Source of the DNA: Hafnia alvei | GTDB lineage: Bacteria; Pseudomonadota; Gammaproteobacteria; Enterobacterales; Enterobacteriaceae | DNA length: 64,000 nucleotides | Assembly: GCF_900095695.1 (NCBI RefSeq) | Contig: NZ_FMIQ01000055.1 | Location: 62,001 to 126,000 of the forward strand | Direction: 5' to 3' | In this document: positions 1 to 64,000 of the stretch, in pieces | Position numbering within the stretch: position 1 is the stretch's first letter | Layout: every line of letters begins with the position of its first letter | Notes under the pieces: generated by a model | The model's input: only the letters and a program-made list of their open reading frames with translations | What the model was told of the DNA's origin: nothing | The model's database searches: none | Made by a program: the position numbers and the translations under genes

Positions 1-1
1 G

Positions 2-250
2 AATATCTCAGTGATTAGCCATTTTTATGTTCGTGAAGGGCGCAACAAAACGTGGAAGGAGCGTTTCCACTTCTTGATTTTGCCGATGATTGGCGCACTT
101 ACGGTTGCCGTACTTTGGTTGAATCTGGAGAAAAGCTCGCTAACCATGGGGCTGATTTGGGCCGCGCTTGGGTTTGGCTATCTGGTGTTCCTCACCCGAC
201 GTTTCCGCAAACCACCGCCGCAGTTCGAAAGCCAACCGCAGGCGGAATAA
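2..250 (+). CDS. C-terminal end of an APC-family amino-acid/polyamine permease (PlaP/PuuP-like), partial
   Basis: The reading frame is open from the window edge, so the first GTG at 11 is not a true start. About 82 residues are visible: a short loop, two hydrophobic segments (roughly residues 26-44 and 50-66 of the visible part) and a proline-rich hydrophilic tail. The tail resembles the C-terminus of the E. coli putrescine permease PlaP (YeeF), which also lies close to sbcB. Family membership rests on recalled similarity plus this context; substrate is inferred. A strong terminator follows at 269-296. Confidence 0.6.
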   Translation, partial: NISVISHFYVREGRNKTWKERFHFLILPMIGALTVAVLWLNLEKSSLTMGLIWAALGFGYLVFLTRRFRKPPPQFESQPQAE

Positions 251-268
251 AGATCTAAACAGTTATGT

Positions 269-296
269 CGGGGAGCGAAAGCTCCCCGAATTTTTT
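269..296 (+). terminator. Rho-independent terminator of the permease gene
   Basis: An 8-bp GC-rich stem (CGGGGAGC / GCTCCCCG) closes a GAAA tetraloop and is followed by AA and six T residues. It ends permease transcription and separates it from the toxin-antitoxin pair. Confidence 0.9.
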
Positions 297-413
297 GCGA
301 AGCCCTTTCCAATCCTTTGGTTATGCTCTGACATCTCCCCATCGCCATGCTAGTTTTCCCCTCAATAAAAAGGTCATTTAAACAGCAAAAATAATATGGA
401 GTTTTATACCTAA

Positions 414-803
414 ATGGATATAATTGAACGAATGGCAAGGCTTTACCGCAGACCTATCTTTTGGATCGCTGGGTGTAAAAAAGATCTACAGCAGTTGCCG
501 GATGAGGTGAAAGATACGATGGGCTATGCATTGTATCTTGCTCAAATTGGGCGCAAGCACCCGCAGGCAAAGCCATTAAAGGGTTTTCATGGCGCAGGGG
601 TATTAGAGATCGTTGATGATGATGGGTGTGGAACGTATCGCGCTGTTTACTGTGTTCAATTCAAACACGCGGTTTATGTGTTGCATGCGTTTCAAAAGAA
701 ATCATCTTCTGGGATTTCGACGCCGCAAACCGATATGGAAAAGGTCAAAGAGCGTTTAAAAGCGGCTCAACAACATGCAAAGGAAAATCACTATGAAAAA
801 TAA
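414..803 (+). CDS. RelE/HigB-like toxin (phage-derived Gp49-like family)
   Basis: This 129-residue basic protein contains the pattern typical of Gp49/HigB-like toxins: an early DLQQLP element, a central KPLKGF.GAGVLEI strand region, YRAVYCVQF, and the C-terminal YVLHAFQKKS motif. Such toxins are ribosome-dependent mRNA interferases. It is immediately followed by, and overlaps, an XRE-type antitoxin gene, giving the toxin-first order typical of higBA. A GGAG lies 12 bases before the ATG at 414; an in-frame ATG at 432 is an alternative. The family call is confident; activity is untested. Confidence 0.85.
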   Translation: MDIIERMARLYRRPIFWIAGCKKDLQQLPDEVKDTMGYALYLAQIGRKHPQAKPLKGFHGAGVLEIVDDDGCGTYRAVYCVQFKHAVYVLHAFQKKSSSGISTPQTDMEKVKERLKAAQQHAKENHYEK

Positions 804-1122
804 TCTAGAGATCGAAGCCGGTGGCGATAGTGTCTATGAAGATCTTCAGTACACCAACGCTCAAGAGATGCAGGTTAAGGCCCAGCTGGCAGCCATTATT
901 GCTGAGCTGCTACAGGAGCGAGATCTTTCTCAAACGGAAGCGGCTGCGATACTGGGAATGACTCAGCCCAAATTATCTAATTTGCTACGTGGGCAGTTTC
1001 GCGGCATTAGTGAGTTTAAAATGCTGTCATGCCTGATGTGTTTGGGCGGCCAAATTAACATTCAGGTTAAAAAGCCACGGCTCAAAACAACTCGCGGGCA
1101 CTTAACCGTATCAGTGAGCTAA
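793..1122 (+). CDS. HigA-like antitoxin with XRE helix-turn-helix domain
   Basis: A 109-residue protein with a canonical Cro/XRE helix-turn-helix (DLSQTEAAAILGMTQPKLSNLLRG, roughly residues 45-68). It should neutralise the upstream HigB-like toxin and autorepress the pair. I place the start at the ATG at 793, preceded by AAGGAAA, rather than at an in-frame ATG at 775 inside the toxin. It overlaps the toxin gene by 11 bases, which suggests translational coupling. The gene ends only five bases before the convergent rarD stop. Confidence 0.85.
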   Translation: MKNNLEIEAGGDSVYEDLQYTNAQEMQVKAQLAAIIAELLQERDLSQTEAAAILGMTQPKLSNLLRGQFRGISEFKMLSCLMCLGGQINIQVKKPRLKTTRGHLTVSVS

Positions 1123-1127
1123 GTGCA

Positions 1128-2054
1128 TTAATGGCCCGGATGGTTTCTTTTTCCGCGCACCATATCGGTAGCTAAATGACGATAGCGCCAGTGCTGTTGG
1201 AACAATTCGTAGACGCAAAATGCCAACCCTAGCCAGATGAGGGAGAAGCTAATCATCTTCGGCATATTGATAGGCTCTCCGAAGGCGAGCACCGCCAGTA
1301 AGAATTGGAGAGATGGCTCAACATATTGTGCAAGACCAATCACCGTCAGCGAGGTACGTTTAATGGCTGCGGCGAACAGCAGCAGAGGGGCGAAGGTGAC
1401 CGGTGCCGTCAGAGCATACAGGATATAGGTTTTTGTGCCGGATCCCGCCAGAATGCTGCCACCGGTGGCATGCAGCCAAAGGGTGATGGCAATCGCCAGC
1501 GGTAGCATCCACAGGGTTTCTAACGTTAGTGCGGTCATGATGTCGTAGCGAATAAATTTACGCACCAACCCATAAAATGCAAACGTGCTGCCCATTGCTA
1601 GGGCGAGAAGTGGAACGTGGCCAAGCAAAATGACCTGATAGACCAAACCCGTGATGGCGAGCACCACGGCGATACGCTGAAAGCGGCTGAGTTTGTCGTG
1701 CAGAAACACAACGCCTAACGCAATAGAAAATAGCGGGTTGGTGAAGTAACCAAGGCTGGCATCAAGCACCAGATTATGGGTGAGCGCATAGATAAACGTT
1801 GTCCACGAGACGCTCATGATCAGGCCACCTAACAGGCAACAGAACAGAGAGCGTTTATCTTGCCAAACCTGCTGCCATGACGTTCGGTTTTTAAATAACA
1901 GACGTAGCAGAAGCAGCAGAGGAATAGACCAAAACAGGCGTTGCGCCAGTAACTCAAGCACGTTGGCATCTGGCAGCATTTTATAGAATAGCGGTGTAAT
2001 GCCCCACAAGATAAACGCGAGAACGGCCAAGACTGGCCCGTTTTTCAGCCACAT
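1128..2054 (-). CDS. rarD: RarD, EamA-family transporter
   Basis: The 308-residue product has about ten hydrophobic segments arranged as two EamA repeats, and opens with LAFILWGITPLFYKML, characteristic of RarD (chloramphenicol-sensitive protein). Transport substrate is not established in the family. The ATG at 2054 is chosen because the frame upstream encodes a hydrophilic stretch that RarD lacks and an AGGT lies just ahead of this start. An enterobacterial palindromic repeat sits in its upstream region. The gene converges with the HigBA-like pair. Confidence 0.88.
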   Translation of the reverse strand: MWLKNGPVLAVLAFILWGITPLFYKMLPDANVLELLAQRLFWSIPLLLLLRLLFKNRTSWQQVWQDKRSLFCCLLGGLIMSVSWTTFIYALTHNLVLDASLGYFTNPLFSIALGVVFLHDKLSRFQRIAVVLAITGLVYQVILLGHVPLLALAMGSTFAFYGLVRKFIRYDIMTALTLETLWMLPLAIAITLWLHATGGSILAGSGTKTYILYALTAPVTFAPLLLFAAAIKRTSLTVIGLAQYVEPSLQFLLAVLAFGEPINMPKMISFSLIWLGLAFCVYELFQQHWRYRHLATDMVRGKRNHPGH

Positions 2055-2081
2055 ATTTACGACCTGTTTTGAATAAAATCT

Positions 2082-2177
2082 ATACCCGTCATACTTCAAG
2101 CTGCATTTTGTTGGCCGCGCCTAATCATCCTAAGCATTCACTGTCCGCCTCAATGTAACTCGAATTATTTTGGGTAT
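2082..2177. repeat. Enterobacterial palindromic intergenic repeat (YPAL-like)
   Basis: The ends form an imperfect inverted repeat: ATACCCGTCATACTTCAAGC at the left and TCGAATTATTTTGGGTAT at the right, with a short interior. Elements with these termini are dispersed in Yersinia, Serratia and Hafnia-type genomes, and this looks like a shortened copy. It lies upstream of rarD, so it could be transcribed as a hairpin in its leader. I see no second full copy in the window. Confidence 0.65.
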
Positions 2178-2231
2178 GTATATTGTAAAATAAAGAAAAT
2201 ACGTCTTCGCGACCTACTTTAACCGTTGGTA

Positions 2232-2261
2232 AGAAAATCGAGGGTGATGTAGCTCACCCTC
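2232..2261 (-). terminator. Terminator downstream of sbcB
   Basis: Read on the minus strand, GAGGGTGA, a six-base loop and TCACCCTC form an 8-bp stem, followed by a T-rich GATTTTCTT. It begins 20 bases beyond the sbcB stop codon. Confidence 0.8.
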
Positions 2262-2281
2262 AATGATAAATCTTATGAATG

Positions 2282-3703
2282 TTAACCGACTAACTGCTTT
2301 GCATATTCATACAGTTCTTTAAGCTGGGCCAGTTTTTCTGGATTGTCTTCGTGGCGGTTATACAGCTCTTCCAACTGATGAATGTAGGTTTGAACGCGTT
2401 CAGGCGTCAGTGCTGCCTGACGATGTAATTGCCAGCGACGCTGTTCATCATCGGTAAGCGTAGCTGGGAAGTTACGTGCGCGATAGCGGAACAGTAAAGG
2501 TTGAACGCGTTTATCGTTGAACGTCAGATCGAGAGCCGGAAGATTTTGTGGCAGGGTTTCTCTAATAATTTGCATTGCCGTTCTGTCTGCATCGCTAAAG
2601 AAACCATCATACAGCTGGGCGTCAACGTCTTCTGAGGCTTTGAAAGGCTCGGCCTCTGCAAATACCGCGACAACTTTGTCTCGCAGCTCAGGATGGCTGC
2701 GCAGAAGTCGTAAATTATCCATACAATGTTGGCGATCAAGACCCAAGCGTTCGGCATTCTCAGGGCGCAACGTTTGGTCTGGTGCAAGTACCGGACATTT
2801 GTTGATATGCACGAGTTTTAAAGGAACAGGCGACGCGGTGCCAAGTTCGCTGCGACGAGTATAGAGCCGTTCACGCAGGGCATCGGTATCCAGTTCCAGC
2901 AGCGGAGACATATCTCCAGCCAGATCGCACATGATCACCGCATTTTTATTGTCAGGATGCCATGCCAGCGGTGCGACTAAGCTCGTGTTGCCGCGCAGAG
3001 CGCCAAACATGCCGGAAATATGCACTAACGGCTTCATGTTTGCGATATCAATCAGCGCTGAAACTTTGTGCTTATTTCTCAGTTGGAACAAATAATCAAA
3101 CAGCTTAGGCTGTGCTTGTTTCACTAACTTGGCCAGTGCGATGGTGGCATAAACGTCGGCCATAGCGTCATGGGCATTTTCATGTTCTATACCGTTGGCT
3201 TTCGATAAATGCTCCAATTTAAAACTTGGCAAACCTTCATCGTTTTCCGGCCAGTTAATCCCCTCAGGGCGCAGTGCGAAGCATGTGCGCAAAACATCGA
3301 GCAAATCCCAGCGTGAATTGCCGTTTTGCCAGCTGTACCCATAAGGATCATAAAAGTTACGATAAAAGATATTCCGGCTGACTTCATCATCAAAACGAAT
3401 GTTGTTGTAGCCCATAATGCAGGTGCCGGGCACGCTGAACATCTGGTTTATTTGCCGGGCAAACTCGGCCTCGCTAACGCCACGCTCTAACGCAACCTGT
3501 GGTGTGATGCCGGTGATCATGACGGCTTCTGGCTGAGGAAGATAATCGTCGGCAGGGCGACAATAGATCACCAAAGGTTCTTCAATGATGTTGAAATCAG
3601 CGTCTGTCCGCACGCCAGCAAACTGGGCAGGGCGATCTAATGCCGGATGTTGACCAAAGGTTTCGTAGTCGTGGATGAGGAACGTGGGCGCGGCCTTGCT
3701 CAA
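2282..3703 (-). CDS. sbcB: Exodeoxyribonuclease I (SbcB)
   Basis: This 473-residue protein matches E. coli exonuclease I (475 aa) over its whole length. It degrades single-stranded DNA 3' to 5' and acts in mismatch repair and recombination control. The DEDDh exonuclease residues are visible: DYE near residues 12-14, the RWDLLDV aspartate, and the NAHDAMADVYAT histidine/aspartate motif. SH3-like and helical C-terminal domains follow. The start at 3703 leads directly into the conserved TFLIHDYETFG. As in E. coli, it neighbours yeeA and a PlaP-type permease. Confidence 0.97.
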   Translation of the reverse strand: MSKAAPTFLIHDYETFGQHPALDRPAQFAGVRTDADFNIIEEPLVIYCRPADDYLPQPEAVMITGITPQVALERGVSEAEFARQINQMFSVPGTCIMGYNNIRFDDEVSRNIFYRNFYDPYGYSWQNGNSRWDLLDVLRTCFALRPEGINWPENDEGLPSFKLEHLSKANGIEHENAHDAMADVYATIALAKLVKQAQPKLFDYLFQLRNKHKVSALIDIANMKPLVHISGMFGALRGNTSLVAPLAWHPDNKNAVIMCDLAGDMSPLLELDTDALRERLYTRRSELGTASPVPLKLVHINKCPVLAPDQTLRPENAERLGLDRQHCMDNLRLLRSHPELRDKVVAVFAEAEPFKASEDVDAQLYDGFFSDADRTAMQIIRETLPQNLPALDLTFNDKRVQPLLFRYRARNFPATLTDDEQRRWQLHRQAALTPERVQTYIHQLEELYNRHEDNPEKLAQLKELYEYAKQLVG

Positions 3704-3915
3704 AATAACATCTCTTATCAGAAAACAAAGTGGCGACTAGTGTAACCGCGAAATTGATGAAACCCAAAGGCTGGGACAAAACACGCGGGAAACATCGCAT
3801 TAATTATTTATCTGGTTGTGCTAAACGGCGTTTGTTGTTTAATTATTTTTTCGATATTGGGTACACTTAGCAAAGATAGGTATTTTCATGCGCTGTTATC
3901 CTTAAGGTATCGCTT

Positions 3916-4974
3916 GTGCGTCTCAATAGAGCAATTTCTCCCCTCGAACATGTGATTTATGGTCACTACAAAGCCATCCACGGAATACGTATGGCGATTG
4001 CGTTTGTCATCACCTTCTTGGCGATTCGTCTATTGCACGTACCTGAAGCCACGTGGCCGCTGATCACGATGGTGGTGGTGATGGGGCCAATTTCGTTTTG
4101 GGGAAACGTAATTACCCGCGCGCTGCAGCGTATCATGGGCACGGTTTTTGGTGCCGCATCAGGTTTAGTGGCGCTTTATATTGAAGTTTTTTCCATGCCG
4201 CTGATGCTGGTGTGGTGTGCGGTCGTCATGTTTGTGTGCGGCGTGCTGGCATTAGGCAAACGGCCCTATATGGGGCTTTTAATCGGGATTACTTTAGCCG
4301 TGGTTTGCGGTGCAGGGCCTGGTGACATGAACACCGCATTGTGGCGAAGTGGGGATGTGATTATTGGTTCGTTATTAGCACTGCTTTTTACGTCGATATT
4401 CACCCAAAAAGCATTTGTTCACTGGCGTTTAATGATGAGCAAAGAGCTCAAAAATATGAGCAGTTTTTACAGCGCTCATATGTCTCCGAACGTGTTAGAA
4501 CGGCCTCATTTAACCAATAAGCACCAGCAGATCCTGAATGAACTCGTTAAAATACGCACGCTAATTTCACCGTGCGTGCGTGAAACTCGCATTGATAAAG
4601 ATGTATTTAATGCTATTCAAGTGATGAGCCGCAATTTAGTTTCCACGCTTGAGCTGTTGACCGATGCCTATTGGGCAACGCGTGAAAGCCATTTTATTAT
4701 GCTGAATGCGACAAAACTGCGTGAATTCCAAAAGCTGTCGATCAATACGCTGAATGCACTTTCCAATGCGCTGCTCAGCGGAAGCATTGAAGGCAATTTA
4801 AGCGATCTGCCTGAAATGGTTGCAGTTTCTGGTGAGCTTAAAGCCTTAATGGAAAATGCTAAAGCGTGTGAAAATATTGAGGCCCCTATCTATGGTTATG
4901 TTTGGCTTAATATTGAACTGGCGAAACAGCTCGATGAGCTTAAAGACTTGATCGGTATGGTGTTAAGGAAATAA
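3916..4974 (+). CDS. yeeA: YeeA, FUSC-family inner-membrane protein
   Basis: The 352-residue product has the same length as E. coli YeeA and shares its landmarks: WPLITMVVVMGPISFWGNV, the ALGKRPYMGLLIG segment, LWRSGDVIIGSLLALLFT, and the IYGYVWLN motif near the end. About six N-terminal membrane segments are followed by a long cytoplasmic helical region, as in the FUSC/aromatic-acid exporter superfamily. The substrate is unknown. The start is a GTG at 3916, with AAGG eight bases ahead. In E. coli the gene lies beyond dacD from sbcB; dacD and sbmC are absent here. Confidence 0.9.
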   Translation: MRLNRAISPLEHVIYGHYKAIHGIRMAIAFVITFLAIRLLHVPEATWPLITMVVVMGPISFWGNVITRALQRIMGTVFGAASGLVALYIEVFSMPLMLVWCAVVMFVCGVLALGKRPYMGLLIGITLAVVCGAGPGDMNTALWRSGDVIIGSLLALLFTSIFTQKAFVHWRLMMSKELKNMSSFYSAHMSPNVLERPHLTNKHQQILNELVKIRTLISPCVRETRIDKDVFNAIQVMSRNLVSTLELLTDAYWATRESHFIMLNATKLREFQKLSINTLNALSNALLSGSIEGNLSDLPEMVAVSGELKALMENAKACENIEAPIYGYVWLNIELAKQLDELKDLIGMVLRK

Positions 4975-4978
4975 TTGT

Positions 4979-5005
4979 GACGATCCCTCAGAACGGGGGA
5001 TCGTC
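4979..5005 (+). terminator. Hairpin downstream of yeeA
   Basis: GACGATCCC and GGGATCGTC form a 9-bp perfect stem around a nine-base loop, starting two bases after the yeeA stop codon. The T tract is poor (TGTAGTTTG), so termination efficiency is uncertain. Confidence 0.6.
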
Positions 5006-5017
5006 TGTAGTTTGGGC

Positions 5018-5056
5018 AGTAACATTTGATAGTAACATTTGATAGCAAGATTCGAT
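5018..5056. repeat. 13-bp tandem direct repeat upstream of yhfZ
   Basis: AGTAACATTTGAT occurs twice in direct tandem (5018-5043), followed by a degenerate third copy, AGCAAGATTCGAT. It lies in the 245-base gap between yeeA and yhfZ. It could be a regulator-binding array or simple slippage; nothing in the sequence decides. Confidence 0.5.
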
Positions 5057-5219
5057 CGTGAGTGGGTGTCAGATTTTACGGTTCCCGCCATCCCGCTAAC
5101 GCCTTTCATCTACAATATTTGTTCATTTTGTGACTCTATTCGCTTTTTAGCTTATTGGTGCTTGCCAGTAATTTTCAATTTAATGAATATATAAAAATTC
5201 AAGAAAATGAAGATTAATT

Positions 5220-6122
5220 ATGAGCCGTAGTTTTATCAAGAAAGAGGGCGTCGCGCAGAGCAGTTTAGCGCGTTACTTATTGGGTGAGAAATCCGGTAAC
5301 CGTTTGAAAACCATCGATGAGCTCGCTAGCGAGTGTGGCTTTTCCGTGGGGTTGATACAGGCGGCGTTAAAGACTCTTGAGAAAGCCGGTGCGGTAGCGG
5401 TGGAGCGTCGTGGGCGCAATGGCAGCTATCTCGTCAGCATGGATAACAAAGCCTTATTGGCTTTTGCTGATATTGGTAACGTCGTCTGTGCGATGCCACT
5501 ACCTTACACGCGGCTCTATGAAGGCTTAGCCAGTGGGCTAAAAGCGCAGTTCGATGGAATTCCGTTTTATTACGCCCACATGCGCGGTTCTGACGTCCGC
5601 GTCGAGTGTTTACTGAACGGAGTTTATGATTTAGCGGTTGTCTCCCGATTAGCCGCGCAAAGCTATCTTGAAAAAGACGATGTGCGGATGGTGTTGGAGC
5701 TCGGCCCACATACGTATGTGGGTGAGCACAAATTGATTTGCCGAGCGGGTAACCCACCGATTCAGCGTGTGGGTCTGGACCCTCGCTCAGCCGATCAGCG
5801 CATCATGACAGATGCTTACTTTGTGGGTCAGCCGGTTGAAATACTTGATGTGCCTTACCACGAATGTCTGACGCGTATCGCTAAAGGTGATATTGACGCG
5901 GTGATCTGGAACGTCACCAACGATGCGGATTTAGCGGCATATGGCCTAGTAGCCAAACCGTTGGCAGGCGATCCTCGTTTCACCGAGGCTTCAGAGGCCG
6001 TGGTGTTAACGCGGGCAGATGATATTCCTATTCAACAACTGCTGCGTACCGTGGTGGATAAAAAAGAGCTGCTTGCCCATCAACAGCGTGTGCTGGCAGG
6101 TGTTCAGGAACCGAGTTATTGA
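5220..6122 (+). CDS. yhfZ: YhfZ, GntR-like regulator with solute-binding-like sensor domain
   Basis: This 300-residue protein begins with a winged helix-turn-helix (about residues 15-70; TIDELASECGFSVGLIQAALKTLEKAGAV), then continues into a periplasmic-binding-protein-like domain (about 80-290). That matches YhfZ, the first gene of the E. coli yhf operon. It probably senses the pathway's substrate and controls the operon. Family architecture is known; ligand is not. Its stop codon overlaps possible upstream starts of yhfY, so the two are likely translated together. Confidence 0.88.
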   Translation: MSRSFIKKEGVAQSSLARYLLGEKSGNRLKTIDELASECGFSVGLIQAALKTLEKAGAVAVERRGRNGSYLVSMDNKALLAFADIGNVVCAMPLPYTRLYEGLASGLKAQFDGIPFYYAHMRGSDVRVECLLNGVYDLAVVSRLAAQSYLEKDDVRMVLELGPHTYVGEHKLICRAGNPPIQRVGLDPRSADQRIMTDAYFVGQPVEILDVPYHECLTRIAKGDIDAVIWNVTNDADLAAYGLVAKPLAGDPRFTEASEAVVLTRADDIPIQQLLRTVVDKKELLAHQQRVLAGVQEPSY

Positions 6123-6142
6123 TGCTATCTCAAGAGGGCAGT

Positions 6143-6499
6143 ATGGAAGAGCGGCTAAATCTGCTGTGTCAGGCAGGAATCATTGATAAGGATATTTGTG
6201 ACGGTCTGCTGAGCGTCGTCGTGCAGCTTGAAACCGAGTGGTCAATACCCGTTCGCAATGAACAGGGCGAAATGGCGATCACGCATATGGCGAACGCGCT
6301 GATGCGTAGTCGTCGTGGTGAAGAGATCGGTCCTTTGGACCCCGACCTAATGGACGAAATGGTGAGCTCGGAAACCTGGCCGCAGTTACAGCCAATTCAT
6401 AAAGCGATGCTGGCTCCATTCGATGTCCAGCTCCATCCGAATGAAGAGGGATATCTGTTGGCCAATTTGTTCAGTCTATGGATGGTGAGCAGGGGCTAG
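6143..6499 (+). CDS. yhfY: YhfY, small PRD-type protein
   Basis: This gene encodes a 118-residue protein shaped like one PTS regulation domain (PRD), with conserved histidines in the ITHMANALMR and PIHKAML regions. PRDs are phosphorylated by PTS proteins, so the operon may sense carbohydrate status, although no PTS transporter is encoded in it. The ATG at 6143 is preferred because AGAGGG precedes it closely; TTG 6119 and ATG 6122 are in-frame alternatives inside the yhfZ end. A terminator-like hairpin follows. Confidence 0.82.
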   Translation: MEERLNLLCQAGIIDKDICDGLLSVVVQLETEWSIPVRNEQGEMAITHMANALMRSRRGEEIGPLDPDLMDEMVSSETWPQLQPIHKAMLAPFDVQLHPNEEGYLLANLFSLWMVSRG

Positions 6500-6526
6500 C
6501 AGGCGTAGCGAACGTGAAGTGTCTAT

Positions 6527-6565
6527 AACTTAAATATTCAAAAAAATGATGATTTAAGTTTTTTT
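6527..6565 (+). terminator. Terminator-like hairpin between yhfY and yhfX
   Basis: AACTTAAAT and ATTTAAGTT make a 9-bp perfect stem around a 16-base A-rich loop, and five further T residues follow. It splits the regulatory pair (yhfZ, yhfY) from the enzyme genes. It could act as a partial terminator or as an operator palindrome for YhfZ. The stem is AT-rich, so read-through is likely. Confidence 0.6.
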
Positions 6566-6595
6566 ATCATCAGCATGGAATTGAGAGGCAAGGGC

Positions 6596-7771
6596 ATGTT
6601 TATTGGAGCACTCAAGGCACAAAACCCGGCACTGATTCAGGCCGCTCGTGAGCTATGGCAGCAAGGCGTTATTTTGCCAGATACCTGGGTTGTCGATGTC
6701 GATCAGGTCATGGAGAACGGCCGTCTATTGCTTGAAGCGGCATCTAGGCACGGCATGACTCTCTATCTGATGACCAAACAGCTTGGACGCAATCCGTGGC
6801 TGGCGAAAAAACTGATCGAGCTCGGCTTTCATGGCACCGTGGCCGTGGATTTTAAAGAAGCTCGTATGTTGCGCCATGCCGAGGCGCAGGTTTCCCATGT
6901 CGGTCATTTGGTTCAGTTGCCTAAGTGCCAAGTGTTTGAAAGCGTGAATTTAAATACAGAGATGATCACTGTATTTTCGCTTGAGAAGGCTCGTGAAATA
7001 TCTGCTGCCGCGCTTCAAATTGGGCGTGTCCAGCCCATTATGCTCAAAGTTTTTGCCGACGACGATAAGTTATACCCCGGGCAAGAGGCTGGCTTTCCTC
7101 TTTCTGCACTTGATGACGTTGTTGAGGCGATTGGGTCGCTTTCAGGGGTAAAACTCACCGGTCTAACACATTTTCCTTGCCTGCTGTGGGATGAAGAACA
7201 GCAGCAGACATTGCCAACGCCCAATTTGCATACGTTGTTGCATGCTCGCGATCGACTGCGCAAGCACGGCATTGATATTACTCAAATCAATGCGCCATCG
7301 GCTTCAAGCTGCAGCACTTTACCCTTGCTCGCCGGTTTCGGTGTCACCCATGCAGAGCCGGGACACGCGCTAACCGGCACTATTCCGGCAAACCAACATG
7401 GCACTGAGCCTGAGCGCATCGCGATGCTCTATCTCACTGAGGTTTCTCATCAATTTCAGGGCAACAGTTACTGCTTTGGCGGTGGTTACTACCGCCGTGG
7501 TCATGCTCAACATGCGCTGGTTTACCCGCCACTAAGCGATCACGCGCTGCCAGCAAAACTTTTGCCTATCGATGACAGCAGCATTGATTACCACATTCCG
7601 CTGGCAGGTGAGTTTCCGGTTGGTAGTCCGGTGGTGATGTGTTTTCGCACGCAGATATTTGTTACGCGCAGTGACGTTGCGTTGGTATCGGGCATTTCTC
7701 GCGGTATGCCAGTGCTCGAAGCGCTGTATGACAGCCTCGGCAACCCGGTCCCTGGAGGCCCACATGAATAA
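6596..7771 (+). CDS. yhfX: YhfX, alanine-racemase-like PLP protein
   Basis: The 391-residue product matches E. coli YhfX (387 aa) closely. It has the fold-type III PLP barrel of alanine racemases, with the cofactor lysine in [12 protein letters not shown] (near residue 63). Other landmarks are HFPCLLWDE, the INAPSASSC segment, and [12 protein letters not shown]. It is expected to racemise or otherwise transform an amino acid, but the substrate is unknown. The ATG at 6596 matches the E. coli N-terminus and follows GAGAGG. It overlaps yhfW by eight bases. Confidence 0.92.
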
Positions 7772-8999
7772 GTTTGTGGTTGTGGTAATAGACAGTTTTG
7801 GCGTGGGCGCGATGGACGACGTGTCGCAGGTCAGGCCACAGGATATCGGAGCTAACACCTGCGGGCATATTTTGCAGCATTTTCCGCAGCTTCAGTTACC
7901 TACGCTGGAAAAACTGGGTTTGATTAACGCACTTGGCTATCAAGTGGGCGCGATGAAGCCGTCAACGGAAGCCGTTTACGGCACGGCGGCTTTGCAGCAT
8001 GAGGGGGGCGACACTTTCATGGGGCATCAGGAAATTCTCGGTACGCACCCTAAGGCCCCGTTACGCATGCCTTTCTCGGCGGTTATCGATGATGTCGAGC
8101 AGGCGCTAATCGCCGATGGTTGGCAGGTCGAACGTATCGGCGATGGTTTGCAATATCTGTGGGTGAATCAAGCGGCGGCCATTGGCGACAATCTCGAAGC
8201 CGATCTCGGGCAGGTATTCAACATAAGTGCCAATCTTTCAGCTATCTCGTTCGACGCGGTGTGTTCTATTGGCAAAATCGTACGCCGCTGCGTGCAAGTG
8301 GGGCGCGTGATTGCCTTTGGCGGTTTGCTGGAAAGTAGTCAGCAAATTTTGGATGCCGCCGAAGAAAAACAGGGCCAGTTTATCGGCATTAATGCTCCAC
8401 GCTCAGGTGCTTATCACCGTGGTTTTCAAGTCGCGCATATGGGATTTGGCGTGGACGCTAGCGTTCAGGTGCCGAAAAAACTGCATGATGCAGGCATTAA
8501 GACCGTGCTGGTGGGAAAAGTGGCCGATATTGTCCTCAACCCGCACGGTGTGAGCTATCAGAACTTGGTGGATAGCCAGCAAATAATGGATATCACTTTG
8601 GCGGAAGTGAGCAAGCCGGGGAGTGCGTTTATCTGTACTAACATTCAGGAAACGGACCTTGCTGGACATGCTCAGGACGTTGAGCGCTATGCCGAGCGGT
8701 TACAACTGGTAGATAAAAATCTTGAACGCCTGATGCAAGCCATGGATCAAGGAGACTGTCTGGTCGTGATGGCGGATCACGGCAACGACCCGACGATTGG
8801 CCACAGCAAACATACGCGTGAAAACGTTCCGTTGCTGGTCTGGCAGCCGGGCATTGTCCCGGCGCAGCTGGGGGCCAGAGAAACGCTCTCTGATGTTGGG
8901 ACGACCGCGTGCGACTACTTCAATGCAGCTGCGCCACAGAACGGCACTTCATTCCTTTCGTTGCTACATACCAATGACAACCGAGGCAACCATGACTGA
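7764..8999 (+). CDS. yhfW: YhfW, phosphopentomutase-like metalloenzyme
   Basis: This 411-residue member of the alkaline-phosphatase superfamily resembles phosphopentomutase. The metal-binding [11 protein letters not shown] is at the N-terminus, [13 protein letters not shown] holds the likely phospho-acceptor threonine, and [18 protein letters not shown] supplies the C-terminal metal ligands. Mutase activity on a sugar or other phosphate is inferred; its true substrate is unknown. The start at 7764 follows CTGGAGG. It overlaps both neighbours by eight bases, indicating tight coupling. Confidence 0.92.
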
Positions 9000-9882
9000 G
9001 CAAAAACGCATTGATGCATCGGGCTACACCTATGCCCACGAGCATCTGCATATCGACCTATCGGCGTTTAAAAACAACATTGATTGCCGCTTGGATCAGT
9101 ACGATCTGATTTGTGCGGAGATGAAATCGCTCTATGGGCAGGGGGTACGCAATATCATCGAAATGACTAATCGATACATGGGGCGTAATCCGCAATTTAT
9201 GCTGGATATCATGCGAGATACGGGGATGAACGTCATGGCCTGTACCGGTTATTACCAGCATGATTTTTTCCCCGCTCATGTTGCTATCACCAGCGCAGAA
9301 AAGCTGGCGAAAGAGATGATCGACGAAATCGAAATCGGTATTGACGGCACTGAGTTGAAAGCGGGAATTATCGCGGAAATCGGTTCCAGCGTTGACGTGA
9401 TAACCGACGTTGAAGCTAAAGTTTTTGCCGCTGCCGCGATAGCCCATCGTGAAACGGGGCGCCCGATCTCTACCCACACCTCGTTTAGCACTATGGGCCT
9501 TGAGCAACTAACGCTGCTAAAAAACCATGGCGTAGACCTTTCGCGCGTTGTCGTCGGCCATTGTGATCTGAAAGACAATCTCGACAACATTCTACGCATG
9601 ATCGAACAGGGTGCTTATGTCCAGTTCGATACCATCGGAAAAAACAGCTATTACCCAGACGAGAAGCGCGTGGCAATGCTGCAAGAAATTGCCAAACGCG
9701 GACTGCTCGACCACGTGATGCTTTCCATGGACATCACTCGCCGTTCCCACCTGAAAGCGAACGGTGGTCTTGGTTTTGACTATTTGCTGACAACGTTTGT
9801 GCCTTTGTTGCAGGAGGCTGGCTTCACTCAGGCCGACGTTGATTTGATGTTACGTGACAACCCCTCTGTCTTCTTTAAATAA
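8992..9882 (+). CDS. php: Phosphotriesterase homology protein (Php/YhfV)
   Basis: This 296-residue TIM-barrel amidohydrolase matches E. coli Php (292 aa). The metal ligands are visible: HEH in [10 protein letters not shown], the histidines in [10 protein letters not shown] and [10 protein letters not shown], and the aspartate in LSMDITRRS. In GIIAEIGSS a glutamate takes the place of the carboxylated lysine of true phosphotriesterases, a known feature of the Php group. It probably hydrolyses an ester or lactone in the yhf pathway. The start at 8992 overlaps the yhfW end by eight bases. Confidence 0.93.
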
Positions 9883-9891
9883 GGATTTCCC

Positions 9892-10245
9892 ATGAAAAAG
9901 ATCGGTGTTGCTGGCTTACAGCGTGAACTCATGAAAAAAACTATCGAAACCGCCGCACCAGGCTGCTTTGAAGTATTTATCTATAACGACATGGAAGCTG
10001 CGATGAAGGTGAAATCCGGCCAGCTTGATTACTACATTGGCGCTTGTAATACCGGTGCCGGAGCGGCGTTGTCCATTGCCATTGCGGTGATTGGTTATAA
10101 CAAAAGCTGCACAATTGCTAAACCGGGCATTAAGGCGAAGGAAGAGCAGGTCGCCAAAATGGTTGCGGACGGCAAAATCGCCTTTGGCCTGTCGGTTGAA
10201 CATATCGAACATGCCATTCCGATGTTGATTGCTCATTTAAAATAA
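9892..10245 (+). CDS. yhfU: YhfU, DUF2620 family protein
   Basis: The 117-residue protein corresponds to E. coli YhfU. It contains a glycine/alanine-rich central helix (ACNTGAGAALSIAIAVIG) suggestive of a small-molecule-binding loop, but no recognised catalytic motif and no signal peptide. It sits nine bases after php and ten before yhfT, so it belongs to the same transcript. Its function is unknown; an accessory role to the neighbouring YhfT transporter is only a guess from adjacency. Confidence 0.88.
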   Translation: MKKIGVAGLQRELMKKTIETAAPGCFEVFIYNDMEAAMKVKSGQLDYYIGACNTGAGAALSIAIAVIGYNKSCTIAKPGIKAKEEQVAKMVADGKIAFGLSVEHIEHAIPMLIAHLK

Positions 10246-10255
10246 AGGCAGCGCT

Positions 10256-11557
10256 ATGGATTTTTATATTCAAATAGTCGTGGTCGCCTGTCTGACAGGG
10301 ATGACGGCGCTGCTGGCGCACAAGTCTGCAGCCGTCTTCCACGACGGGATTCGACCGATTTTGCCTCAGCTGATTGAGGGGAATATGAACCGTCGTGAGG
10401 CGGGGAGCATTGCCTTTGGTCTCAGCATTGGCTTTGTCGCATCGGTGGGTATTTCGTTCACCTTGAAAACCGGTTTGCTCAACAGCTGGCTGCTGTTTTT
10501 ACCGACGGATATTCTCGGCGTGTTGGCTTTTAATGGTGTTATGGCATTTGGGTTGGGGGCGATATGGGGCATTTTGATTCTCACCTGCCTGCTGCCGGTA
10601 AACCATCTGCTGACGGCGCTGCCAGTGGATGTACTGGGCTCGCTGGGCGAACTGAGCTCCCCGGTGGTTTCTGCTTTTGCCCTGTTCCCTCTGGTGGCTA
10701 TTTTCTATCAGTTTGGCTGGAAGAGTAGCCTGCTCGCTGCGGTTGTGGTGCTGATGACGCGGGTTATCATCGTGCGTTACTTCCCGCATCTGAACCCAGA
10801 ATCTATTGAAATTTTTGTCGGTATGATAATGCTGCTGGGCATCGCGATTACTCTGGATCACCGTACTCGCGGGGAGCGTTCGGATGACGATGGGCAGTCG
10901 GTTTTTGAGGAGCGCACTTCGCGTATTATCAAAAACCTACCCTATATTGCGATTGTCGGTGGGCTGATTGCCGCCGTTGCCAGCATGAAGATTTTTGCCG
11001 GTTCAGAGGTGTCGATCTTTACGCTTGAGAAGGCGTATCACGCGGGTCTAGATCCTGCGCAGTCACAGACGCTGATTAATCAGGCGGCGTTGGCGGAGTT
11101 TATGCGCGGGCTGGGCTTTGTGCCGATGATTGCCACCACGGCATTGGCGACCGGCGTGTATGCGGTAGCCGGTTTCACCTTCGTGTTTGCCGTTGGGTAC
11201 CTGATCTCTAACCCATTAATTGCCTTTGTAGCGGGGGCGCTGGTGATTTCCGCTGAAGTGCTGTTGCTGCGTTCTATTGGTAAGTGGTTGGGGCGTTACC
11301 CTTCGGTGCGTAATGCTTCGGATAACATCCGTAATGCAATGAATATGTTGATGGAAATGGCGTTGCTGGTTGGCTCGATCTTCGCCGCGATCAAAATGGC
11401 GGGCTACACCGGTTTTACCATCGCGGCTGCGCTTTATTTCCTCAACGAGTCGTTGGGTCGTCCGGTGCAAAAAATGGCTTCCCCCGTCGTGGCGGTGCTG
11501 ATAACCGGTATTGTGTTAAACATTCTCTTCTATTGCGGCCTGTTCGTTCCGGTCTGA
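10256..11557 (+). CDS. yhfT: YhfT, polytopic inner-membrane transporter
   Basis: A very hydrophobic 433-residue protein with about 11-12 predicted membrane segments, the same length class as E. coli YhfT. A hydrophilic loop (about residues 195-220; DHRTRGERSDDDGQ) divides the two halves. It is presumably the importer for the operon's substrate. No characterised family signature is visible. It follows yhfU by ten bases. A GC-rich hairpin lies between it and yhfS. Confidence 0.9.
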   Translation: MDFYIQIVVVACLTGMTALLAHKSAAVFHDGIRPILPQLIEGNMNRREAGSIAFGLSIGFVASVGISFTLKTGLLNSWLLFLPTDILGVLAFNGVMAFGLGAIWGILILTCLLPVNHLLTALPVDVLGSLGELSSPVVSAFALFPLVAIFYQFGWKSSLLAAVVVLMTRVIIVRYFPHLNPESIEIFVGMIMLLGIAITLDHRTRGERSDDDGQSVFEERTSRIIKNLPYIAIVGGLIAAVASMKIFAGSEVSIFTLEKAYHAGLDPAQSQTLINQAALAEFMRGLGFVPMIATTALATGVYAVAGFTFVFAVGYLISNPLIAFVAGALVISAEVLLLRSIGKWLGRYPSVRNASDNIRNAMNMLMEMALLVGSIFAAIKMAGYTGFTIAAALYFLNESLGRPVQKMASPVVAVLITGIVLNILFYCGLFVPV

Positions 11558-11570
11558 TCCCTTGCTCTTG

Positions 11571-11593
11571 CCTGCCGCGACGTTTGCGGCAGG
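11571..11593 (+). other. GC-rich hairpin in the yhfT-yhfS junction
   Basis: CCTGCCGC and GCGGCAGG pair perfectly around a seven-base loop. No T run follows and the yhfS ribosome binding site lies just downstream. It could stabilise the upstream mRNA or lower yhfS expression, rather than terminate. Confidence 0.6.
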
Positions 11594-11612
11594 CTTTGAT
11601 GGAGAAAACAGT

Positions 11613-12698
11613 GTGAAAACCTGGCCTTTGCAGAGCCTGACGATGGAGCAGGCGCAGAATAAGCAGTTCCGGCTGGTGGATATTATCTGTCGCCACTTTC
11701 CCGGCAGTGACTTTCTCAACGCGGGTGATTTAGGTCTGGTTCCAGGTCTAAATCAGCCACAAATGACGCAACGGGTGGAAGCCGTTCTCGCTGATTTTTT
11801 TGCCGCACCGAAGGCTGTTTTAGTGCAGGGGGCGGGTACTGGGGCAATTCGCAGCGGTCTGGCCGCTGTATTGCGGGCAGGCGACACGCTTCTTATTCAT
11901 GATGCGCCGCTTTATCCCACCACGGCGGTTATTGCTGAGCAAATGGGCTTGCTGCTTGTTCGTGCCGATTTCAATCAGCTTGATGAAGTTGCCCGTGCGA
12001 TTGAGCAGCATCGCCCGCAGGCGGCGCTTATCCAACACACCCGTCAGAAAATTGATGATTCTTACTCCCTGCGCGAAGTCATCGCCTGTTTTAATCACTA
12101 CGGATTGTCTTCGCTTACTGACGATAATTACGCGGTAATGAAGGTCGAGAATATTGGCTGTGAATGCGGTGCGACCTTGTCAACTTTTTCGTGTTTTAAA
12201 CTCTTTGGCCCTGCCGGCGTTGGGGTTGTGGTCGGTGATGAGAACGCGGTGAATGCGGTGCGTAAAAGCATGTACTCCGGCGGTAGCCAGATACAAGGGA
12301 TACAGGCGATGGAGGCGTTGCGAGGTTTAGTTTTTGCGCCAGTGATGCACGCGGTGCAGGCGCAGGTGAATGATCGTCTGGTGGCTGAGCTGCAAAGCGG
12401 GGCAATCCCACAGGTGAAACAGGCGTTTATTGCTAATGCGCAGTCCAAAGTTCTGCTGGTGGAGTTTCATGAACCAATTGCGGAAAAAGTGCTGGCGCGT
12501 GCGAAAAAACTAGGCGCGTTGCCGTATCCGGTTGGCGCAGAGTCTAAGTACGAAATTCCGCCGCTGTTTTATCGAGTGTCTGGCACTTTTCTTCTGTCGG
12601 ATCCAACGCTTCAACAACGCATGATCCGTATTAATCCAAACCGCAGCGGGGCACAGACGGTTTTGCGTATTTTGCAGGAAAGCTGTCGCTTGTTATAG
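11613..12698 (+). CDS. yhfS: YhfS, PLP-dependent aminotransferase/lyase-like protein
   Basis: From the GTG at 11613 the product is 361 residues, exactly the length of E. coli YhfS, and begins MKTWPLQSLT in step with it. GGAG lies nine bases ahead. It is a fold-type I PLP enzyme: the cofactor aspartate is in LTDDNYAVMK and the Schiff-base lysine in STFSCFKLFGP. The reaction is unknown. With YhfX it gives the operon two PLP enzymes, pointing to an amino-acid-like intermediate. It is the last gene before a bidirectional terminator. Confidence 0.92.
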   Translation: MKTWPLQSLTMEQAQNKQFRLVDIICRHFPGSDFLNAGDLGLVPGLNQPQMTQRVEAVLADFFAAPKAVLVQGAGTGAIRSGLAAVLRAGDTLLIHDAPLYPTTAVIAEQMGLLLVRADFNQLDEVARAIEQHRPQAALIQHTRQKIDDSYSLREVIACFNHYGLSSLTDDNYAVMKVENIGCECGATLSTFSCFKLFGPAGVGVVVGDENAVNAVRKSMYSGGSQIQGIQAMEALRGLVFAPVMHAVQAQVNDRLVAELQSGAIPQVKQAFIANAQSKVLLVEFHEPIAEKVLARAKKLGALPYPVGAESKYEIPPLFYRVSGTFLLSDPTLQQRMIRINPNRSGAQTVLRILQESCRLL

Positions 12699-12710
12699 AG
12701 CGTAGTAAAA

Positions 12711-12736
12711 CGCCCGATGCGTTTATCCATCGGGCG
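12711..12736. terminator. Bidirectional terminator between yhfS and proX
   Basis: CGCCCGATG and CATCGGGCG form a perfect 9-bp stem with an eight-base loop. On the minus strand it is followed by TTTTAC, and on the plus strand CTTTTT lies about 13 bases beyond. It serves both convergent operons. Confidence 0.85.
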
Positions 12737-12762
12737 CAAGATACGCGCTTTTTAGTGCAAAC

Positions 12763-13809
12763 TTAGTGTTTTGCAGCCTGCTGTGCGGCATCGATCCAAC
12801 CATCAAACGTGGCCTGATGGGCTTTAATCCAGCCGTTTACATGGCGCTCAATATCCGCTTCTGAGTTTTCACCTTGATGCATACGCAGGTTTTGCGCATT
12901 AACGTCAGCAATTGGCAATTTCATTTCAGCAAATAATTTTGCCGCCGCTGGGTTTTTCTCGGCGAAGGTTTTGTTAGCTACGATCTGCATATTGTTAACT
13001 GGGAAACCGTAGTTAGCACCGTTTGGCAGCTTGGTATCAACATCTTTCAGGCTGCCCGGTAAGGCTGAGAACGGCACCTGTAGCCAAACAACATCACGCC
13101 CAGGTTTGAGCACGTCGCTCACCCAATACGGCGTCCATGTGTAGTAAAACACCGGTTTGCCTTCTTTAAAGCGAGTCATGGTGTCGGCAATCAACGCTGA
13201 ATAGTTGCCTTGATTATGTTCAACCGTATCATTCAAACCGTAGGCTTTGAGCTGATAGTTGATGGAGGCTTCACATCCCCAACCCGGCGTACAACCGGCT
13301 AAATCTGCTTTGCCGTCGTTGTTGGTATCAAACAGCTTGGCAATTTTGGGATCTTTGAGCTGCTCAATATTGGTGATGTGATACTGATCGGCGGTTTTTT
13401 TGTCGATCAAATATCCCTGCGCCGCCCCTGTTACGTACTGGCCTTCACGGTAGAATTTTTTATCGCCACCGGCGCCGTTATACATATCAGAGTGAAGCTG
13501 ATCCCAATTCACCGCGAGGAAGGTGGCATCACCCGCCGCAACGGAAGTGTACGCCACGTTGTAATCCACTTCTTTGGTTGGCTGTACGTCATAGCCTAAT
13601 TTTGCTAGCGCCTTGCTCACCAGTTGGGTCTGGAAAGTCTCTTCGGCAATACTGCTCTGAATTGGCTGTACAGACACGCCTTTGCCCGGCAATTCTGTTG
13701 CCTGAGTGGAGAAGGAGATGGAAAGCGTACCGAAGGCCAGAGCGGTAACGGCAAGCATAGATGCGATACGTTGTTGAGTTTGGTTATATTGTTTTGTTTG
13801 TGATGTCAT
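12763..13809 (-). CDS. proX: ProX, periplasmic glycine betaine/proline betaine-binding protein
   Basis: The 348-residue precursor has a long N-region, a signal peptide ending near ATQATEL, then the ProX solute-binding domain. It delivers betaines to ProVW under osmotic stress. The aromatic-rich motifs WNWDQLHSD-like, CTPGWGCE and [10 protein letters not shown] line the betaine pocket in ProX. E. coli ProX is 330 aa; the extra residues are at the N-terminus. AGGAATATTC precedes the ATG at 13809. A 158-base gap with a strong hairpin separates it from proW. Confidence 0.95.
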
Positions 13810-13936
13810 GAATATTCCTGTTTGTTTTATCCCTGTGATTTTTGGCGTAGTGCCAATGATTCAGGGTATAGATGGGAAATAGGGCTATCCGCATTCTCTT
13901 TGGGAGGATTTAAAGCCCGAAGGGAAGTGCGATGTA

Positions 13937-13957
13937 CCTCCCCCTGAAAGGAGGAGG
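13937..13957 (-). other. GC-rich hairpin in the proW-proX junction
   Basis: On the minus strand CCTCCTCC, TTTCA, GGGGGAGG forms an 8-bp stem (one T-G pair) starting about ten bases after the proW stop. It has no T tract. It probably protects or processes the proU message so that the binding protein can be made in excess; this role is inferred. Confidence 0.55.
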
Positions 13958-13967
13958 CTAAGAGGTG

Positions 13968-15071
13968 TTAGCCGCGCTTAACAAAAAGACGCGCCACTAA
14001 GCCTATTGGGCCGGACATATACCAACCCTGCACACCACGGCTACGACGATCGCGCCCTACGGACTGAGTTAAGCGGTCGAGGATAATCGCTAAAATCACG
14101 ATACCAACCCCGCCGATAGAGGCCAGACCCATATCGAGTCGACCGATACCGCGCAATACCATCTGGCCTAAGCCACCCACCGCAATCATTGAGGCGATAA
14201 CCACCATCGAGAGCGCTAGCATCAGAGTCTGGTTAACACCGGCCATAATGGTTGGCATTGCTAGCGGTAGCTGCACTTTAAACAGCATCTGGCGCGGACT
14301 TGAGCCAAAGGATTCAGCGGCCTCAATCAGATCAGCGGGAACCTGCTGAATCCCCAAGCTGGTTAAACGTACGATCGGCGGCAGCGCAAAGATAATGGTG
14401 ACGACCACGCCAGGAACGTTACCGATACCAAACAGCATCACGATAGGCACCAAATAGACAAATGCCGGCGTGGTTTGCATGGCATCCAGTAACGGTCTAA
14501 TCACGCGTGCAGCGCTTTTACTGCGTGCCAGCCAGATCCCTAAGGGCAAGCCGATGAGCATGCAGAAGAACAGCGATGTCAGTACCAGCGCCAGCGTGAC
14601 CATCGCCTGCGACCAAGCGCCAATGGCACCGATGGCGATTAAGCCAATCAACGTTGCAGCTCCCATGCCAAGACCGGCACACTGCCATGCAATTAAGGCA
14701 AATACTAAAATCGCGATAGGCGCGGGCATGCCCAGCAAGATGTTTTGAAATCCGCTGAGGACGAAGTCCACTGGCATACGGATGCCTTGAAAAACAGGGC
14801 GACCGTGGCTGACCAACCAGTCGATGCCATGTGTGACCCATGTATCAAAGGGCACCCAAGTATGATGGAACGGATCCATCAGATTAAAATGCTCTGGCTC
14901 CGGTGCGGGTGCGCTGCTAAGCCAATCGCTGCCTTGAGCAGCATGGTTGCTTGCTGCATCAGTCGTGGCCGGTGATGAAGACCATGCGTCTGCGCCTTGC
15001 GACGCGGATGATGCGCTGGCGGCTGATTCTGCGGGTGCGGTTGCCCATGGATTACTCGTTGCGTCACTCAT
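13968..15071 (-). CDS. proW: ProW, glycine betaine ABC-transporter permease
   Basis: The 367-residue membrane protein (E. coli 354 aa) has an unusually long Ala/Ser/Pro-rich cytoplasmic N-terminus (about residues 1-65), then about seven membrane segments. The permease EAA loop is visible as [23 protein letters not shown] (about residues 260-283), the contact site for ProV. It starts within the end of proV (ATGA overlap at 15068-15071), so the two are translationally coupled. The N-terminal extension resembles the known long tail of ProW. Confidence 0.95.
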
Positions 15072-16267
15072 TGGCTAGGGCCCTCTTTGTCCAGTGCTTG
15101 TAGTAGCGTGCCTTTATTGATAATGCCGATAAAAATACCGTCAGCGGATGTCACCGGAACACCACAAGGTGATTGGGCAACCTGCGAAATTAATTCGTTG
15201 AGCGAGGTATCTGCATCAACGGCTTCGGGTGCTGACAGCAGGGCAGAATCTAAAGACTGGCCTTGAGAGAGCGCTTGTTTTAATGATTCAACAGAAACGA
15301 TACCAATATATTTTTGGCCTCGTTCTACCACATAGCCATAATCATGATCTTCATCCTGCAATAATTTCAATGCAGCACGAGGCCCAAATCCTGGCGTTTT
15401 TCGGATCAATGAAAGATGTTTACGGCGAGCAATATCTTTCGCACTAAAGACCTGACTAATATCAACGCCTTTGAAGAAGGTCTTAACATAATCATTGGCC
15501 GGATTATTCAATATTTCTTCAGGCGTTCCCACCTGTATAACTTCACCGCCTTGCATAATGGCAATACGGTCGCCAATACGCATAGCTTCATCCAAATCAT
15601 GTGAAATAAATACAATGGTTCTTTGTTGCTGAGACTGAAGTCTAATTAGCTCATCCTGCATTTCCGTACGAATTAAAGGGTCTAGTGCGGAGAACGCTTC
15701 ATCCATTAATAAAATATCGGGATTAATTGCCATGGCGCGTGCTAAACCAACGCGCTGACGCATACCCCCAGATAATTCATCAGGATAAGAGTTGGCGTGA
15801 TTTTCTAATCCAACCTGACGCAAGGCATCTAATGCTTTTTGATGGCGCTCAGCCTGAGGCACACCCGATAGTTCTAGCCCAAAGGCGGTATTATCGAGCA
15901 CGTTCAAATGAGGCATAAGCGCAAATGATTGAAAAACCATACTGATTTTACTGCGGCGAATATTACGCAGCTTCTCTTCAGAGACCTGTGCAATATCTTC
16001 ACCGTCAATCATGACTTGGCCACGGGTCGGTTTAATCAGACGATTGAGAAGGCGTACCATGGTGGACTTGCCGGAACCTGAGAGTCCCATGATGACAAAT
16101 ATCTCGCCTTCTTCAATGGCCAGACTGGCATTTTTAACGCCAACGGTCAGACCTGTTTTTGCAAATATTTGGTCTTTATGCAGACCTGATTCAATAAGTT
16201 TAAATGCGCGGTCGGGATGCTCCCCGAATATTTTGTAAAGGTTCTTAATTTCTATTTTAATAGTCAT
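15068..16267 (-). CDS. proV: ProV, glycine betaine ABC-transporter ATPase
   Basis: This 399-residue ATPase (E. coli 400 aa) carries Walker [10 protein letters not shown] (about residues 61-69), signature [14 protein letters not shown], Walker [13 protein letters not shown] and an H-loop [11 protein letters not shown]-terminal pair of CBS domains (about 285-395) senses ionic strength. It is the first gene of the osmotically induced proU operon. The 455-base AT-rich upstream region is where the H-NS-controlled promoter would be expected. Confidence 0.96.
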
Positions 16268-16722
16268 GCAATAATAGAGTTTCCTATATATAATGAGAAA
16301 TAGTTCACAGATTATTTAAATCAAATAATCCAAATATTATGAGCGAAATCGTTTAATACCCTAACATAATGAGATGATGAGACAACCCCTAAATTCAGAT
16401 TAATGCCGTAATTGGGGTTTACATAACCATAAATATTCGTTATGGTAAAATGCTGCTGCGCTTTCGACCTGATTTTAATTTCATCTAATTTTTAAGTTAT
16501 TTGTGCTGTTAGCCCCCTTCAATGAAGCATAATTATTCCGCTGAATATTCATAATCAAAATCATATTATTTGTTAAGAATGCTCCTAATATTCATTGGCT
16601 TTAATCTTTTTATGTAAACATTATTATTAGCTGCGATTACCCGTGCATAGCAGAATATCAGGCTGATTTTTGATGATGAATATGAGAAAATAGACCTCTG
16701 TTTCTTTCTGTATCGAGTATCA
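16268..16722. other. AT-rich divergent intergenic region between proV and dinG
   Basis: These 455 bases should hold the proU and dinG promoters. The composition is markedly AT-rich, consistent with H-NS control known for proU, but I cannot pick unambiguous -35/-10 elements. I also find no clear LexA site (CTG-N10-CAG) before dinG. Confidence 0.5.
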
Positions 16723-18912
16723 ATGGCGCTTTCTTCCGCAACTAAAAATCAAATTACTCAATGGTATAAAGCCCTTTCTGAGCATATCCCTGATTTTATC
16801 CCACGTCCTCAGCAGCGCACGATGATTGCGGAAGTCGCGAAAACGCTAGCCGGCGATGACGCTCGTCATTTGGCCATCGAAGCACCAACGGGTGTTGGTA
16901 AAACGCTGTCGTATCTGATCCCTGGGATTGCGGTTAGCCGCGATCAAGAGAAACCTCTGGTGGTGAGTACGGCCAACGTTGCCTTGCAGGATCAGATTTA
17001 CAGCAAAGATCTTCCACTGCTGCGCAAGATTATCCCCGATTTAAAGTTTACCGCGGCTTTTGGCCGTGGCCGCTACATCTGTCCGCGTAATTTGGCTGCG
17101 ATGGCGAGCGCTGAAGGCATGCAGGGCGATCTTAAACTGTTTATTGAAGATGATTTACAGCCCAGCAGCGCCGAAGAAAAAGCGCTATGTCAAAAAATCA
17201 GCAAGCAGCTTAGCGGCTATCGTTGGGATGGCCTGCGCGATCATCTTGATGAAAATATTGATGATGCACTGTGGGCGAAATTAAGCACCGATCGTGCTAA
17301 CTGCTTGGCCCGCAACTGCATGTATTTTCGCGAATGCCCTTTCTTTATTGCTCGACGCGAAATTGAGAGCGCTGACGTGGTGGTTGCAAACCATGCGTTA
17401 GTCATGGCCGCGTTGGAGAATGAGTCGGTTCTCCCGAATGCCAAAGATTTGCTGCTGGTGCTAGATGAAGGTCATCATTTACCCGATGTGGCGCGGGATG
17501 CGTTAGAAATCGATGGCGAGATTACCGCTATTTTTGTTAACAGCCAGGTGGAAGGGATCGCGCGGCACATTGAGCAGTGCGGCGCACAGTACAGCCCCAA
17601 AAACCGCCCGAAGCTGATGGATAGCGAGCGTTTAAAAGCCCATTGTGAAGAGATGCGGCAGTTAACCACGGATTTTGACCGCATGGCGACATCGCTACTT
17701 CCTGCGGGAAGCAGTGAGCCAAACTATCGTTTCGAAATGGGCGTATTGCCTGAACCGATGGTGGATATTGCTGTTCGTTTATATAAATTGACGGACGGGC
17801 TGCGCGGCTTGGCTGAATTCATGATGAATGATTTGCAGGAGAAAACCGGCAGCCACGACATTATGCGATTGCACAAGGCCATATTGCAGATGAGCCGTAG
17901 TTTCAGTTATTTAGAAGCGATGACGAAGCTGTGGCGTTTGGCGGCAATGGAGAAAGCGTCCAATGCGCCAATTTCGAAATGGCTAACGCGTGACGTATTC
18001 GACAATGTGCAGCACATCTATATGCACTGCGTTGGGATCCGCGTCTGCGATCAGCTCGAGAAAATGCTCTGGCGAAAGATTCCTCATGCGATAGTCACTT
18101 CAGCTACGCTGCGATCCCTGAATAGTTTTAACCGGATCAGTGAGCTATCTGGATTAAATGAGAAAGCGGGAGATCGTTTTGTTGCTTTAGATTCCCCGTT
18201 TAACCACCCAGAGCAGGGACGTTTGGTGATCCCGCAAATGACACTTGAACCTGCGATGGCACAGGAGGCGGAGCATTTACGCCAAATGGCACATTTTTTC
18301 CGTCATGAATGGGAAAGTGGAAAGCACACTGGCATGCTAGTGCTGTTTGCCAGTCAGAGAGCGATGCAAACGTTTCTCAGCTTCGTTCCTGCATTGCGCT
18401 TGGGATTGCTGGTTCAAGGCGATCAACCGCGTTACCGCTTGGTTGAAGAGCATTGCCGCCGCGTACGTAAAGGTCAGCAAAGTGCTTTAGTTGGCTTACA
18501 GTCATTTGCTGAAGGGTTAGATCTCAAAGGGGAATTGCTCACCCAGGTGCACATCCACAAAGTTGCTTTCCCACCTATTGATAGCCCGGTGATCCTTACC
18601 GAAGGTGAATGGCTGAAAACGCTCAAGCGTTATCCGTTCGAAGTACAGAGCTTGCCTGGCGCGTCGTTCACCCTGATCCAACAGGTCGGACGCTTAATCC
18701 GAAGCCATGAATGTAAAGGTGAGATTATCATTTATGATCGACGCTTGCTGAGCAAAAGCTACGGTGCGCGTTTGCTGGGCGCATTGCCGGTATTTCCCAT
18801 CGAACAACGCCCAATGCCGGAGGGCGACCTTCCCGCACTTCCTACGCCGAAGAGCGATACAAAATCAGCCAGCGGCTCGCGTGGCAAGCGTGGCTCTCGC
18901 CGTCGCAGCTAA
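16723..18912 (+). CDS. dinG: DinG, iron-sulfur ATP-dependent DNA helicase
   Basis: The 729-residue protein (E. coli 716 aa) is a superfamily 2 helicase of the XPD type that unwinds 5'-tailed DNA and R-loops. Walker A is EAPTGVGKT (about residues 53-61), the DEAH-box variant is LDEGHHLP, and motif VI is LIQQVGRLIRS. Cluster ligands appear at C120 (GRYIC) and in the CLARNCMYFRECPFF segment. A basic serine/arginine tail extends the C-terminus. ybiB follows after 93 bases, the same order as in E. coli. Confidence 0.95.
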   Translation: MALSSATKNQITQWYKALSEHIPDFIPRPQQRTMIAEVAKTLAGDDARHLAIEAPTGVGKTLSYLIPGIAVSRDQEKPLVVSTANVALQDQIYSKDLPLLRKIIPDLKFTAAFGRGRYICPRNLAAMASAEGMQGDLKLFIEDDLQPSSAEEKALCQKISKQLSGYRWDGLRDHLDENIDDALWAKLSTDRANCLARNCMYFRECPFFIARREIESADVVVANHALVMAALENESVLPNAKDLLLVLDEGHHLPDVARDALEIDGEITAIFVNSQVEGIARHIEQCGAQYSPKNRPKLMDSERLKAHCEEMRQLTTDFDRMATSLLPAGSSEPNYRFEMGVLPEPMVDIAVRLYKLTDGLRGLAEFMMNDLQEKTGSHDIMRLHKAILQMSRSFSYLEAMTKLWRLAAMEKASNAPISKWLTRDVFDNVQHIYMHCVGIRVCDQLEKMLWRKIPHAIVTSATLRSLNSFNRISELSGLNEKAGDRFVALDSPFNHPEQGRLVIPQMTLEPAMAQEAEHLRQMAHFFRHEWESGKHTGMLVLFASQRAMQTFLSFVPALRLGLLVQGDQPRYRLVEEHCRRVRKGQQSALVGLQSFAEGLDLKGELLTQVHIHKVAFPPIDSPVILTEGEWLKTLKRYPFEVQSLPGASFTLIQQVGRLIRSHECKGEIIIYDRRLLSKSYGARLLGALPVFPIEQRPMPEGDLPALPTPKSDTKSASGSRGKRGSRRRS

Positions 18913-19005
18913 GGTTAGTGAGCAGCACAATTGTCAGGGCAAATAATGCCACGTACTATCCCTAGTATGATGTAAATGTAAATTGGATGAGTACGAGGTG
19001 TTGCC

Positions 19006-19938
19006 GTGGATTATGCACAAATTATTAAAGAAGTTGGGCGAGGGAAGAATCACGCGCGTGATATCAGTGCCGAACTGGCCGAAACGTTGTTTAGCGATAT
19101 GCTGGCTGGGCGTATTCCAGAGCTGGAACTTGGCGGCATTCTGATTGCTTTGCGCATTAAAGGTGAGTCCGAGCAGGAGATGCTCGGCTTTTATCGTTCA
19201 ATGCAGCAGCGTTCCGCCAGCCTCAAACTGCCTACCGGTATGCCAATGCCCATTGTGATCCCAAGCTATAACGGGGCACGTAAGCAAGCTAACTTGACGC
19301 CGTTATTAGCCATGCTGCTAGCAAGGGAAGGCGTTCCCGTTTTAGTGCATGGGGTTAGCCAAGATCCTAATCGGGTCACCAGCGCTGAAATATTCCAGGC
19401 GCTGGGTGTTGCACCAACATGTGATTTGCAAAACATCGATTGGAAAACCGGTAAGCCCGTTTTTATCGGCGTGGAACATTTAGCACCAGAAATGCATCAA
19501 GTTTTGTCATTACGATGGCGAATGGGCGTGCGTAACAGCGCGCACACCTTGATTAAAATGATTAACCCTTTTGTCGGTGACGCTTTGCGCATTGCCAGCG
19601 TTTCCCACCCTGAATATATCCAGAGAATGGCACGGCTATTCAACCAAACACTCTCGACTGCACTGCTATTGCATGGAACGGAAGGGGAGGCGTATGCCAA
19701 TCCTCTACGCTGCCCGCAGATGCATTTATGTCGTGAGGGGGAAATGAGTACGCTAGTGACGCGCGAAATGGGAGAGGGGGATAAGCCCGAATTAGCCGAG
19801 GCAAAAACAATAGAAGAAACCGTGCGCTGGACGAAACGTTATCTCTGTGGCGAGCTCCCAATCCCTCTGAGTATCAAGCTTCAGGTTGATGCTTGCTTGA
19901 ATGTCGTCAGTGAGGGGAAAAAGGGCACAAGGAATTAA
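19006..19938 (+). CDS. ybiB: YbiB (TrpD2-like), nucleic-acid-binding phosphoribosyltransferase-fold protein
   Basis: The 310-residue product (E. coli YbiB 320 aa) has the anthranilate phosphoribosyltransferase fold: a helical N-domain (residues 1-75) and a C-terminal alpha/beta domain. The family binds DNA/RNA and lacks TrpD activity. The gene uses a GTG start at 19006 with GAGGTG ahead. It follows dinG as in E. coli, where the pair is linked to the SOS response. A clear terminator comes after it. Confidence 0.9.
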   Translation: MDYAQIIKEVGRGKNHARDISAELAETLFSDMLAGRIPELELGGILIALRIKGESEQEMLGFYRSMQQRSASLKLPTGMPMPIVIPSYNGARKQANLTPLLAMLLAREGVPVLVHGVSQDPNRVTSAEIFQALGVAPTCDLQNIDWKTGKPVFIGVEHLAPEMHQVLSLRWRMGVRNSAHTLIKMINPFVGDALRIASVSHPEYIQRMARLFNQTLSTALLLHGTEGEAYANPLRCPQMHLCREGEMSTLVTREMGEGDKPELAEAKTIEETVRWTKRYLCGELPIPLSIKLQVDACLNVVSEGKKGTRN

Positions 19939-19970
19939 CTTAAAGTCATTTTATTTATTTAGCCACACTA

Positions 19971-19997
19971 AACGTCTATTTATAGGCGTTTTTTTAT
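19971..19997 (+). terminator. Rho-independent terminator of ybiB
   Basis: AACGTCTAT and ATAGGCGTT form a 9-bp stem (one T-G pair) with a very short loop, followed by a run of T residues. It lies 32 bases beyond the ybiB stop codon. Confidence 0.85.
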
Positions 19998-20256
19998 GCG
20001 GATTTAATCGGGTGAAAATTTTGCGTACATAAATAAAACACTAAGAAAATTCTTTAAATCAGGATTTAATCCTTAAAGTATTATGGATTTAGGGTCTTTA
20101 TTTGTTTTTTTGGTTCTCGCTAAGCTTATATTTTTATTTTTAAGATCTCTATTTAAGTTGTATCTATCAAAAAAGTTATCCAGTATCCTTTTCTGGACAA
20201 TTCCATCGTACCCATATTCAACTGTGCATAACAAAGTGTGACTTGCTTGTAACATT
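19998..20256. other. AT-rich leader region upstream of the FepE-like gene
   Basis: With the terminator segment, the ybiB-fepE gap totals 318 bases. The part after the terminator is very AT-rich with poly-T stretches. I see no JUMPstart element, no ORF worth calling and no certain promoter hexamers. Confidence 0.4.
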
Positions 20257-21372
20257 ATGACTATTATACATCATGAAAATAATGATGCTGTTTTAGACAG
20301 CTCAAACCGCAAATTCCAGCCTCCATTCCCACGTGATGATGAAATTGACCTGATTGAATGGTTACTTATTGCAATTAAATCATATAAAACAATTTTAATT
20401 ATAACGTTCTGTTTTGGTTTATTCGGTTACGGGATTGCTAAAATTCTGCCTCAAAAGTGGACGAGTGATACTGTTATCGTTGCTCCGCAGAGTGAGGAAC
20501 TGACATCTCTGGATGAATTGAAGCCGCAGCTGGCTATTCTGGGCATCGATTTTAGCGTGGGTGAAAAAGACCTGCTAAGCCTCTTTGTACGTGACTATGA
20601 CTCTCAGATTTTGCGTCGAGAATATCTTGTTACAACAGATTATTATAAGCGACTCGTCGAGAAAGTGGCTCCTAACGACGAATTGACTAAACGTCAGATA
20701 CTTGACAGCTTGGCGACCAAGTCTTTTGCCTCTTTCAGTAGCGATCTGAGTAAAACACCTGCGGATACGGCTTATTCTTACTACAAGTTGTCATTCACCG
20801 CTGATACCAGCGAAGATGCGCAGAAAACGTTGGCAGGCTATATCGCAGCCGTTAACGCCTCGGTAGAAAAGTTTATTGCCGGTAAGATCCAGCGTTTGAT
20901 CGATATTAACCTGAGCAGTGAAGAAGCAAAATATGATATGGCGCTTGCTCGTTTAAAGAATGCGCAAGAAGTAAATATCAATCGTCTGGGGTATTCATTG
21001 TCGATTGCGGATGCGGCCGGTGTAAAACGCCCACTGTATAGCAATGGTACCGCGATTAAAGATGACCCTGATTTTTCTATTGCACTGGGTTCTGACGGTT
21101 TAAAACGTAAGCTAGAAATTGAGAAATCAATAACCGATCTGGCTCAGTTGAACTCCGGTTTGCAGGACAGCAAGATGATTATCAGCAAGCTGCGTGAACT
21201 GAAGTTAGCGGATATCAATTTTACCGCGTACAAATACATGATGAAACCTAATGAGCCGGTGAAAAAAGACAGCCCTAAAACGGCAATGATTGTGTTGCTG
21301 GCTCTTATTCTAGGTGTGATTACTTCAGTAGGTTTAGTCACGTTGCGTCATGTGATTAAAAACCGTAAGTAG
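20257..21372 (+). CDS. fepE: FepE/Wzz-family polysaccharide co-polymerase (O-antigen chain length)
   Basis: The 371-residue protein has the Wzz layout: an N-terminal cytoplasmic segment with DEIDLIEWLLIAIKSYK, TM1 (about residues 45-67), a long periplasmic coiled region (about 70-335) and TM2 near the C-terminus (about 342-362). The proline-rich segment before TM2 includes YMMKPNEPVKKDSPK. Length and a DLLSLFVRDY-type region suit FepE (E. coli 377 aa) better than WzzB (about 325 aa). It sets modal length of O-antigen. It stands alone, away from any O-antigen cluster. Confidence 0.85.
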   Translation: MTIIHHENNDAVLDSSNRKFQPPFPRDDEIDLIEWLLIAIKSYKTILIITFCFGLFGYGIAKILPQKWTSDTVIVAPQSEELTSLDELKPQLAILGIDFSVGEKDLLSLFVRDYDSQILRREYLVTTDYYKRLVEKVAPNDELTKRQILDSLATKSFASFSSDLSKTPADTAYSYYKLSFTADTSEDAQKTLAGYIAAVNASVEKFIAGKIQRLIDINLSSEEAKYDMALARLKNAQEVNINRLGYSLSIADAAGVKRPLYSNGTAIKDDPDFSIALGSDGLKRKLEIEKSITDLAQLNSGLQDSKMIISKLRELKLADINFTAYKYMMKPNEPVKKDSPKTAMIVLLALILGVITSVGLVTLRHVIKNRK

Positions 21373-21430
21373 TGAATGTGTTAATTTAGCATCTTAGTAG
21401 TTTGGTAGAAATATCAGCTATCAGAGATAT

Positions 21431-21458
21431 AAAAAACGGGCCTTATGGCCCGTTTTTT
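21431..21458. terminator. Bidirectional terminator between fepE and cycA
   Basis: A perfect palindrome with a GGGCC/GGCCC core and TTAT loop is flanked by six A residues at the left and six T residues at the right. It can terminate both convergent genes. Confidence 0.95.
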
Positions 21459-21489
21459 GTTGGTCACTGCTGCTGAGTGCGGCCGCTAT

Positions 21490-22893
21490 CTATTGGGTAC
21501 TACGACGTTTGCGTATGAACATCCACCCCAGCCCCAGAATCACGAACCAGAGCGGCGTCACCATCAGTGCTTGGCGTGTATCAGCTTGCAGCGTGAGCAG
21601 CACAATAACAAACGCAAAGAAGGCGAGACACACCCAACACATCAGCTTGCCAAAAGGCATCTTGTAGATTGATTTTGCATGCAGGTGAGGGCGCTGTTTA
21701 CGGTAAACCATGTATGAGCACAGAATGATCGACCAAACAAACATGAACAAGATGGCTGACACCGTAGTGACCATCGTGAAAACGGTGACAACGTTAGGGA
21801 TTAAATAGATAAGCACCACGCCGCCCAGCAGACAAACGCAGGAGAACGTTAGGCCAGATGATGGCACTGCGCGCTTAGATAGCAGCGCAAAGCGCTTAGG
21901 CGCTACGCCATCCTGCGCTAAGCCATAAAGCATGCGGCTAGTTGAAAAGACGCCGCTGTTGGCAGAAGAGGCCGCAGAGGTCAGCACCACAAAGTTAATG
22001 ATGCTGGCAGCAGCAGGTAGACCGGCTAACACAAACAGCTCAACGAACGGGCTTTTATCCGGAACCACAGAGCCCCACGGCGTCACGGACATAATCATGA
22101 TCAGCGCAAATACATAGAACATGATGATGCGGATAGGGATCGAGTTAATGGCGCGCGGCAATGATTTCTCAGGATCTTTCGTTTCTGCTGCAGTGGTACC
22201 TACCAGCTCAATGCCAACAAAGGCAAATACCGCAATTTGGAAGCCCGCAAAGAAACCACTTAGGCCTTTCGGGAACCAGCCGCCATCGTTCCAGAGATTA
22301 CTAAACGAAGCCACGCTGCCGGTTGGTGATTCGAAGTGCATTAACACCATGCCTAGCCCAATCAAAATCAATGCAACGATGGCAACGATTTTAATCATCG
22401 CAAACCAGAACTCCATTTCGCCGAACATTTTGACCGTCGCCAGATTCAGCCCTAGCAGTAAAAGCACCACGGCAAGCGAGGCGACCCAATCAGATAGCCC
22501 AGGGAACCAGAACTGTGCATAGGCCGTTATCGCGACGACGTCGGCTATGCCAGTGACAACCCAGCAGAACCAGTATGTCCAACCGGTAAAATATCCAGCC
22601 CACGGGCCGAGCAAATCAGCAGCAAAGTCGCTGAAGGATTTATATTCAAGATTGGATAAAAGTAGCTCGCCCATCGCGCGCATCACGAAGAACAGCATAA
22701 AGCCGATGATCATATAGACGAAAATGATCGAAGGGCCTGCAAGGCTGATTGTTTTGCCGGATCCCATAAAGAGGCCGGTACCGATGGCACCACCAATAGC
22801 AATGAGCTGAATATGCCGATTGGTGAGATTGCGCCGTAGATGCTCTTCCCCTTTTGCAGGGCTCGCGGCCTCAACTTTTACCTGCTCTACCAT
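21490..22893 (-). CDS. cycA: CycA, D-serine/D-alanine/glycine:H+ symporter
   Basis: The 467-residue APC transporter with 12 membrane segments is nearly superimposable on E. coli CycA (470 aa), including RRNLTNRHIQLIAIGGAIGT, FAFVGIELVGTTAAETKDP and KSIYKMPFGKLMCW. It imports glycine, D-alanine, D-serine and the antibiotic D-cycloserine. It is monocistronic here, away from its E. coli neighbours. In E. coli the GcvB small RNA represses cycA; I cannot identify that target site here. Confidence 0.95.
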   Translation of the reverse strand: MVEQVKVEAASPAKGEEHLRRNLTNRHIQLIAIGGAIGTGLFMGSGKTISLAGPSIIFVYMIIGFMLFFVMRAMGELLLSNLEYKSFSDFAADLLGPWAGYFTGWTYWFCWVVTGIADVVAITAYAQFWFPGLSDWVASLAVVLLLLGLNLATVKMFGEMEFWFAMIKIVAIVALILIGLGMVLMHFESPTGSVASFSNLWNDGGWFPKGLSGFFAGFQIAVFAFVGIELVGTTAAETKDPEKSLPRAINSIPIRIIMFYVFALIMIMSVTPWGSVVPDKSPFVELFVLAGLPAAASIINFVVLTSAASSANSGVFSTSRMLYGLAQDGVAPKRFALLSKRAVPSSGLTFSCVCLLGGVVLIYLIPNVVTVFTMVTTVSAILFMFVWSIILCSYMVYRKQRPHLHAKSIYKMPFGKLMCWVCLAFFAFVIVLLTLQADTRQALMVTPLWFVILGLGWMFIRKRRSTQ

Positions 22894-23273
22894 TATGTCT
22901 TCTTCCTTTTACCTGTCTGTAAGTTGCATGCCATTAGCTGATGTTTCGCAGTCTATAAATTTAGGCATGTCGTTTTAGGCATAGGCTCTGATGGCCTTTA
23001 TCTATGAGTGCATTGCGAAAGAGAACGATCGATTCGCAGAACATCCAAGATATTAGGGAAGAAAATCAGAATTGAATACAAATAGATTAACTTAATGTTA
23101 ATTTTTTGTTTTTTTATAGATCTCGATCCACAGTGATTTGTGATGTATTTCAAGCTGAGCTGGATAAAACATCCGTCCGATCACAAAATTACCGAGAGAA
23201 TCAGTTAACTTTAAAGAAGGATTACAGAATATTGTGAAGTCACCGATGAGGTGGATCTGATGGCTTGCAGGCA
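22894..23273. other. Intergenic region upstream of cycA
   Basis: AT-rich sequence holding the cycA promoter and leader. A possible 70-codon minus-strand frame at 23098-23310 has no ribosome binding site or recognisable domain, runs into the mepS terminator, and is not called. Confidence 0.4.
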
Positions 23274-23298
23274 TAAAAAAACGCAACCGAAGTCGCGT
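23274..23298 (-). terminator. Rho-independent terminator of mepS
   Basis: On the minus strand ACGCGAC, a short TTCG-type loop and GTTGCGT pair (one G-T wobble), followed by seven T residues. Confidence 0.9.
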
Positions 23299-23340
23299 TT
23301 TATTTGGCATTTAGGACAATCAGGTGTTTGTGCGTCTGGA

Positions 23341-23925
23341 TTAGCTATGCGCCGGGTTGGTCAATACTCGACGAGCTTCGCGATAACGGCCTTTCCAGTA
23401 ACTGTCATTCAGGCTTGAAATGGTCACACCACTGCTGGTGGAAGCATGAACGAATTGATCATTACCTAAATAGATACCGACGTGGCGCCCTGTTGAGCCT
23501 GCACGGAACAGCACTAAGTCACCGATACGCAGCTTAGTACGCTGAATTTGGCGGCCAGTATCTTGTTGTTCTGATGTAGAGCGAGGAAGGTCCAAACCAA
23601 ATTGTTCACGGAAAGTACGTTGAACAAATGCTGAACAATCAATGCCACGCTTACTGTCGCCACCGAGGCGATAACGTACGCCTTTCCAGGTTGCGTACTG
23701 ATCCATAATTTTGGATTTAATATCCACATTACGAACCATTGCTTCAAATTCATCCTGAGAAGCTTGAAGTAAAAGACCGTCTTTGTCTTTAACTGCATGC
23801 GTATCAGTTTGTGCGTATCTATCAGATGAAGAATGGTTTGCACTACATGCCGACAGAAGTACTGCGGCGGCGATAGCAGGTGCTAATCGCAAGATATATC
23901 TCAGAATCGGTTGAGACTTGACCAT
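23341..23925 (-). CDS. mepS: MepS (Spr), murein DD-endopeptidase lipoprotein
   Basis: The 194-residue precursor starts like E. coli MepS and has a lipobox LLSACS with the lipidated cysteine at 27. The NlpC/P60 domain follows: catalytic cysteine in [12 protein letters not shown], histidines in GRHVGIYLG and [10 protein letters not shown]. It cleaves D-Ala-mDAP crosslinks so that the sacculus can expand, and its level is set by Prc/NlpI proteolysis in E. coli. The linker after the lipobox is six residues longer than in E. coli. It neighbours lpxT, as in E. coli. Confidence 0.96.
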
Positions 23926-24281
23926 TGTAGAAGATTTTCCTTTTTGTCCTTAACGACGGAGTCGCTATCTATAAATGCCATTCAAGAGACTAATAATAGG
24001 ATCCTCATGTGACAATGTTTACACATGAATTCTGTGCGGTGGAGCACATTTTTATCGCTATTATTCTCAAAAACTCAGAATCTATGCACAAACGTTGAAA
24101 GACTACCGGATCGAAATAGGTTTGGCGAGACTTTTTGCTCATTTTGAAGAATAAGAAGCTGTTGTAATAATATGTAATATTTGAAGATTATTAAAAAAGA
24201 TGTGCGTGGGATGAAAAGGAAAAAAGAAAAGCTAGATGGTATAGGAATTATCTGAATGAGAACTTATGCAATCTCTTATTT
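23926..24281. other. Intergenic region upstream of mepS
   Basis: An AT-rich gap between lpxT and mepS, both on the minus strand. It should contain the mepS promoter. I see no supported ORF or small RNA. Confidence 0.4.
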
Positions 24282-24316
24282 ATCCCCCTTAATCCCTTAG
24301 GCGAATTCAGGGGGAT
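24282..24316 (-). other. Inverted repeat just downstream of lpxT
   Basis: ATCCCCCT and AGGGGGAT are perfect 8-base complements separated by 19 bases, starting about eight bases after the lpxT stop. No T tract follows on the minus strand, so it is a stabilising stem or Rho-type end rather than a classic terminator. Confidence 0.5.
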
Positions 24317-24324
24317 GCGATGGA

Positions 24325-25029
24325 TTATTGCGGACGATGTTTGCCGGGCATATGCCGGTCCAACAAGTTCAATAAGGCATCTGATGCAGGCGTTAGTAGC
24401 CACCAGCTTAGGCCAACCAGTACGACGCTGAGAGAGCCGACGGCGATGTCACTGAACCAATGCGCGCCAATCATGATACGCGGCAGAATAAATACCACGA
24501 AGATCGCCAGCGCAATAATAAAAGAGCGAAGCGTAAAGTAACGCAGCATGAATACAGCAAAAATAATCAGCATCATGCCATGGTCGCCAGGGAAGCTATC
24601 GCTTGAACTGTCTTTGGTATTAATCCCAGTCAACTCGCCCACGCGATGAATGTGGGAAAAGTAGTTAGTTGGGCTCGCGCGTTTAACGGGAAGAATATGG
24701 CCTAACTGATTTAAGACCACCGCAGTCAGTAATATCACAACGCCCAAAATTAGCATTCGGCGCTTGCCGTAACCATCTTGTTTGATAAAAAACGAAAGAT
24801 AGAGCAGCCCCATACTCAGTAACGCTATGGCGTCGAATGCTCGATTATTGGTATAGGCCACTAAATAGAGAAAGGCGCGGTTGGTGACTAGGTGATCGTT
24901 AAAAAAGAAAAAGATCGACGAGTCAATCGGGAACCAAAATCCGTGATTTGGAGCCAAATACCAAGAAAAGAATAAAGCGATGCCTGCGAGATTACACAAA
25001 ATAATCCACGGCAGATTACGACGAGTCAT
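24325..25029 (-). CDS. lpxT: LpxT, lipid A 1-diphosphate synthase (PAP2 superfamily)
   Basis: The 234-residue membrane protein (E. coli 237 aa) transfers phosphate from undecaprenyl pyrophosphate to lipid A at the periplasmic face. The PAP2 signature is in three parts: KRASPT (about residue 116), SFPGDHGMM (about 145) and RIMIGAHWFSDI (about 185). About six membrane segments are visible. It lies between yeiR and mepS, exactly as in E. coli. In E. coli, PmrR inhibits LpxT. Confidence 0.95.
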   Translation of the reverse strand: MTRRNLPWIILCNLAGIALFFSWYLAPNHGFWFPIDSSIFFFFNDHLVTNRAFLYLVAYTNNRAFDAIALLSMGLLYLSFFIKQDGYGKRRMLILGVVILLTAVVLNQLGHILPVKRASPTNYFSHIHRVGELTGINTKDSSSDSFPGDHGMMLIIFAVFMLRYFTLRSFIIALAIFVVFILPRIMIGAHWFSDIAVGSLSVVLVGLSWWLLTPASDALLNLLDRHMPGKHRPQ

Positions 25030-25064
25030 GTGCTAAGCCTAACCTGTAAAATAAAAATTTCTGT

Positions 25065-26051
25065 TTAAGACGTTGTTTTAATACGTGCTTTTAAGAGCGC
25101 ACTTTGTAATGTGTTCCAGTCGGTTTCAGCGTCATGAATTAACTCAATGCGGCTGTCCAACGGCGTTGTCTGCTGTGTTTCAATATGGAAATCAGCGCCT
25201 TGTCGATTAACGATCAAGGTTCCTTCTGGGATCTGCAAGCTTCCTTTCACGCGAACAACCGGTGCGAGGCGCACCCATTCCAGCAAAGCGACGGTGTCGA
25301 AACAGGTCTCCGCGCTGAATACCCATCCGCAGCTAAAATAGCCTTGGCCCTGATTCAGCGAGCGACGCCAGTTTTGACCTTCAGGTAGGCGCAGTGCGGC
25401 AATGCCTGATGCGATTGTTTTACCGTGGTGATGGTGTTTAGCATTAGGTAGTTCGGCAATATTTTCACGTGCGCTGTCGAGTAATGCGACATCAAGTTGC
25501 CCATGCTGCGTCGATACCAAGCGGCGTTCTGAGCCTGCTTGCTGATACCAGTCGTCAAGTTTCTCACGATCGTTATCGCTATAGGTATCGTCCTTATTCG
25601 CCACAATGATATCCGCCGCGGCAAGCTGATCGCGGAAGTTCTCATTGCTGGTGTATTTGTCATCGCTAAGCTGGCGGGCATCAAGTACACAAAGCGTGGC
25701 TTTTAGCTCTAGCCAAGCTTGATAGGTGTCTGATGTCAGCAGGTTCAGTATTTGTTTCGGATGCCCGAGCCCGGTCGGCTCAATCAGCAAGCGATCGGGT
25801 TTGGCTTGCTGCAACAACATATTCAATCCAACCTGCATAGGAAGACCGTTAACGCAGCACATACATCCACCGGGGATCTCTTTTAACACGGCTCCTGTAT
25901 CTGCTAGCAACGCACCATCAATGCCAATTTCACCAAATTCGTTTACCAAAACAGCCCATTTTTCATTTTCGGGTTTGTTTGCTAATAGGTGGCGCAACGT
26001 GGTGGTTTTGCCGCTACCCAAAAATCCGGTGATGAGATTTACTTTAGTCAT
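25065..26051 (-). CDS. yeiR: YeiR, COG0523/CobW-type zinc-binding GTPase
   Basis: The 328-residue protein, the same length as E. coli YeiR, carries P-loop GFLGSGKTT (residues 9-17), the metal-binding CxCC motif in GGCMCCVNG (about 62-70), a GTPase ANKDD motif and a C-terminal CobW_C domain. An internal histidine-rich segment (KHHHHGK) may also bind zinc. The family acts as metal chaperones; YeiR is a Zn-dependent GTPase. It lies 35 bases upstream of lpxT. Confidence 0.93.
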   Translation of the reverse strand: MTKVNLITGFLGSGKTTTLRHLLANKPENEKWAVLVNEFGEIGIDGALLADTGAVLKEIPGGCMCCVNGLPMQVGLNMLLQQAKPDRLLIEPTGLGHPKQILNLLTSDTYQAWLELKATLCVLDARQLSDDKYTSNENFRDQLAAADIIVANKDDTYSDNDREKLDDWYQQAGSERRLVSTQHGQLDVALLDSARENIAELPNAKHHHHGKTIASGIAALRLPEGQNWRRSLNQGQGYFSCGWVFSAETCFDTVALLEWVRLAPVVRVKGSLQIPEGTLIVNRQGADFHIETQQTTPLDSRIELIHDAETDWNTLQSALLKARIKTTS

Positions 26052-26417
26052 TTAACGCCCCGATTTACCTGCTTTTCGACCAGAATATTACCATAATTAC
26101 ACATTATCTCAGGGAAGAGAAAGTGCTGCGACCTTAAACCAAAGTTAAACGAAAAGGAAAATGGCGCAAAAATATTCGCGTCCATTACCAACTTTTAACC
26201 TGCCAGTTTAGCGTTATTAAACGCTAATAATTTTCTCTATCGTATTGTTACCTGCTGTATATCGCTTGAACGACATTTTTTCTTAAGGTTTGCTGTTTTG
26301 GTGCCGTTGTGTTTTTCACAGGCTGCTACCTTTAAAACACGGTCTAGGCAAAGGATTTGCATGGATTGATGTATTTACCGGCTAGCGTGTATTTGTGTGA
26401 AAATTCAAGAGGTGACC
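26052..26417. other. Divergent intergenic region between yeiR and the fimbrial-like gene
   Basis: 366 bases with no supported ORF. It must carry the yeiR promoter to the left and the fimbrial-like gene's promoter to the right. No Zur-type or other palindrome stands out. Confidence 0.4.
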
Positions 26418-26741
26418 ATGAATAAGGTTTGGTTATCAATGCTTTTCGCTGTCGGCTTGGGATTGCCTTTTTTAGCAGGATTGATGCCTGAAGCTCAGGC
26501 TGGAAATGTAGGCGTTATTCGTTTTATTGGCTCGATTGTCGAAGATGCTTGTATCGTCGGCGTTGATAATCGTCGTATAAAAACCCGCTGTGACAACGGT
26601 GGCCGAACTGCAACGGTCAGTCGCCCAATTAGCCAAATAGGTACGTCTCCCGTCGATCTCCCTATTTCAGTGGGAACCAGTCAATTAAATTGGATTAATT
26701 CCAAACATACTGTAGGTGTGTTAACAATTAATTATCATTAG
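26418..26741 (+). CDS. Orphan secreted fimbrial-subunit-like protein
   Basis: The 107-residue precursor starts at the ATG at 26418, preceded by a strong AGAGGTGACC site. A signal peptide of about 28 residues ends near EAQAG. The mature part opens GVIRFIGSIVEDACIVG, the beta-strand and first cysteine typical of type 1 pilin subunits, and has a second cysteine in KTRCDNGG that could form the usual disulfide. It is much shorter than true pilins (150-180 aa) and ends soon after TVGVLTINYH. There are no chaperone or usher genes nearby. The function is unknown. Confidence 0.75.
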   Translation: MNKVWLSMLFAVGLGLPFLAGLMPEAQAGNVGVIRFIGSIVEDACIVGVDNRRIKTRCDNGGRTATVSRPISQIGTSPVDLPISVGTSQLNWINSKHTVGVLTINYH

Positions 26742-26903
26742 CTTCCTTTCTTAATTCTTTTCTCAATACTGTTGACGTTGGTGGGTTCACATGGGGTTTG
26801 GATTATGGTTATCCAGGCCCTGTTATTGATGTATTCTGCCAAGGTCATTTTTCTGCTGTGATATAATCAGACCAAATTAGGCAAGTGCTCCTATCATTTG
26901 GGG

Positions 26904-26919
26904 ATTTGGTCTGGCCAAT
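26904..26919. promoter_or_regulatory. Putative UxuR operator upstream of uxuR
   Basis: ATTTGGTCTGGCCAAT has the form TTGG-N5-CCAA, as seen also before uxuA/yeiQ. It lies about 50 bases upstream of the uxuR start, suiting autoregulation by a FadR-type regulator. Confidence 0.5.
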
Positions 26920-26969
26920 CGTTAGGTTAGGCGATATTCACCCACGTTATCGGTATAAAAGGTAGCAAT

Positions 26970-27713
26970 ATGAGATTGTATCAAGAAGTGGGCAATACTC
27001 TGCGTGAGCTCATCGCGCAAGGTGAGTATCCAATTGGCGAGCGTTTACCCCCTGAGCGTGATATTGCGGAACAATTTAGCGTGAGCCGCAGCGTTGTTCG
27101 TGAAGCGCTCATCATGCTCGAACTGGAAAAGCTGATTGATGTTCGTAAAGGTTCTGGTGTGTATGTTGTTGCTTTGCCGCAAAGTCAGCGACGTGCAGCG
27201 GTGACCGATCTTGATGAAAATACCTATGGTCCTTTTGAATTACTTCAGGCAAGGCAACTGTTGGAAAGTGAGATTGCGGCGTTTGCAGCCGTTCAGGCAA
27301 CCAAAGCTGACATCATGAAGATGCGGAAAGCCATTGAGCAAGAGCGTCAGTCATTGTCATTAGGCACCATCGATGAAAGCGCTGATGAACTCTTCCACTG
27401 CCTGCTTGCGCAATCTACGCAAAACAGCGTGTTGGCCAGCATGGTTCACGACGCTTGGCAGGCGAGAAAACATAATCCCATGTGGAGTGGGCTGCACGTG
27501 CATACCAGTGACTTCAGCTATCGTTGGAACTGGTTAGACGATCACCAAAAAATTCTGCATGCCGTTTTACGCCGCGATGCCAAATCTGCGAAACAGGCGA
27601 TGTGGCAGCATTTGGAAAACGTAAAAACTAAGCTGTTGGAAATCTCCGACCCTGAAGATCCTAGTTTCGATGGTTTTTTATTTGAATCAACGCCGGTGTT
27701 ACAGAGCGAGTAG
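26970..27713 (+). CDS. uxuR: UxuR-like GntR/FadR-family hexuronate regulator
   Basis: The 247-residue protein has a GntR winged helix (residues 1-70; PPERDIAEQFSVSRSVVREALIMLE) and a FadR-type ligand domain with the FCD motif histidines. GPFELLQARQLLESEIA and the end MWQHLENVKTKLLEI..DP..FDGFLFES match UxuR better than ExuR by recall. It should repress hexuronate genes until fructuronate or a related ligand binds. The nearby uxuA and yeiQ, and TTGG-N5-CCAA sites before them, fit that role. Confidence 0.82.
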   Translation: MRLYQEVGNTLRELIAQGEYPIGERLPPERDIAEQFSVSRSVVREALIMLELEKLIDVRKGSGVYVVALPQSQRRAAVTDLDENTYGPFELLQARQLLESEIAAFAAVQATKADIMKMRKAIEQERQSLSLGTIDESADELFHCLLAQSTQNSVLASMVHDAWQARKHNPMWSGLHVHTSDFSYRWNWLDDHQKILHAVLRRDAKSAKQAMWQHLENVKTKLLEISDPEDPSFDGFLFESTPVLQSE

Positions 27714-27895
27714 GGATTATACTTTTATGAGTGAATGACTACGTTAATTGAACGCTAGCAGTAGCAGTTCGCCGTGGGGTTCTTTGCCTAAGCTTGTGCG
27801 GTAAGTTCCTAATATTGCGCAATAGATTAGCTATTTATGGCCGTTATTCGACATAATAAAAATAATACCCGTCGTGAATTGCCGGTAACTGATAT

Positions 27896-29431
27896 ATGAC
27901 ACAACTTTTCCGCACCGCGAGTTTCCGTCCTGTAGCAAGACTTATCGTCTCTCTACTGGTCGTTATTTTAATTCTTATTATCGCCGTATTGACTATTTCA
28001 TGGCAGATCTCGCGTGGAATGGAGCGTGATATTGAGCAGCGCTTGCAGCGAGCTATATCGCAATTTGATGCGACACTACAAAATGCGGAAACCGCTGCTA
28101 ATGCAATACATGATTATTTAGGTAAGAGCTGTAGTCCTGAAACGCAGGATGCTTTGCGTTATCAGGTTACCGTTGTTCCAGATATCCGTACTGTTAATCT
28201 GGCTACGGGTGATAATGTTTACTGTTCATCCTTGGCGGGGAAATATTCTACCGGAGTTAGCACCAGTAAATACGTCAATGGGATGCTGTTGATGCTGAAC
28301 GGTAATCCGGTAACGCCCAACCGTTCGCTTATTGCATTTCGTAAATCCTACGGTGAGCACAGCGTTTTGGTGGGTATTGATGGATATTATCTAAAGAATG
28401 TTTTGGAATTATTGCAGATACCAACGGAAATTCACTTATTGGTTGGCACCAGCCGGATGGACAGCTCAGGCCATGTATCTGATGATAAAATCAAACCTCA
28501 CGGCACCCGCTATACTCAGAAATCTACCCGCTTTCCTTACTCTGTTGAGACCGAAATTCCCACTAGCACCCATTGGGAGTACGTTTGGGAGTACTCTTCA
28601 GGCAGCATTATTTTATTTCCACTCTTAGCCATCTTGTTGGGTTTCGTCACCTATCGCACACTGGGGCGGGTGAATTCTCCTTTATCCGAGCTGAAAAGTG
28701 GCTTGAGAAACCATGAGTTTATTCCTTTTATTCAGCCCGTTGTAAGCGGTCATACCAATGATCTTACCGGATGTGAAGTGCTGATGCGTTGGCGTCATCC
28801 GCAGATGGGGATGATTGCACCTAACCAGTTTATTCCTTTAGCTGAAGAGTCTGGGCTGATCGTACCAATGACTCAGGATTTAATGGCGCAGGTGAGAGAC
28901 TATTTTGCACCGCTGGCTGAGCGTCTTCCCTATAATTTCCATTTCGGAATCAATATTAGCGCGAGCCATTTTAAGGATCTCAGTCTGGTTGAAGACTGTC
29001 GCCAATTTCTTGCCGCTTTTGAAGGCTACAAAATTCAGATGGTATTAGAGCTGACCGAGCGCCAGTTGATTGTACCAAGTGAGATGACACACCGCATATT
29101 CCATGAGTTACATGAGCTTGGCGTGTTCATTGCGCTAGACGACTTTGGCACTGGTCACTCAAGCTTGGCTTATCTGCGTGAATTTCATATTGATATTCTT
29201 AAAATTGACCAGAGTTTTATCCGCATGATTGGGTCTGATGCGCTATCAGGGCATATTGTAGATAACGTGATTGATTTAGCTAAACGTCTGCAAATGGTGA
29301 CGGTAGCGGAAGGGGTGGAAACGCCGGAGCAGGCGGAGCATCTTAAGCAATATAATATTGATTTTTTGCAGGGGTATTTGTTCGGACGCCCGGAAGATCT
29401 CAAAGTCTTTAGCGATAAATGGTTGTTATAG
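27896..29431 (+). CDS. pdeN: PdeN (Rtn), CSS-motif/EAL cyclic-di-GMP phosphodiesterase
   Basis: The 511-residue inner-membrane protein (E. coli 518 aa) has TM1 (about residues 15-37), a periplasmic CSS domain with the VYCSS motif (about 106-110), TM2 (about 236-256), then an EAL domain. The EAL signature appears as CEVLMRWRHP, with the metal-binding DDFGTGHSSLAYL further on, so catalysis looks intact. Periplasmic redox state (Dsb system) controls such enzymes. In E. coli it follows mepS; here uxuR and other genes intervene. Confidence 0.92.
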   Translation: MTQLFRTASFRPVARLIVSLLVVILILIIAVLTISWQISRGMERDIEQRLQRAISQFDATLQNAETAANAIHDYLGKSCSPETQDALRYQVTVVPDIRTVNLATGDNVYCSSLAGKYSTGVSTSKYVNGMLLMLNGNPVTPNRSLIAFRKSYGEHSVLVGIDGYYLKNVLELLQIPTEIHLLVGTSRMDSSGHVSDDKIKPHGTRYTQKSTRFPYSVETEIPTSTHWEYVWEYSSGSIILFPLLAILLGFVTYRTLGRVNSPLSELKSGLRNHEFIPFIQPVVSGHTNDLTGCEVLMRWRHPQMGMIAPNQFIPLAEESGLIVPMTQDLMAQVRDYFAPLAERLPYNFHFGINISASHFKDLSLVEDCRQFLAAFEGYKIQMVLELTERQLIVPSEMTHRIFHELHELGVFIALDDFGTGHSSLAYLREFHIDILKIDQSFIRMIGSDALSGHIVDNVIDLAKRLQMVTVAEGVETPEQAEHLKQYNIDFLQGYLFGRPEDLKVFSDKWLL

Positions 29432-29476
29432 AAGGCCTTAATATATCGGAAGTGTTATAAGACGAAATTTATGATA

Positions 29477-29502
29477 TTGGCTATCCCGCGCGGGATAGCC
29501 AA
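29477..29502. terminator. Perfect palindrome between pdeN and yeiQ
   Basis: A 26-base perfect inverted repeat with core CCCGCGCGGG lies between the two convergent genes. It has no T tract on either side but folds into a very stable stem, likely a shared transcript end. Confidence 0.65.
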
Positions 29503-29512
29503 TTGACGCGAA

Positions 29513-30979
29513 TTATTTAACCAGTGCTGCGCAAGTTTGAGCCGCGCCATTTTTCACTAGAGATAAATAAGCATTCGTTACCGCCTCTACAAACGCAGTT
29601 TGTTTTGGTAGCTCATCACCAAATACCGCTTTGATACCCAGCAATGCTTGAACGCGAGCTTCGCCTTCTTGGCTTTCAGCAACCACCGTCTTTAATGTTT
29701 CCACCATCGGATCACGAATATCAATGTTTTGCTGATGATCGTCTACGCCGCCAACATAACGTATCCAACCAGCTACACCCAGCGCCAAACATGGGAAAGC
29801 GCTATCGTGGGCAAGGTGCCAGCGAATGGAGTCCAGCATACGCTGAGGCAGTTTCTGGGTGCCATCCATCGCAATTTGCCAAGTGCGATGTTTGAGCGAT
29901 GGATTACTGTAGCGCTCGATCAGACGGTCGGCATACTGAGCTAAATCAACGCCGGTTACGCGCAGCGTCGGAGCCTGTTCTTGCAGCATTAAACGGTGTG
30001 CCGCGATGCGATAGGCCTGATCTTCCATGCAATCATTTATGTGCTGATAGCCAGCCAGATATCCCAGATACGCGAGGAATGAATGGCTGCCGTTCAGCAT
30101 ACGCAGCTTCATTTCTTCGTAGGGCAGAACGTCACTCACCAGCTCTGCGCCGGCAGTTTCCCACTGCGGGCGACCCGCGACAAAATTATCTTCTACAACC
30201 CACTGAATGAAAGGTTCGCAGGCAATCCCGCAAGGATCTTCAACGCCAACGGCCTGTGCGACCTCAGCCAGTGTTTCTTCCGTGGCCGCCGGCACAATGC
30301 GGTCAACCATGGTGCTTGGGAAGGTGACGTTGGATTCAATCCATGCGGCCAGATTTTCATCACGTGCTTTGGCTAACCCGAGAACTGCATTTTTAACCAC
30401 GTGACCGTTTTCTGGGATGTTGTCGCAAGATAAAACGGTAAACGGCGCAAGATTGCGTTCGTGGCGTAAACGCAAGGCCTCAACAATCACGCCAGGTGCC
30501 GACGTTGGCGCCTGCGGAGCCGCTAAATCACGTTGGATCAGGGCGTTATTGAGATCCAGTTTTCCGCTGCCAGGTTCAATGCAGTAACCTTTTTCGGTGA
30601 CGGTCAATGACACAATCGCGACCTGTGGCTCCGCCATTTTCTCGATAACGGCCTGAATGCCGTCGATTTCCGAGTGCAGCGACTCGTGCACAGAACCAAC
30701 AACTACGGCCTGATTATGTTCAGCGCCTTTTTCCAGCACGGTGTACAGATGATTTTGCTCACGCAGCTGTTCAATCAGTTTTTCGCCGCCGAACAGGTTA
30801 ACTTCGCAATAACCCCAATCTCCACCTTGCTGATTCAGCACTCGGTCAGTAAGCAATGCCTGATGGGCGCGATGAAAAGCACCAAAACCGAGGTGAACGA
30901 TACGGCTTTTTAAGAGGCTACGGTCATAAGTGGGCTGTTTTACACCGTCTGGCAAAGAATGGTTGGCTAGGTTTTTCAT
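29513..30979 (-). CDS. yeiQ: YeiQ-type mannitol dehydrogenase family oxidoreductase (fructuronate reductase-like)
   Basis: From the ATG at 30979 (GGAG ahead) the product is 488 residues, the length of E. coli YeiQ. It contains the Rossmann GFGAFHRAHQALLTDRVL, SLTVTEKGYC, the DRIVPAAT segment and the catalytic KLRMLNGSHSFLAYLGYL. DRVLNQQGGDWG is YeiQ-like; UxuB differs there. Enzymes of this type interconvert fructuronate/mannonate. Divergence from uxuA across shared operators suggests it supplies the UxuB step here; that is inference. Confidence 0.88.
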   Translation of the reverse strand: MKNLANHSLPDGVKQPTYDRSLLKSRIVHLGFGAFHRAHQALLTDRVLNQQGGDWGYCEVNLFGGEKLIEQLREQNHLYTVLEKGAEHNQAVVVGSVHESLHSEIDGIQAVIEKMAEPQVAIVSLTVTEKGYCIEPGSGKLDLNNALIQRDLAAPQAPTSAPGVIVEALRLRHERNLAPFTVLSCDNIPENGHVVKNAVLGLAKARDENLAAWIESNVTFPSTMVDRIVPAATEETLAEVAQAVGVEDPCGIACEPFIQWVVEDNFVAGRPQWETAGAELVSDVLPYEEMKLRMLNGSHSFLAYLGYLAGYQHINDCMEDQAYRIAAHRLMLQEQAPTLRVTGVDLAQYADRLIERYSNPSLKHRTWQIAMDGTQKLPQRMLDSIRWHLAHDSAFPCLALGVAGWIRYVGGVDDHQQNIDIRDPMVETLKTVVAESQEGEARVQALLGIKAVFGDELPKQTAFVEAVTNAYLSLVKNGAAQTCAALVK

Positions 30980-31193
30980 GCTGAACTCCATTGAGAAGAT
31001 GAACGTGGCAGACGGGCAAAGGTCTGTCAGCATCAGAACGGTAAAGCAAAAGATGTTAGACCACTTTATCTCGCCTAGGCGCAGTGAGATGTTTCGACAT
31101 AAAAGTGAGTTTATGCCCTGAGTATTGAGGCGGTCTGACATCTTCTAAGATCGCTAAAGTGGCTTGCAGTCTAAAGTCATATGACAGAAAATG

Positions 31194-31213
31194 AAATTGG
31201 TTAGTCCAAAATT
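31194..31213. promoter_or_regulatory. Putative UxuR operator 1 (yeiQ-uxuA region)
   Basis: AAATTGGTTAGTCCAAAATT is an imperfect palindrome with core TTGG-N5-CCAA, matching the core before uxuR. It lies 215 bases from yeiQ and 227 from uxuA. Confidence 0.55.
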
Positions 31214-31236
31214 CTGAAATATTCGTGAAGTGGATC

Positions 31237-31256
31237 AACCAATAGTGGATTGGGTT
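31237..31256. promoter_or_regulatory. Putative UxuR operator 2 (yeiQ-uxuA region)
   Basis: AACCAATAGTGGATTGGGTT is an inverted repeat with the outward-facing half-sites CCAAT and ATTGG, 43 bases from operator 1 centre to centre (about four helical turns). Cooperative binding is possible. Confidence 0.45.
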
Positions 31257-31439
31257 TTGACAGAAAACCAGCAAAGAGTAAGGTAAAAGCTAAATGATAT
31301 CTGTGATATTTGGTATAACAGCTTGAGCTTTTGACTCACTATTTTGTTGAGATTATCGAGAAATAGCTGCCAAACCGGTCACAGGATAATTCCCTTAATC
31401 ATGATAATTCGTATTTTCACCCGCAGAAGGTAGAGACAG

Positions 31440-32630
31440 ATGGAACAAACTTGGCGTTGGTATGGCCCGAACGATCCGGTTTCTTTGGATGATATTCGTC
31501 AGGCAGGAGCAACCGGTGTTGTCACCGCGTTGCACCATATTCCTAACGGAGAAGTTTGGACAGTTGAAGAAATTGAGAAGCGTAAGGCTATTTTGGCGGC
31601 AAAAGGGCTGACATGGTCCGTGGTTGAAAGCGTTCCGGTTCACGAAGAGATCAAAACGCACACCGGCAACTATCAACAGCACATCGACAACTACAAACTG
31701 TCTCTGCAAAATCTCGCGGCCTGTGGCATTGATACCGTTTGCTACAACTTTATGCCCGTTCTGGATTGGACGCGCACCGATCTTGAATACGAATTGCCAG
31801 ATGGTTCTAAAGCGCTGCGCTTCGACCAAATTGCGTTTGCGGCGTTTGAACTGCATATTTTAAAACGCCCAAATGCAGAAGCGGATTACACGACAGAAGA
31901 ACAGGCTCAGGCTAAAGCCTATTTTGACGCCATGAGCGCAGCCGATATTGCTAAGTTAACCGGTAATATTATTGCCGGTTTACCGGGGGCAGAAGAGGGC
32001 TACACGCTGGATCAATTCCGCGCTCGCTTAGCTGAGTATGACGGTATTGATAAGGCTAAGCTGCGCGAGCACATGGGTTACTTCTTGAAAGAGATCGTGC
32101 CCGTTGCCGAAGCGTGCGGCTTGAAGCTGGCGGTTCATCCAGATGATCCACCGCGTCCAATTCTGGGCCTGCCACGCATTGTTTCCACTATTGAAGATAT
32201 GCAATGGCTGAAAGAAACCGTTGATAGCATCTACAACGGCTTCACCATGTGCACCGGTTCATACGGCGTTCGTGGCGATAACGATCTGGTTAAGATGATT
32301 GAAACCTTCGGCGATCGTATTCATTTCACGCACTTACGTTCGACCTGCCGTGAACAGAATCCGAAAACCTTCCATGAAGGTGCGCATTTGCAGGGCGATG
32401 TCGATATGTATTCCGTGGTGAAAGCGATTCTGACCGAAGAGCAACGTCGTCAGAAAGCAGGGGATATGCGCCCAATTCCTATGCGTCCCGATCATGGTCA
32501 CCAGATGTTAGACGATCTGAAGAAGAAAACGAATCCAGGCTATTCTGCGATTGGCCGTTTGAAAGGTTTGGCGGAAGTACGCGGGGTTGAACTTGCGCTT
32601 AAGCGTGCGCTGTTCCCTGAGATGAAATAA
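31440..32630 (+). CDS. uxuA: UxuA, D-mannonate dehydratase
   Basis: The 396-residue protein (E. coli 394 aa) begins [37 protein letters not shown], diagnostic for UxuA. Metal ligands are visible in [17 protein letters not shown], the MCTGSYG loop, [11 protein letters not shown] and RPDHGHQ. It converts D-mannonate to 2-keto-3-deoxygluconate. Adjacent YeiQ would provide mannonate. No kdgK or eda is in the window. A strong terminator shared with efpL follows. Confidence 0.97.
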
Positions 32631-32663
32631 TTATCGCGTAATGTATTGCTGAAGATAAAAACA

Positions 32664-32686
32664 GGGACGCCATCGCGTCCCTTTTT
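32664..32686. terminator. Bidirectional terminator between uxuA and efpL
   Basis: GGGACGC, CATC, GCGTCCC followed by TTTTT on the plus strand; the minus strand reads into GTTTTT. It ends both convergent genes. Confidence 0.92.
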
Positions 32687-32710
32687 GCTGCTTGCTGTGC
32701 AGAACCGTAA

Positions 32711-33283
32711 TCAGTCAGCACGGCCCATAAAGCGACGTTCTTCAATATGGATGCGAATTTTTTCACCGCTGCTCAGATATTCAGGAACCTGAATCGTTAG
32801 ACCGGTGCTCATTACCGCTGGCTTAGTACGTGCGCTGGCAGAACCGCCTTTGATGCTTGGGCTGGTTTCAACGATTTCCATATCAACGGTCTGTGGCAGC
32901 TCGAGTGCCAACACCTGGCCATCCATGGTTAATACCTGAATGCCTGGCATTCCACCTTCAGGAATAAACAGCAGTTCTTCTTCGATCTGATCTTTTTTGA
33001 AGGTATATGGCGTGTAGTCTTCGTTGTCCATAAAGACGTATTCATCACCGTCAATATACGAGAAGTTGACCTGACGACGGCTCAGAGAGATCTCTTCCAG
33101 AATGTCATCGCCCTTAAAACGTTCTTCAACTTTCAGACCGGTACGGATATCTGAGAAACGCATTTTGTACAGCGTGCTCGCGCCACGAGCGCTTGGGCTT
33201 TGTACATCGATATCGCGAACCAGCAGCAGTTTGCCGTTTAAAGTGACCGCCATACCGCGTTTAATTTCGTTAGCTCTTGGCAT
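32711..33283 (-). CDS. efpL: EfpL (YeiP), elongation factor P-like protein
   Basis: The 190-residue three-domain EF-P paralogue has arginine 33 at the tip of its N-domain loop (SPSARGAS), where EF-P has its modified lysine, as in E. coli EfpL. The C-terminal OB domains include [24 protein letters not shown]. It relieves ribosome stalling at polyproline-type sequences, without the modification that EF-P needs. In E. coli it lies between yeiW and yeiQ; here mtr separates it from yeiW. Confidence 0.96.
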
Positions 33284-33397
33284 AAAAAAACCTTGTTAAT
33301 GAGTTTGCAAATTCAGTCTTTAGCGTGTGGCGACACGTTACCCGCGCGGCGTTTTCTAGGCAAGAGGGGAAGATAAAAAAGCAGATAAATTTGACGC

Positions 33398-33422
33398 AAA
33401 AAGCCGGAGCTAGCGCTCCGGC
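33398..33422 (-). terminator. Rho-independent terminator of mtr
   Basis: GCCGGAGC, four-base loop, GCTCCGGC, then five T residues on the minus strand, 19 bases after the mtr stop. Confidence 0.92.
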
Positions 33423-33440
33423 ATCACAGTTTTTGACGAG

Positions 33441-34691
33441 TTATTGATAAATAGGTAACAAGTTCATCAGCGACAGAATATGCGCCACGGCGTTAATCAA
33501 ACCAAAGGCGATAATAAACAGAATCATTGCTGAACCACCCGGTGCGCGATAGGTCGCCTGTGGGAAACGCTTACGGCTTGCACGTGCCATCATGGCCGGC
33601 ACGATAACTGCCCAAATGGTGGCGGCTAAACCTGCAAAACCGATGGCATAAAGGAAGCCGTCTGGGAATGCCAGTGCGCCAATCGTTGGCGGCACAAAGG
33701 TGACCAATGCGGCTTTGGTTCGGCCTGCACGGCTATCATCAAACTTAAAGAAGTCAGAGATAAAGTCGAACAGCCCCAGAGAAACGCCCAGAAACGAACT
33801 CGCCAACGCCATATAAGAGAACGCATTGAGCAGTTGGTTAACAATGCTGCTGCTGGCAACGTTACCCATCTGTTTTAACAAACTACCAATGTTACCGCCT
33901 TCTGCGATGATCTGCTGGAACGCCGCACGGGTGATATTCCCTTGGATCACATACTGCCAGAAGATATAGATCGTCAGCGCGATAATTGTACCGATAAACA
34001 GACTGCGAACCACTGACTTAGCGTCTTTATGGTAATACTTCACCAGCCCCGGAACGTTACCGTGATAGCCAAAGGACGTTAACAGATAAGGAAGCGAAGC
34101 CAGCGCATAAGGCAAATAACTCGGCTTGTCTTCACCGGTATTAAACAGCACTGCGGGATCGACATGGGTAAACATATCACCGGTCGAAAGCAAGAAGGTA
34201 ATCACCATGCCGCCAATTAAGATGGTGCTTAAGCGATCAACCGCGCGCGTCGATAACCAGACAATAAAAGCAACGACAATGGCGAATACCAAGCCTGCGG
34301 CGGTTTGCCCAACGCCAAAATAGGGCTCCAGCGTGTGAGTGATAATCGAACCACCGGCAGAAATATAGGCATAGGTCAGAATGTAGAGAACAAAGGTAAT
34401 GGAAAGCCCATTTAATGAGTTCCAGCCCTTGCCCAGTAGGTCGCCTACCATGGTGTGGAAGCTAGCGCCTGCCGGATAATTTAGATTGGCTTCTAAAATC
34501 ATTAGGCCAGAGATATACATGCAGGCCCAGGTATAAATCAGCAGCAAGACGGAACCGGTAAACCAGACCCCAGCGGTGACGACCGGAATAGAAAACATCC
34601 CCGCACCAACGGCGGTTCCGGCAATAATCATCGCGCCCCCAAGGACTGACGGGCGGCGTATCGTTTGAGTCAAGGTATTCTCCATCGTCAT
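33441..34691 (-). CDS. mtr: Mtr, high-affinity tryptophan-specific permease
   Basis: The 416-residue ArAAP-family transporter (E. coli Mtr 414 aa) has 11 membrane segments and shares GAGMFSIPVV, LMILEANLNYPAGASF, LLGKGWNSLNG, SFGYHGNVPGLVKYY and HILS..NLLPIYQ. It imports tryptophan with protons. GGAG six bases before 34691 fixes the start. A TrpR-operator-like site lies 35-54 bases upstream. The gene is inserted between efpL and yeiW, which are adjacent in E. coli. Confidence 0.93.
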   Translation of the reverse strand: MTMENTLTQTIRRPSVLGGAMIIAGTAVGAGMFSIPVVTAGVWFTGSVLLLIYTWACMYISGLMILEANLNYPAGASFHTMVGDLLGKGWNSLNGLSITFVLYILTYAYISAGGSIITHTLEPYFGVGQTAAGLVFAIVVAFIVWLSTRAVDRLSTILIGGMVITFLLSTGDMFTHVDPAVLFNTGEDKPSYLPYALASLPYLLTSFGYHGNVPGLVKYYHKDAKSVVRSLFIGTIIALTIYIFWQYVIQGNITRAAFQQIIAEGGNIGSLLKQMGNVASSSIVNQLLNAFSYMALASSFLGVSLGLFDFISDFFKFDDSRAGRTKAALVTFVPPTIGALAFPDGFLYAIGFAGLAATIWAVIVPAMMARASRKRFPQATYRAPGGSAMILFIIAFGLINAVAHILSLMNLLPIYQ

Positions 34692-34725
34692 GCTGTGCTC
34701 CTGATTAGCGGCATGCTAATTCTTG

Positions 34726-34745
34726 TGTACTAGCTCAATGGTACG
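34726..34745. promoter_or_regulatory. Putative TrpR operator of mtr
   Basis: TGTACTAGCTCAATGGTACG contains a GTACTAG half-site and an opposing GGTAC arm, as in the trp-box family. E. coli mtr is repressed by TrpR and activated by TyrR. The position just upstream of mtr fits; the right arm is imperfect. Confidence 0.5.
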
Positions 34746-34992
34746 TGTTGTTTAATGAGAAGTAAACAGAGTAATGACGAGCGAGGTAAAAGAATTTGCC
34801 AGATTTTGTGCGAGAAAGTCGCGATGGGGCAGAAAGTTACGCGTTTAACGGCCGGTTGATGCCGATTTATCGGTGTTTCTACTACGCGCTTTTACAGCAG
34901 AAAAGATGAAAAGCCTGTATAAGTGAAGAGCGGATTTTCCCGCGCGCTGACTCTGTCGCAGCTCATTTCAGACAGCCCACCGGAGTATTTCC
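34746..34992. other. Rest of the divergent mtr-yeiW intergenic region
   Basis: The mtr-yeiW gap is 301 bases. Beyond the operator I see no ORF or second palindrome. The promoters of both genes must lie here. Confidence 0.4.
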
Positions 34993-35247
34993 ATGGACTG
35001 CCGTTCCGATTGCGGAGCTTGCTGTATTGCTCCCTCAATTTCTAGCCCGATCCCCGGTATGCCAAACGGCAAACCGGCTAATACGCGCTGTGTTCAGCTT
35101 GATGATGACATGCGCTGTAAAATCTTTTTATCCCCTCTAAGACCCGCCGTGTGTGGGGGGCTTCAGGCCGCTGCGGATATGTGTTTCAGTCACCGAGATC
35201 AAGCCTTGAGCTATTTAATTCAGCTTGAGATAGCCACTGCGCCTTGA
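34993..35247 (+). CDS. yeiW: YeiW, YkgJ-type cysteine cluster protein
   Basis: The 84-residue protein has the same length as E. coli YeiW, and most of its sequence is matched: [49 protein letters not shown]. Seven or more cysteines in a CxxxCGxCC...C...C...C pattern suggest binding of zinc or an iron-sulfur cluster, as annotated for the UPF0153/YkgJ family. The role is unknown. Adjacency to setB and efpL in E. coli is broken here on both sides. Confidence 0.9.
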
Positions 35248-35327
35248 TGCCGGTTCCCGCACATTAAGTTTTCGCGGTTTATGCTATGTTCAAAAATCGC
35301 GACTTAAGAGACGGGTTAGATCTCAGC

Positions 35328-38120
35328 ATGAAACGTATAGACAGAATTTGCCAGGAATTAGAACGCTTAACATTGGGTCTGAACCAGACCGATTTGCAAA
35401 ACGACGTTGCTTTCACCGCTGAAAGTATTGGTTTTAATCTTGGCCTCGCGCGTAATTCAGTCAGCAAAGATCTTAACCAACTGTGGAGTGAGCAACGGGT
35501 CATTAAGGTAAAAACCCGTCCGGTTTATTTTCTACACCGTGAGGTGGTAGAAACGCTGATTGGTCATGTTTTACCAGACCACCTCACCGAGGTTCGTTTT
35601 GTCAGCGAATTATTGCCAAGTGAAGACCCACTTATCGCCAGCGACCCTTTTACCGCGCTGATTGGTTTCGACCGCAGTCTTAAACTGGCGGTGGAAAAAG
35701 GGAAGGCGGCGGTACTCTATCCCAGCGGCCTGCATGTTTTATTGACCGGCCCCTCAGGCGTGGGTAAAACCTATTTTGCCGAGCTGATGCATCAGTTTGC
35801 CAGTCAGCAAAGCGCTAATAACGCGCTGCCGATGGTCTATTTCAACTGTGCTGAATATGCGCACAACCCAGAGCTACTCTCTTCTCATCTTTTTGGTCAT
35901 CGGCAGGGCGCTTTTACCGGCGCAACCAGTGATAAAGCTGGGCTCATCGAACAGGCTGACGGCGGGTATCTGCTGTTGGATGAAATTCATCGCCTTCCTT
36001 ATGAAGGGCAAGAAAAGCTATTTGCCCTATTAGATAAAGGTGAATTTCGGGCGTTAGGCTCAAGCCATAAGGCGCGAGCGGTGAGTGTGCGCTTAATCTG
36101 CGCCACCACGGAACCGGTGAATTCCACGTTGCTACGCACTTTCCAGCGCCGTATACAGGTCAGTATCGATCTTCCCGCCTTACGTGAACGTTCAATGGAA
36201 GAGCAAATTGAGCTGATTACTGGATTCCTGCATCAAGAAAGTCGAAAAATCAGCCGCACCATTCGGGTAGATAAAGCGCTGCTGCTGTGGTTGCTAGAAA
36301 AACCGTTGGAAGGCAATATCGGCCAATTGAAAAGTGACATCCAGTTCTTGTGTGCTCAGGGCTGGGCAGCGGGTATGGGACAGCAACACGACGTGTTGAC
36401 GTTGGATAAAAAGCTGGTGGAGCAATCGGTGATGCCGAGTGCGGATCAACGCTTACTGGTCGATAGCATATTTGGTCAACAACAATGGCTGGATATCAGT
36501 GCAGATACCCTGTCTGCGCTGAAACCCTCGTTGGGCGCCGCCGTTGGGCAAGAAGACAGTGACCTGTTTTACCGTTTTCTGACGCGTGAATATGTCAACC
36601 TTCGCAACAGCAACGTGCCGCCGCAGGAAACGCTGGCTATCCTCAAAAACAAACTGCGCTCGATATTTGAATATGGTTTGTACAGTCGTGACACCGCGAC
36701 GGTAGGCTACAGCGGCCAGCTTGAACAGCGTTTAGCGCTGCTGATTGGCTACGTTGAACAGGTGGTTGGGTTTACTCTGCCAGAAAACATGGTTAACCAT
36801 CTGCGTAAGCACTTCCTTACCTTGCTGAGCTATGTCCAGCGCGGTTTGATTCCTCAGCTTTACTCTTCAAGCCTGATATTGGATCACTGCAAAGACGAGT
36901 ACGATAACGCGATGCAGCTATGTCGCCGCGTCGACGAAATATTTAATATTCAATGTCCTGCGACCGAAGTGGTGTATCTGTGCATGTTCCTGAAAGAGTG
37001 TCGCCAACACCGCTGTGAGATTGACGATAGCCCTGAGCTTGGGGTTATTTTTATTGCCCACGGTGCCACGACGGCCACCAGTATGGCGCAGTATGTGAAT
37101 CAGGTTTTAGAGCGTGAACTGCTGACCGCTATTGATATGCCGTTCGAGCAGTCAGTGCATGACACCTTGGAAGTACTTACCAACCTGATCCGTAGCCGTG
37201 GCTACCGGCGTGTGATCCTGATGGTCGATATCGGTTCGCTGGTCCATTTTGGCAGCGCCATCAGCAAACTGTTTCAGTTTGAAGTATTGCTGTTGCCAAA
37301 CATGACGCTAACCAGCCTGCTGGAGATTGGTCTGGATCTGACCTATGAATCTAGCGATTTCGCCGCGCTGAGTGCGCTAATGCAGGAGAAACAAATTCCG
37401 TGTCATTGGTGTTCGCCCGAACAAGCCGGTGCGGGAAAAGTGCTGGTGGTTTCCTGCATTACCGGTATGGGAACCGCAGAGAAAATCCACAAGGTACTGT
37501 CAGAGAGCTTTGGTGAACTGATGGCGCAGGATACGCGTTTATTAATTCTGGATTACAACGAGGTTCGAAGCCTAGACCGTATTCAGCAGGTTCTGGCTCC
37601 CCATGAACGGCTGGTGGGGATTGTGGGGACGTTCCAACCGGGATTGCCGGATATTCCCTTTATCTCGCTGGAAGAGATGTTTTCAGAGCAAGGCCCAGAG
37701 CTGCTGCTTAGCTTATTGAACCCCGATCTCAGCACTCAGGAACGTCGGTTGGAAGTTGAGCGTAGTTCAATGCGGTTTATCAGTGCGCTAACGCTCGAAA
37801 GTATCATTAATCAGATTTCGGTTCTGAACCCTCGGCGCATCTTGCAGGAAATGGAAAGCGTTTTACTGCGGATCTGTCAGGCCTCAGACCTCAAACCGAG
37901 CCGACAGGTGACACTACGCTTCCTTATCCACTGCTGTTGCATGGTGGAGCGTATCGTTATTAGCCGCAAACCGTTACAGATGGCGCTGGAAACTCAGCAA
38001 GATATTGATGCAACCGCCATGAGTGTCATCAAACAGGCATTTGCCCCCATTGAGGAGGCGTATGCCATACGTTTATCTGACGCAGAATTTATTTATATTT
38101 ACGAGCTTCTCTACCGCTAG
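35328..38120 (+). CDS. dgaR: DgaR, LevR-type sigma-54-dependent PRD activator
   Basis: From the ATG at 35328 the product is 930 residues; an in-frame ATG at 35286 would add 14. It has an N-terminal helix-turn-helix, then an AAA+ domain with Walker A GPSGVGKT, the sigma-54-contacting GAFTGAT and Walker B GGYLLLDEIH. PTS-type modules follow: two PRDs and an EIIA-Man-like segment with FIAHGATTATSMAQYV. It should activate the dgaA promoter when D-glucosaminate is available. The call rests on its architecture and the following dga genes. Confidence 0.92.
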   Translation: MKRIDRICQELERLTLGLNQTDLQNDVAFTAESIGFNLGLARNSVSKDLNQLWSEQRVIKVKTRPVYFLHREVVETLIGHVLPDHLTEVRFVSELLPSEDPLIASDPFTALIGFDRSLKLAVEKGKAAVLYPSGLHVLLTGPSGVGKTYFAELMHQFASQQSANNALPMVYFNCAEYAHNPELLSSHLFGHRQGAFTGATSDKAGLIEQADGGYLLLDEIHRLPYEGQEKLFALLDKGEFRALGSSHKARAVSVRLICATTEPVNSTLLRTFQRRIQVSIDLPALRERSMEEQIELITGFLHQESRKISRTIRVDKALLLWLLEKPLEGNIGQLKSDIQFLCAQGWAAGMGQQHDVLTLDKKLVEQSVMPSADQRLLVDSIFGQQQWLDISADTLSALKPSLGAAVGQEDSDLFYRFLTREYVNLRNSNVPPQETLAILKNKLRSIFEYGLYSRDTATVGYSGQLEQRLALLIGYVEQVVGFTLPENMVNHLRKHFLTLLSYVQRGLIPQLYSSSLILDHCKDEYDNAMQLCRRVDEIFNIQCPATEVVYLCMFLKECRQHRCEIDDSPELGVIFIAHGATTATSMAQYVNQVLERELLTAIDMPFEQSVHDTLEVLTNLIRSRGYRRVILMVDIGSLVHFGSAISKLFQFEVLLLPNMTLTSLLEIGLDLTYESSDFAALSALMQEKQIPCHWCSPEQAGAGKVLVVSCITGMGTAEKIHKVLSESFGELMAQDTRLLILDYNEVRSLDRIQQVLAPHERLVGIVGTFQPGLPDIPFISLEEMFSEQGPELLLSLLNPDLSTQERRLEVERSSMRFISALTLESIINQISVLNPRRILQEMESVLLRICQASDLKPSRQVTLRFLIHCCCMVERIVISRKPLQMALETQQDIDATAMSVIKQAFAPIEEAYAIRLSDAEFIYIYELLYR

Positions 38121-38137
38121 CCCGCATTCAGCGGGCT
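38119..38137 (+). terminator. Terminator-like hairpin after dgaR
   Basis: AGCCCGC, ATTCA, GCGGGCT followed by TTCT, overlapping the last two bases of the dgaR stop. It separates dgaR from the sigma-54 promoter. Confidence 0.75.
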
Positions 38138-38182
38138 TTCTCCGCACGACTCCTCGATAAAAAACGCGCCGTGACACAATGC

Positions 38183-38198
38183 TGGCACGGGCGTTGCT
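38183..38198 (+). promoter_or_regulatory. Sigma-54 (-24/-12) promoter of dgaABCDEF
   Basis: TGGCACGGGCGTTGCT is an exact match to the sigma-54 consensus TGGCAC-N5-TTGCT. It lies 54 bases before the dgaA start and directly downstream of a gene for a GAFTGA-containing activator. Upstream activator sites would have to overlap the end of dgaR. Confidence 0.92.
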
Positions 38199-38251
38199 AT
38201 ATCAGCCATAGAAACCTTTTATTTCTTTGACTGAATGCCAGGAGGCTCATT

Positions 38252-38683
38252 TTGTCTACCACCGCTTCACATTCTCTACCACAGATTTTACTGCTGACTC
38301 ACGGCGGCTGGGGCAGCCAGCTCTGCGCCAGTCTGCGAATGGTTGCCGGAGATATTCAAGGCGTGACCGAAATTGCGCTAATGCCGGTAGATACCTTTAG
38401 CGAGTTTTTCCAACGCGTTGAACAAGCCGTGATCGCCATGCCGAAAGGGTCGCTAATCCTGACTGATTTTATCGGTGGAACCACGTCAAACGTAGCGGCT
38501 CGGCTGAGCGTGGATTATCCCATCGGCGTGATTTGCGGCCTTAATGCGTCGCTGCTGCTACAGGCTTTAGAGCTGCGCGAAACCGGATTGTTGACCGAGT
38601 GCGTCGAAGAACTGGTTGAAGCAGGGCGTGATAGCTGCCTCGACGTGGTGGCGCATATCAATAACCTTCAGAACAACGCGTAA
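38252..38683 (+). CDS. dgaA: DgaA, mannose-family PTS EIIA for D-glucosaminate
   Basis: This 143-residue EIIA-Man domain protein has the phosphorylated histidine at residue 17 (LLTHGGWG) and the DFIGGTTSN loop near residue 72. It relays phosphate from HPr to EIIB. The gene uses a TTG start, supported by a strong CAGGAGGC six to seven bases ahead and by the conserved start of the domain. It is the first gene behind the sigma-54 promoter. Confidence 0.92.
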   Translation: MSTTASHSLPQILLLTHGGWGSQLCASLRMVAGDIQGVTEIALMPVDTFSEFFQRVEQAVIAMPKGSLILTDFIGGTTSNVAARLSVDYPIGVICGLNASLLLQALELRETGLLTECVEELVEAGRDSCLDVVAHINNLQNNA

Positions 38684-38731
38684 CCCATTAAATCCGAAAT
38701 ATAAAACCGAATAACGAAAAAGGAAAATCAC

Positions 38732-39217
38732 ATGGCTAGCATCGTTTTATGTCGTATCGACAGTCGTTTAATTCATGGTCAGGTTGTCACTAAGTGGGTT
38801 GGGCAATCTCAAGCAAACCGCATTGCGGTGGTCAGCGACGAGTTAGACGCCGATCCATTTATGAAAAATATCTATCTGATGGCGGCACCGCCAAGCATCA
38901 AAGTAGATTGCTATAGCAACAGCAGTTTTGCCGCCGCGTGGAAAGAGAATCAGCTGGGCGAAGGGAAAGTGCTGGTGCTGTTCCCATCGCTGACGGCGGT
39001 ACAAGACGCCGTGCATCAAGGCTTTGATGTGCAGAATATTCAGGTCGGTGGGTTAGGCGGCGGCCCAAGCCGCAAAGCTGTTTTCCAAAACATTACGCTA
39101 GACGATAAAGACGTGGGCATTTTGGGCGATCTGAAAGATCACGGTATTAAGGTGTTCTTCCAAACCATCCCAGAAGATAAGCCGCAGTCGTTAGAAGACA
39201 TTCTAAAAAAATACTAA
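38732..39217 (+). CDS. dgaB: DgaB, mannose-family PTS EIIB
   Basis: The 161-residue protein starts CRIDSRLIHGQVVTKW, with the phospho-accepting histidine at residue 15, standard for EIIB-Man/Sor. The NIQVGGLGGGPSRKAVFQNI strand and KVFFQTIPEDK end also fit. It passes phosphate to the incoming sugar. It lies 48 bases after dgaA and 58 before dgaC. Confidence 0.93.
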   Translation: MASIVLCRIDSRLIHGQVVTKWVGQSQANRIAVVSDELDADPFMKNIYLMAAPPSIKVDCYSNSSFAAAWKENQLGEGKVLVLFPSLTAVQDAVHQGFDVQNIQVGGLGGGPSRKAVFQNITLDDKDVGILGDLKDHGIKVFFQTIPEDKPQSLEDILKKY

Positions 39218-39275
39218 TTGTCTTTGCGTGCCAATTTTGATTGTTGACCATGGATTTTGACCAGAGGAAATCACT

Positions 39276-40028
39276 ATGGATACCTTGTTTATTGCTATCA
39301 GTATGGGGCTGTATTACTGGTTTGCCCGTTTACGCCTTGGGTACACCTTTTCAGGCATGCTGGTTCAGCCGATTGTTATTGCCGTGTTCGTTGGGGTGAT
39401 TTTGGGCGATATGCAAACCTCAATGATTATTGGGGCTGGCATGCAGTTGGTGTATCTCGGCGTTACCTCAACGCCGGGCGGTAATGTGCCTTCCGATCCG
39501 GCTCTTGCGGCCTGTATCGCGATCCCGATTGCCGTTCAGGCTCATATGGAGCCTAACTTAGCCATTGCGCTGGCGATCCCGTTTGGTGTGATCGGCGTGT
39601 TCCTCGACCAGCTACGTCGTACGCTGAATGCGGCGTGGGTACACATGGCGGATAAATACGCCGAAGAAGCCAATACCGGCGGCATTATGCGTTGCGCATT
39701 TTTATATCCTGCGCTGCTGGGGTTAGTACTACGTTTCCCAGTGGTATTTGGTGCCAACTATTTCGGCCAGAGCGTGGTCGAGAAGTTCCTCGCCCTGATG
39801 CCGCATTGGTTAACGCATTCGTTTGAAATTATGGGCGGCATTCTTCCTGCGCTCGGGTTTGCCATCACGATTATGGTGATCGGCAAGAAAAGTCTGCTGC
39901 CTTGGTTTATCGGTGGTTTCTTCGCGGTGCTTTATCTCAAAGTCGACATCATGGCGATGGCTATTTTCGGCACCTGCGTAGCATTTTTGGTGAAAGGTTT
40001 GGCAAAGAATGAAGGAGCATCATCATGA
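39276..40028 (+). CDS. dgaC: DgaC, mannose-family PTS EIIC membrane subunit
   Basis: The 250-residue, highly hydrophobic protein has the EIIC-Man pattern: GMQLVYLGVTSTPGGNVPSDPALAACIAIP (about residues 50-79) forms the substrate-translocation hairpin. Six to eight membrane segments are visible. GAGGAAA precedes the start. It overlaps dgaD by four bases (ATGA), coupling the two membrane subunits. Confidence 0.93.
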   Translation: MDTLFIAISMGLYYWFARLRLGYTFSGMLVQPIVIAVFVGVILGDMQTSMIIGAGMQLVYLGVTSTPGGNVPSDPALAACIAIPIAVQAHMEPNLAIALAIPFGVIGVFLDQLRRTLNAAWVHMADKYAEEANTGGIMRCAFLYPALLGLVLRFPVVFGANYFGQSVVEKFLALMPHWLTHSFEIMGGILPALGFAITIMVIGKKSLLPWFIGGFFAVLYLKVDIMAMAIFGTCVAFLVKGLAKNEGASS

Positions 40029-40891
40029 GTGAATCAACCCCAGACATCATGCAGCACGAATTAGTGGAGCGTGCTCGCCAGAGTTCGGCGCTCACCAAAG
40101 GCGATATTACCAAAGCATGGTTTATTTATTGGCTAGGTGCCGAGGTTTCCAGCTCCTATGAACGTCTACAAAGCCTGATTTTCTGCGCCTCGATGACGCC
40201 GATTATCAAAAAGCTCTATCCCGAAAAAGAAGAGAGAGCCGAAGCGTTAAAGCGCCATTTGAACTTCTTCAACACTGAACAAACGTTTGGTGCGGTGATC
40301 CAAGGCGTGGCTATTGCCATGGAAGAGCAGAAGACGCGCGGTGAACCCATTTCTGATGCATCGATCACCGGGATTAAAACGGGATTGATGGGGCCGCTGG
40401 CAGGTATCGGTGACTCGGTAATCTGGGCCGCGGTGATGCCTTTGCTGATCGCGATCTTCATTCCATTTGCTGCCAAAGGAAGCGCATTCGGCGGGATTTT
40501 ACCGCTGGTGCTCTACACCGGTATTACGCTGGCGGTCAGCTACGGACTGGTACATAAAGGCTATACCCTTGGGCGCGATTCCATCATTACCTTGCTGCAA
40601 GGTGGGCGAATCAAAGAGCTGATTTACGGTGCCAACGTGCTGGGGCTAATCATGATGGGCGCGCTATCGGCAAGCTACGTCAAGATAACGTCACCGCTCA
40701 AAATCAGCGCGCTTGAAGGTTCTGAAATTGTTGTGCAGCAGATATTAGATTCCATCGCGCCTGGGCTTTTGCCACTGGCCGCGGTGTTCTCTATCTACTT
40801 CTATCTCACCAAAAAAGGCCCGCGTTACACCACAATTTTGCTTTCGGTGGTGGTGATTAGCGTGGTGTGTTCGCTGCTTGGTGTGCTGTAA
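40025..40891 (+). CDS. dgaD: DgaD, mannose-family PTS EIID membrane subunit
   Basis: The 288-residue EIID subunit shows the family's marks: WSS/SSYERLQSLIFCASM near the N-terminus, RHLNFFNTEQTFGAVIQGVAIAMEEQK, and GLMGPLAGIGDSVIW (about residues 121-135). It partners DgaC to form the channel. It starts inside the dgaC stop, and dgaE follows after 11 bases with its own AAGGAG site. Confidence 0.93.
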   Translation: MSESTPDIMQHELVERARQSSALTKGDITKAWFIYWLGAEVSSSYERLQSLIFCASMTPIIKKLYPEKEERAEALKRHLNFFNTEQTFGAVIQGVAIAMEEQKTRGEPISDASITGIKTGLMGPLAGIGDSVIWAAVMPLLIAIFIPFAAKGSAFGGILPLVLYTGITLAVSYGLVHKGYTLGRDSIITLLQGGRIKELIYGANVLGLIMMGALSASYVKITSPLKISALEGSEIVVQQILDSIAPGLLPLAAVFSIYFYLTKKGPRYTTILLSVVVISVVCSLLGVL

Positions 40892-40902
40892 GGAGAGTTG
40901 CA

Positions 40903-42027
40903 ATGAGTCAAAATATTTACCAACGCCTAGGGCTAAAACGAGTGATTAACGCCTGCGGAAAAATGACCATTCTGGGTGTTTCTGCGGTATCTCCCGAAGT
41001 GATGGCTGCCACGGCAGAGGCTGCCGGGGCGTTTGTGGAAATTGATGCTCTGGTCGATCGCACCGGCGAGCTGGTATCAGAACACACCGGTGCGCAGGAT
41101 AGCTACATAACCTCTTGTGCGTCGGCGGGGATTGCTATCGCAGTGGCGGCGGTAATCACTCGCGGTGAGCCAGACCGCGTGGCGATGATGCCGGACAGCA
41201 CTGGCATGGCCAACGAAATTCTTATCTTACGTGGTCACAATATTGATTATGGCGCGCCGATCACCAGCGCCATTCGTTTGGGCGGCGGACGCGTTGTTGA
41301 AGTGGGACAGAGTAACTTGGCTGCGCGCTGGCAGCTTGAAAAAGCGGTCAGCGAACGCACTGCGGCGCTGTTGTTTGTGAAATCTCACCACAGCGTGCAA
41401 AAAGGGATGCTCACGATTGAAGATTTTGTGGCGGTCGCCAAACAGTCCCAGCTGCCGCTCATTGTTGATGCCGCCGCCGAAGAAGATTTGCGCCAATACA
41501 TTGCTGGTGGTGCCGATATGGTTATTTACAGCGGAGCCAAAGCCTTCAATGCGCCAACGTCGGGATTTATTACGGGCGGGCGTGAATGGATCCGCTGCTG
41601 CAAAGCTCAGCATCACGGAATTGCGCGAGCCATGAAAATCGGCAAAGAAAACATGGTCGGCTTGGTGAAAGCGCTGGAGCTTTATGGCGAAGGCATCGCC
41701 AATATGACGCCAGATAAACTGACCTCCACGGTCGAGGCGATATCAGCACTGCGCGGGTTTAGCGCCGAGATTGAGCAAGACGAAGCGGGACGTGAGATTT
41801 GGCGTGTTCAGGTACGCGTTTACTCTGATGTTTTGGGGTTAGATGCGCGACAGATTGAGGCGATGCTGCGAACCGGTGAAATTGCTATCTACACGCGTCG
41901 ATACTTCCTGCATCAAGGCGTTTTCAGTATCGATCCCCGCACATTAGATCAACATGATTTAACCACGATCGTTGAAAGACTGGCACAGATCGCAGGCGAA
42001 CAGGAAAAGCATTATGCAAAGCATTAA
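40903..42027 (+). CDS. dgaE: DgaE, D-glucosaminate-6-phosphate ammonia-lyase
   Basis: This 374-residue PLP enzyme of the SelA/Cys-Met family deaminates and dehydrates D-glucosaminate-6-phosphate to 2-keto-3-deoxygluconate-6-phosphate. The Schiff-base lysine is K213 in IYSGAKAFNAPTSGF and the cofactor aspartate is D189 in LPLIVDAAAEEDL. The ATG at 40903 follows AAGGAGAG and leads into the conserved RLGLKRVINACGKMT. It overlaps dgaF by 14 bases. Confidence 0.93.
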   Translation: MSQNIYQRLGLKRVINACGKMTILGVSAVSPEVMAATAEAAGAFVEIDALVDRTGELVSEHTGAQDSYITSCASAGIAIAVAAVITRGEPDRVAMMPDSTGMANEILILRGHNIDYGAPITSAIRLGGGRVVEVGQSNLAARWQLEKAVSERTAALLFVKSHHSVQKGMLTIEDFVAVAKQSQLPLIVDAAAEEDLRQYIAGGADMVIYSGAKAFNAPTSGFITGGREWIRCCKAQHHGIARAMKIGKENMVGLVKALELYGEGIANMTPDKLTSTVEAISALRGFSAEIEQDEAGREIWRVQVRVYSDVLGLDARQIEAMLRTGEIAIYTRRYFLHQGVFSIDPRTLDQHDLTTIVERLAQIAGEQEKHYAKH

Positions 42028-42757
42028 TTTTTACCAAGGACGCGTTGCCATCAACGTGCTAGCCAAAAATATTGAAAATGCGCGAGCGGTGTATGACGCC
42101 GCTGAAGGACATGCCGTCATTGGTGTGTTGTCAGCACAGTTCGACAGCGTGGAGCAGGGGATTGAAGAGGTTAAACGCTGGCAGCTTCAGGTGCCTTCGA
42201 TTTCAGTGGGATTGGGGGCAGGCGATCCTGCTCAATTTTATAAAGCCGCGATGATTGCCGCCGCCACCGGCGCGGCGCATGTTAACCAAACCTTCACCGG
42301 ATGCGGCTTTGCCGCAGGCGCGTTGGCTCAGGCTGGGCAGTTGCATACGCATATCAATGCGTTAGTGAGCCCAACGGGAAAGATGGGGCAAGTACAAATT
42401 TCAACCGGTGAGCGCAGTGCCAAAGGAGATAAAGCCATTGTTTCCTGCGATAGCGCGGTGAATATGATGTTGGATATGGGCGCACACGCGGCGAAATTTT
42501 TCCCAATGGGCGGGGAGCGTAGCTTAGCTGAGCTAAAAGCCTTGGCGGAAAGCGCGGCGCGTAACGGCATGACCCTGATAGAACCGACGGGCGGTATTGA
42601 TTTAGACAACTTTGGCGTAATTTTACAAACCTGTTTGCAGGCTGGTGTGGCGCGGGTAATGCCACATGTCTATACCTCGATCGTCGATCCGCAAAGTGGT
42701 GAGACACGTCCAGAAGACATCAGACAACTGATGGATATGATCAAAGCCATTGTGTAG
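42014..42757 (+). CDS. dgaF: DgaF, 2-keto-3-deoxygluconate-6-phosphate aldolase
   Basis: The 247-residue protein corresponds to DgaF, which cleaves KDG-6-phosphate to pyruvate and glyceraldehyde-3-phosphate. A TIM-barrel arrangement is suggested by glycine-rich loops (GLGAGDPAQF, NQTFTGCGFAAGAL, EPTGGIDLDNF). The likely Schiff-base lysine lies in DMGAHAAKFFPMGG. The start at 42014 is inside the dgaE end, so translation is coupled. It is the last gene of the operon. Confidence 0.92.
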   Translation: MQSINFYQGRVAINVLAKNIENARAVYDAAEGHAVIGVLSAQFDSVEQGIEEVKRWQLQVPSISVGLGAGDPAQFYKAAMIAAATGAAHVNQTFTGCGFAAGALAQAGQLHTHINALVSPTGKMGQVQISTGERSAKGDKAIVSCDSAVNMMLDMGAHAAKFFPMGGERSLAELKALAESAARNGMTLIEPTGGIDLDNFGVILQTCLQAGVARVMPHVYTSIVDPQSGETRPEDIRQLMDMIKAIV

Positions 42758-42776
42758 ATAATGCTCTGTAGCAGAA

Positions 42777-42807
42777 GGGACGCTGGGATCTCATTTCCAG
42801 CGTTCCC
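42777..42807. terminator. Hairpin between dgaF and setB
   Basis: GGGACGCTGG and CCAGCGTTCCC pair with a one-base bulge around a ten-base loop between convergent genes. There is no clear T tract, so this is a probable rather than certain terminator. Confidence 0.6.
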
Positions 42808-42828
42808 ATTCATAGTCAACCGTAGAGG

Positions 42829-44007
42829 TTACGCTTCTTTTATTTTCCACATACAGGCCACGCCGGCAATCAACAAAACCAGCGAAACAAAAAAGACAGC
42901 GTAGTAGTTCCAAAATTCCGCAATAAAACCAGCCACAGAGCCTGCAAATATCCAACCAGTACGCCCCGCAGTGGTAAATAAGGTGGTGGCTGCACCCGCT
43001 TGCCCCGGCATTAAATCCTGAAAATACAGCATACCAATTCCCGCCAGAATGCCGATAAAAACGGCGTTGAGCAGCTGTAATGCTAGCAGTGCCCAAGGTG
43101 CGGTAAAGAAGAGTAGGCCAGCATAAAAAGCCAAGCCTGCGGCAAGCGCAACCATCATTAAAAAGCGTTTACCGAAACGCTTAGCGTAATAGCCTGCAAT
43201 TAGCATGGTAGGAATTTCTAGGCCTGCGGCGGTGCCCATCATTACGCCGGCCAGTTTGTCCGGCAAATGCAGTTCATGAATGATATACAACGGCATATTG
43301 ATGAGATACATGCTGTTGCAGGTCCACATCAACGTGCAGGCGGCAAAGAGCAGAAGAGTATCGCGGCGATTACGGCGTGGCGCATCCAGCACGTCTGTTG
43401 TGCGTACGACCGCTTTTGGCATCGAGGGCAGCGTGTACCAAACAATTAAACCGCATACTAAAAACGTCGTCATCGCCGCCAGATACATAAACGGAAAACC
43501 AAAGCCGAGCGCTAGTGCGAACGAAATCGGTGGCCCAATCACCCACGCCAGAGAAACTTGTGCACGCAAAATTGAGCTGAACATCACCGCTTCTTTACCG
43601 GTTTTATCTGCATATTCACGAGCTAGAGCAAACATCTGTGGGTTGGCGGTAGATCCAAAACTGGTGAGCATGACGCCGACGACGAGCAATAAATAGTAGT
43701 TACGGTTATAGGCGAACAGCAGACAGCCCGCAGCGCCAAGGATGCAGCACAATAAAATCAGCTTTTTTCGATCGCCAGAGCGGTCTGAACGTGCGGCGAG
43801 AAACTGACTAACAATAATTCCAATCACTGCGCTGCCGGTATAGAACAGTCCAACCATGAACGGGCTTTTAACCACTTCGGTGGAGAGGAACAGGCTGAGC
43901 GTTGGTGTTTGTAATGCGCCTGCGATACCGGTCAAAAAAGCCACAATCAAGAATGAGGTGGAGGTTAAATCGGGCAGACGGCGGAGTGCGGTCAAATACA
44001 TGCGCAT
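42829..44007 (-). CDS. setB: SetB-like sugar efflux MFS transporter
   Basis: The 392-residue protein has 12 membrane segments and the length of E. coli SetB (393 aa). It shows the SET-family FLTGIAGALQTPTLSLFL opening, ARSDRSGDRKK between TM2 and TM3, and ACTLMWTCNSMYLINMPLYI. SET proteins export lactose, glucose and analogues. In E. coli setB is next to yeiW; the dga operon now lies between them. Confidence 0.9.
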   Translation of the reverse strand: MRMYLTALRRLPDLTSTSFLIVAFLTGIAGALQTPTLSLFLSTEVVKSPFMVGLFYTGSAVIGIIVSQFLAARSDRSGDRKKLILLCCILGAAGCLLFAYNRNYYLLLVVGVMLTSFGSTANPQMFALAREYADKTGKEAVMFSSILRAQVSLAWVIGPPISFALALGFGFPFMYLAAMTTFLVCGLIVWYTLPSMPKAVVRTTDVLDAPRRNRRDTLLLFAACTLMWTCNSMYLINMPLYIIHELHLPDKLAGVMMGTAAGLEIPTMLIAGYYAKRFGKRFLMMVALAAGLAFYAGLLFFTAPWALLALQLLNAVFIGILAGIGMLYFQDLMPGQAGAATTLFTTAGRTGWIFAGSVAGFIAEFWNYYAVFFVSLVLLIAGVACMWKIKEA

Positions 44008-44268
44008 AGGTTTATCAGGGATCAGTCAGAGGTGAACGGGGAACTTCAGGGCGGGCATGTTACGCTCGAATGTTAAAAATGAAAAGCTGTTTCAGCCACT
44101 GGACTGTAAGAAAGTCATACAAAAGATGTGGGATAGATAATGCGTGATAATGAATGGATAACTAGCTGAAAAATAGTTTGCGAAGAGCATTCCACTATTT
44201 TTCCTCAGTTCTGACTTTTGTCTGTAAAACGTAATAATTGCGGTAGTCATAATTACGGAGGAAGAACG
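44008..44268. other. Intergenic region between setB and the DinJ-like antitoxin
   Basis: It contains the setB promoter and a CGTAAT/ATTACG inverted repeat at 44230-44257 abutting a GGAGGAAG site. The repeat is a candidate autoregulatory operator for the toxin-antitoxin pair. No further ORF is supported. Confidence 0.45.
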
Positions 44269-44343
44269 ATGAATTCACTTGCCTTGTGGCTACGATGTGG
44301 CTACATTTATGGTCATAAAACACTCAGTCTATGGAGCGATATT

Positions 44344-44604
44344 ATGACGAAAAGTGATGTGGTGAGGGCAAGAGTTTCCCCAGCGGTTAAAGCAGCCGCA
44401 ATGGAAAATGCCAGTGCGTTAGGAACCGATCTTTCAACGATCATTCGGTTATTAGTTAATCAGATTGCTGTGACGGGTGAGGTACCCGCAGAATTACTTA
44501 AACCGAATGCAAAAACGTTGAAGGCGATTCGCGATCTGGAAGCCGGTATTGATGTGCATCGCGCCAGCGATATTGATGAATTGAAGGCAGATCTCGGCTG
44601 GTAG
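44344..44604 (+). CDS. RelB/DinJ-family antitoxin
   Basis: From the ATG at 44344 the product is 86 residues: a ribbon-helix-helix N-terminus (SDVVRARVSPAVKAAAMENASALGTDLSTIIRLLVNQI) and an acidic toxin-binding C-terminus. GGAG lies seven bases ahead. An upstream in-frame ATG at 44269 also has an excellent GGAGGAAG site and would add 25 hydrophobic/basic residues that DinJ proteins lack. The toxin gene follows within 35 bases. Confidence 0.85.
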   Translation: MTKSDVVRARVSPAVKAAAMENASALGTDLSTIIRLLVNQIAVTGEVPAELLKPNAKTLKAIRDLEAGIDVHRASDIDELKADLGW

Positions 44605-44639
44605 TTCGTTGGGAAACCATGATGCAAGGATTGCTCATC

Positions 44640-44909
44640 ATGTTAATGATTGTTTATCAGCATCGTTTTAAAAAAGATGCTAAACGCTTTATGGGTAACC
44701 TAGCTGTTCAGAGCATCATTCTGCGAACCGTGGCTTTGCTACAGTCAGGGGAGCCGTTGCCGGAACGGTACCGAGAACATAAGTTGGTCGGGAACTATAT
44801 TGGCTATCTTGAATGCCATGGAATGCCCGATCTTCTCTTGATCTATCAGCGTACCGAAACTGAGTTAAGGCTATACCGCGTGGGGAGCCATGCAGAGCTA
44901 TTTGATTAG
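44640..44909 (+). CDS. YafQ/RelE-family toxin
   Basis: The 89-residue basic protein fits YafQ: YQHRFKKDAKRF near the start, a KLVGNYIGYLECH strand, DLLLIYQRTETELRLYRVGSHAELF at the end, where the His-Ala-x-Leu-Phe motif contains the catalytic histidine. It would cleave mRNA on the ribosome. The ATG at 44640 is preferred, with AAGGA nine bases ahead; ATGs at 44619 and 44646 are alternatives. It pairs with the DinJ-like antitoxin upstream. Confidence 0.85.
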   Translation: MLMIVYQHRFKKDAKRFMGNLAVQSIILRTVALLQSGEPLPERYREHKLVGNYIGYLECHGMPDLLLIYQRTETELRLYRVGSHAELFD

Positions 44910-44974
44910 CTTTGTTTCATTAGCTTTGTTTAATTAGCTTTGCTTGATTCAGCATGGTTGATCACAACAATGTG

Positions 44975-45000
44975 ATAAAAAACGGGGCCGAAGCCCCGTT
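44975..45000 (-). terminator. Rho-independent terminator of torYZ
   Basis: On the minus strand AACGGGGC, a TTCG loop and GCCCCGTT, followed by TTTTTT. It lies 30 bases past the torZ stop. Confidence 0.93.
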
Positions 45001-45030
45001 GATGATACGGCTAAAGTGCAGAGTGAGACA

Positions 45031-47547
45031 CTATGCGCCAGTCGGTACCGCATGTGCGGTGTTAGTGAGTGCAGGACCCTGATATTTTTCGATCTCAACC
45101 TGTGCCATTTGGCCGCAGTTACCTTGCGCCAAGCTGGATGAGCCAATATCAAACGTCAGGCAGTTCACGTTGCCGTTTTTACACAGCGATCCTGGCGTTG
45201 CTGGATCTGCCGGATCGAACCATGCGCCTTCGCTGATGCGGATCACACCCTGACGCACATCTTCAGTGACCACTGCGCCAACTAAGATCTGACCGCGATC
45301 GTTAAAGGCACGCACTAAGTCACCGTTGCTGATACCGCGAGTTTTAGCATCAGCCGGATGGATTAGAATGGCCTCGCGATCGGCTACCGCATATTTTTTA
45401 CGCAGCGGCGTATTGTCTAGCTGGGAATGCAGGCGGTTGATCGGATGTGCAGTATTCAGAGACAAAGGATATTTTGCCGCTTCTGGCCCTTTATACCATT
45501 CATGCGGTGGCATCCATGTTGGAATACCTTTGCAGTCTTCGTAGCCCATTTTCTCAATGGCGTCAGAGTAGATTTCGATTTTACCGGACGGTGTACCTAA
45601 TGGATTTAACAGTGGGTTTTCGCGATAGTCAGCGAAACGTACCCACTGTTTATTCTCTTCAGGTACCGGGAAGCGAACATAGTTGTTTGATTCCCAGAAC
45701 ATATCGAACGGCGGCAATGCCACACGAGCTGCGCGAGCCTGTGTTTTCATGTCGTCATACATGCTTTTCAGCCACTGGGTTTCGTCTTTGCCTTCGGTAA
45801 AGGCATCCTGAACCCCTAGTTTTTCTGACAGACCAGCAAAGATATCGAAATCGCTACGCGATTCGAACTGCGGTGGTACGCACTGATGCATAGGGAATAC
45901 ATACAGCTGAGAATAGTCACCGCCCATTTCCAGATCGTTTCGCTCGTAGCTGGTGGTGGTGGGGAATACGATATCCGCATGCTTGGCCGTTGCCGTCCAA
46001 TAAGGTTCATTGACTACAATGGTTTCAGGTTTTTGGAAAGCTTTCACCAGCGAGTTTGTATCTTGATGTTGGTGGAAGGTGTTACCGCCAGCGACGTAAA
46101 CCATTTTCACTTCAGGATAGGTAACCTGAGCGCCATTAAAATTAATGGTTTTGCCTGGATTCATTAAGCATTCGGCAATACGCGCAACGGGAATTGGCGT
46201 AGGCGTATTTTTCGGTGAGTTTCCAGCCGAAATACCCGCCAAGATCCCGCCTTTAGCCGTAGGACTGCCGCCTGAAGAGTAGTGATAGCTAAAGCCAAAA
46301 CCACCGCCCGGCAGACCAATTTGTCCCAACATGGCGGCAACGGTCACCAGCATCCAGTGTTGCTGTTCGCCGTGGTGCTGACGCTGAATGCCCCAACCAC
46401 CCATAATCATGGTGCGATTCTTCGCCATATCACGCGCTAGCTGGCGAAGCACGTCGGCATCAACGCCGCTAACTTCGGCTGCCCAGTTAGCATCTTTGAC
46501 GATGCCATCGTCCTGACCCATAAGATAAGCTTCGAATTTATCAAAGCCAACGGTATAGGTTTTCAGGAAATCAGGGTTATGCAGTTTTTCTGCCAGCAGC
46601 GTGTGGGCAATACCAATCAGCATGGCGGTATCGGTGTACGGACGCGGTGCAATCCACTGAGCATTCACGAATTTTGCGCTGTCGTTGTGTACCGGATCGA
46701 TGCTGATGATCCGTGTCCCTTTTTTCTTCAGCGCCTCAAAGCCAGTTTGGCCGACGTGATCAGGCACGTTCCAGCTGTTTTTTAATGTGATCATGGGGTT
46801 ACATCCCCACAGAATCACTAACTGGCTATTCTCGATAACGTTTGGCCATGCGGTTTGTTGTTCATAAACTTCCATTGAACCAACCACATGAGACATGATG
46901 ACCTGCGCGGCTCCGGTCGAGTAGTCACCCGCATAGCCTAAAAAACCGCCGCTTAGGTTCATCATACGTTGCAGCAGTGTACGGCTATTGTGGAGCATAC
47001 CCACGCTCTTCCAGCCGTAAGAGCCTGCATATATAGACTGTGGGCCATGCTCTTTTTGCAGGCGTGCGATTTGATCGCTCACTAACGTCAGGGCTTTATC
47101 CCAGCTTACTCGCACCCATTCGTCGCGGCCGCGCAGTTCTGGTTGGCTATTGGCAGGGCCGCCTTCTAGCCAGCCTTTACGTACCATCGGGTACTTAATG
47201 CGGTTTTCTGCATGTACCTGATACGGTGCCATGGTGATGAGTTCATTCGGGTACGGATCGTCACTAATGGCCTTAACATCCACCATTTTGCCGTCTTTCA
47301 CGATGGCCTCGAAAGCGCCCCAGTGTGCAGCGGTGAGTATGCCGGTTTGTGCCTGACGTAGGGCGGTAAACTGTGGCAACGCTTGGCTGATGGCCTGTGC
47401 TAATGCCGATTTAGGCCACAAACCAGCCATCAATGGCACGCTCAATACGGCACCTGCGCCGGTCAGAAAGCGACGGCGGCTGACCTGCAGCGGCTTCTGT
47501 TCGAAATCACTGACGTTTTCAACGTGGGAGTTCAGATTTTTTTTCAT
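45031..47547 (-). CDS. torZ: TorZ-like periplasmic TMAO/biotin-sulfoxide reductase
   Basis: The 838-residue molybdopterin-guanine-dinucleotide enzyme has a twin-arginine signal (SRRRFLTGAG, about residues 24-33). The molybdenum-ligand serine lies in GDYSTGAAQVIM. The segments AGSYGWKSVGMLHNSRTLLQRMMNL and AGGNTFHQHQDTN follow TorZ rather than TorA. It reduces N- and S-oxides as terminal acceptors. The N-terminal region before the twin arginine is about 20 residues longer than in E. coli TorZ. It is in an operon behind the cytochrome gene. Confidence 0.9.
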   Translation of the reverse strand: MKKNLNSHVENVSDFEQKPLQVSRRRFLTGAGAVLSVPLMAGLWPKSALAQAISQALPQFTALRQAQTGILTAAHWGAFEAIVKDGKMVDVKAISDDPYPNELITMAPYQVHAENRIKYPMVRKGWLEGGPANSQPELRGRDEWVRVSWDKALTLVSDQIARLQKEHGPQSIYAGSYGWKSVGMLHNSRTLLQRMMNLSGGFLGYAGDYSTGAAQVIMSHVVGSMEVYEQQTAWPNVIENSQLVILWGCNPMITLKNSWNVPDHVGQTGFEALKKKGTRIISIDPVHNDSAKFVNAQWIAPRPYTDTAMLIGIAHTLLAEKLHNPDFLKTYTVGFDKFEAYLMGQDDGIVKDANWAAEVSGVDADVLRQLARDMAKNRTMIMGGWGIQRQHHGEQQHWMLVTVAAMLGQIGLPGGGFGFSYHYSSGGSPTAKGGILAGISAGNSPKNTPTPIPVARIAECLMNPGKTINFNGAQVTYPEVKMVYVAGGNTFHQHQDTNSLVKAFQKPETIVVNEPYWTATAKHADIVFPTTTSYERNDLEMGGDYSQLYVFPMHQCVPPQFESRSDFDIFAGLSEKLGVQDAFTEGKDETQWLKSMYDDMKTQARAARVALPPFDMFWESNNYVRFPVPEENKQWVRFADYRENPLLNPLGTPSGKIEIYSDAIEKMGYEDCKGIPTWMPPHEWYKGPEAAKYPLSLNTAHPINRLHSQLDNTPLRKKYAVADREAILIHPADAKTRGISNGDLVRAFNDRGQILVGAVVTEDVRQGVIRISEGAWFDPADPATPGSLCKNGNVNCLTFDIGSSSLAQGNCGQMAQVEIEKYQGPALTNTAHAVPTGA

Positions 47548-47559
47548 TGTTATGGCTCC

Positions 47560-48723
47560 TTAAATCTTATTCGACTGATTGGCAGGCATATCGCTGGCGT
47601 GTTTCTGAACGTATTGTGTCAGAACGCGCAGCTGTTCCTGCGTCAGAGAAGTACGTGGAGCCATGCCTTTGACTACGCCGATCCATTGGTTGGCGTTGAA
47701 GCGGTCAAGCGCCGTTAAACCATGGCAGCCGGTGCAGTTGGCAGACATCATGTCAGAAGCGTAATGCCAAATTTTTTGTTGGTCATCAACCAGCTGTTTT
47801 TTCGGCAACCACACCTGCAATGCAACCTGATGCCAAACCAGCCCGGTTTCGGCGTCTTTAACCGTGCTTAGGGTTTTCAGTTGTTTACGTGCATCTTCGC
47901 CCACTAAAACGCTAAGGATACGTTTACCTTGCGCGGCGTAAAACACTTCAGTTACCCCATCCTGTTGCCAGCCGGCAACGTCGGCTAATACGCGATCGCC
48001 TTGACGTTTCACCACTTTCACTTCGGTGGATGGCATCAGGTTACCGGCGTTGTGCTGGGTTTCCTCAGCGCTCAAATAGAATGGTTCGGTAGCGATGGTG
48101 TACAGCGTGGTGGCGCTGTCTGGCGTTTTCGCTGCGGCGCTGGCCAACTCGCTGGCACCGGCGGCGGCTAATCCGCTCATGTCTGGCAGGATATGAGCAA
48201 CGCCTTTGTGGCAATCGATACACGTTTCACCATTTTTAATGGCAACCGGATGCTGCTGACGAGCTTCTGGTTTCTGTGCGATAACGTCCATCGCGTCGTA
48301 GCTATGACATGAGCGGCAGGTTGCGGAGTCGTTTTTCTTCAACGTATCCCACACGCTTTGCGCCATGGCGAGCTTATGCGCCTCATATTTTTCAGGCGTA
48401 TCGATTTTACCTGTCACTTCGCCATAGACGTCTTTCAATGCGGCAACTTTGGTGAGTAGATAATCGATAGGTTGGTGTGGAACGTGGCAGTCGGCGCATT
48501 CGGCCCGGATGCCTTTGGTGTTTTGGAAGTGAATACTGCCCTGATATTCGGCGAGAGGCTGTTCCATGGTGTGACATGAAATACAGAATTCTGTGTCACT
48601 GGTTTTATGCATAACGGTGGCGGTTCCTGCCAGCAGGGCCGCACCGATGATGATCCCCAACAACAAAAGCCACAGCCAGGCTCTGCTCCGGCGCTTGCCG
48701 GGAGTCTGATATCGATTGCTCAT
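47560..48723 (-). CDS. torY: TorY-like pentahaem c-type cytochrome
   Basis: The 387-residue protein has one N-terminal membrane anchor (about residues 14-37) and five haem motifs: CISCH, CADCH, CRSCH, CIDCH (NapC/NirT-type domain) and, in a separate C-terminal domain, CTGCH. It carries electrons from menaquinol to the reductase. E. coli TorY is 366 aa. The reductase gene starts 12 bases downstream. No torD-like chaperone or TorS/TorR regulators are seen. Confidence 0.92.
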   Translation of the reverse strand: MSNRYQTPGKRRSRAWLWLLLLGIIIGAALLAGTATVMHKTSDTEFCISCHTMEQPLAEYQGSIHFQNTKGIRAECADCHVPHQPIDYLLTKVAALKDVYGEVTGKIDTPEKYEAHKLAMAQSVWDTLKKNDSATCRSCHSYDAMDVIAQKPEARQQHPVAIKNGETCIDCHKGVAHILPDMSGLAAAGASELASAAAKTPDSATTLYTIATEPFYLSAEETQHNAGNLMPSTEVKVVKRQGDRVLADVAGWQQDGVTEVFYAAQGKRILSVLVGEDARKQLKTLSTVKDAETGLVWHQVALQVWLPKKQLVDDQQKIWHYASDMMSANCTGCHGLTALDRFNANQWIGVVKGMAPRTSLTQEQLRVLTQYVQKHASDMPANQSNKI

Positions 48724-49087
48724 AGTTTATTCCATATAATTATTAATATAGTTTTCTTGCCATATTATTTCTGAATCGAATGAATTGATTTATTTTCAAT
48801 GTCATAGGAATCAAGAATTTGCTAAGTATAGAAAACTTTTGAGCAAATTACCTAAAAAGAAGTAGCAAAATTGAGAGCTTTTTTTGTCGAGTTTTGGGCG
48901 CTGGAGATGGTGACCTGAAGCGTTTGCAGTCAGTAACACATTTCGTTAACAACATATGACGTTCTACGGGTACATTTAGGGTTATAAATACCGCGATGGT
49001 TATACCGAATCTCTTGAATTGTTTGCGAATGTCATTTGACCGTTTGGTTCCGGCATTGGCTGTTTGAAATCCTCAAAGGTTAAATTA
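48724..49087. other. Divergent intergenic region between torY and the M20 gene
   Basis: 364 AT-rich bases hold both promoters. A TTGATTTATTTTCAA near 48786 looks like an FNR site but has the wrong spacing. I see no tor boxes or ORFs. Confidence 0.4.
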
Positions 49088-50263
49088 ATGAAGAATTTTG
49101 ACTCCGCAACACTTGTCTCCCAGCTACAACGCTCTCAGGCTCAGTTGGAAAGTATCCGCCATGAATTTCATGCCAACCCTGAGTTGGGTTTTCACGAAAC
49201 GAATACGTCTAGCAAAGTATCTAAACTGCTCAATGAATGGGGCTACGACGTTGTCACAGGTATCGGTGGAACCGGCATTGTTGCAAGTTTAACCAAAGGG
49301 ACGGGGACAAAATCAATCGCTTTGCGCGCTGATATGGATGCATTGCCTATTCATGAAGCCAGCGGTGTGAAATATCAAAGCGCCTGTTCAGGAAAGATGC
49401 ATGCCTGTGGCCATGACGGCCATACGTCAATGCTGCTGGGCGCGGCGCAATGGTTGGCGAGCGATAGCGCAGACTTCAACGGTACCGTCCGTTTGATTTT
49501 TCAGCCTTCAGAAGAAGATATGCGTGGCGCGCAGGCCATGATTGACGATGGTTTGTTCACACGATTCCCCGTCGATGCCGTTTACGGTATGCATAATATG
49601 CCCGGATACCCACAAGGACATATGGCATTTAAAGAAGGCGCGACGATGGCGGCGGTGGATAGCTTGACCATCACCCTGACCGGTAAAGGCAGTCATGGTT
49701 CAACGCCTGAAAAAAGTATCGATCCGATCGTTGCCGGTGCCTCATTGGTGATGGCATTACAAACGATTGTTTCGCGTAATATTGCTGCACAGGATCAGGC
49801 CGTGGTCAGCGTCGGTGCTTTTCAGGCCGGTGACGCAGGAAACGTGATCCCGCAGGAGGCGGTGTTGAGATTAAGCATTCGCTCCACCGATGAAGGCGTG
49901 CGTAAAAACGTGCTGCAACGGATTCGGACGATTACCGAAGCGCAGGCCGTATGCTATGGCGTTACGGCCTCCATCGAAAGCGCAGTGGCGGGTGTGGTAT
50001 TGATGAATACGCCGCATGAAACAGCGTTTGCTAAGCAGGTCGCGGTTGAGTTACTTGGCGGCGAAAAAGTTGTAGATATGCCTAACACGTTTATGGGCAG
50101 TGAGGATTTCGCGTTTATGCTCAAGCATAAACCCGGCTGCTATTGCATTATTGGCAACGGTGACTCGCCGATGTTGCATCATCCACAGTACGATTTTGAC
50201 GACCGTAATCTGAGCGTGGGCGCAGCATACTGGGTGGCGTTGGCCCAATCCTATTTGGCATAA
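49088..50263 (+). CDS. M20-family amidohydrolase (hippurate/N-acyl-amino-acid hydrolase-like)
   Basis: From the ATG at 49088 (AAAGG ahead) the product is 391 residues. The M20D metal site is visible: ALRADMDALPI, CSGKMHACGHDGHTSMLLGAA, the FQPSEEDMRGAQAMI glutamates and a late GSEDFAFML. A dimerisation domain (about residues 185-295) contains GKGSHGSTPEKSIDP. The cytosolic enzyme should cleave N-acyl or conjugated amino acids. The substrate is not predictable here and no transporter is adjacent. Confidence 0.85.
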   Translation: MKNFDSATLVSQLQRSQAQLESIRHEFHANPELGFHETNTSSKVSKLLNEWGYDVVTGIGGTGIVASLTKGTGTKSIALRADMDALPIHEASGVKYQSACSGKMHACGHDGHTSMLLGAAQWLASDSADFNGTVRLIFQPSEEDMRGAQAMIDDGLFTRFPVDAVYGMHNMPGYPQGHMAFKEGATMAAVDSLTITLTGKGSHGSTPEKSIDPIVAGASLVMALQTIVSRNIAAQDQAVVSVGAFQAGDAGNVIPQEAVLRLSIRSTDEGVRKNVLQRIRTITEAQAVCYGVTASIESAVAGVVLMNTPHETAFAKQVAVELLGGEKVVDMPNTFMGSEDFAFMLKHKPGCYCIIGNGDSPMLHHPQYDFDDRNLSVGAAYWVALAQSYLA

Positions 50264-50290
50264 CGGCGTGAGTGGGTTGGGGTAGTTTGC

Positions 50291-50557
50291 CTACCTCAAC
50301 TGACTATCTTTACTTCCTCGGCGGTTGTATCCGCTGGTGGCCTGCTGTTTTTTATCGATTTCCGCCTGACAGTTCACACAAAGCTGCACTCCAGGCAGCG
50401 CTTTGCGTCGCGCCTCGGGGATTTCTGCACCACACTCTTCACAAACATGGGCGCTTTCACCGTGACTTAGCTGGCTACGTGCACGTGCAACGGCGTCATC
50501 AACCGTCGCGTCAATTTGATCCTGAACCGCCCCATCATTTGCCCAACCACTGGCCAT
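50291..50557 (-). CDS. ybiI: YbiI, DksA/TraR-type zinc-finger protein
   Basis: The 88-residue protein, the same length as E. coli YbiI, has a four-cysteine zinc finger CEECG...CVNC (about residues 39-63) and the conserved end GYNRRGSKDSQLR. DksA-type proteins bind the RNA polymerase secondary channel, but YbiI lacks most of the DksA coiled coil. The ATG at 50557 gives better spacing to GGAG than the adjacent ATG at 50560. Confidence 0.93.
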   Translation of the reverse strand: MASGWANDGAVQDQIDATVDDAVARARSQLSHGESAHVCEECGAEIPEARRKALPGVQLCVNCQAEIDKKQQATSGYNRRGSKDSQLR

Positions 50558-50628
50558 CATCTATCTCCGGTTATTTTTCAGGCTATTTAAGTATAGATGG
50601 GGGTTTCGGGCTCAGGATCAACCACGGC

Positions 50629-52004
50629 TTAAAAACTCAGCGTTGCAGATGTCATAATGAAATTCATATCCTTTAAATTGGCATGTTTCTCTAAGCTATG
50701 GCCAACATCAAAATAGGCATAGGCGAATTTAAACTGCAGCCATTTTTCAGGTGTCCATTGGGTTGAAATCTGGTATTGATTGCCAATAAAACGGCTGCCT
50801 TGAGTGCTGTTTTTAACCGGCTTCATCGGGCCAAGATAAAATCCGTCCTGTTTTTGCTGTCGCCACATGGCATCCCAGCTAAGATCGACGGTGAGAGTAT
50901 CCGTTGGTGTTAACGTGACTGACGGGTGAATGTCGATCAGGTTAGCCGGCGCTACCAGCCCGTTCTCGGTCAGATAAGGCAATTTTGGATACATGGCATT
51001 AAAGGTATTCAGCTCGCCGTCGTGCGGATTTTTATCACCGCTCGCCATCCCTATTTTACCGCCGAAACGTGGTCGCCAGATCCATGTAGAAACGGTATAG
51101 CCTGCGTGCGCCGATGCGGACCACGCCCGAATAGTATGTGACGCCCCATTGGGGGAAAACTCACCAAATTGATAGGCTGCCTCATTATCCCAATCAAACC
51201 CCCCGGCAGCGCCGAAAACTCGGCTGCCAACGGTATAGCGACGTTCACTGCCGCTGCCTTGTGTGTAGGTGGAATCGTTGTTTTCGAAGCCAAAGGTATA
51301 GAGATCGATAGAAGAGGCGAGAGGGGCTACCGGCGTAGTGGCATACAGCCCCCATATTTTTTGGCTATTGTCGGTGTCGTCGTCAAAACTGCCTTTTTTA
51401 ATGCTCACCGGATGACCAATAAATGCATCCACACGATTTTTGGACGTTGCCCAACTGGCGCGAACGGCATCGAACGAGCGGCGCACGTTTGCTCCGTCAC
51501 GCGTTCCCATCAAATGCAGTGAACCCAGTGGGATCTCTTGCCGTCCCACCCGCAGCGTACCGAGACCCGCATCGGTAGGTAATTTTAAATCGATGTATCC
51601 TTGCCCTACGTAGGCGTGATCGTCATCCGTTGGCTTACGCCCCTGATCGCGCGGCGTGGCGATTGAAGAACCAAGCTGAACATAAGTTGAGAAATAATGG
51701 CCGTAGTCGAGTTTGGAACCCAGCAGAAAACGCTGCATGAAAGTGCTATCTCGCCCTCCGCCGTGAGCAGCCAAATCACGTTGGTCGCTCCATTCATAGC
51801 GTTCACGCAGCGAACCGTCGAAGGAAAGTGTCGCATTGTCAGTTAAGGCGATTTGCTTCCATGCGGGTGCCGTTTCTGCGTGTGCATTAGGTGAGTGAAC
51901 GCTCGTCGACAGTACGGTAGCTGCAAGAATGTGGGCAGCCAGCGTTGGGAGCGTAATTTATGAAATCGTTGTTTATGAGATTGTTGTTTATGAGATTGTT
52001 GCAT
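50629..52004 (-). pseudogene. Alginate-export-family outer-membrane porin, frameshifted in the signal peptide
   Basis: The open frame 50629-51957 encodes a beta-barrel protein of the alginate_exp family (GSLRERYEWSDQRD, VGRQEIPLGSLHLMGTRDG, aromatic C-terminal SATLSF). It opens LAAHILAATVLSTSVHSPNAHAE, a signal-peptide core, but has no start codon before a stop at 51958-51960. The ATG at 52004 begins MQQSHKQQSHKQRFHK, a basic n-region, in another frame. One added base in the minus-strand AAA (51957-51959) or CCC (51947-51949) would join them. A TTG at 51774 would skip the signal and is not credible. Confidence 0.75.
51957..52001 (-). repeat. 15-bp tandem repeat (three copies) in the porin N-region
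   Basis: CAACAATCTCATAAA occurs twice in tandem, followed by a variant CAACGATTTCATAAA, on the minus strand directly after the ATG at 52004. It encodes QQSHK repeats. It ends where the reading frame breaks. Confidence 0.85.
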
Positions 52005-52063
52005 GGGGATCGCTTGCCGATGTCGCGATGCCAAACGAGGCTGGCATCGCGATAAGATAAAAA

Positions 52064-52953
52064 TTATTTAGTGTCTTGATGGATTTCAGCGATGTAACCG
52101 CCAGGGAATTGCACCACGGCGCTAGCGCGTTTTTCCCCTGCAACCGACTGCCACAGGATTTTTGCCCCGCTGGCCGTTGCTTTGCCGAGGGTTTCACTCA
52201 GACTGGCGACGCCATAGCCGGTACGTTCCTGACCGAATGGATAGTTCAAATGCCCATCGGTGACAAAGATGCGGGTTTTGCCGAAGGCCGAGGACAAATT
52301 CACTACGCGAATAGCGTTATTTTTCTCACCGCCAATCACGGTAGCGCTTTGCTGTGCATCATCGATTATTTTGCCGTTTGAGAATTTCTGATAGCTTTTG
52401 ATGAAATCATCAACGCGATAGCGTGAAAGATAAATACGGTTTTCAGGAATAAAACTGAGTGGCTGGTAGTTAGGCGCTTTGGTATGCCAATACAGCTGCA
52501 TATTCACGCCGCCCGGCCACTGAACCACTGCGTCACGTCCGATAGGATCGTTAAATGGCTCAACGATAACGTCGGCACCGGCTTTTTTGGCATTCGCTAT
52601 TGCAGTATCCATATTGGTGACTAAGAAACCATTACGCTCGTTGCCAAATGGATAAGGCGCTGGTGTCTGGAAATCAAATACGGAAAAACTGCCCGATGGC
52701 GTTAAGATCAACTGAGAATAGGTTTGACTCGGTGTAGGCGTCACATCAGCTAAAACCCGCTGGGTAGTACTTCCGCCAAAAGTTTTCAGAATACTGTCGA
52801 CGAAGGTATCCATTTTTCGGGTTCGACATAAACGTGGGTGGTATCGTACTGGGGACCTACGCCAATATCCGCAGCCCAACTGTCTGTCGATGCAGCCACT
52901 GTTAGCGCAGAAGCGACGGCGAAGTAGATAGAAATTCGCGCTGTTTGATTCAT
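52064..52953 (-). pseudogene. Periplasmic VOC/glyoxalase-fold protein, frameshifted near the N-terminus
   Basis: Translation from the ATG at 52953 (AAGGAG ahead) gives a signal peptide ending TDSWAAD and then IGVGPQYDTTHVYVEPEK, before a premature stop. The rest (DTFVDSILKTFGG... to the stop at 52064) continues in the next frame: two VOC modules, each with a PFGxERxG motif and WPGG/FPGG elements. The break is at a run of five A residues (plus-strand T run 52813-52817); a sixth would restore VEPEKMDTFVDS. If intact it would be about 296 residues. Its function is unknown. Confidence 0.8.
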
Positions 52954-53244
52954 TTCAGTCTCCTTAACATTAAACATTCGATGCCATCGGTTGAGCTCGC
53001 TGTCGATGGGCTATTTGATAAAATGCATATTACGGAGAAGATAAATGAAGGATAGGCAGTAATTTTTAACGTTTTATTTAAAATAATTAGGGTAAAAGAA
53101 GGTTGTAAATAGTGCGGTTAAAGAGTGAGTGATGACTGCGTAGTTGAAAATATCCGTCACTCTGGCTTTAGCAGAATGACGGTCTAGGAATAGTACTAAG
53201 AAAATATTTTTTCTTATGTCTTAAAGTTGGGTTTTTATTAAGAG

Positions 53245-55298
53245 TTAATGATGTAAATACCTTTTAATAATGGGCTGTATGGACGTCCTCTCATCATCAA
53301 ACAAAATTTCAGTGGTGCATTGAGCAGCGTGCATGCTAAGGCGAAGCTTTCCCGTAGGCGTATTATCACATGGTGAAAATTCAGCCCCTGTCAGGCAGTT
53401 AGCTAAATCAAATAGGGTCAAATAGGTTATTTCTGATTCATGTGAACGTAGCGTCAGTTGGCTAATATGCTGAGTGTTAGGGTTATCCGGCGCACTGCTG
53501 GCAATGAGCAAATTTCGTTCTGAAGGTTGTTCTGTCATTAACTGAGACATTATTTGAGTATAGATAGCTACCGTTGAGCTGGTTGTCCTTGCTAATGTTT
53601 TTTGCATACCGGTACCCGGTTTTATCCAGATTGGGTTTATATGACATAACATCTTTTCATTTTGCACATCATCGTGTTGCTCGGGAGCTGGCAGGCTGCC
53701 ATTGATCATCCAGTTTAAATCAGCGCATTGTCTACGTGGGTTTTTAATTGTTGAAATATCAATAACAAGGTTATCGATAAGCATCACTCGACGTCTAAAG
53801 CTAACCTGCTGGTAAGCCTGTTCATCCCAATTGATAATGTAAAAACTATCGGGCTTGTCAGCCTTTTTTGCCCAATCCGCCATCACGTCAATATAGTGAT
53901 ACATATTCGTCTTTAGACAGGAATTAACTACCGGACTCACCGGTGGCTGGTTAGCCAGATTGATCGTAAGCGTGCTATGTGAAGCGGTTTTCTTATAATA
54001 ATCGCGGTGTAAACTGGTGCTATAACCGGTCGTCCCTAAGTCTTTCACCAGTTCTTTGCCTTGATGAAAAATAATAATGCCAAGGCTATCGCTGTGATCG
54101 TGTTCTCCACCGTAGGGCAGATGTTTTATCAGTATTGTGCTTTGTGTCTCTGGCCGTTGAAATAACGTTAAGCCAGGCGGGATTTCGTTAGGGGTACTTT
54201 GGCTAGGGAGGTTTTTTTCCCGTGGTGTACGATCGTTGCCATACAATATAAAATCGGTGTTGATATCACTTTTTCGGCTGTAAATAATATCTAATGCTTC
54301 TAAATAGCACGGGTCGGCATAATAGCCGTAGGCAAATTCATACAGATCGGAATGGATAAGTTTCTCCTGACCAAATACGCAATCGTTGAGGCGAGGGAAA
54401 CAGCCATTTGGCATCAGCAATGACAATGGTACACGGAGCATGCGAGGATAATAGGGGAGATCTAATAGGCTGTATTTGGTTCCTTTAGCAACTTTCTCGA
54501 AGGCAAAAATCCTTGTAATGCATACAGATGATAATGCAATGAGCCTTCAAACCATAGCTGACCATTAATTAACGAATGCTCTAGCTGATAGCGCAATCCA
54601 TAGCGTGTATTTAAGGCAAAATTTAGATAAGGCTCTTTTTCTAGAATGAGTCCAATGACGGCAATCGCACTGTTAATTTTCACCTCATGATTATGAATTT
54701 GGTCGTGTCGCTGTTGCATCAAGAATTCAGCGCCGGGCTGTAATAATTGTTGCCGGATAACGTTTTTTTCGTCAGTGGATAAATTATCGCAAATCAAGTC
54801 GTAGCCGCGTGCGAAATCAAGCAGGCAATTGGCTTCACACAATGCCTGCGCATTCATTTTTCCGTTAGCGTTATAAGGGATACCGCCATGCTCCTGATAG
54901 TCTGGATAATAGGCGGCATAAGTCAGCAATAGATCGCGAACGCGCTGGAAATACTCCTTGTTTGCGGTAACTTGCCATAATAAACCAACCTCGTAGCAGG
55001 CTTTGGCATTCAAGCCATTCATCCAGCGCCACCATGCGCCATCGTAGGGTTCACCGCTAAAAATTTTATTATCTACTGGGCAGCGATGCTGGTGTTCATG
55101 ATGATAATCCCAATTGAGCCGCACCCCGTGATCGGGGCAATAATAGTAATGGTTCCAAGTTGCAATTCCAGACGTGGGCACTTTTAACGGATGATTTAAC
55201 ACCGTAGCGTTATCGGCAATGAGTGTGTCAATCCACTCAGGCCAGCGCTGTGCGCGCTGGCGAATAATGGCGATTTCACGGGGATTGAATTGTTTCAT
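53245..55298 (-). pseudogene. Heparinase II/III-family (PL15/PL17-like) oligouronide lyase, split by a frameshift
   Basis: The first half (start 55298, AAGGAAG ahead) encodes the helical toroid domain with HNHEVKINSAIAVIG and SLHYHLYALQGF, then runs into a stop at 54462. The second half is the beta-sheet domain with GGEHDHSDSLGIIIFHQGK and DLGTTGYS, the family's catalytic signature. The break is at five T residues (plus-strand A run 54505-54509); a sixth restores GFFAFEKVAKGTKYS and a protein of about 684 residues. No signal peptide, so it is probably a cytosolic exolyase. It is last in the operon. Confidence 0.85.
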
Positions 55299-55313
55299 TC
55301 TTACCGCTTCCTT

Positions 55314-56531
55314 TTAGGGTACCAGTGACGCACTTACGGTGAGTAAATTGATATTTTTCGGATCTCTCTTTTCGAGATAAGCCGCTTTTTCTTTGAAGAT
55401 TGCGTCAGGGTAGGCTCTTTCAGCGGCTAAAATATTGCCTACGGCCTCGTTTTCATCGAATTTTAATTCAGGGAACGGCCACGGTGCAGGATTGTCGATT
55501 TGTTGAGCCACGACGAGTAATGCTTGTTTAAGATTGTGATCGTCTAAATCGAAATGCCACATATCTATACCCGTTAGTTCGCCATAGCGCGCTAGGCGCA
55601 TAAAAGCCGAAAGAGAGAAATTGGTGTAGTGCCATGAACGCGTTCTCTCTATTTCTTCGGTGAGCAATCCTTTGTTATCTATTTGAGCCGCTAAATGACG
55701 CAGTTGGGCAATTTTTAATTGGCGGCGAGCGACTTCAGGCTGATCGGTAAATAACGAAAAAGCAACGACCTGAGTATCAAAAAATGTGCCGTGGTTATTG
55801 TGCCAGTTGCTTTCTTCAAATCCATTTTCACTGGTCAATAACCATTGGTTAAACTGCTTATACCAGTGCTTAATGGCTCGATAATTTTTCTCGCTCAGCG
55901 TATTTGCTGGACGAATCAGCTCAATACTGTCCATGACGTCGATTAAGGCTCGGCTATCGATAATACCTATTCCACGTCCATCAACAATTCCCGGAATCGC
56001 CTGAGCATAAGCCAAACTCGGGTTCATCTTTGTTTTAGGTGTCACAAACCACGCGCTGGCGAGCTCTGCTGCCTTTTGGGCATAAACAGCTTTGCCCGTG
56101 AAGTAATAAGCCAGCCCTAGCCTTTTCATATCTTTGGCGAAATGCGCCATGCGTTCACTGTCTGTAGCGTCAGTTTTGGTATCTGGATTGGTTTTTCCAT
56201 CTTGGCGAATATAGGGGAGGTGATTGGGTGTATTGGGATTTGGCCACCAATAAGTACCAAAACTATAGTAGTCATGTTTATTATTCGATGCGGGAGAAAG
56301 GCTTTTATCGACCACGCTGTAATTGGCGTGTTTAAGCGCGATGTTTGCCTCGGTGATGAGTTGCTCGAAAGCCGGCTGCAACGCAGATGCTGGCTGTGTC
56401 AGTTGTTGTTTACTCGCGGCTAATGCTTCTGGCGAGTAAGTAAAATAGCGAGACTCGGCCGCATGGCTTAATGCTATAGAGCTGAATAACACGCATGAAA
56501 TAACGCTGACGAGTAATTTAATCTTCATCAT
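55314..56531 (-). CDS. Secreted alginate-lyase-superfamily polysaccharide lyase (PL38/PL5-like)
   Basis: The 405-residue precursor has a signal peptide ending ALSHAAES, then an all-alpha (alpha/alpha)-toroid alginate_lyase domain. Characteristic elements are YYSFGTYWWPNP, the catalytic-region NWHNNHGTFFDTQVVA (about residue 243) and ERTRSWHYTNFSLSAFMRLA with its His/Tyr pair. The cleaved uronan (alginate, glucuronan or other) cannot be told from sequence. It appears intact and sits between kdgM and the heparinase-type gene, spaced 27 and 15 bases. Confidence 0.82.
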   Translation of the reverse strand: MMKIKLLVSVISCVLFSSIALSHAAESRYFTYSPEALAASKQQLTQPASALQPAFEQLITEANIALKHANYSVVDKSLSPASNNKHDYYSFGTYWWPNPNTPNHLPYIRQDGKTNPDTKTDATDSERMAHFAKDMKRLGLAYYFTGKAVYAQKAAELASAWFVTPKTKMNPSLAYAQAIPGIVDGRGIGIIDSRALIDVMDSIELIRPANTLSEKNYRAIKHWYKQFNQWLLTSENGFEESNWHNNHGTFFDTQVVAFSLFTDQPEVARRQLKIAQLRHLAAQIDNKGLLTEEIERTRSWHYTNFSLSAFMRLARYGELTGIDMWHFDLDDHNLKQALLVVAQQIDNPAPWPFPELKFDENEAVGNILAAERAYPDAIFKEKAAYLEKRDPKNINLLTVSASLVP

Positions 56532-56558
56532 TTTTCCTATTCAAATTTGTTTTTTGGG

Positions 56559-57314
56559 TTACAAGGTAAATGTCATGCCAATACGATAGCGTGATTCAGG
56601 AATATTTCCTTCGCCGTCGTAATATCCTTGTTTATCTAAATAATCATATTCGATGTATGGGCTAAACCAATCGTTCCACTTATAGCGCAGTGTGAAAGCA
56701 TTTTCCGTAGACCAGGTTTTCCCATTTTTATATTCATACTGATCGCTCGCATGTTTATAGACCGTGCCTTGATATAATACGCTCCACTGTTTATTTATTT
56801 TATAACCAAGATATAAATCTAAGCGATTAACGCTATCGCGATGATATTCGCCATTATCATTTGTCGTTTCATAATCATTGTAATCATAACGATAGCGTAG
56901 GCTGGTGCTTAGTTGGGGTGTTATTTTATAGTTGATCCTGAAATAAGGCCGAATCTGTGTGCCTTTACTGCTCCAGTGTAAAATGCCACCGGGCTGAAGA
57001 CTCCATTTATCGGTTAATGTGTAGGTATAGTTGGTCTCGATTTCGTTATAGTCCGAAGTAATGTCTCCCAACGAATGGGCACTATCGCTTTGATCGGCGC
57101 CGTTAGGCCCTTTACCATTGTTTTTGTTGTTCTTATTATCGGTCTCCATACTGGCCCACCAGCCATTTTTCCAGCTTTCGCTGACTTTAAAGCGGGACTC
57201 ATAGCTGTGGCTTCCTGCTCGATATCCGCCACGTACGTCGAAGGTAAGCGCATGAGAGATGAGGGGGGTCGCTGCAATCAGTAAACTGATTACAGAAATA
57301 ATCTGTTTTTTCAT
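56559..57314 (-). CDS. KdgM-family oligouronide-specific outer-membrane porin
   Basis: The 251-residue precursor has a signal peptide ending SHALTFD and opens DVRGGYRAGSHSYESRFKVSESWKNGWWASME, typical of KdgM, followed by about 12 alternating amphipathic strands and a C-terminal RYRIGMTFTL barrel end. An unusual NKNNKNNGKGPNGADQSDSAHS loop lies near residue 65. KdgM porins let acidic oligosaccharides into the periplasm. It is nine bases downstream of the MFS gene. Confidence 0.9.
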   Translation of the reverse strand: MKKQIISVISLLIAATPLISHALTFDVRGGYRAGSHSYESRFKVSESWKNGWWASMETDNKNNKNNGKGPNGADQSDSAHSLGDITSDYNEIETNYTYTLTDKWSLQPGGILHWSSKGTQIRPYFRINYKITPQLSTSLRYRYDYNDYETTNDNGEYHRDSVNRLDLYLGYKINKQWSVLYQGTVYKHASDQYEYKNGKTWSTENAFTLRYKWNDWFSPYIEYDYLDKQGYYDGEGNIPESRYRIGMTFTL

Positions 57315-57323
57315 GTTATTCCC

Positions 57324-58595
57324 TTATATGAAAGCAGTTTGCTGCGTGGTGTTATGCGTTTTTTTCTCTTTGACCAAGGTCCATAAGAAGGCGGCACCAA
57401 TAAGATCAAAGAACCCTAAGCCGACAAAGAAGAAGTTGTAACCAATCACGGCGACGGACGCGCCTAAGAACATTGAGAAAAGAAAGTTTCCCGTTCCCCC
57501 GCTGAGCGCGGCGAAACCGGTCGCCGTTGCCACTTCGGATTTATTAAATAAATCTGACGACATGGTGATAACGGTAATAGAGAGACATTGATGTGCAAAA
57601 CCAGCAATGCAAAATAGTGCGACAGCCAAATAGATATTTTCGACGTGGCAGATAAACGCCATGCTGACCATGAGACAGGCCGCAAAGGTGTAGGTAATAC
57701 GGCGTGAATTAATAATGGTGATGCCGCGATTATTTAAATAGCGCGCCATTATTCCTGAGAAAATACAGCCTAAATCTGAGGTTAAAAAAGGGAGCCAGGT
57801 AAACATAGCCACATGAGCCATATCGAGATGACGTTCGGTGACTAAATAAAGAGGCATCCAATAATGCAACGTTCCCCATGCGGGATCGGCCATAAAACGC
57901 GGCAGGGAAATGCCCCATAAATTGCGATTAGTGAGCATATCCTTGAGTTTAACTCGCTGGACGTTCTCCGTAGATTTCACCTGCCCATCGGCGATCAAAA
58001 TACGCTCTTCATCTGATAACGCCGGATTTTTTTCTGGTGACTGATAAAAAAATAGCCATAGAACCACCCAGATGAGACCAACCGCACCGGTGATAATAAA
58101 GGACATTTCCCAGTTATATTCGAGTATTGCCCAAACTACCAAGGGAGGCGCCAGCATTGCGCCGAGGGACGTTCCCATACTGTAGATCCCGCAGGCCAAG
58201 CCGCGCTCTTTAGCGGGAAACCATTCAGCCACTACTTTCATACCGGCAGGATTTGCCGAAGATTCAGTAACGCCCATGGTACCTCGCCAAAATGCGAGAG
58301 ACTGCCAGCCGCCAGCCGTGCCATGCGCCATATTGGCAACAGACCAACCGATAGCAAAAATGGCAATTCCCCTCTTAACACCGATGATATCGATGACGTA
58401 TCCCACCACCGGCGCAGCCAGCGCGTAGGTTGCTTGAAATGCACTGACGACGTATGAATATTGTTGCTGTGTGATGCCAAGTTCTTTAATTAAGGTTGGC
58501 GCGGCAATTCCTAATGCGCTGCGAGATAAATAGTTGGTGATTGTCCCTACGGTAACGAGCGCAATTATCCACCAACGTAATCCTTTAACTTTCAT
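57324..58595 (-). CDS. MFS transporter of the ACS family (hexuronate/ExuT-like)
   Basis: The 423-residue protein with 12 membrane segments shares the anion:cation symporter hallmarks: TITNYLSRSALGIAAPTLIKELGIT at TM1, R.GMGVTESSANPAGMKVVAEWFPAKERGLACGIYSMGTSLGAMLAPP through TM4-5, and WISLPRF/ADPAWGT-like elements before TM7. ExuT-type relatives take up hexuronates. It is the first gene of a four-gene minus-strand operon and probably imports the mono- or di-uronides released by the lyases. Confidence 0.88.
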   Translation of the reverse strand: MKVKGLRWWIIALVTVGTITNYLSRSALGIAAPTLIKELGITQQQYSYVVSAFQATYALAAPVVGYVIDIIGVKRGIAIFAIGWSVANMAHGTAGGWQSLAFWRGTMGVTESSANPAGMKVVAEWFPAKERGLACGIYSMGTSLGAMLAPPLVVWAILEYNWEMSFIITGAVGLIWVVLWLFFYQSPEKNPALSDEERILIADGQVKSTENVQRVKLKDMLTNRNLWGISLPRFMADPAWGTLHYWMPLYLVTERHLDMAHVAMFTWLPFLTSDLGCIFSGIMARYLNNRGITIINSRRITYTFAACLMVSMAFICHVENIYLAVALFCIAGFAHQCLSITVITMSSDLFNKSEVATATGFAALSGGTGNFLFSMFLGASVAVIGYNFFFVGLGFFDLIGAAFLWTLVKEKKTHNTTQQTAFI

Positions 58596-58618
58596 CCGTT
58601 ATCCACCTTTTCTATTTT

Positions 58619-58637
58619 GTGAAACGATGTTTTATTA
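58619..58637. promoter_or_regulatory. Putative KdgR operator for the uronide operon
   Basis: GTGAAACGATGTTTTATT has the GAAA-N6-TTT palindromic form of KdgR sites (consensus about GAAA-N6-TTTCA), with one arm imperfect. It lies 24-42 bases before the MFS start, where a repressor would block transcription. Confidence 0.5.
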
Positions 58638-58900
58638 AAACAGATTTAATGTTTTGTTTATTGTGATCGATGATCAATATATTGATATTGTTGCATTTTT
58701 TTCATGAATGATTTTTTGGGACATATTATTGCTATCGATCATTTAATTTTATAATCGTGAGAAGAAGTATTTTTGTTTGAAATAAACGGGAAGGAACTCA
58801 ATAGATTGGTGTTTTTTAGCCGGAGCTAATAAATAAGTTATTACTACAAATAGCGGCTTATTTAATTTGTGGCGAATGGAAAACGTCGCGGAGAGTGGGG

Positions 58901-58930
58901 AACGCCACCCAAAAAGTCGCGGATGGCGTT
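58901..58930 (-). other. Strong hairpin downstream of hisI
   Basis: On the minus strand AACGCCATCC and GGGTGGCGTT pair over ten positions (one T-G) around a ten-base loop, 26 bases after the hisI stop. No T run follows. It likely marks the 3' end of the his operon mRNA. Confidence 0.6.
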
Positions 58931-58956
58931 AAATAAGAAGAGGATAAATTCAGCGG

Positions 58957-59579
58957 CTATTTCTCATGCCGTTGGCGTAAATTATTAATCACCGCGCTGA
59001 GGTCCAGATCTTGATCCTGTAGCAATACCATCAGGTGATACATCAGGTCTGAGGCTTCATTCACCAGTTCGTCGCGGTCGTGCACCGTGGCGGCTAGCGC
59101 GGTTTCCACGCCTTCTTCTCCCACTTTCTGCGCGATACGCTTGGTGCCGCTGGCGTATAGGCTCGCGGTATAAGAGCTTTTCGGATCGGCATTTTTACGC
59201 TCTGCCAGCAACTGTTCTAACTGGAACAAAAATGCCCAGTCGGAGGCGGCAGGAGAGAAACAGCTGCTAGTCCCTTTGTGGCAGGTTGGGCCCTGAGGCT
59301 CCGCCAGAACCAGCAACGTATCGTTATCGCAGTCAGGCGTGATGCTGACAACGCTGAGGAAGTGGCCTGAGCTTTCGCCTTTGGTCCACAGGCGCTGCTT
59401 AGTACGCGAGTAAAACGTTACGTGGCGGCTACGATTGGTTTCATCGAGTGCTTCAGGTGTCATATAGCCCAGCATGAGCACTTCGCCGGATACCGCATGT
59501 TGAACGATCGCAGGCATCAGGTTATCGACTTTGTTCCAATCTAATTGTTCTTTCTGCTGTTCAGATAAAAAGGATTCTT

Positions 59580-59586
<7 letters not shown>
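58957..59586 (-). CDS. hisI: HisI(E), bifunctional phosphoribosyl-AMP cyclohydrolase / phosphoribosyl-ATP pyrophosphatase
   Basis: The 209-residue fusion has the cyclohydrolase domain first (about residues 1-115; [38 protein letters not shown], with metal-binding DCDNDT and CHKGTSSCF) and the pyrophosphatase domain after ([29 protein letters not shown]). It catalyses steps 2 and 3 of histidine synthesis. It overlaps hisF by seven bases and closes the operon. The N-terminus is about six residues longer than in E. coli. Confidence 0.97.

Positions 59587-64000
<4,414 letters not shown>

Follow-up and report, generated by a model that had tools for sequence, protein, structure and literature searches.

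The yhf operon of Hafnia alvei, an intact orphan locus with a possible link to the phosphotransferase system and to amino-sugar catabolism

The closest described counterpart of the locus considered here is the yhfZYXW-php-yhfUTS operon of E. coli, a large orphan operon for which the listings of a literature search name neither a role nor an assigned substrate, in agreement with an earlier note on this DNA. At least four of its proteins have relatives with crystal structures, namely YhfX (PDB 4kbx), YhfS (4j8l), Php (1bf6 and 4lef), and YhfZ (2ozz), and their titles speak of "uncharacterized," "homology," or "hypothetical" proteins. Another related system is the dgaABCDEF operon of Salmonella for D-glucosaminate which, in the available passages of the sources (PMC9529869, PMC4987338), combines uptake of an amino-sugar acid through the PEP:sugar phosphotransferase system (PTS) with a PLP enzyme; its permease is a classical one of the mannose family, and YhfT, YhfU, and YhfY are no part of it as described there. 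The substrate of the known DgaE is described there as a 6-phosphate made by the PTS (PMC9529869). The third is an orphan cluster of the EF_0829-EF_0839 or AHA_3910 type (SFCGS, PF14272, and DUF4310-4312). It shares with yhf a lone PRD, a small RpiB-like protein with a Cys, membrane proteins, an amidohydrolase-superfamily enzyme, and a PLP enzyme, whereas its two membrane proteins have no detectable relation to YhfT, and DgaE/DgaF-type enzymes with a PRD/EIIA regulator stand in place of YhfX, YhfS, YhfW, and YhfZ.

The window, that is, the whole analysed stretch of 64,000 nucleotides from Hafnia alvei, contains at positions 5220-12698 the complete and intact yhfZ-Y-X-W-php-U-T-S operon, with the same eight genes, order, and strand as in E. 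coli and a YhfT that is 88% identical. All eight reading frames are open at the coordinates given:

5220-6122, + strand: yhfZ, GntR-like winged-helix regulator with a YhfZ_C domain
6119-6499, + strand: yhfY, lone PRD-like protein, His56 invariant
6575-7771, + strand: yhfX, alanine-racemase-N (fold-type III) PLP enzyme
7764-8999, + strand: yhfW, phosphopentomutase-like metalloenzyme
8992-9882, + strand: php, phosphotriesterase-like hydrolase of the amidohydrolase superfamily
9892-10245, + strand: yhfU, DUF2620 protein, predicted RpiB fold, with an invariant Cys52
10256-11557, + strand: yhfT, polytopic membrane protein, presumed permease
11562-12698, + strand: yhfS, fold-type I PLP enzyme
5003-12769: block of about 7.77 kb with yhf, absent from two congeners (G160 and G162)

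Seven of the eight proteins match Pfam or NCBIfam families, either above the cut-off or under the name expected (YhfZ_C, 273 bits; YhfX-like_C, 125; PRK12383 "phosphopentomutase," 669; PRK09875 for Php, 573; DUF2620, 168; YhfT, 581; YhfS-like_C, 159). The tight overlaps of the earlier description hold for yhfX/yhfW and yhfW/php, which overlap by 8 bp, and nearly so for php-yhfU and yhfU-yhfT (gaps of 9-10 bp), but not for yhfY-yhfX, which are at least 75 bp apart. The start codons of yhfY and yhfS probably lie later than in the longest open reading frames, at about 6143 and 11613, respectively.

The operon lies between trpS and frl in the E. coli genome compared and between yeeA and proX here. 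Among the loci of relatives, trpS is an upstream neighbour of yhf in 28 and a cysG-like gene a downstream neighbour in 27 (gene names assigned partly by eye), and the different location claimed earlier is thereby borne out. In the two congeners the yeeA and proX flanks are contiguous and form an empty site, and the same genes occur in four bacterial groups; both observations support the proposal that the whole of yhf is transferred, or lost, together. The block was probably acquired here as one piece, although the two congeners may instead have lost it. Over most of its length, the best DNA identity with a different genus is 79% (locus L014), to be compared with 71-78% for pieces of proXW in 12 genomes. 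The block has a GC content of 52.0% and its nearest flanks have 46.7-47.4%, which is a weak argument for acquisition because another stretch of the window reaches 51.3%. No tRNA gene and no Rfam match at gathering level was found in the window.

Upstream of yhfZ, three short elements are present:

5129-5143, + strand: conserved CRP-like element TGTGA-N6-TCNC, of predicted function
5174-5187, + strand: operator copy 1, TTCA-N6-TGAA, predicted YhfZ site
5198-5211, + strand: operator copy 2, TTCA-N6-TGAA, 24 bp downstream of copy 1

The two operator copies are the sole such pair in the 4.86 Mb genome, and the TTCA-N6-TGAA operator is conserved upstream of yhfZ in relatives. In the CRP-like element, TGTGA and TC do not vary among the 14 upstream regions aligned and the last C is kept in at least 90%; the pattern as a whole is missing in loci L022 and L039. 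YhfZ is predicted to bind the paired operator, where it would probably repress yhf, with CRP as the probable activator.

The active sites of the catabolic enzymes were described earlier as intact, and their residues are indeed invariant in non-redundant family sets. Lys68 of YhfX is invariant. In YhfW, position 84, which we take to be the nucleophile, is Thr in 46 and Ser in 12 of 58 members, and D10, D298, H302, D338, H339, and H350, presumably the metal site of a phosphopentomutase, are invariant. Php has the HxH motif, bridging Glu, two His, and Asp of phosphotriesterase-like amidohydrolases (H11, H13, E124, H157, H185, and D242, all 62/62), which we take to be metal ligands. These ligands are common to the phospho-furanose lactonase of the same superfamily (NF045706), but Php scores far under the cut-off of that model (92.4 versus 630 bits).

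The small protein YhfU is predicted to have the ribose-5-phosphate-isomerase-B (RpiB) fold. Its predicted model (pLDDT 96) retrieved RpiB/LacAB proteins at all of Foldseek ranks 1-18 (E 1.8e-4 to 4.2e-3, nine of them at or below 0.001). The VIA comparison gave RpiB-type proteins at ranks 1-23 (best Z 13.6 over 108 residues at 2.0 A), with the first other fold at Z 7.6 and EIIB proteins at Z 7.4 and lower. The YhfU profile aligned with that of RpiB (E 1.4e-5, probability 80), placing Cys52 on the loop Cys, and its best hit among PDB sequences, at only E 0.12, was also an RpiB-type protein. In RpiB the loop Cys is catalytic, a His serves ring opening, and basic residues bind the phosphate. YhfU shares the fold and the loop Cys (Cys52, 54/54) with the RpiB/LacAB isomerases, but it is shorter, is encoded beside a membrane protein, and has no invariant His or Arg in its family set; where the profiles are aligned, the QHN motif of RpiB faces no His in YhfU. 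Some active-site-like residues remain, since Lys41 is kept in 53/54 and Asp33 is invariant. No EIIB family of Pfam matched YhfU up to E 1. This predicted isomerase fold, unlike that of known EIIB proteins, speaks against a PTS relay.

PF10797 is the only match of YhfT over the cut-off. No EIIC model was listed for it up to E 1, and Foldseek gave no match at E at or below 0.001. The only structural neighbours of YhfT are weak ones, the VcINDY symporters at Z 7.2, below the level that counts; no EIIC protein was listed in this comparison, which excludes nothing.

PRDs are usually regulatory domains. The YhfY of the window has no Pfam match, PF00874 (PRD) included, and its match to TIGR03582 is sub-threshold (E 1.2e-4). 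At family level, 38 of the 40 members examined match PF00874 with E values no higher than 1, the best being 8.7e-13, and His56 is invariant (73/73), so that the family carries both the PRD match and the conserved His. A PRD-like protein with such a His could be IIA-like; no EIIA family is among the 25 families listed. Apart from the PRD, members of the YhfY family show no conspicuous regulator domain that would bind DNA or RNA. The PRD of YhfY could be regulatory only.

Comparison of the yhf loci with about 100 relatives placed the cluster also in Enterobacterales, Vibrionaceae, Fusobacteriota, and Bacillota. Gene subsets in relatives, which if random would have spoken against a single unit, are non-random: yhfU directly precedes yhfT in 111 of 115 hits (of the four others, three are the second part of a YhfT match that was split), and yhfS and yhfW are dispensable. 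Among accessory families, the short form of the FLDSLRDFESGINP family has no Pfam match and no PDB match was found, and an amidase-like protein of 343-351 aa gave only sub-threshold Amidase matches and weak PDB matches.

A gene for the PTS protein HPr accompanies yhf in 6 of 27 Bacillota loci, and Enzyme I (EI) is also present in two of them. It is an extra copy, since each of the six genomes has between 3 and 11 HPr matches. In five loci it overlaps yhfW or lies within 51 bp of it, and in the sixth it is 1.06 kb away. HPr was found in this minority of Bacillota loci only, and in none of the Enterobacterales (0/48), Vibrionaceae (0/24), or Fusobacteriota (0/2) loci. The five Bacilli cases may be akin to each other, and the HPr of L203 is matched only over positions 2-54 of 81. 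An HPr-domain match upstream of yhfZ in L214 belongs, by eye, to an apparent fru operon; it was judged coincidental and left uncounted. A glucosamine-6-phosphate deaminase-type (NagB) gene occurs in 7 of 27 Bacillota loci and also, directly after yhfW, in V. comitans; it is absent beside yhf in the other 20 Bacillota loci, in 22 of 24 Vibrionaceae, and in all 48 Enterobacterales loci. The three NagB proteins tested were all over the TIGR00502 cut-off and below the stricter NF001682 equivalog.

The EF_0829-type cluster is present in the window's own genome (L149); clusters of this type also carry DgaE-family and KDGP-aldolase genes. Its PRD aligns with YhfY (hhalign E 6e-8, probability 95) with the His in register, and its SFCGS protein aligns with RpiB (E 7e-5, probability 63). 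The direct comparison of YhfU and SFCGS is weak (probability 7.9, E 0.0044), and profile comparison gave no sign that YhfT is related to either DUF4310 or DUF4311 (hhalign probability below 0.2).

It is tentatively proposed, at somewhat less than an even chance, that yhf is a mobile operon for PTS-linked import and catabolism of a small glucosamine-containing compound. The relay and the substrate, as well as the direction of phosphotransfer and each enzymatic step, are what we infer. The substrate would most likely be an acylated or aminoacyl amino sugar. YhfT would act as the permease in the membrane, with YhfU as a soluble partner, and their near-constant adjacency is as expected for subunits. 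YhfY would take a phosphoryl group from HPr onto His56 and hand it over to Cys52 of YhfU, and from there to the substrate on YhfT by group translocation, or would use it to gate the system. Php may then hydrolyse an ester, lactone, or amide bond, YhfX, with YhfS where present, may work on the amino-acid-like part, and YhfW may move phosphate, the sugar part leaving as glucosamine-6-phosphate or a close analogue. Such a relay, if true, would make these proteins a PTS permease of a new class, in which an isomerase fold has been recruited to carry the phosphoryl group. What is new here is the predicted RpiB fold of YhfU, the PRD of YhfY, the HPr, EI, and NagB neighbours, the EF_0829-type parallel, and the paired operator.

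The earlier note had read the locus as serving an amino-acid-like compound with an ester or phosphate and had named no PTS link. The locus does look like a single catabolic unit that combines a transporter and two PLP enzymes with enzymes of mutase-like and phosphotriesterase-like type; a phosphorylated amino sugar is preferred to a plain amino-acid ester because of the PTS links, the predicted RpiB fold of YhfU, the NagB partners, the operator, and the SFCGS system. That earlier reading is now improbable: it accords with the intact active sites of both PLP enzymes and the hydrolase and with the acid-phosphatase-type genes that adjoin yhf in L217 and in 4 of the 48 Enterobacterales loci scanned, and the extra HPr and EI, the PRD protein, and the NagB partners count against it. 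It is quite possible, if on balance doubtful, that YhfU works in the cytosol as an enzyme akin to sugar-phosphate isomerases, that YhfT is an ion-coupled carrier of an anionic substrate, and that YhfY is only a PTS-sensing regulatory PRD. A phosphorylated sugar would then pass through isomerase, phosphomutase, and lactonase-like reactions with no group translocation. The fold with its loop Cys, the retained Lys41 and Asp33, the VcINDY anion symporters as the best, though weak, match of YhfT, and the usual role of PRDs fit such an arrangement; the missing invariant His and Arg, residue types that RpiB needs, the pairing of yhfU with yhfT, and the want of an evident nucleic-acid-binding domain in YhfY argue against it. 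Detoxification or clean-up of a damaged metabolite would suit the patchy distribution (YhfT in 43 of 295 genomes of the window's family), but it is very improbable, since nutrient use better explains why the operon has a presumed permease of its own, a specific regulator with a conserved operator, and a CRP-like site.

A broader and rather unlikely extension of the PTS-linked reading is that YhfT/YhfU/YhfY and SFCGS/DUF4310-4312/PRD together make up a superfamily of PEP:sugar phosphotransferase permeases that has so far gone unrecognised. The lone PRD would be an IIA-like His carrier, the RpiB-fold protein an IIB-like Cys carrier, and YhfT (or DUF4310/4311) the IIC. Such a superfamily, if real, would have a member in E. 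coli and, with SFCGS included (found in 50 of 99 genomes of the window's family), would extend to roughly half of the family as sampled.

The earlier note had described a complete yhf operon, and this description holds. Eight ORFs at 5220-12698 (yhfZ-Y-X-W-php-U-T-S) are all intact and match yhf families in profile searches, YhfY having a weak match of its own. Close relatives in the PDB exist for YhfX (4kbx), YhfS (4j8l), Php (1bf6, 4lef), and YhfZ (2ozz), and their labels are those of uncharacterized, hypothetical, or homology proteins. In the open-licence literature, the titles and abstract openings listed for the yhf gene names assign no function, and many matches are unrelated genes or words sharing the name. 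Part of one L. rhamnosus protein table includes YhfX, DUF2620, PRD, phosphotriesterase-related, transketolase, and transaldolase entries (PMC7513527).

The active sites are conserved: the Php metal ligands in 62/62 sequences, the PLP lysine Lys68 of YhfX in 79/79, Thr or Ser at the YhfW nucleophile position in 58/58, and Lys213 and Asp187 of YhfS throughout a set of 41.

Gene content was compared by six-frame profile searches in 80 scan loci, one Cetobacterium plasmid locus, and 20 Bacilli loci. Some loci are truncated at contig ends, and among those of Vibrionaceae two pairs overlap. The 80 loci are the best of 193 relatives found by contig scan, so that the counts lean towards close relatives. 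All eight genes are present in 32/48 Enterobacterales, 0/24 Vibrionaceae, 2/2 Fusobacteriota, and 4/7 and 18/20 Bacillota loci. YhfS is absent from all 24 Vibrionaceae loci and from Enterobacterales loci of Yersinia, Ewingella, and Serratia, among others, and YhfW is absent from 8/9 Yersinia loci. yhfU lies directly upstream of yhfT for 111 of 115 YhfT matches (median gap 15 bp), a count that also took in loci L210-L217 and, in part, L008-L012; in three of the exceptions, the match is the second piece of a split one, and the fourth is a lone YhfT in L010. Random gene subsets in relatives had been named as evidence against a catabolic unit; given the U-T pairing and the absences of YhfS and YhfW, the subsets are not random. 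YhfU and YhfT are the constant core of yhf clusters, usually with YhfX and Php.

The lone YhfT (L010:9042-10352), with no YhfU detected, is in a genome of 2.5 Mb from the order and would offer a test case for the partnership. At L212:8859-10565, a U-T pair adjoins an alginate-lyase-like gene (by eye) and other yhf genes are absent across 19 kb; this pair is a minimal module. Two Photobacterium contigs (L077, L083) carry a second yhf cluster reduced to yhfZ, php, yhfU, and yhfT.

The yeeA-proX site supports the proposal that yhf moves, or is lost, as a unit. The block is present in the window genome (4.86 Mb) and in G161 of the same species (99%), and it is missing entirely from G160 and G162, the remaining two genus genomes searched, where only the flanks match, about 30 bp apart; alignment to these two places its limits at ~5003-12769. 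Its GC content is 52.0% vs 46.7-47.4% in the nearest flanks, but another window stretch reaches 51.3%. Elsewhere, the upstream neighbours include trpS in 28 loci and the downstream neighbours a cysG-like gene in 27, and the nearest relative by DNA (L014, 79%) has yhf at a third site. YhfT is patchily distributed, occurring in 6/148 genomes of the order, 43/295 of the family, and 26/398 of the class of genome G449 (24 over the cut-off). By megablast, 3867 of 5426 E. coli genomes match the block at least in part, and at that sensitivity none matches at least 80% of it. Two genomes (G197, G200) each hold a second, divergent YhfT copy.

The evidence is consistent with a catabolic operon, linked to the PTS, that acts on a glucosamine-containing compound. 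YhfY has a PRD match in 38/40 members and invariant Leu16, His56, Arg63, and Glu109 (73/73 for the last three). The PRD is the domain by which the PTS controls regulators through His phosphorylation. Passages of PMC4987338 describe PRD-type regulators as phosphorylated via HPr and EII. An HPr gene lies within 51 bp of yhfW, or overlaps it, in five loci (L087, L203, L204, L205, L207) and 1.06 kb from it in L206; an EI gene follows HPr in L203 and L206. The L203 match spans only positions 2-54 of 81, and this HPr may be truncated or misread. Since these six genomes hold 3 to 11 HPr matches each, together with other EIIC genes, the yhf-side HPr is an additional copy. In Vibrionaceae, a PTS EII-type gene group (EII identity by eye) with DUF7916 adjoins yhf, DUF7916 being found in 7/24 loci, two pairs of which overlap.

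Genes of the glucosamine-6-phosphate deaminase type (NagB) occur in 7/27 Bacillota loci and in 2/24 from Vibrionaceae, where one of the two genes lies at a distance of 4 kb; the 3/3 proteins tested exceed the TIGR00502 cut-off, yet fall under the stricter NF001682 equivalog. Directly 5′ of one yhf cluster (L191:1997-7189) are ABC sugar-transporter genes and, by eye, PIG-L deacetylase-like and exo-muramidase-like genes, which may point to an amino sugar of the cell wall as the source. An amidase-like accessory gene (L204:13362-14405, L007:10294-11325) occurs within or next to the yhf genes in 8 loci of Bacilli and Fusobacteriota; the L199 copy is upstream of yhfZ. An unnamed family with the motif FLDSLRDFESGINP (L077:934-3249, L043:4850-5764, L217:10772-11698) stands beside yhf in 9/80 scan loci (7 distinct places, two locus pairs overlapping), plus L217. 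Its Photobacterium form (L077) contains a carbohydrate-binding module 5/12, and the short form has no Pfam match; no PDB match was found.

The YhfU model (pLDDT 96; alignment A3, 35 sequences) gives RpiB/LacAB without exception at Foldseek ranks 1-18, and with VIA its best match has Z 13.6 over 108 residues at 2.0 A, the first row outside RpiB/LacAB having 7.6. The YhfU profile matches RpiB proteins of relatives (E 1.4e-5, probability 80), Cys52 aligning to the RpiB loop Cys, and PDB sequences at E 0.12 only. Among 54 YhfU sequences, G8, D33, A36, G50, C52, G57, A59, G68, F98, and G99 are invariant, Lys41 is kept in 53, and no His or Arg is invariant. A phosphorelay from the YhfY His to the YhfU Cys, feeding YhfT, would account for the constant pairing of YhfU with YhfT, the invariance of these two residues, the additional HPr and EI genes, and a parallel cluster in the same genome:

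C74:22000-38000 of the window genome (L149), EF_0829-type SFCGS/DUF4310-4312 cluster

The YhfT model (pLDDT 84) gave no Foldseek match at E <= 0.001, and its top VIA match, VcINDY (Z 7.2), is under the level that counts for a helical protein. Because known EIIB and EIIC families, tested against the yhf proteins, gave no match, yhf may act as a PTS permease that lies outside the known PTS families. The main rival to the relay is that YhfU stays an isomerase and YhfY is a PTS sensor only.

The L149 cluster comprises genes for a PRD, an SFCGS protein, DUF4312, DUF4311, DUF4310, an EF_0837-type amidohydrolase, a DgaE-family PLP enzyme, a KDGP aldolase, and a PRD/EIIA regulator. Just past the regulator gene, on the opposite strand, is a small HPr-type gene. 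SFCGS was found in 50/99 family genomes searched. By hhalign, the L149 PRD is a homologue of YhfY, with the His residues aligned (E 6e-8, probability 95), and the SFCGS protein resembles RpiB (E 7.2e-5, probability 63), whereas YhfU against SFCGS directly is weak (probability 7.9). L149 is a parallel orphan system sharing its plan with yhf. In the related D-glucosaminate pathway of Salmonella, the first step is PTS uptake, yielding the 6-phosphate that is the substrate of the ammonia-lyase (PMC9529869). If the L149 enzymes also require a 6-phosphate, the L149 transporter should phosphorylate. The L149 substrate may, judging from profile scores, differ from D-glucosaminate, because the DgaE-like protein passes the subfamily model and misses the stricter equivalog (370 vs 600 bits), and the aldolase scores above its own equivalog cut-off (392 vs 300).

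Upstream of yhfZ are two TTCA-N6-TGAA palindromes, 24 bp apart. The window has the pair once, and 100 shuffles of the window gave none; in the whole genome, the pair is found at a single place. It is exact in 28/45 Enterobacterales loci, window included. All 28 are among the 32 loci that have yhfS, and of the other four, three show it at the equivalent place with 1-2 mismatches. An alignment of 14 upstream regions shows an invariant TGTGA, an equally invariant TC that follows it after six bases, and one more C kept at 90% or more. These patterns support the pair as a predicted YhfZ operator and the TGTGA element as predicted CRP control.
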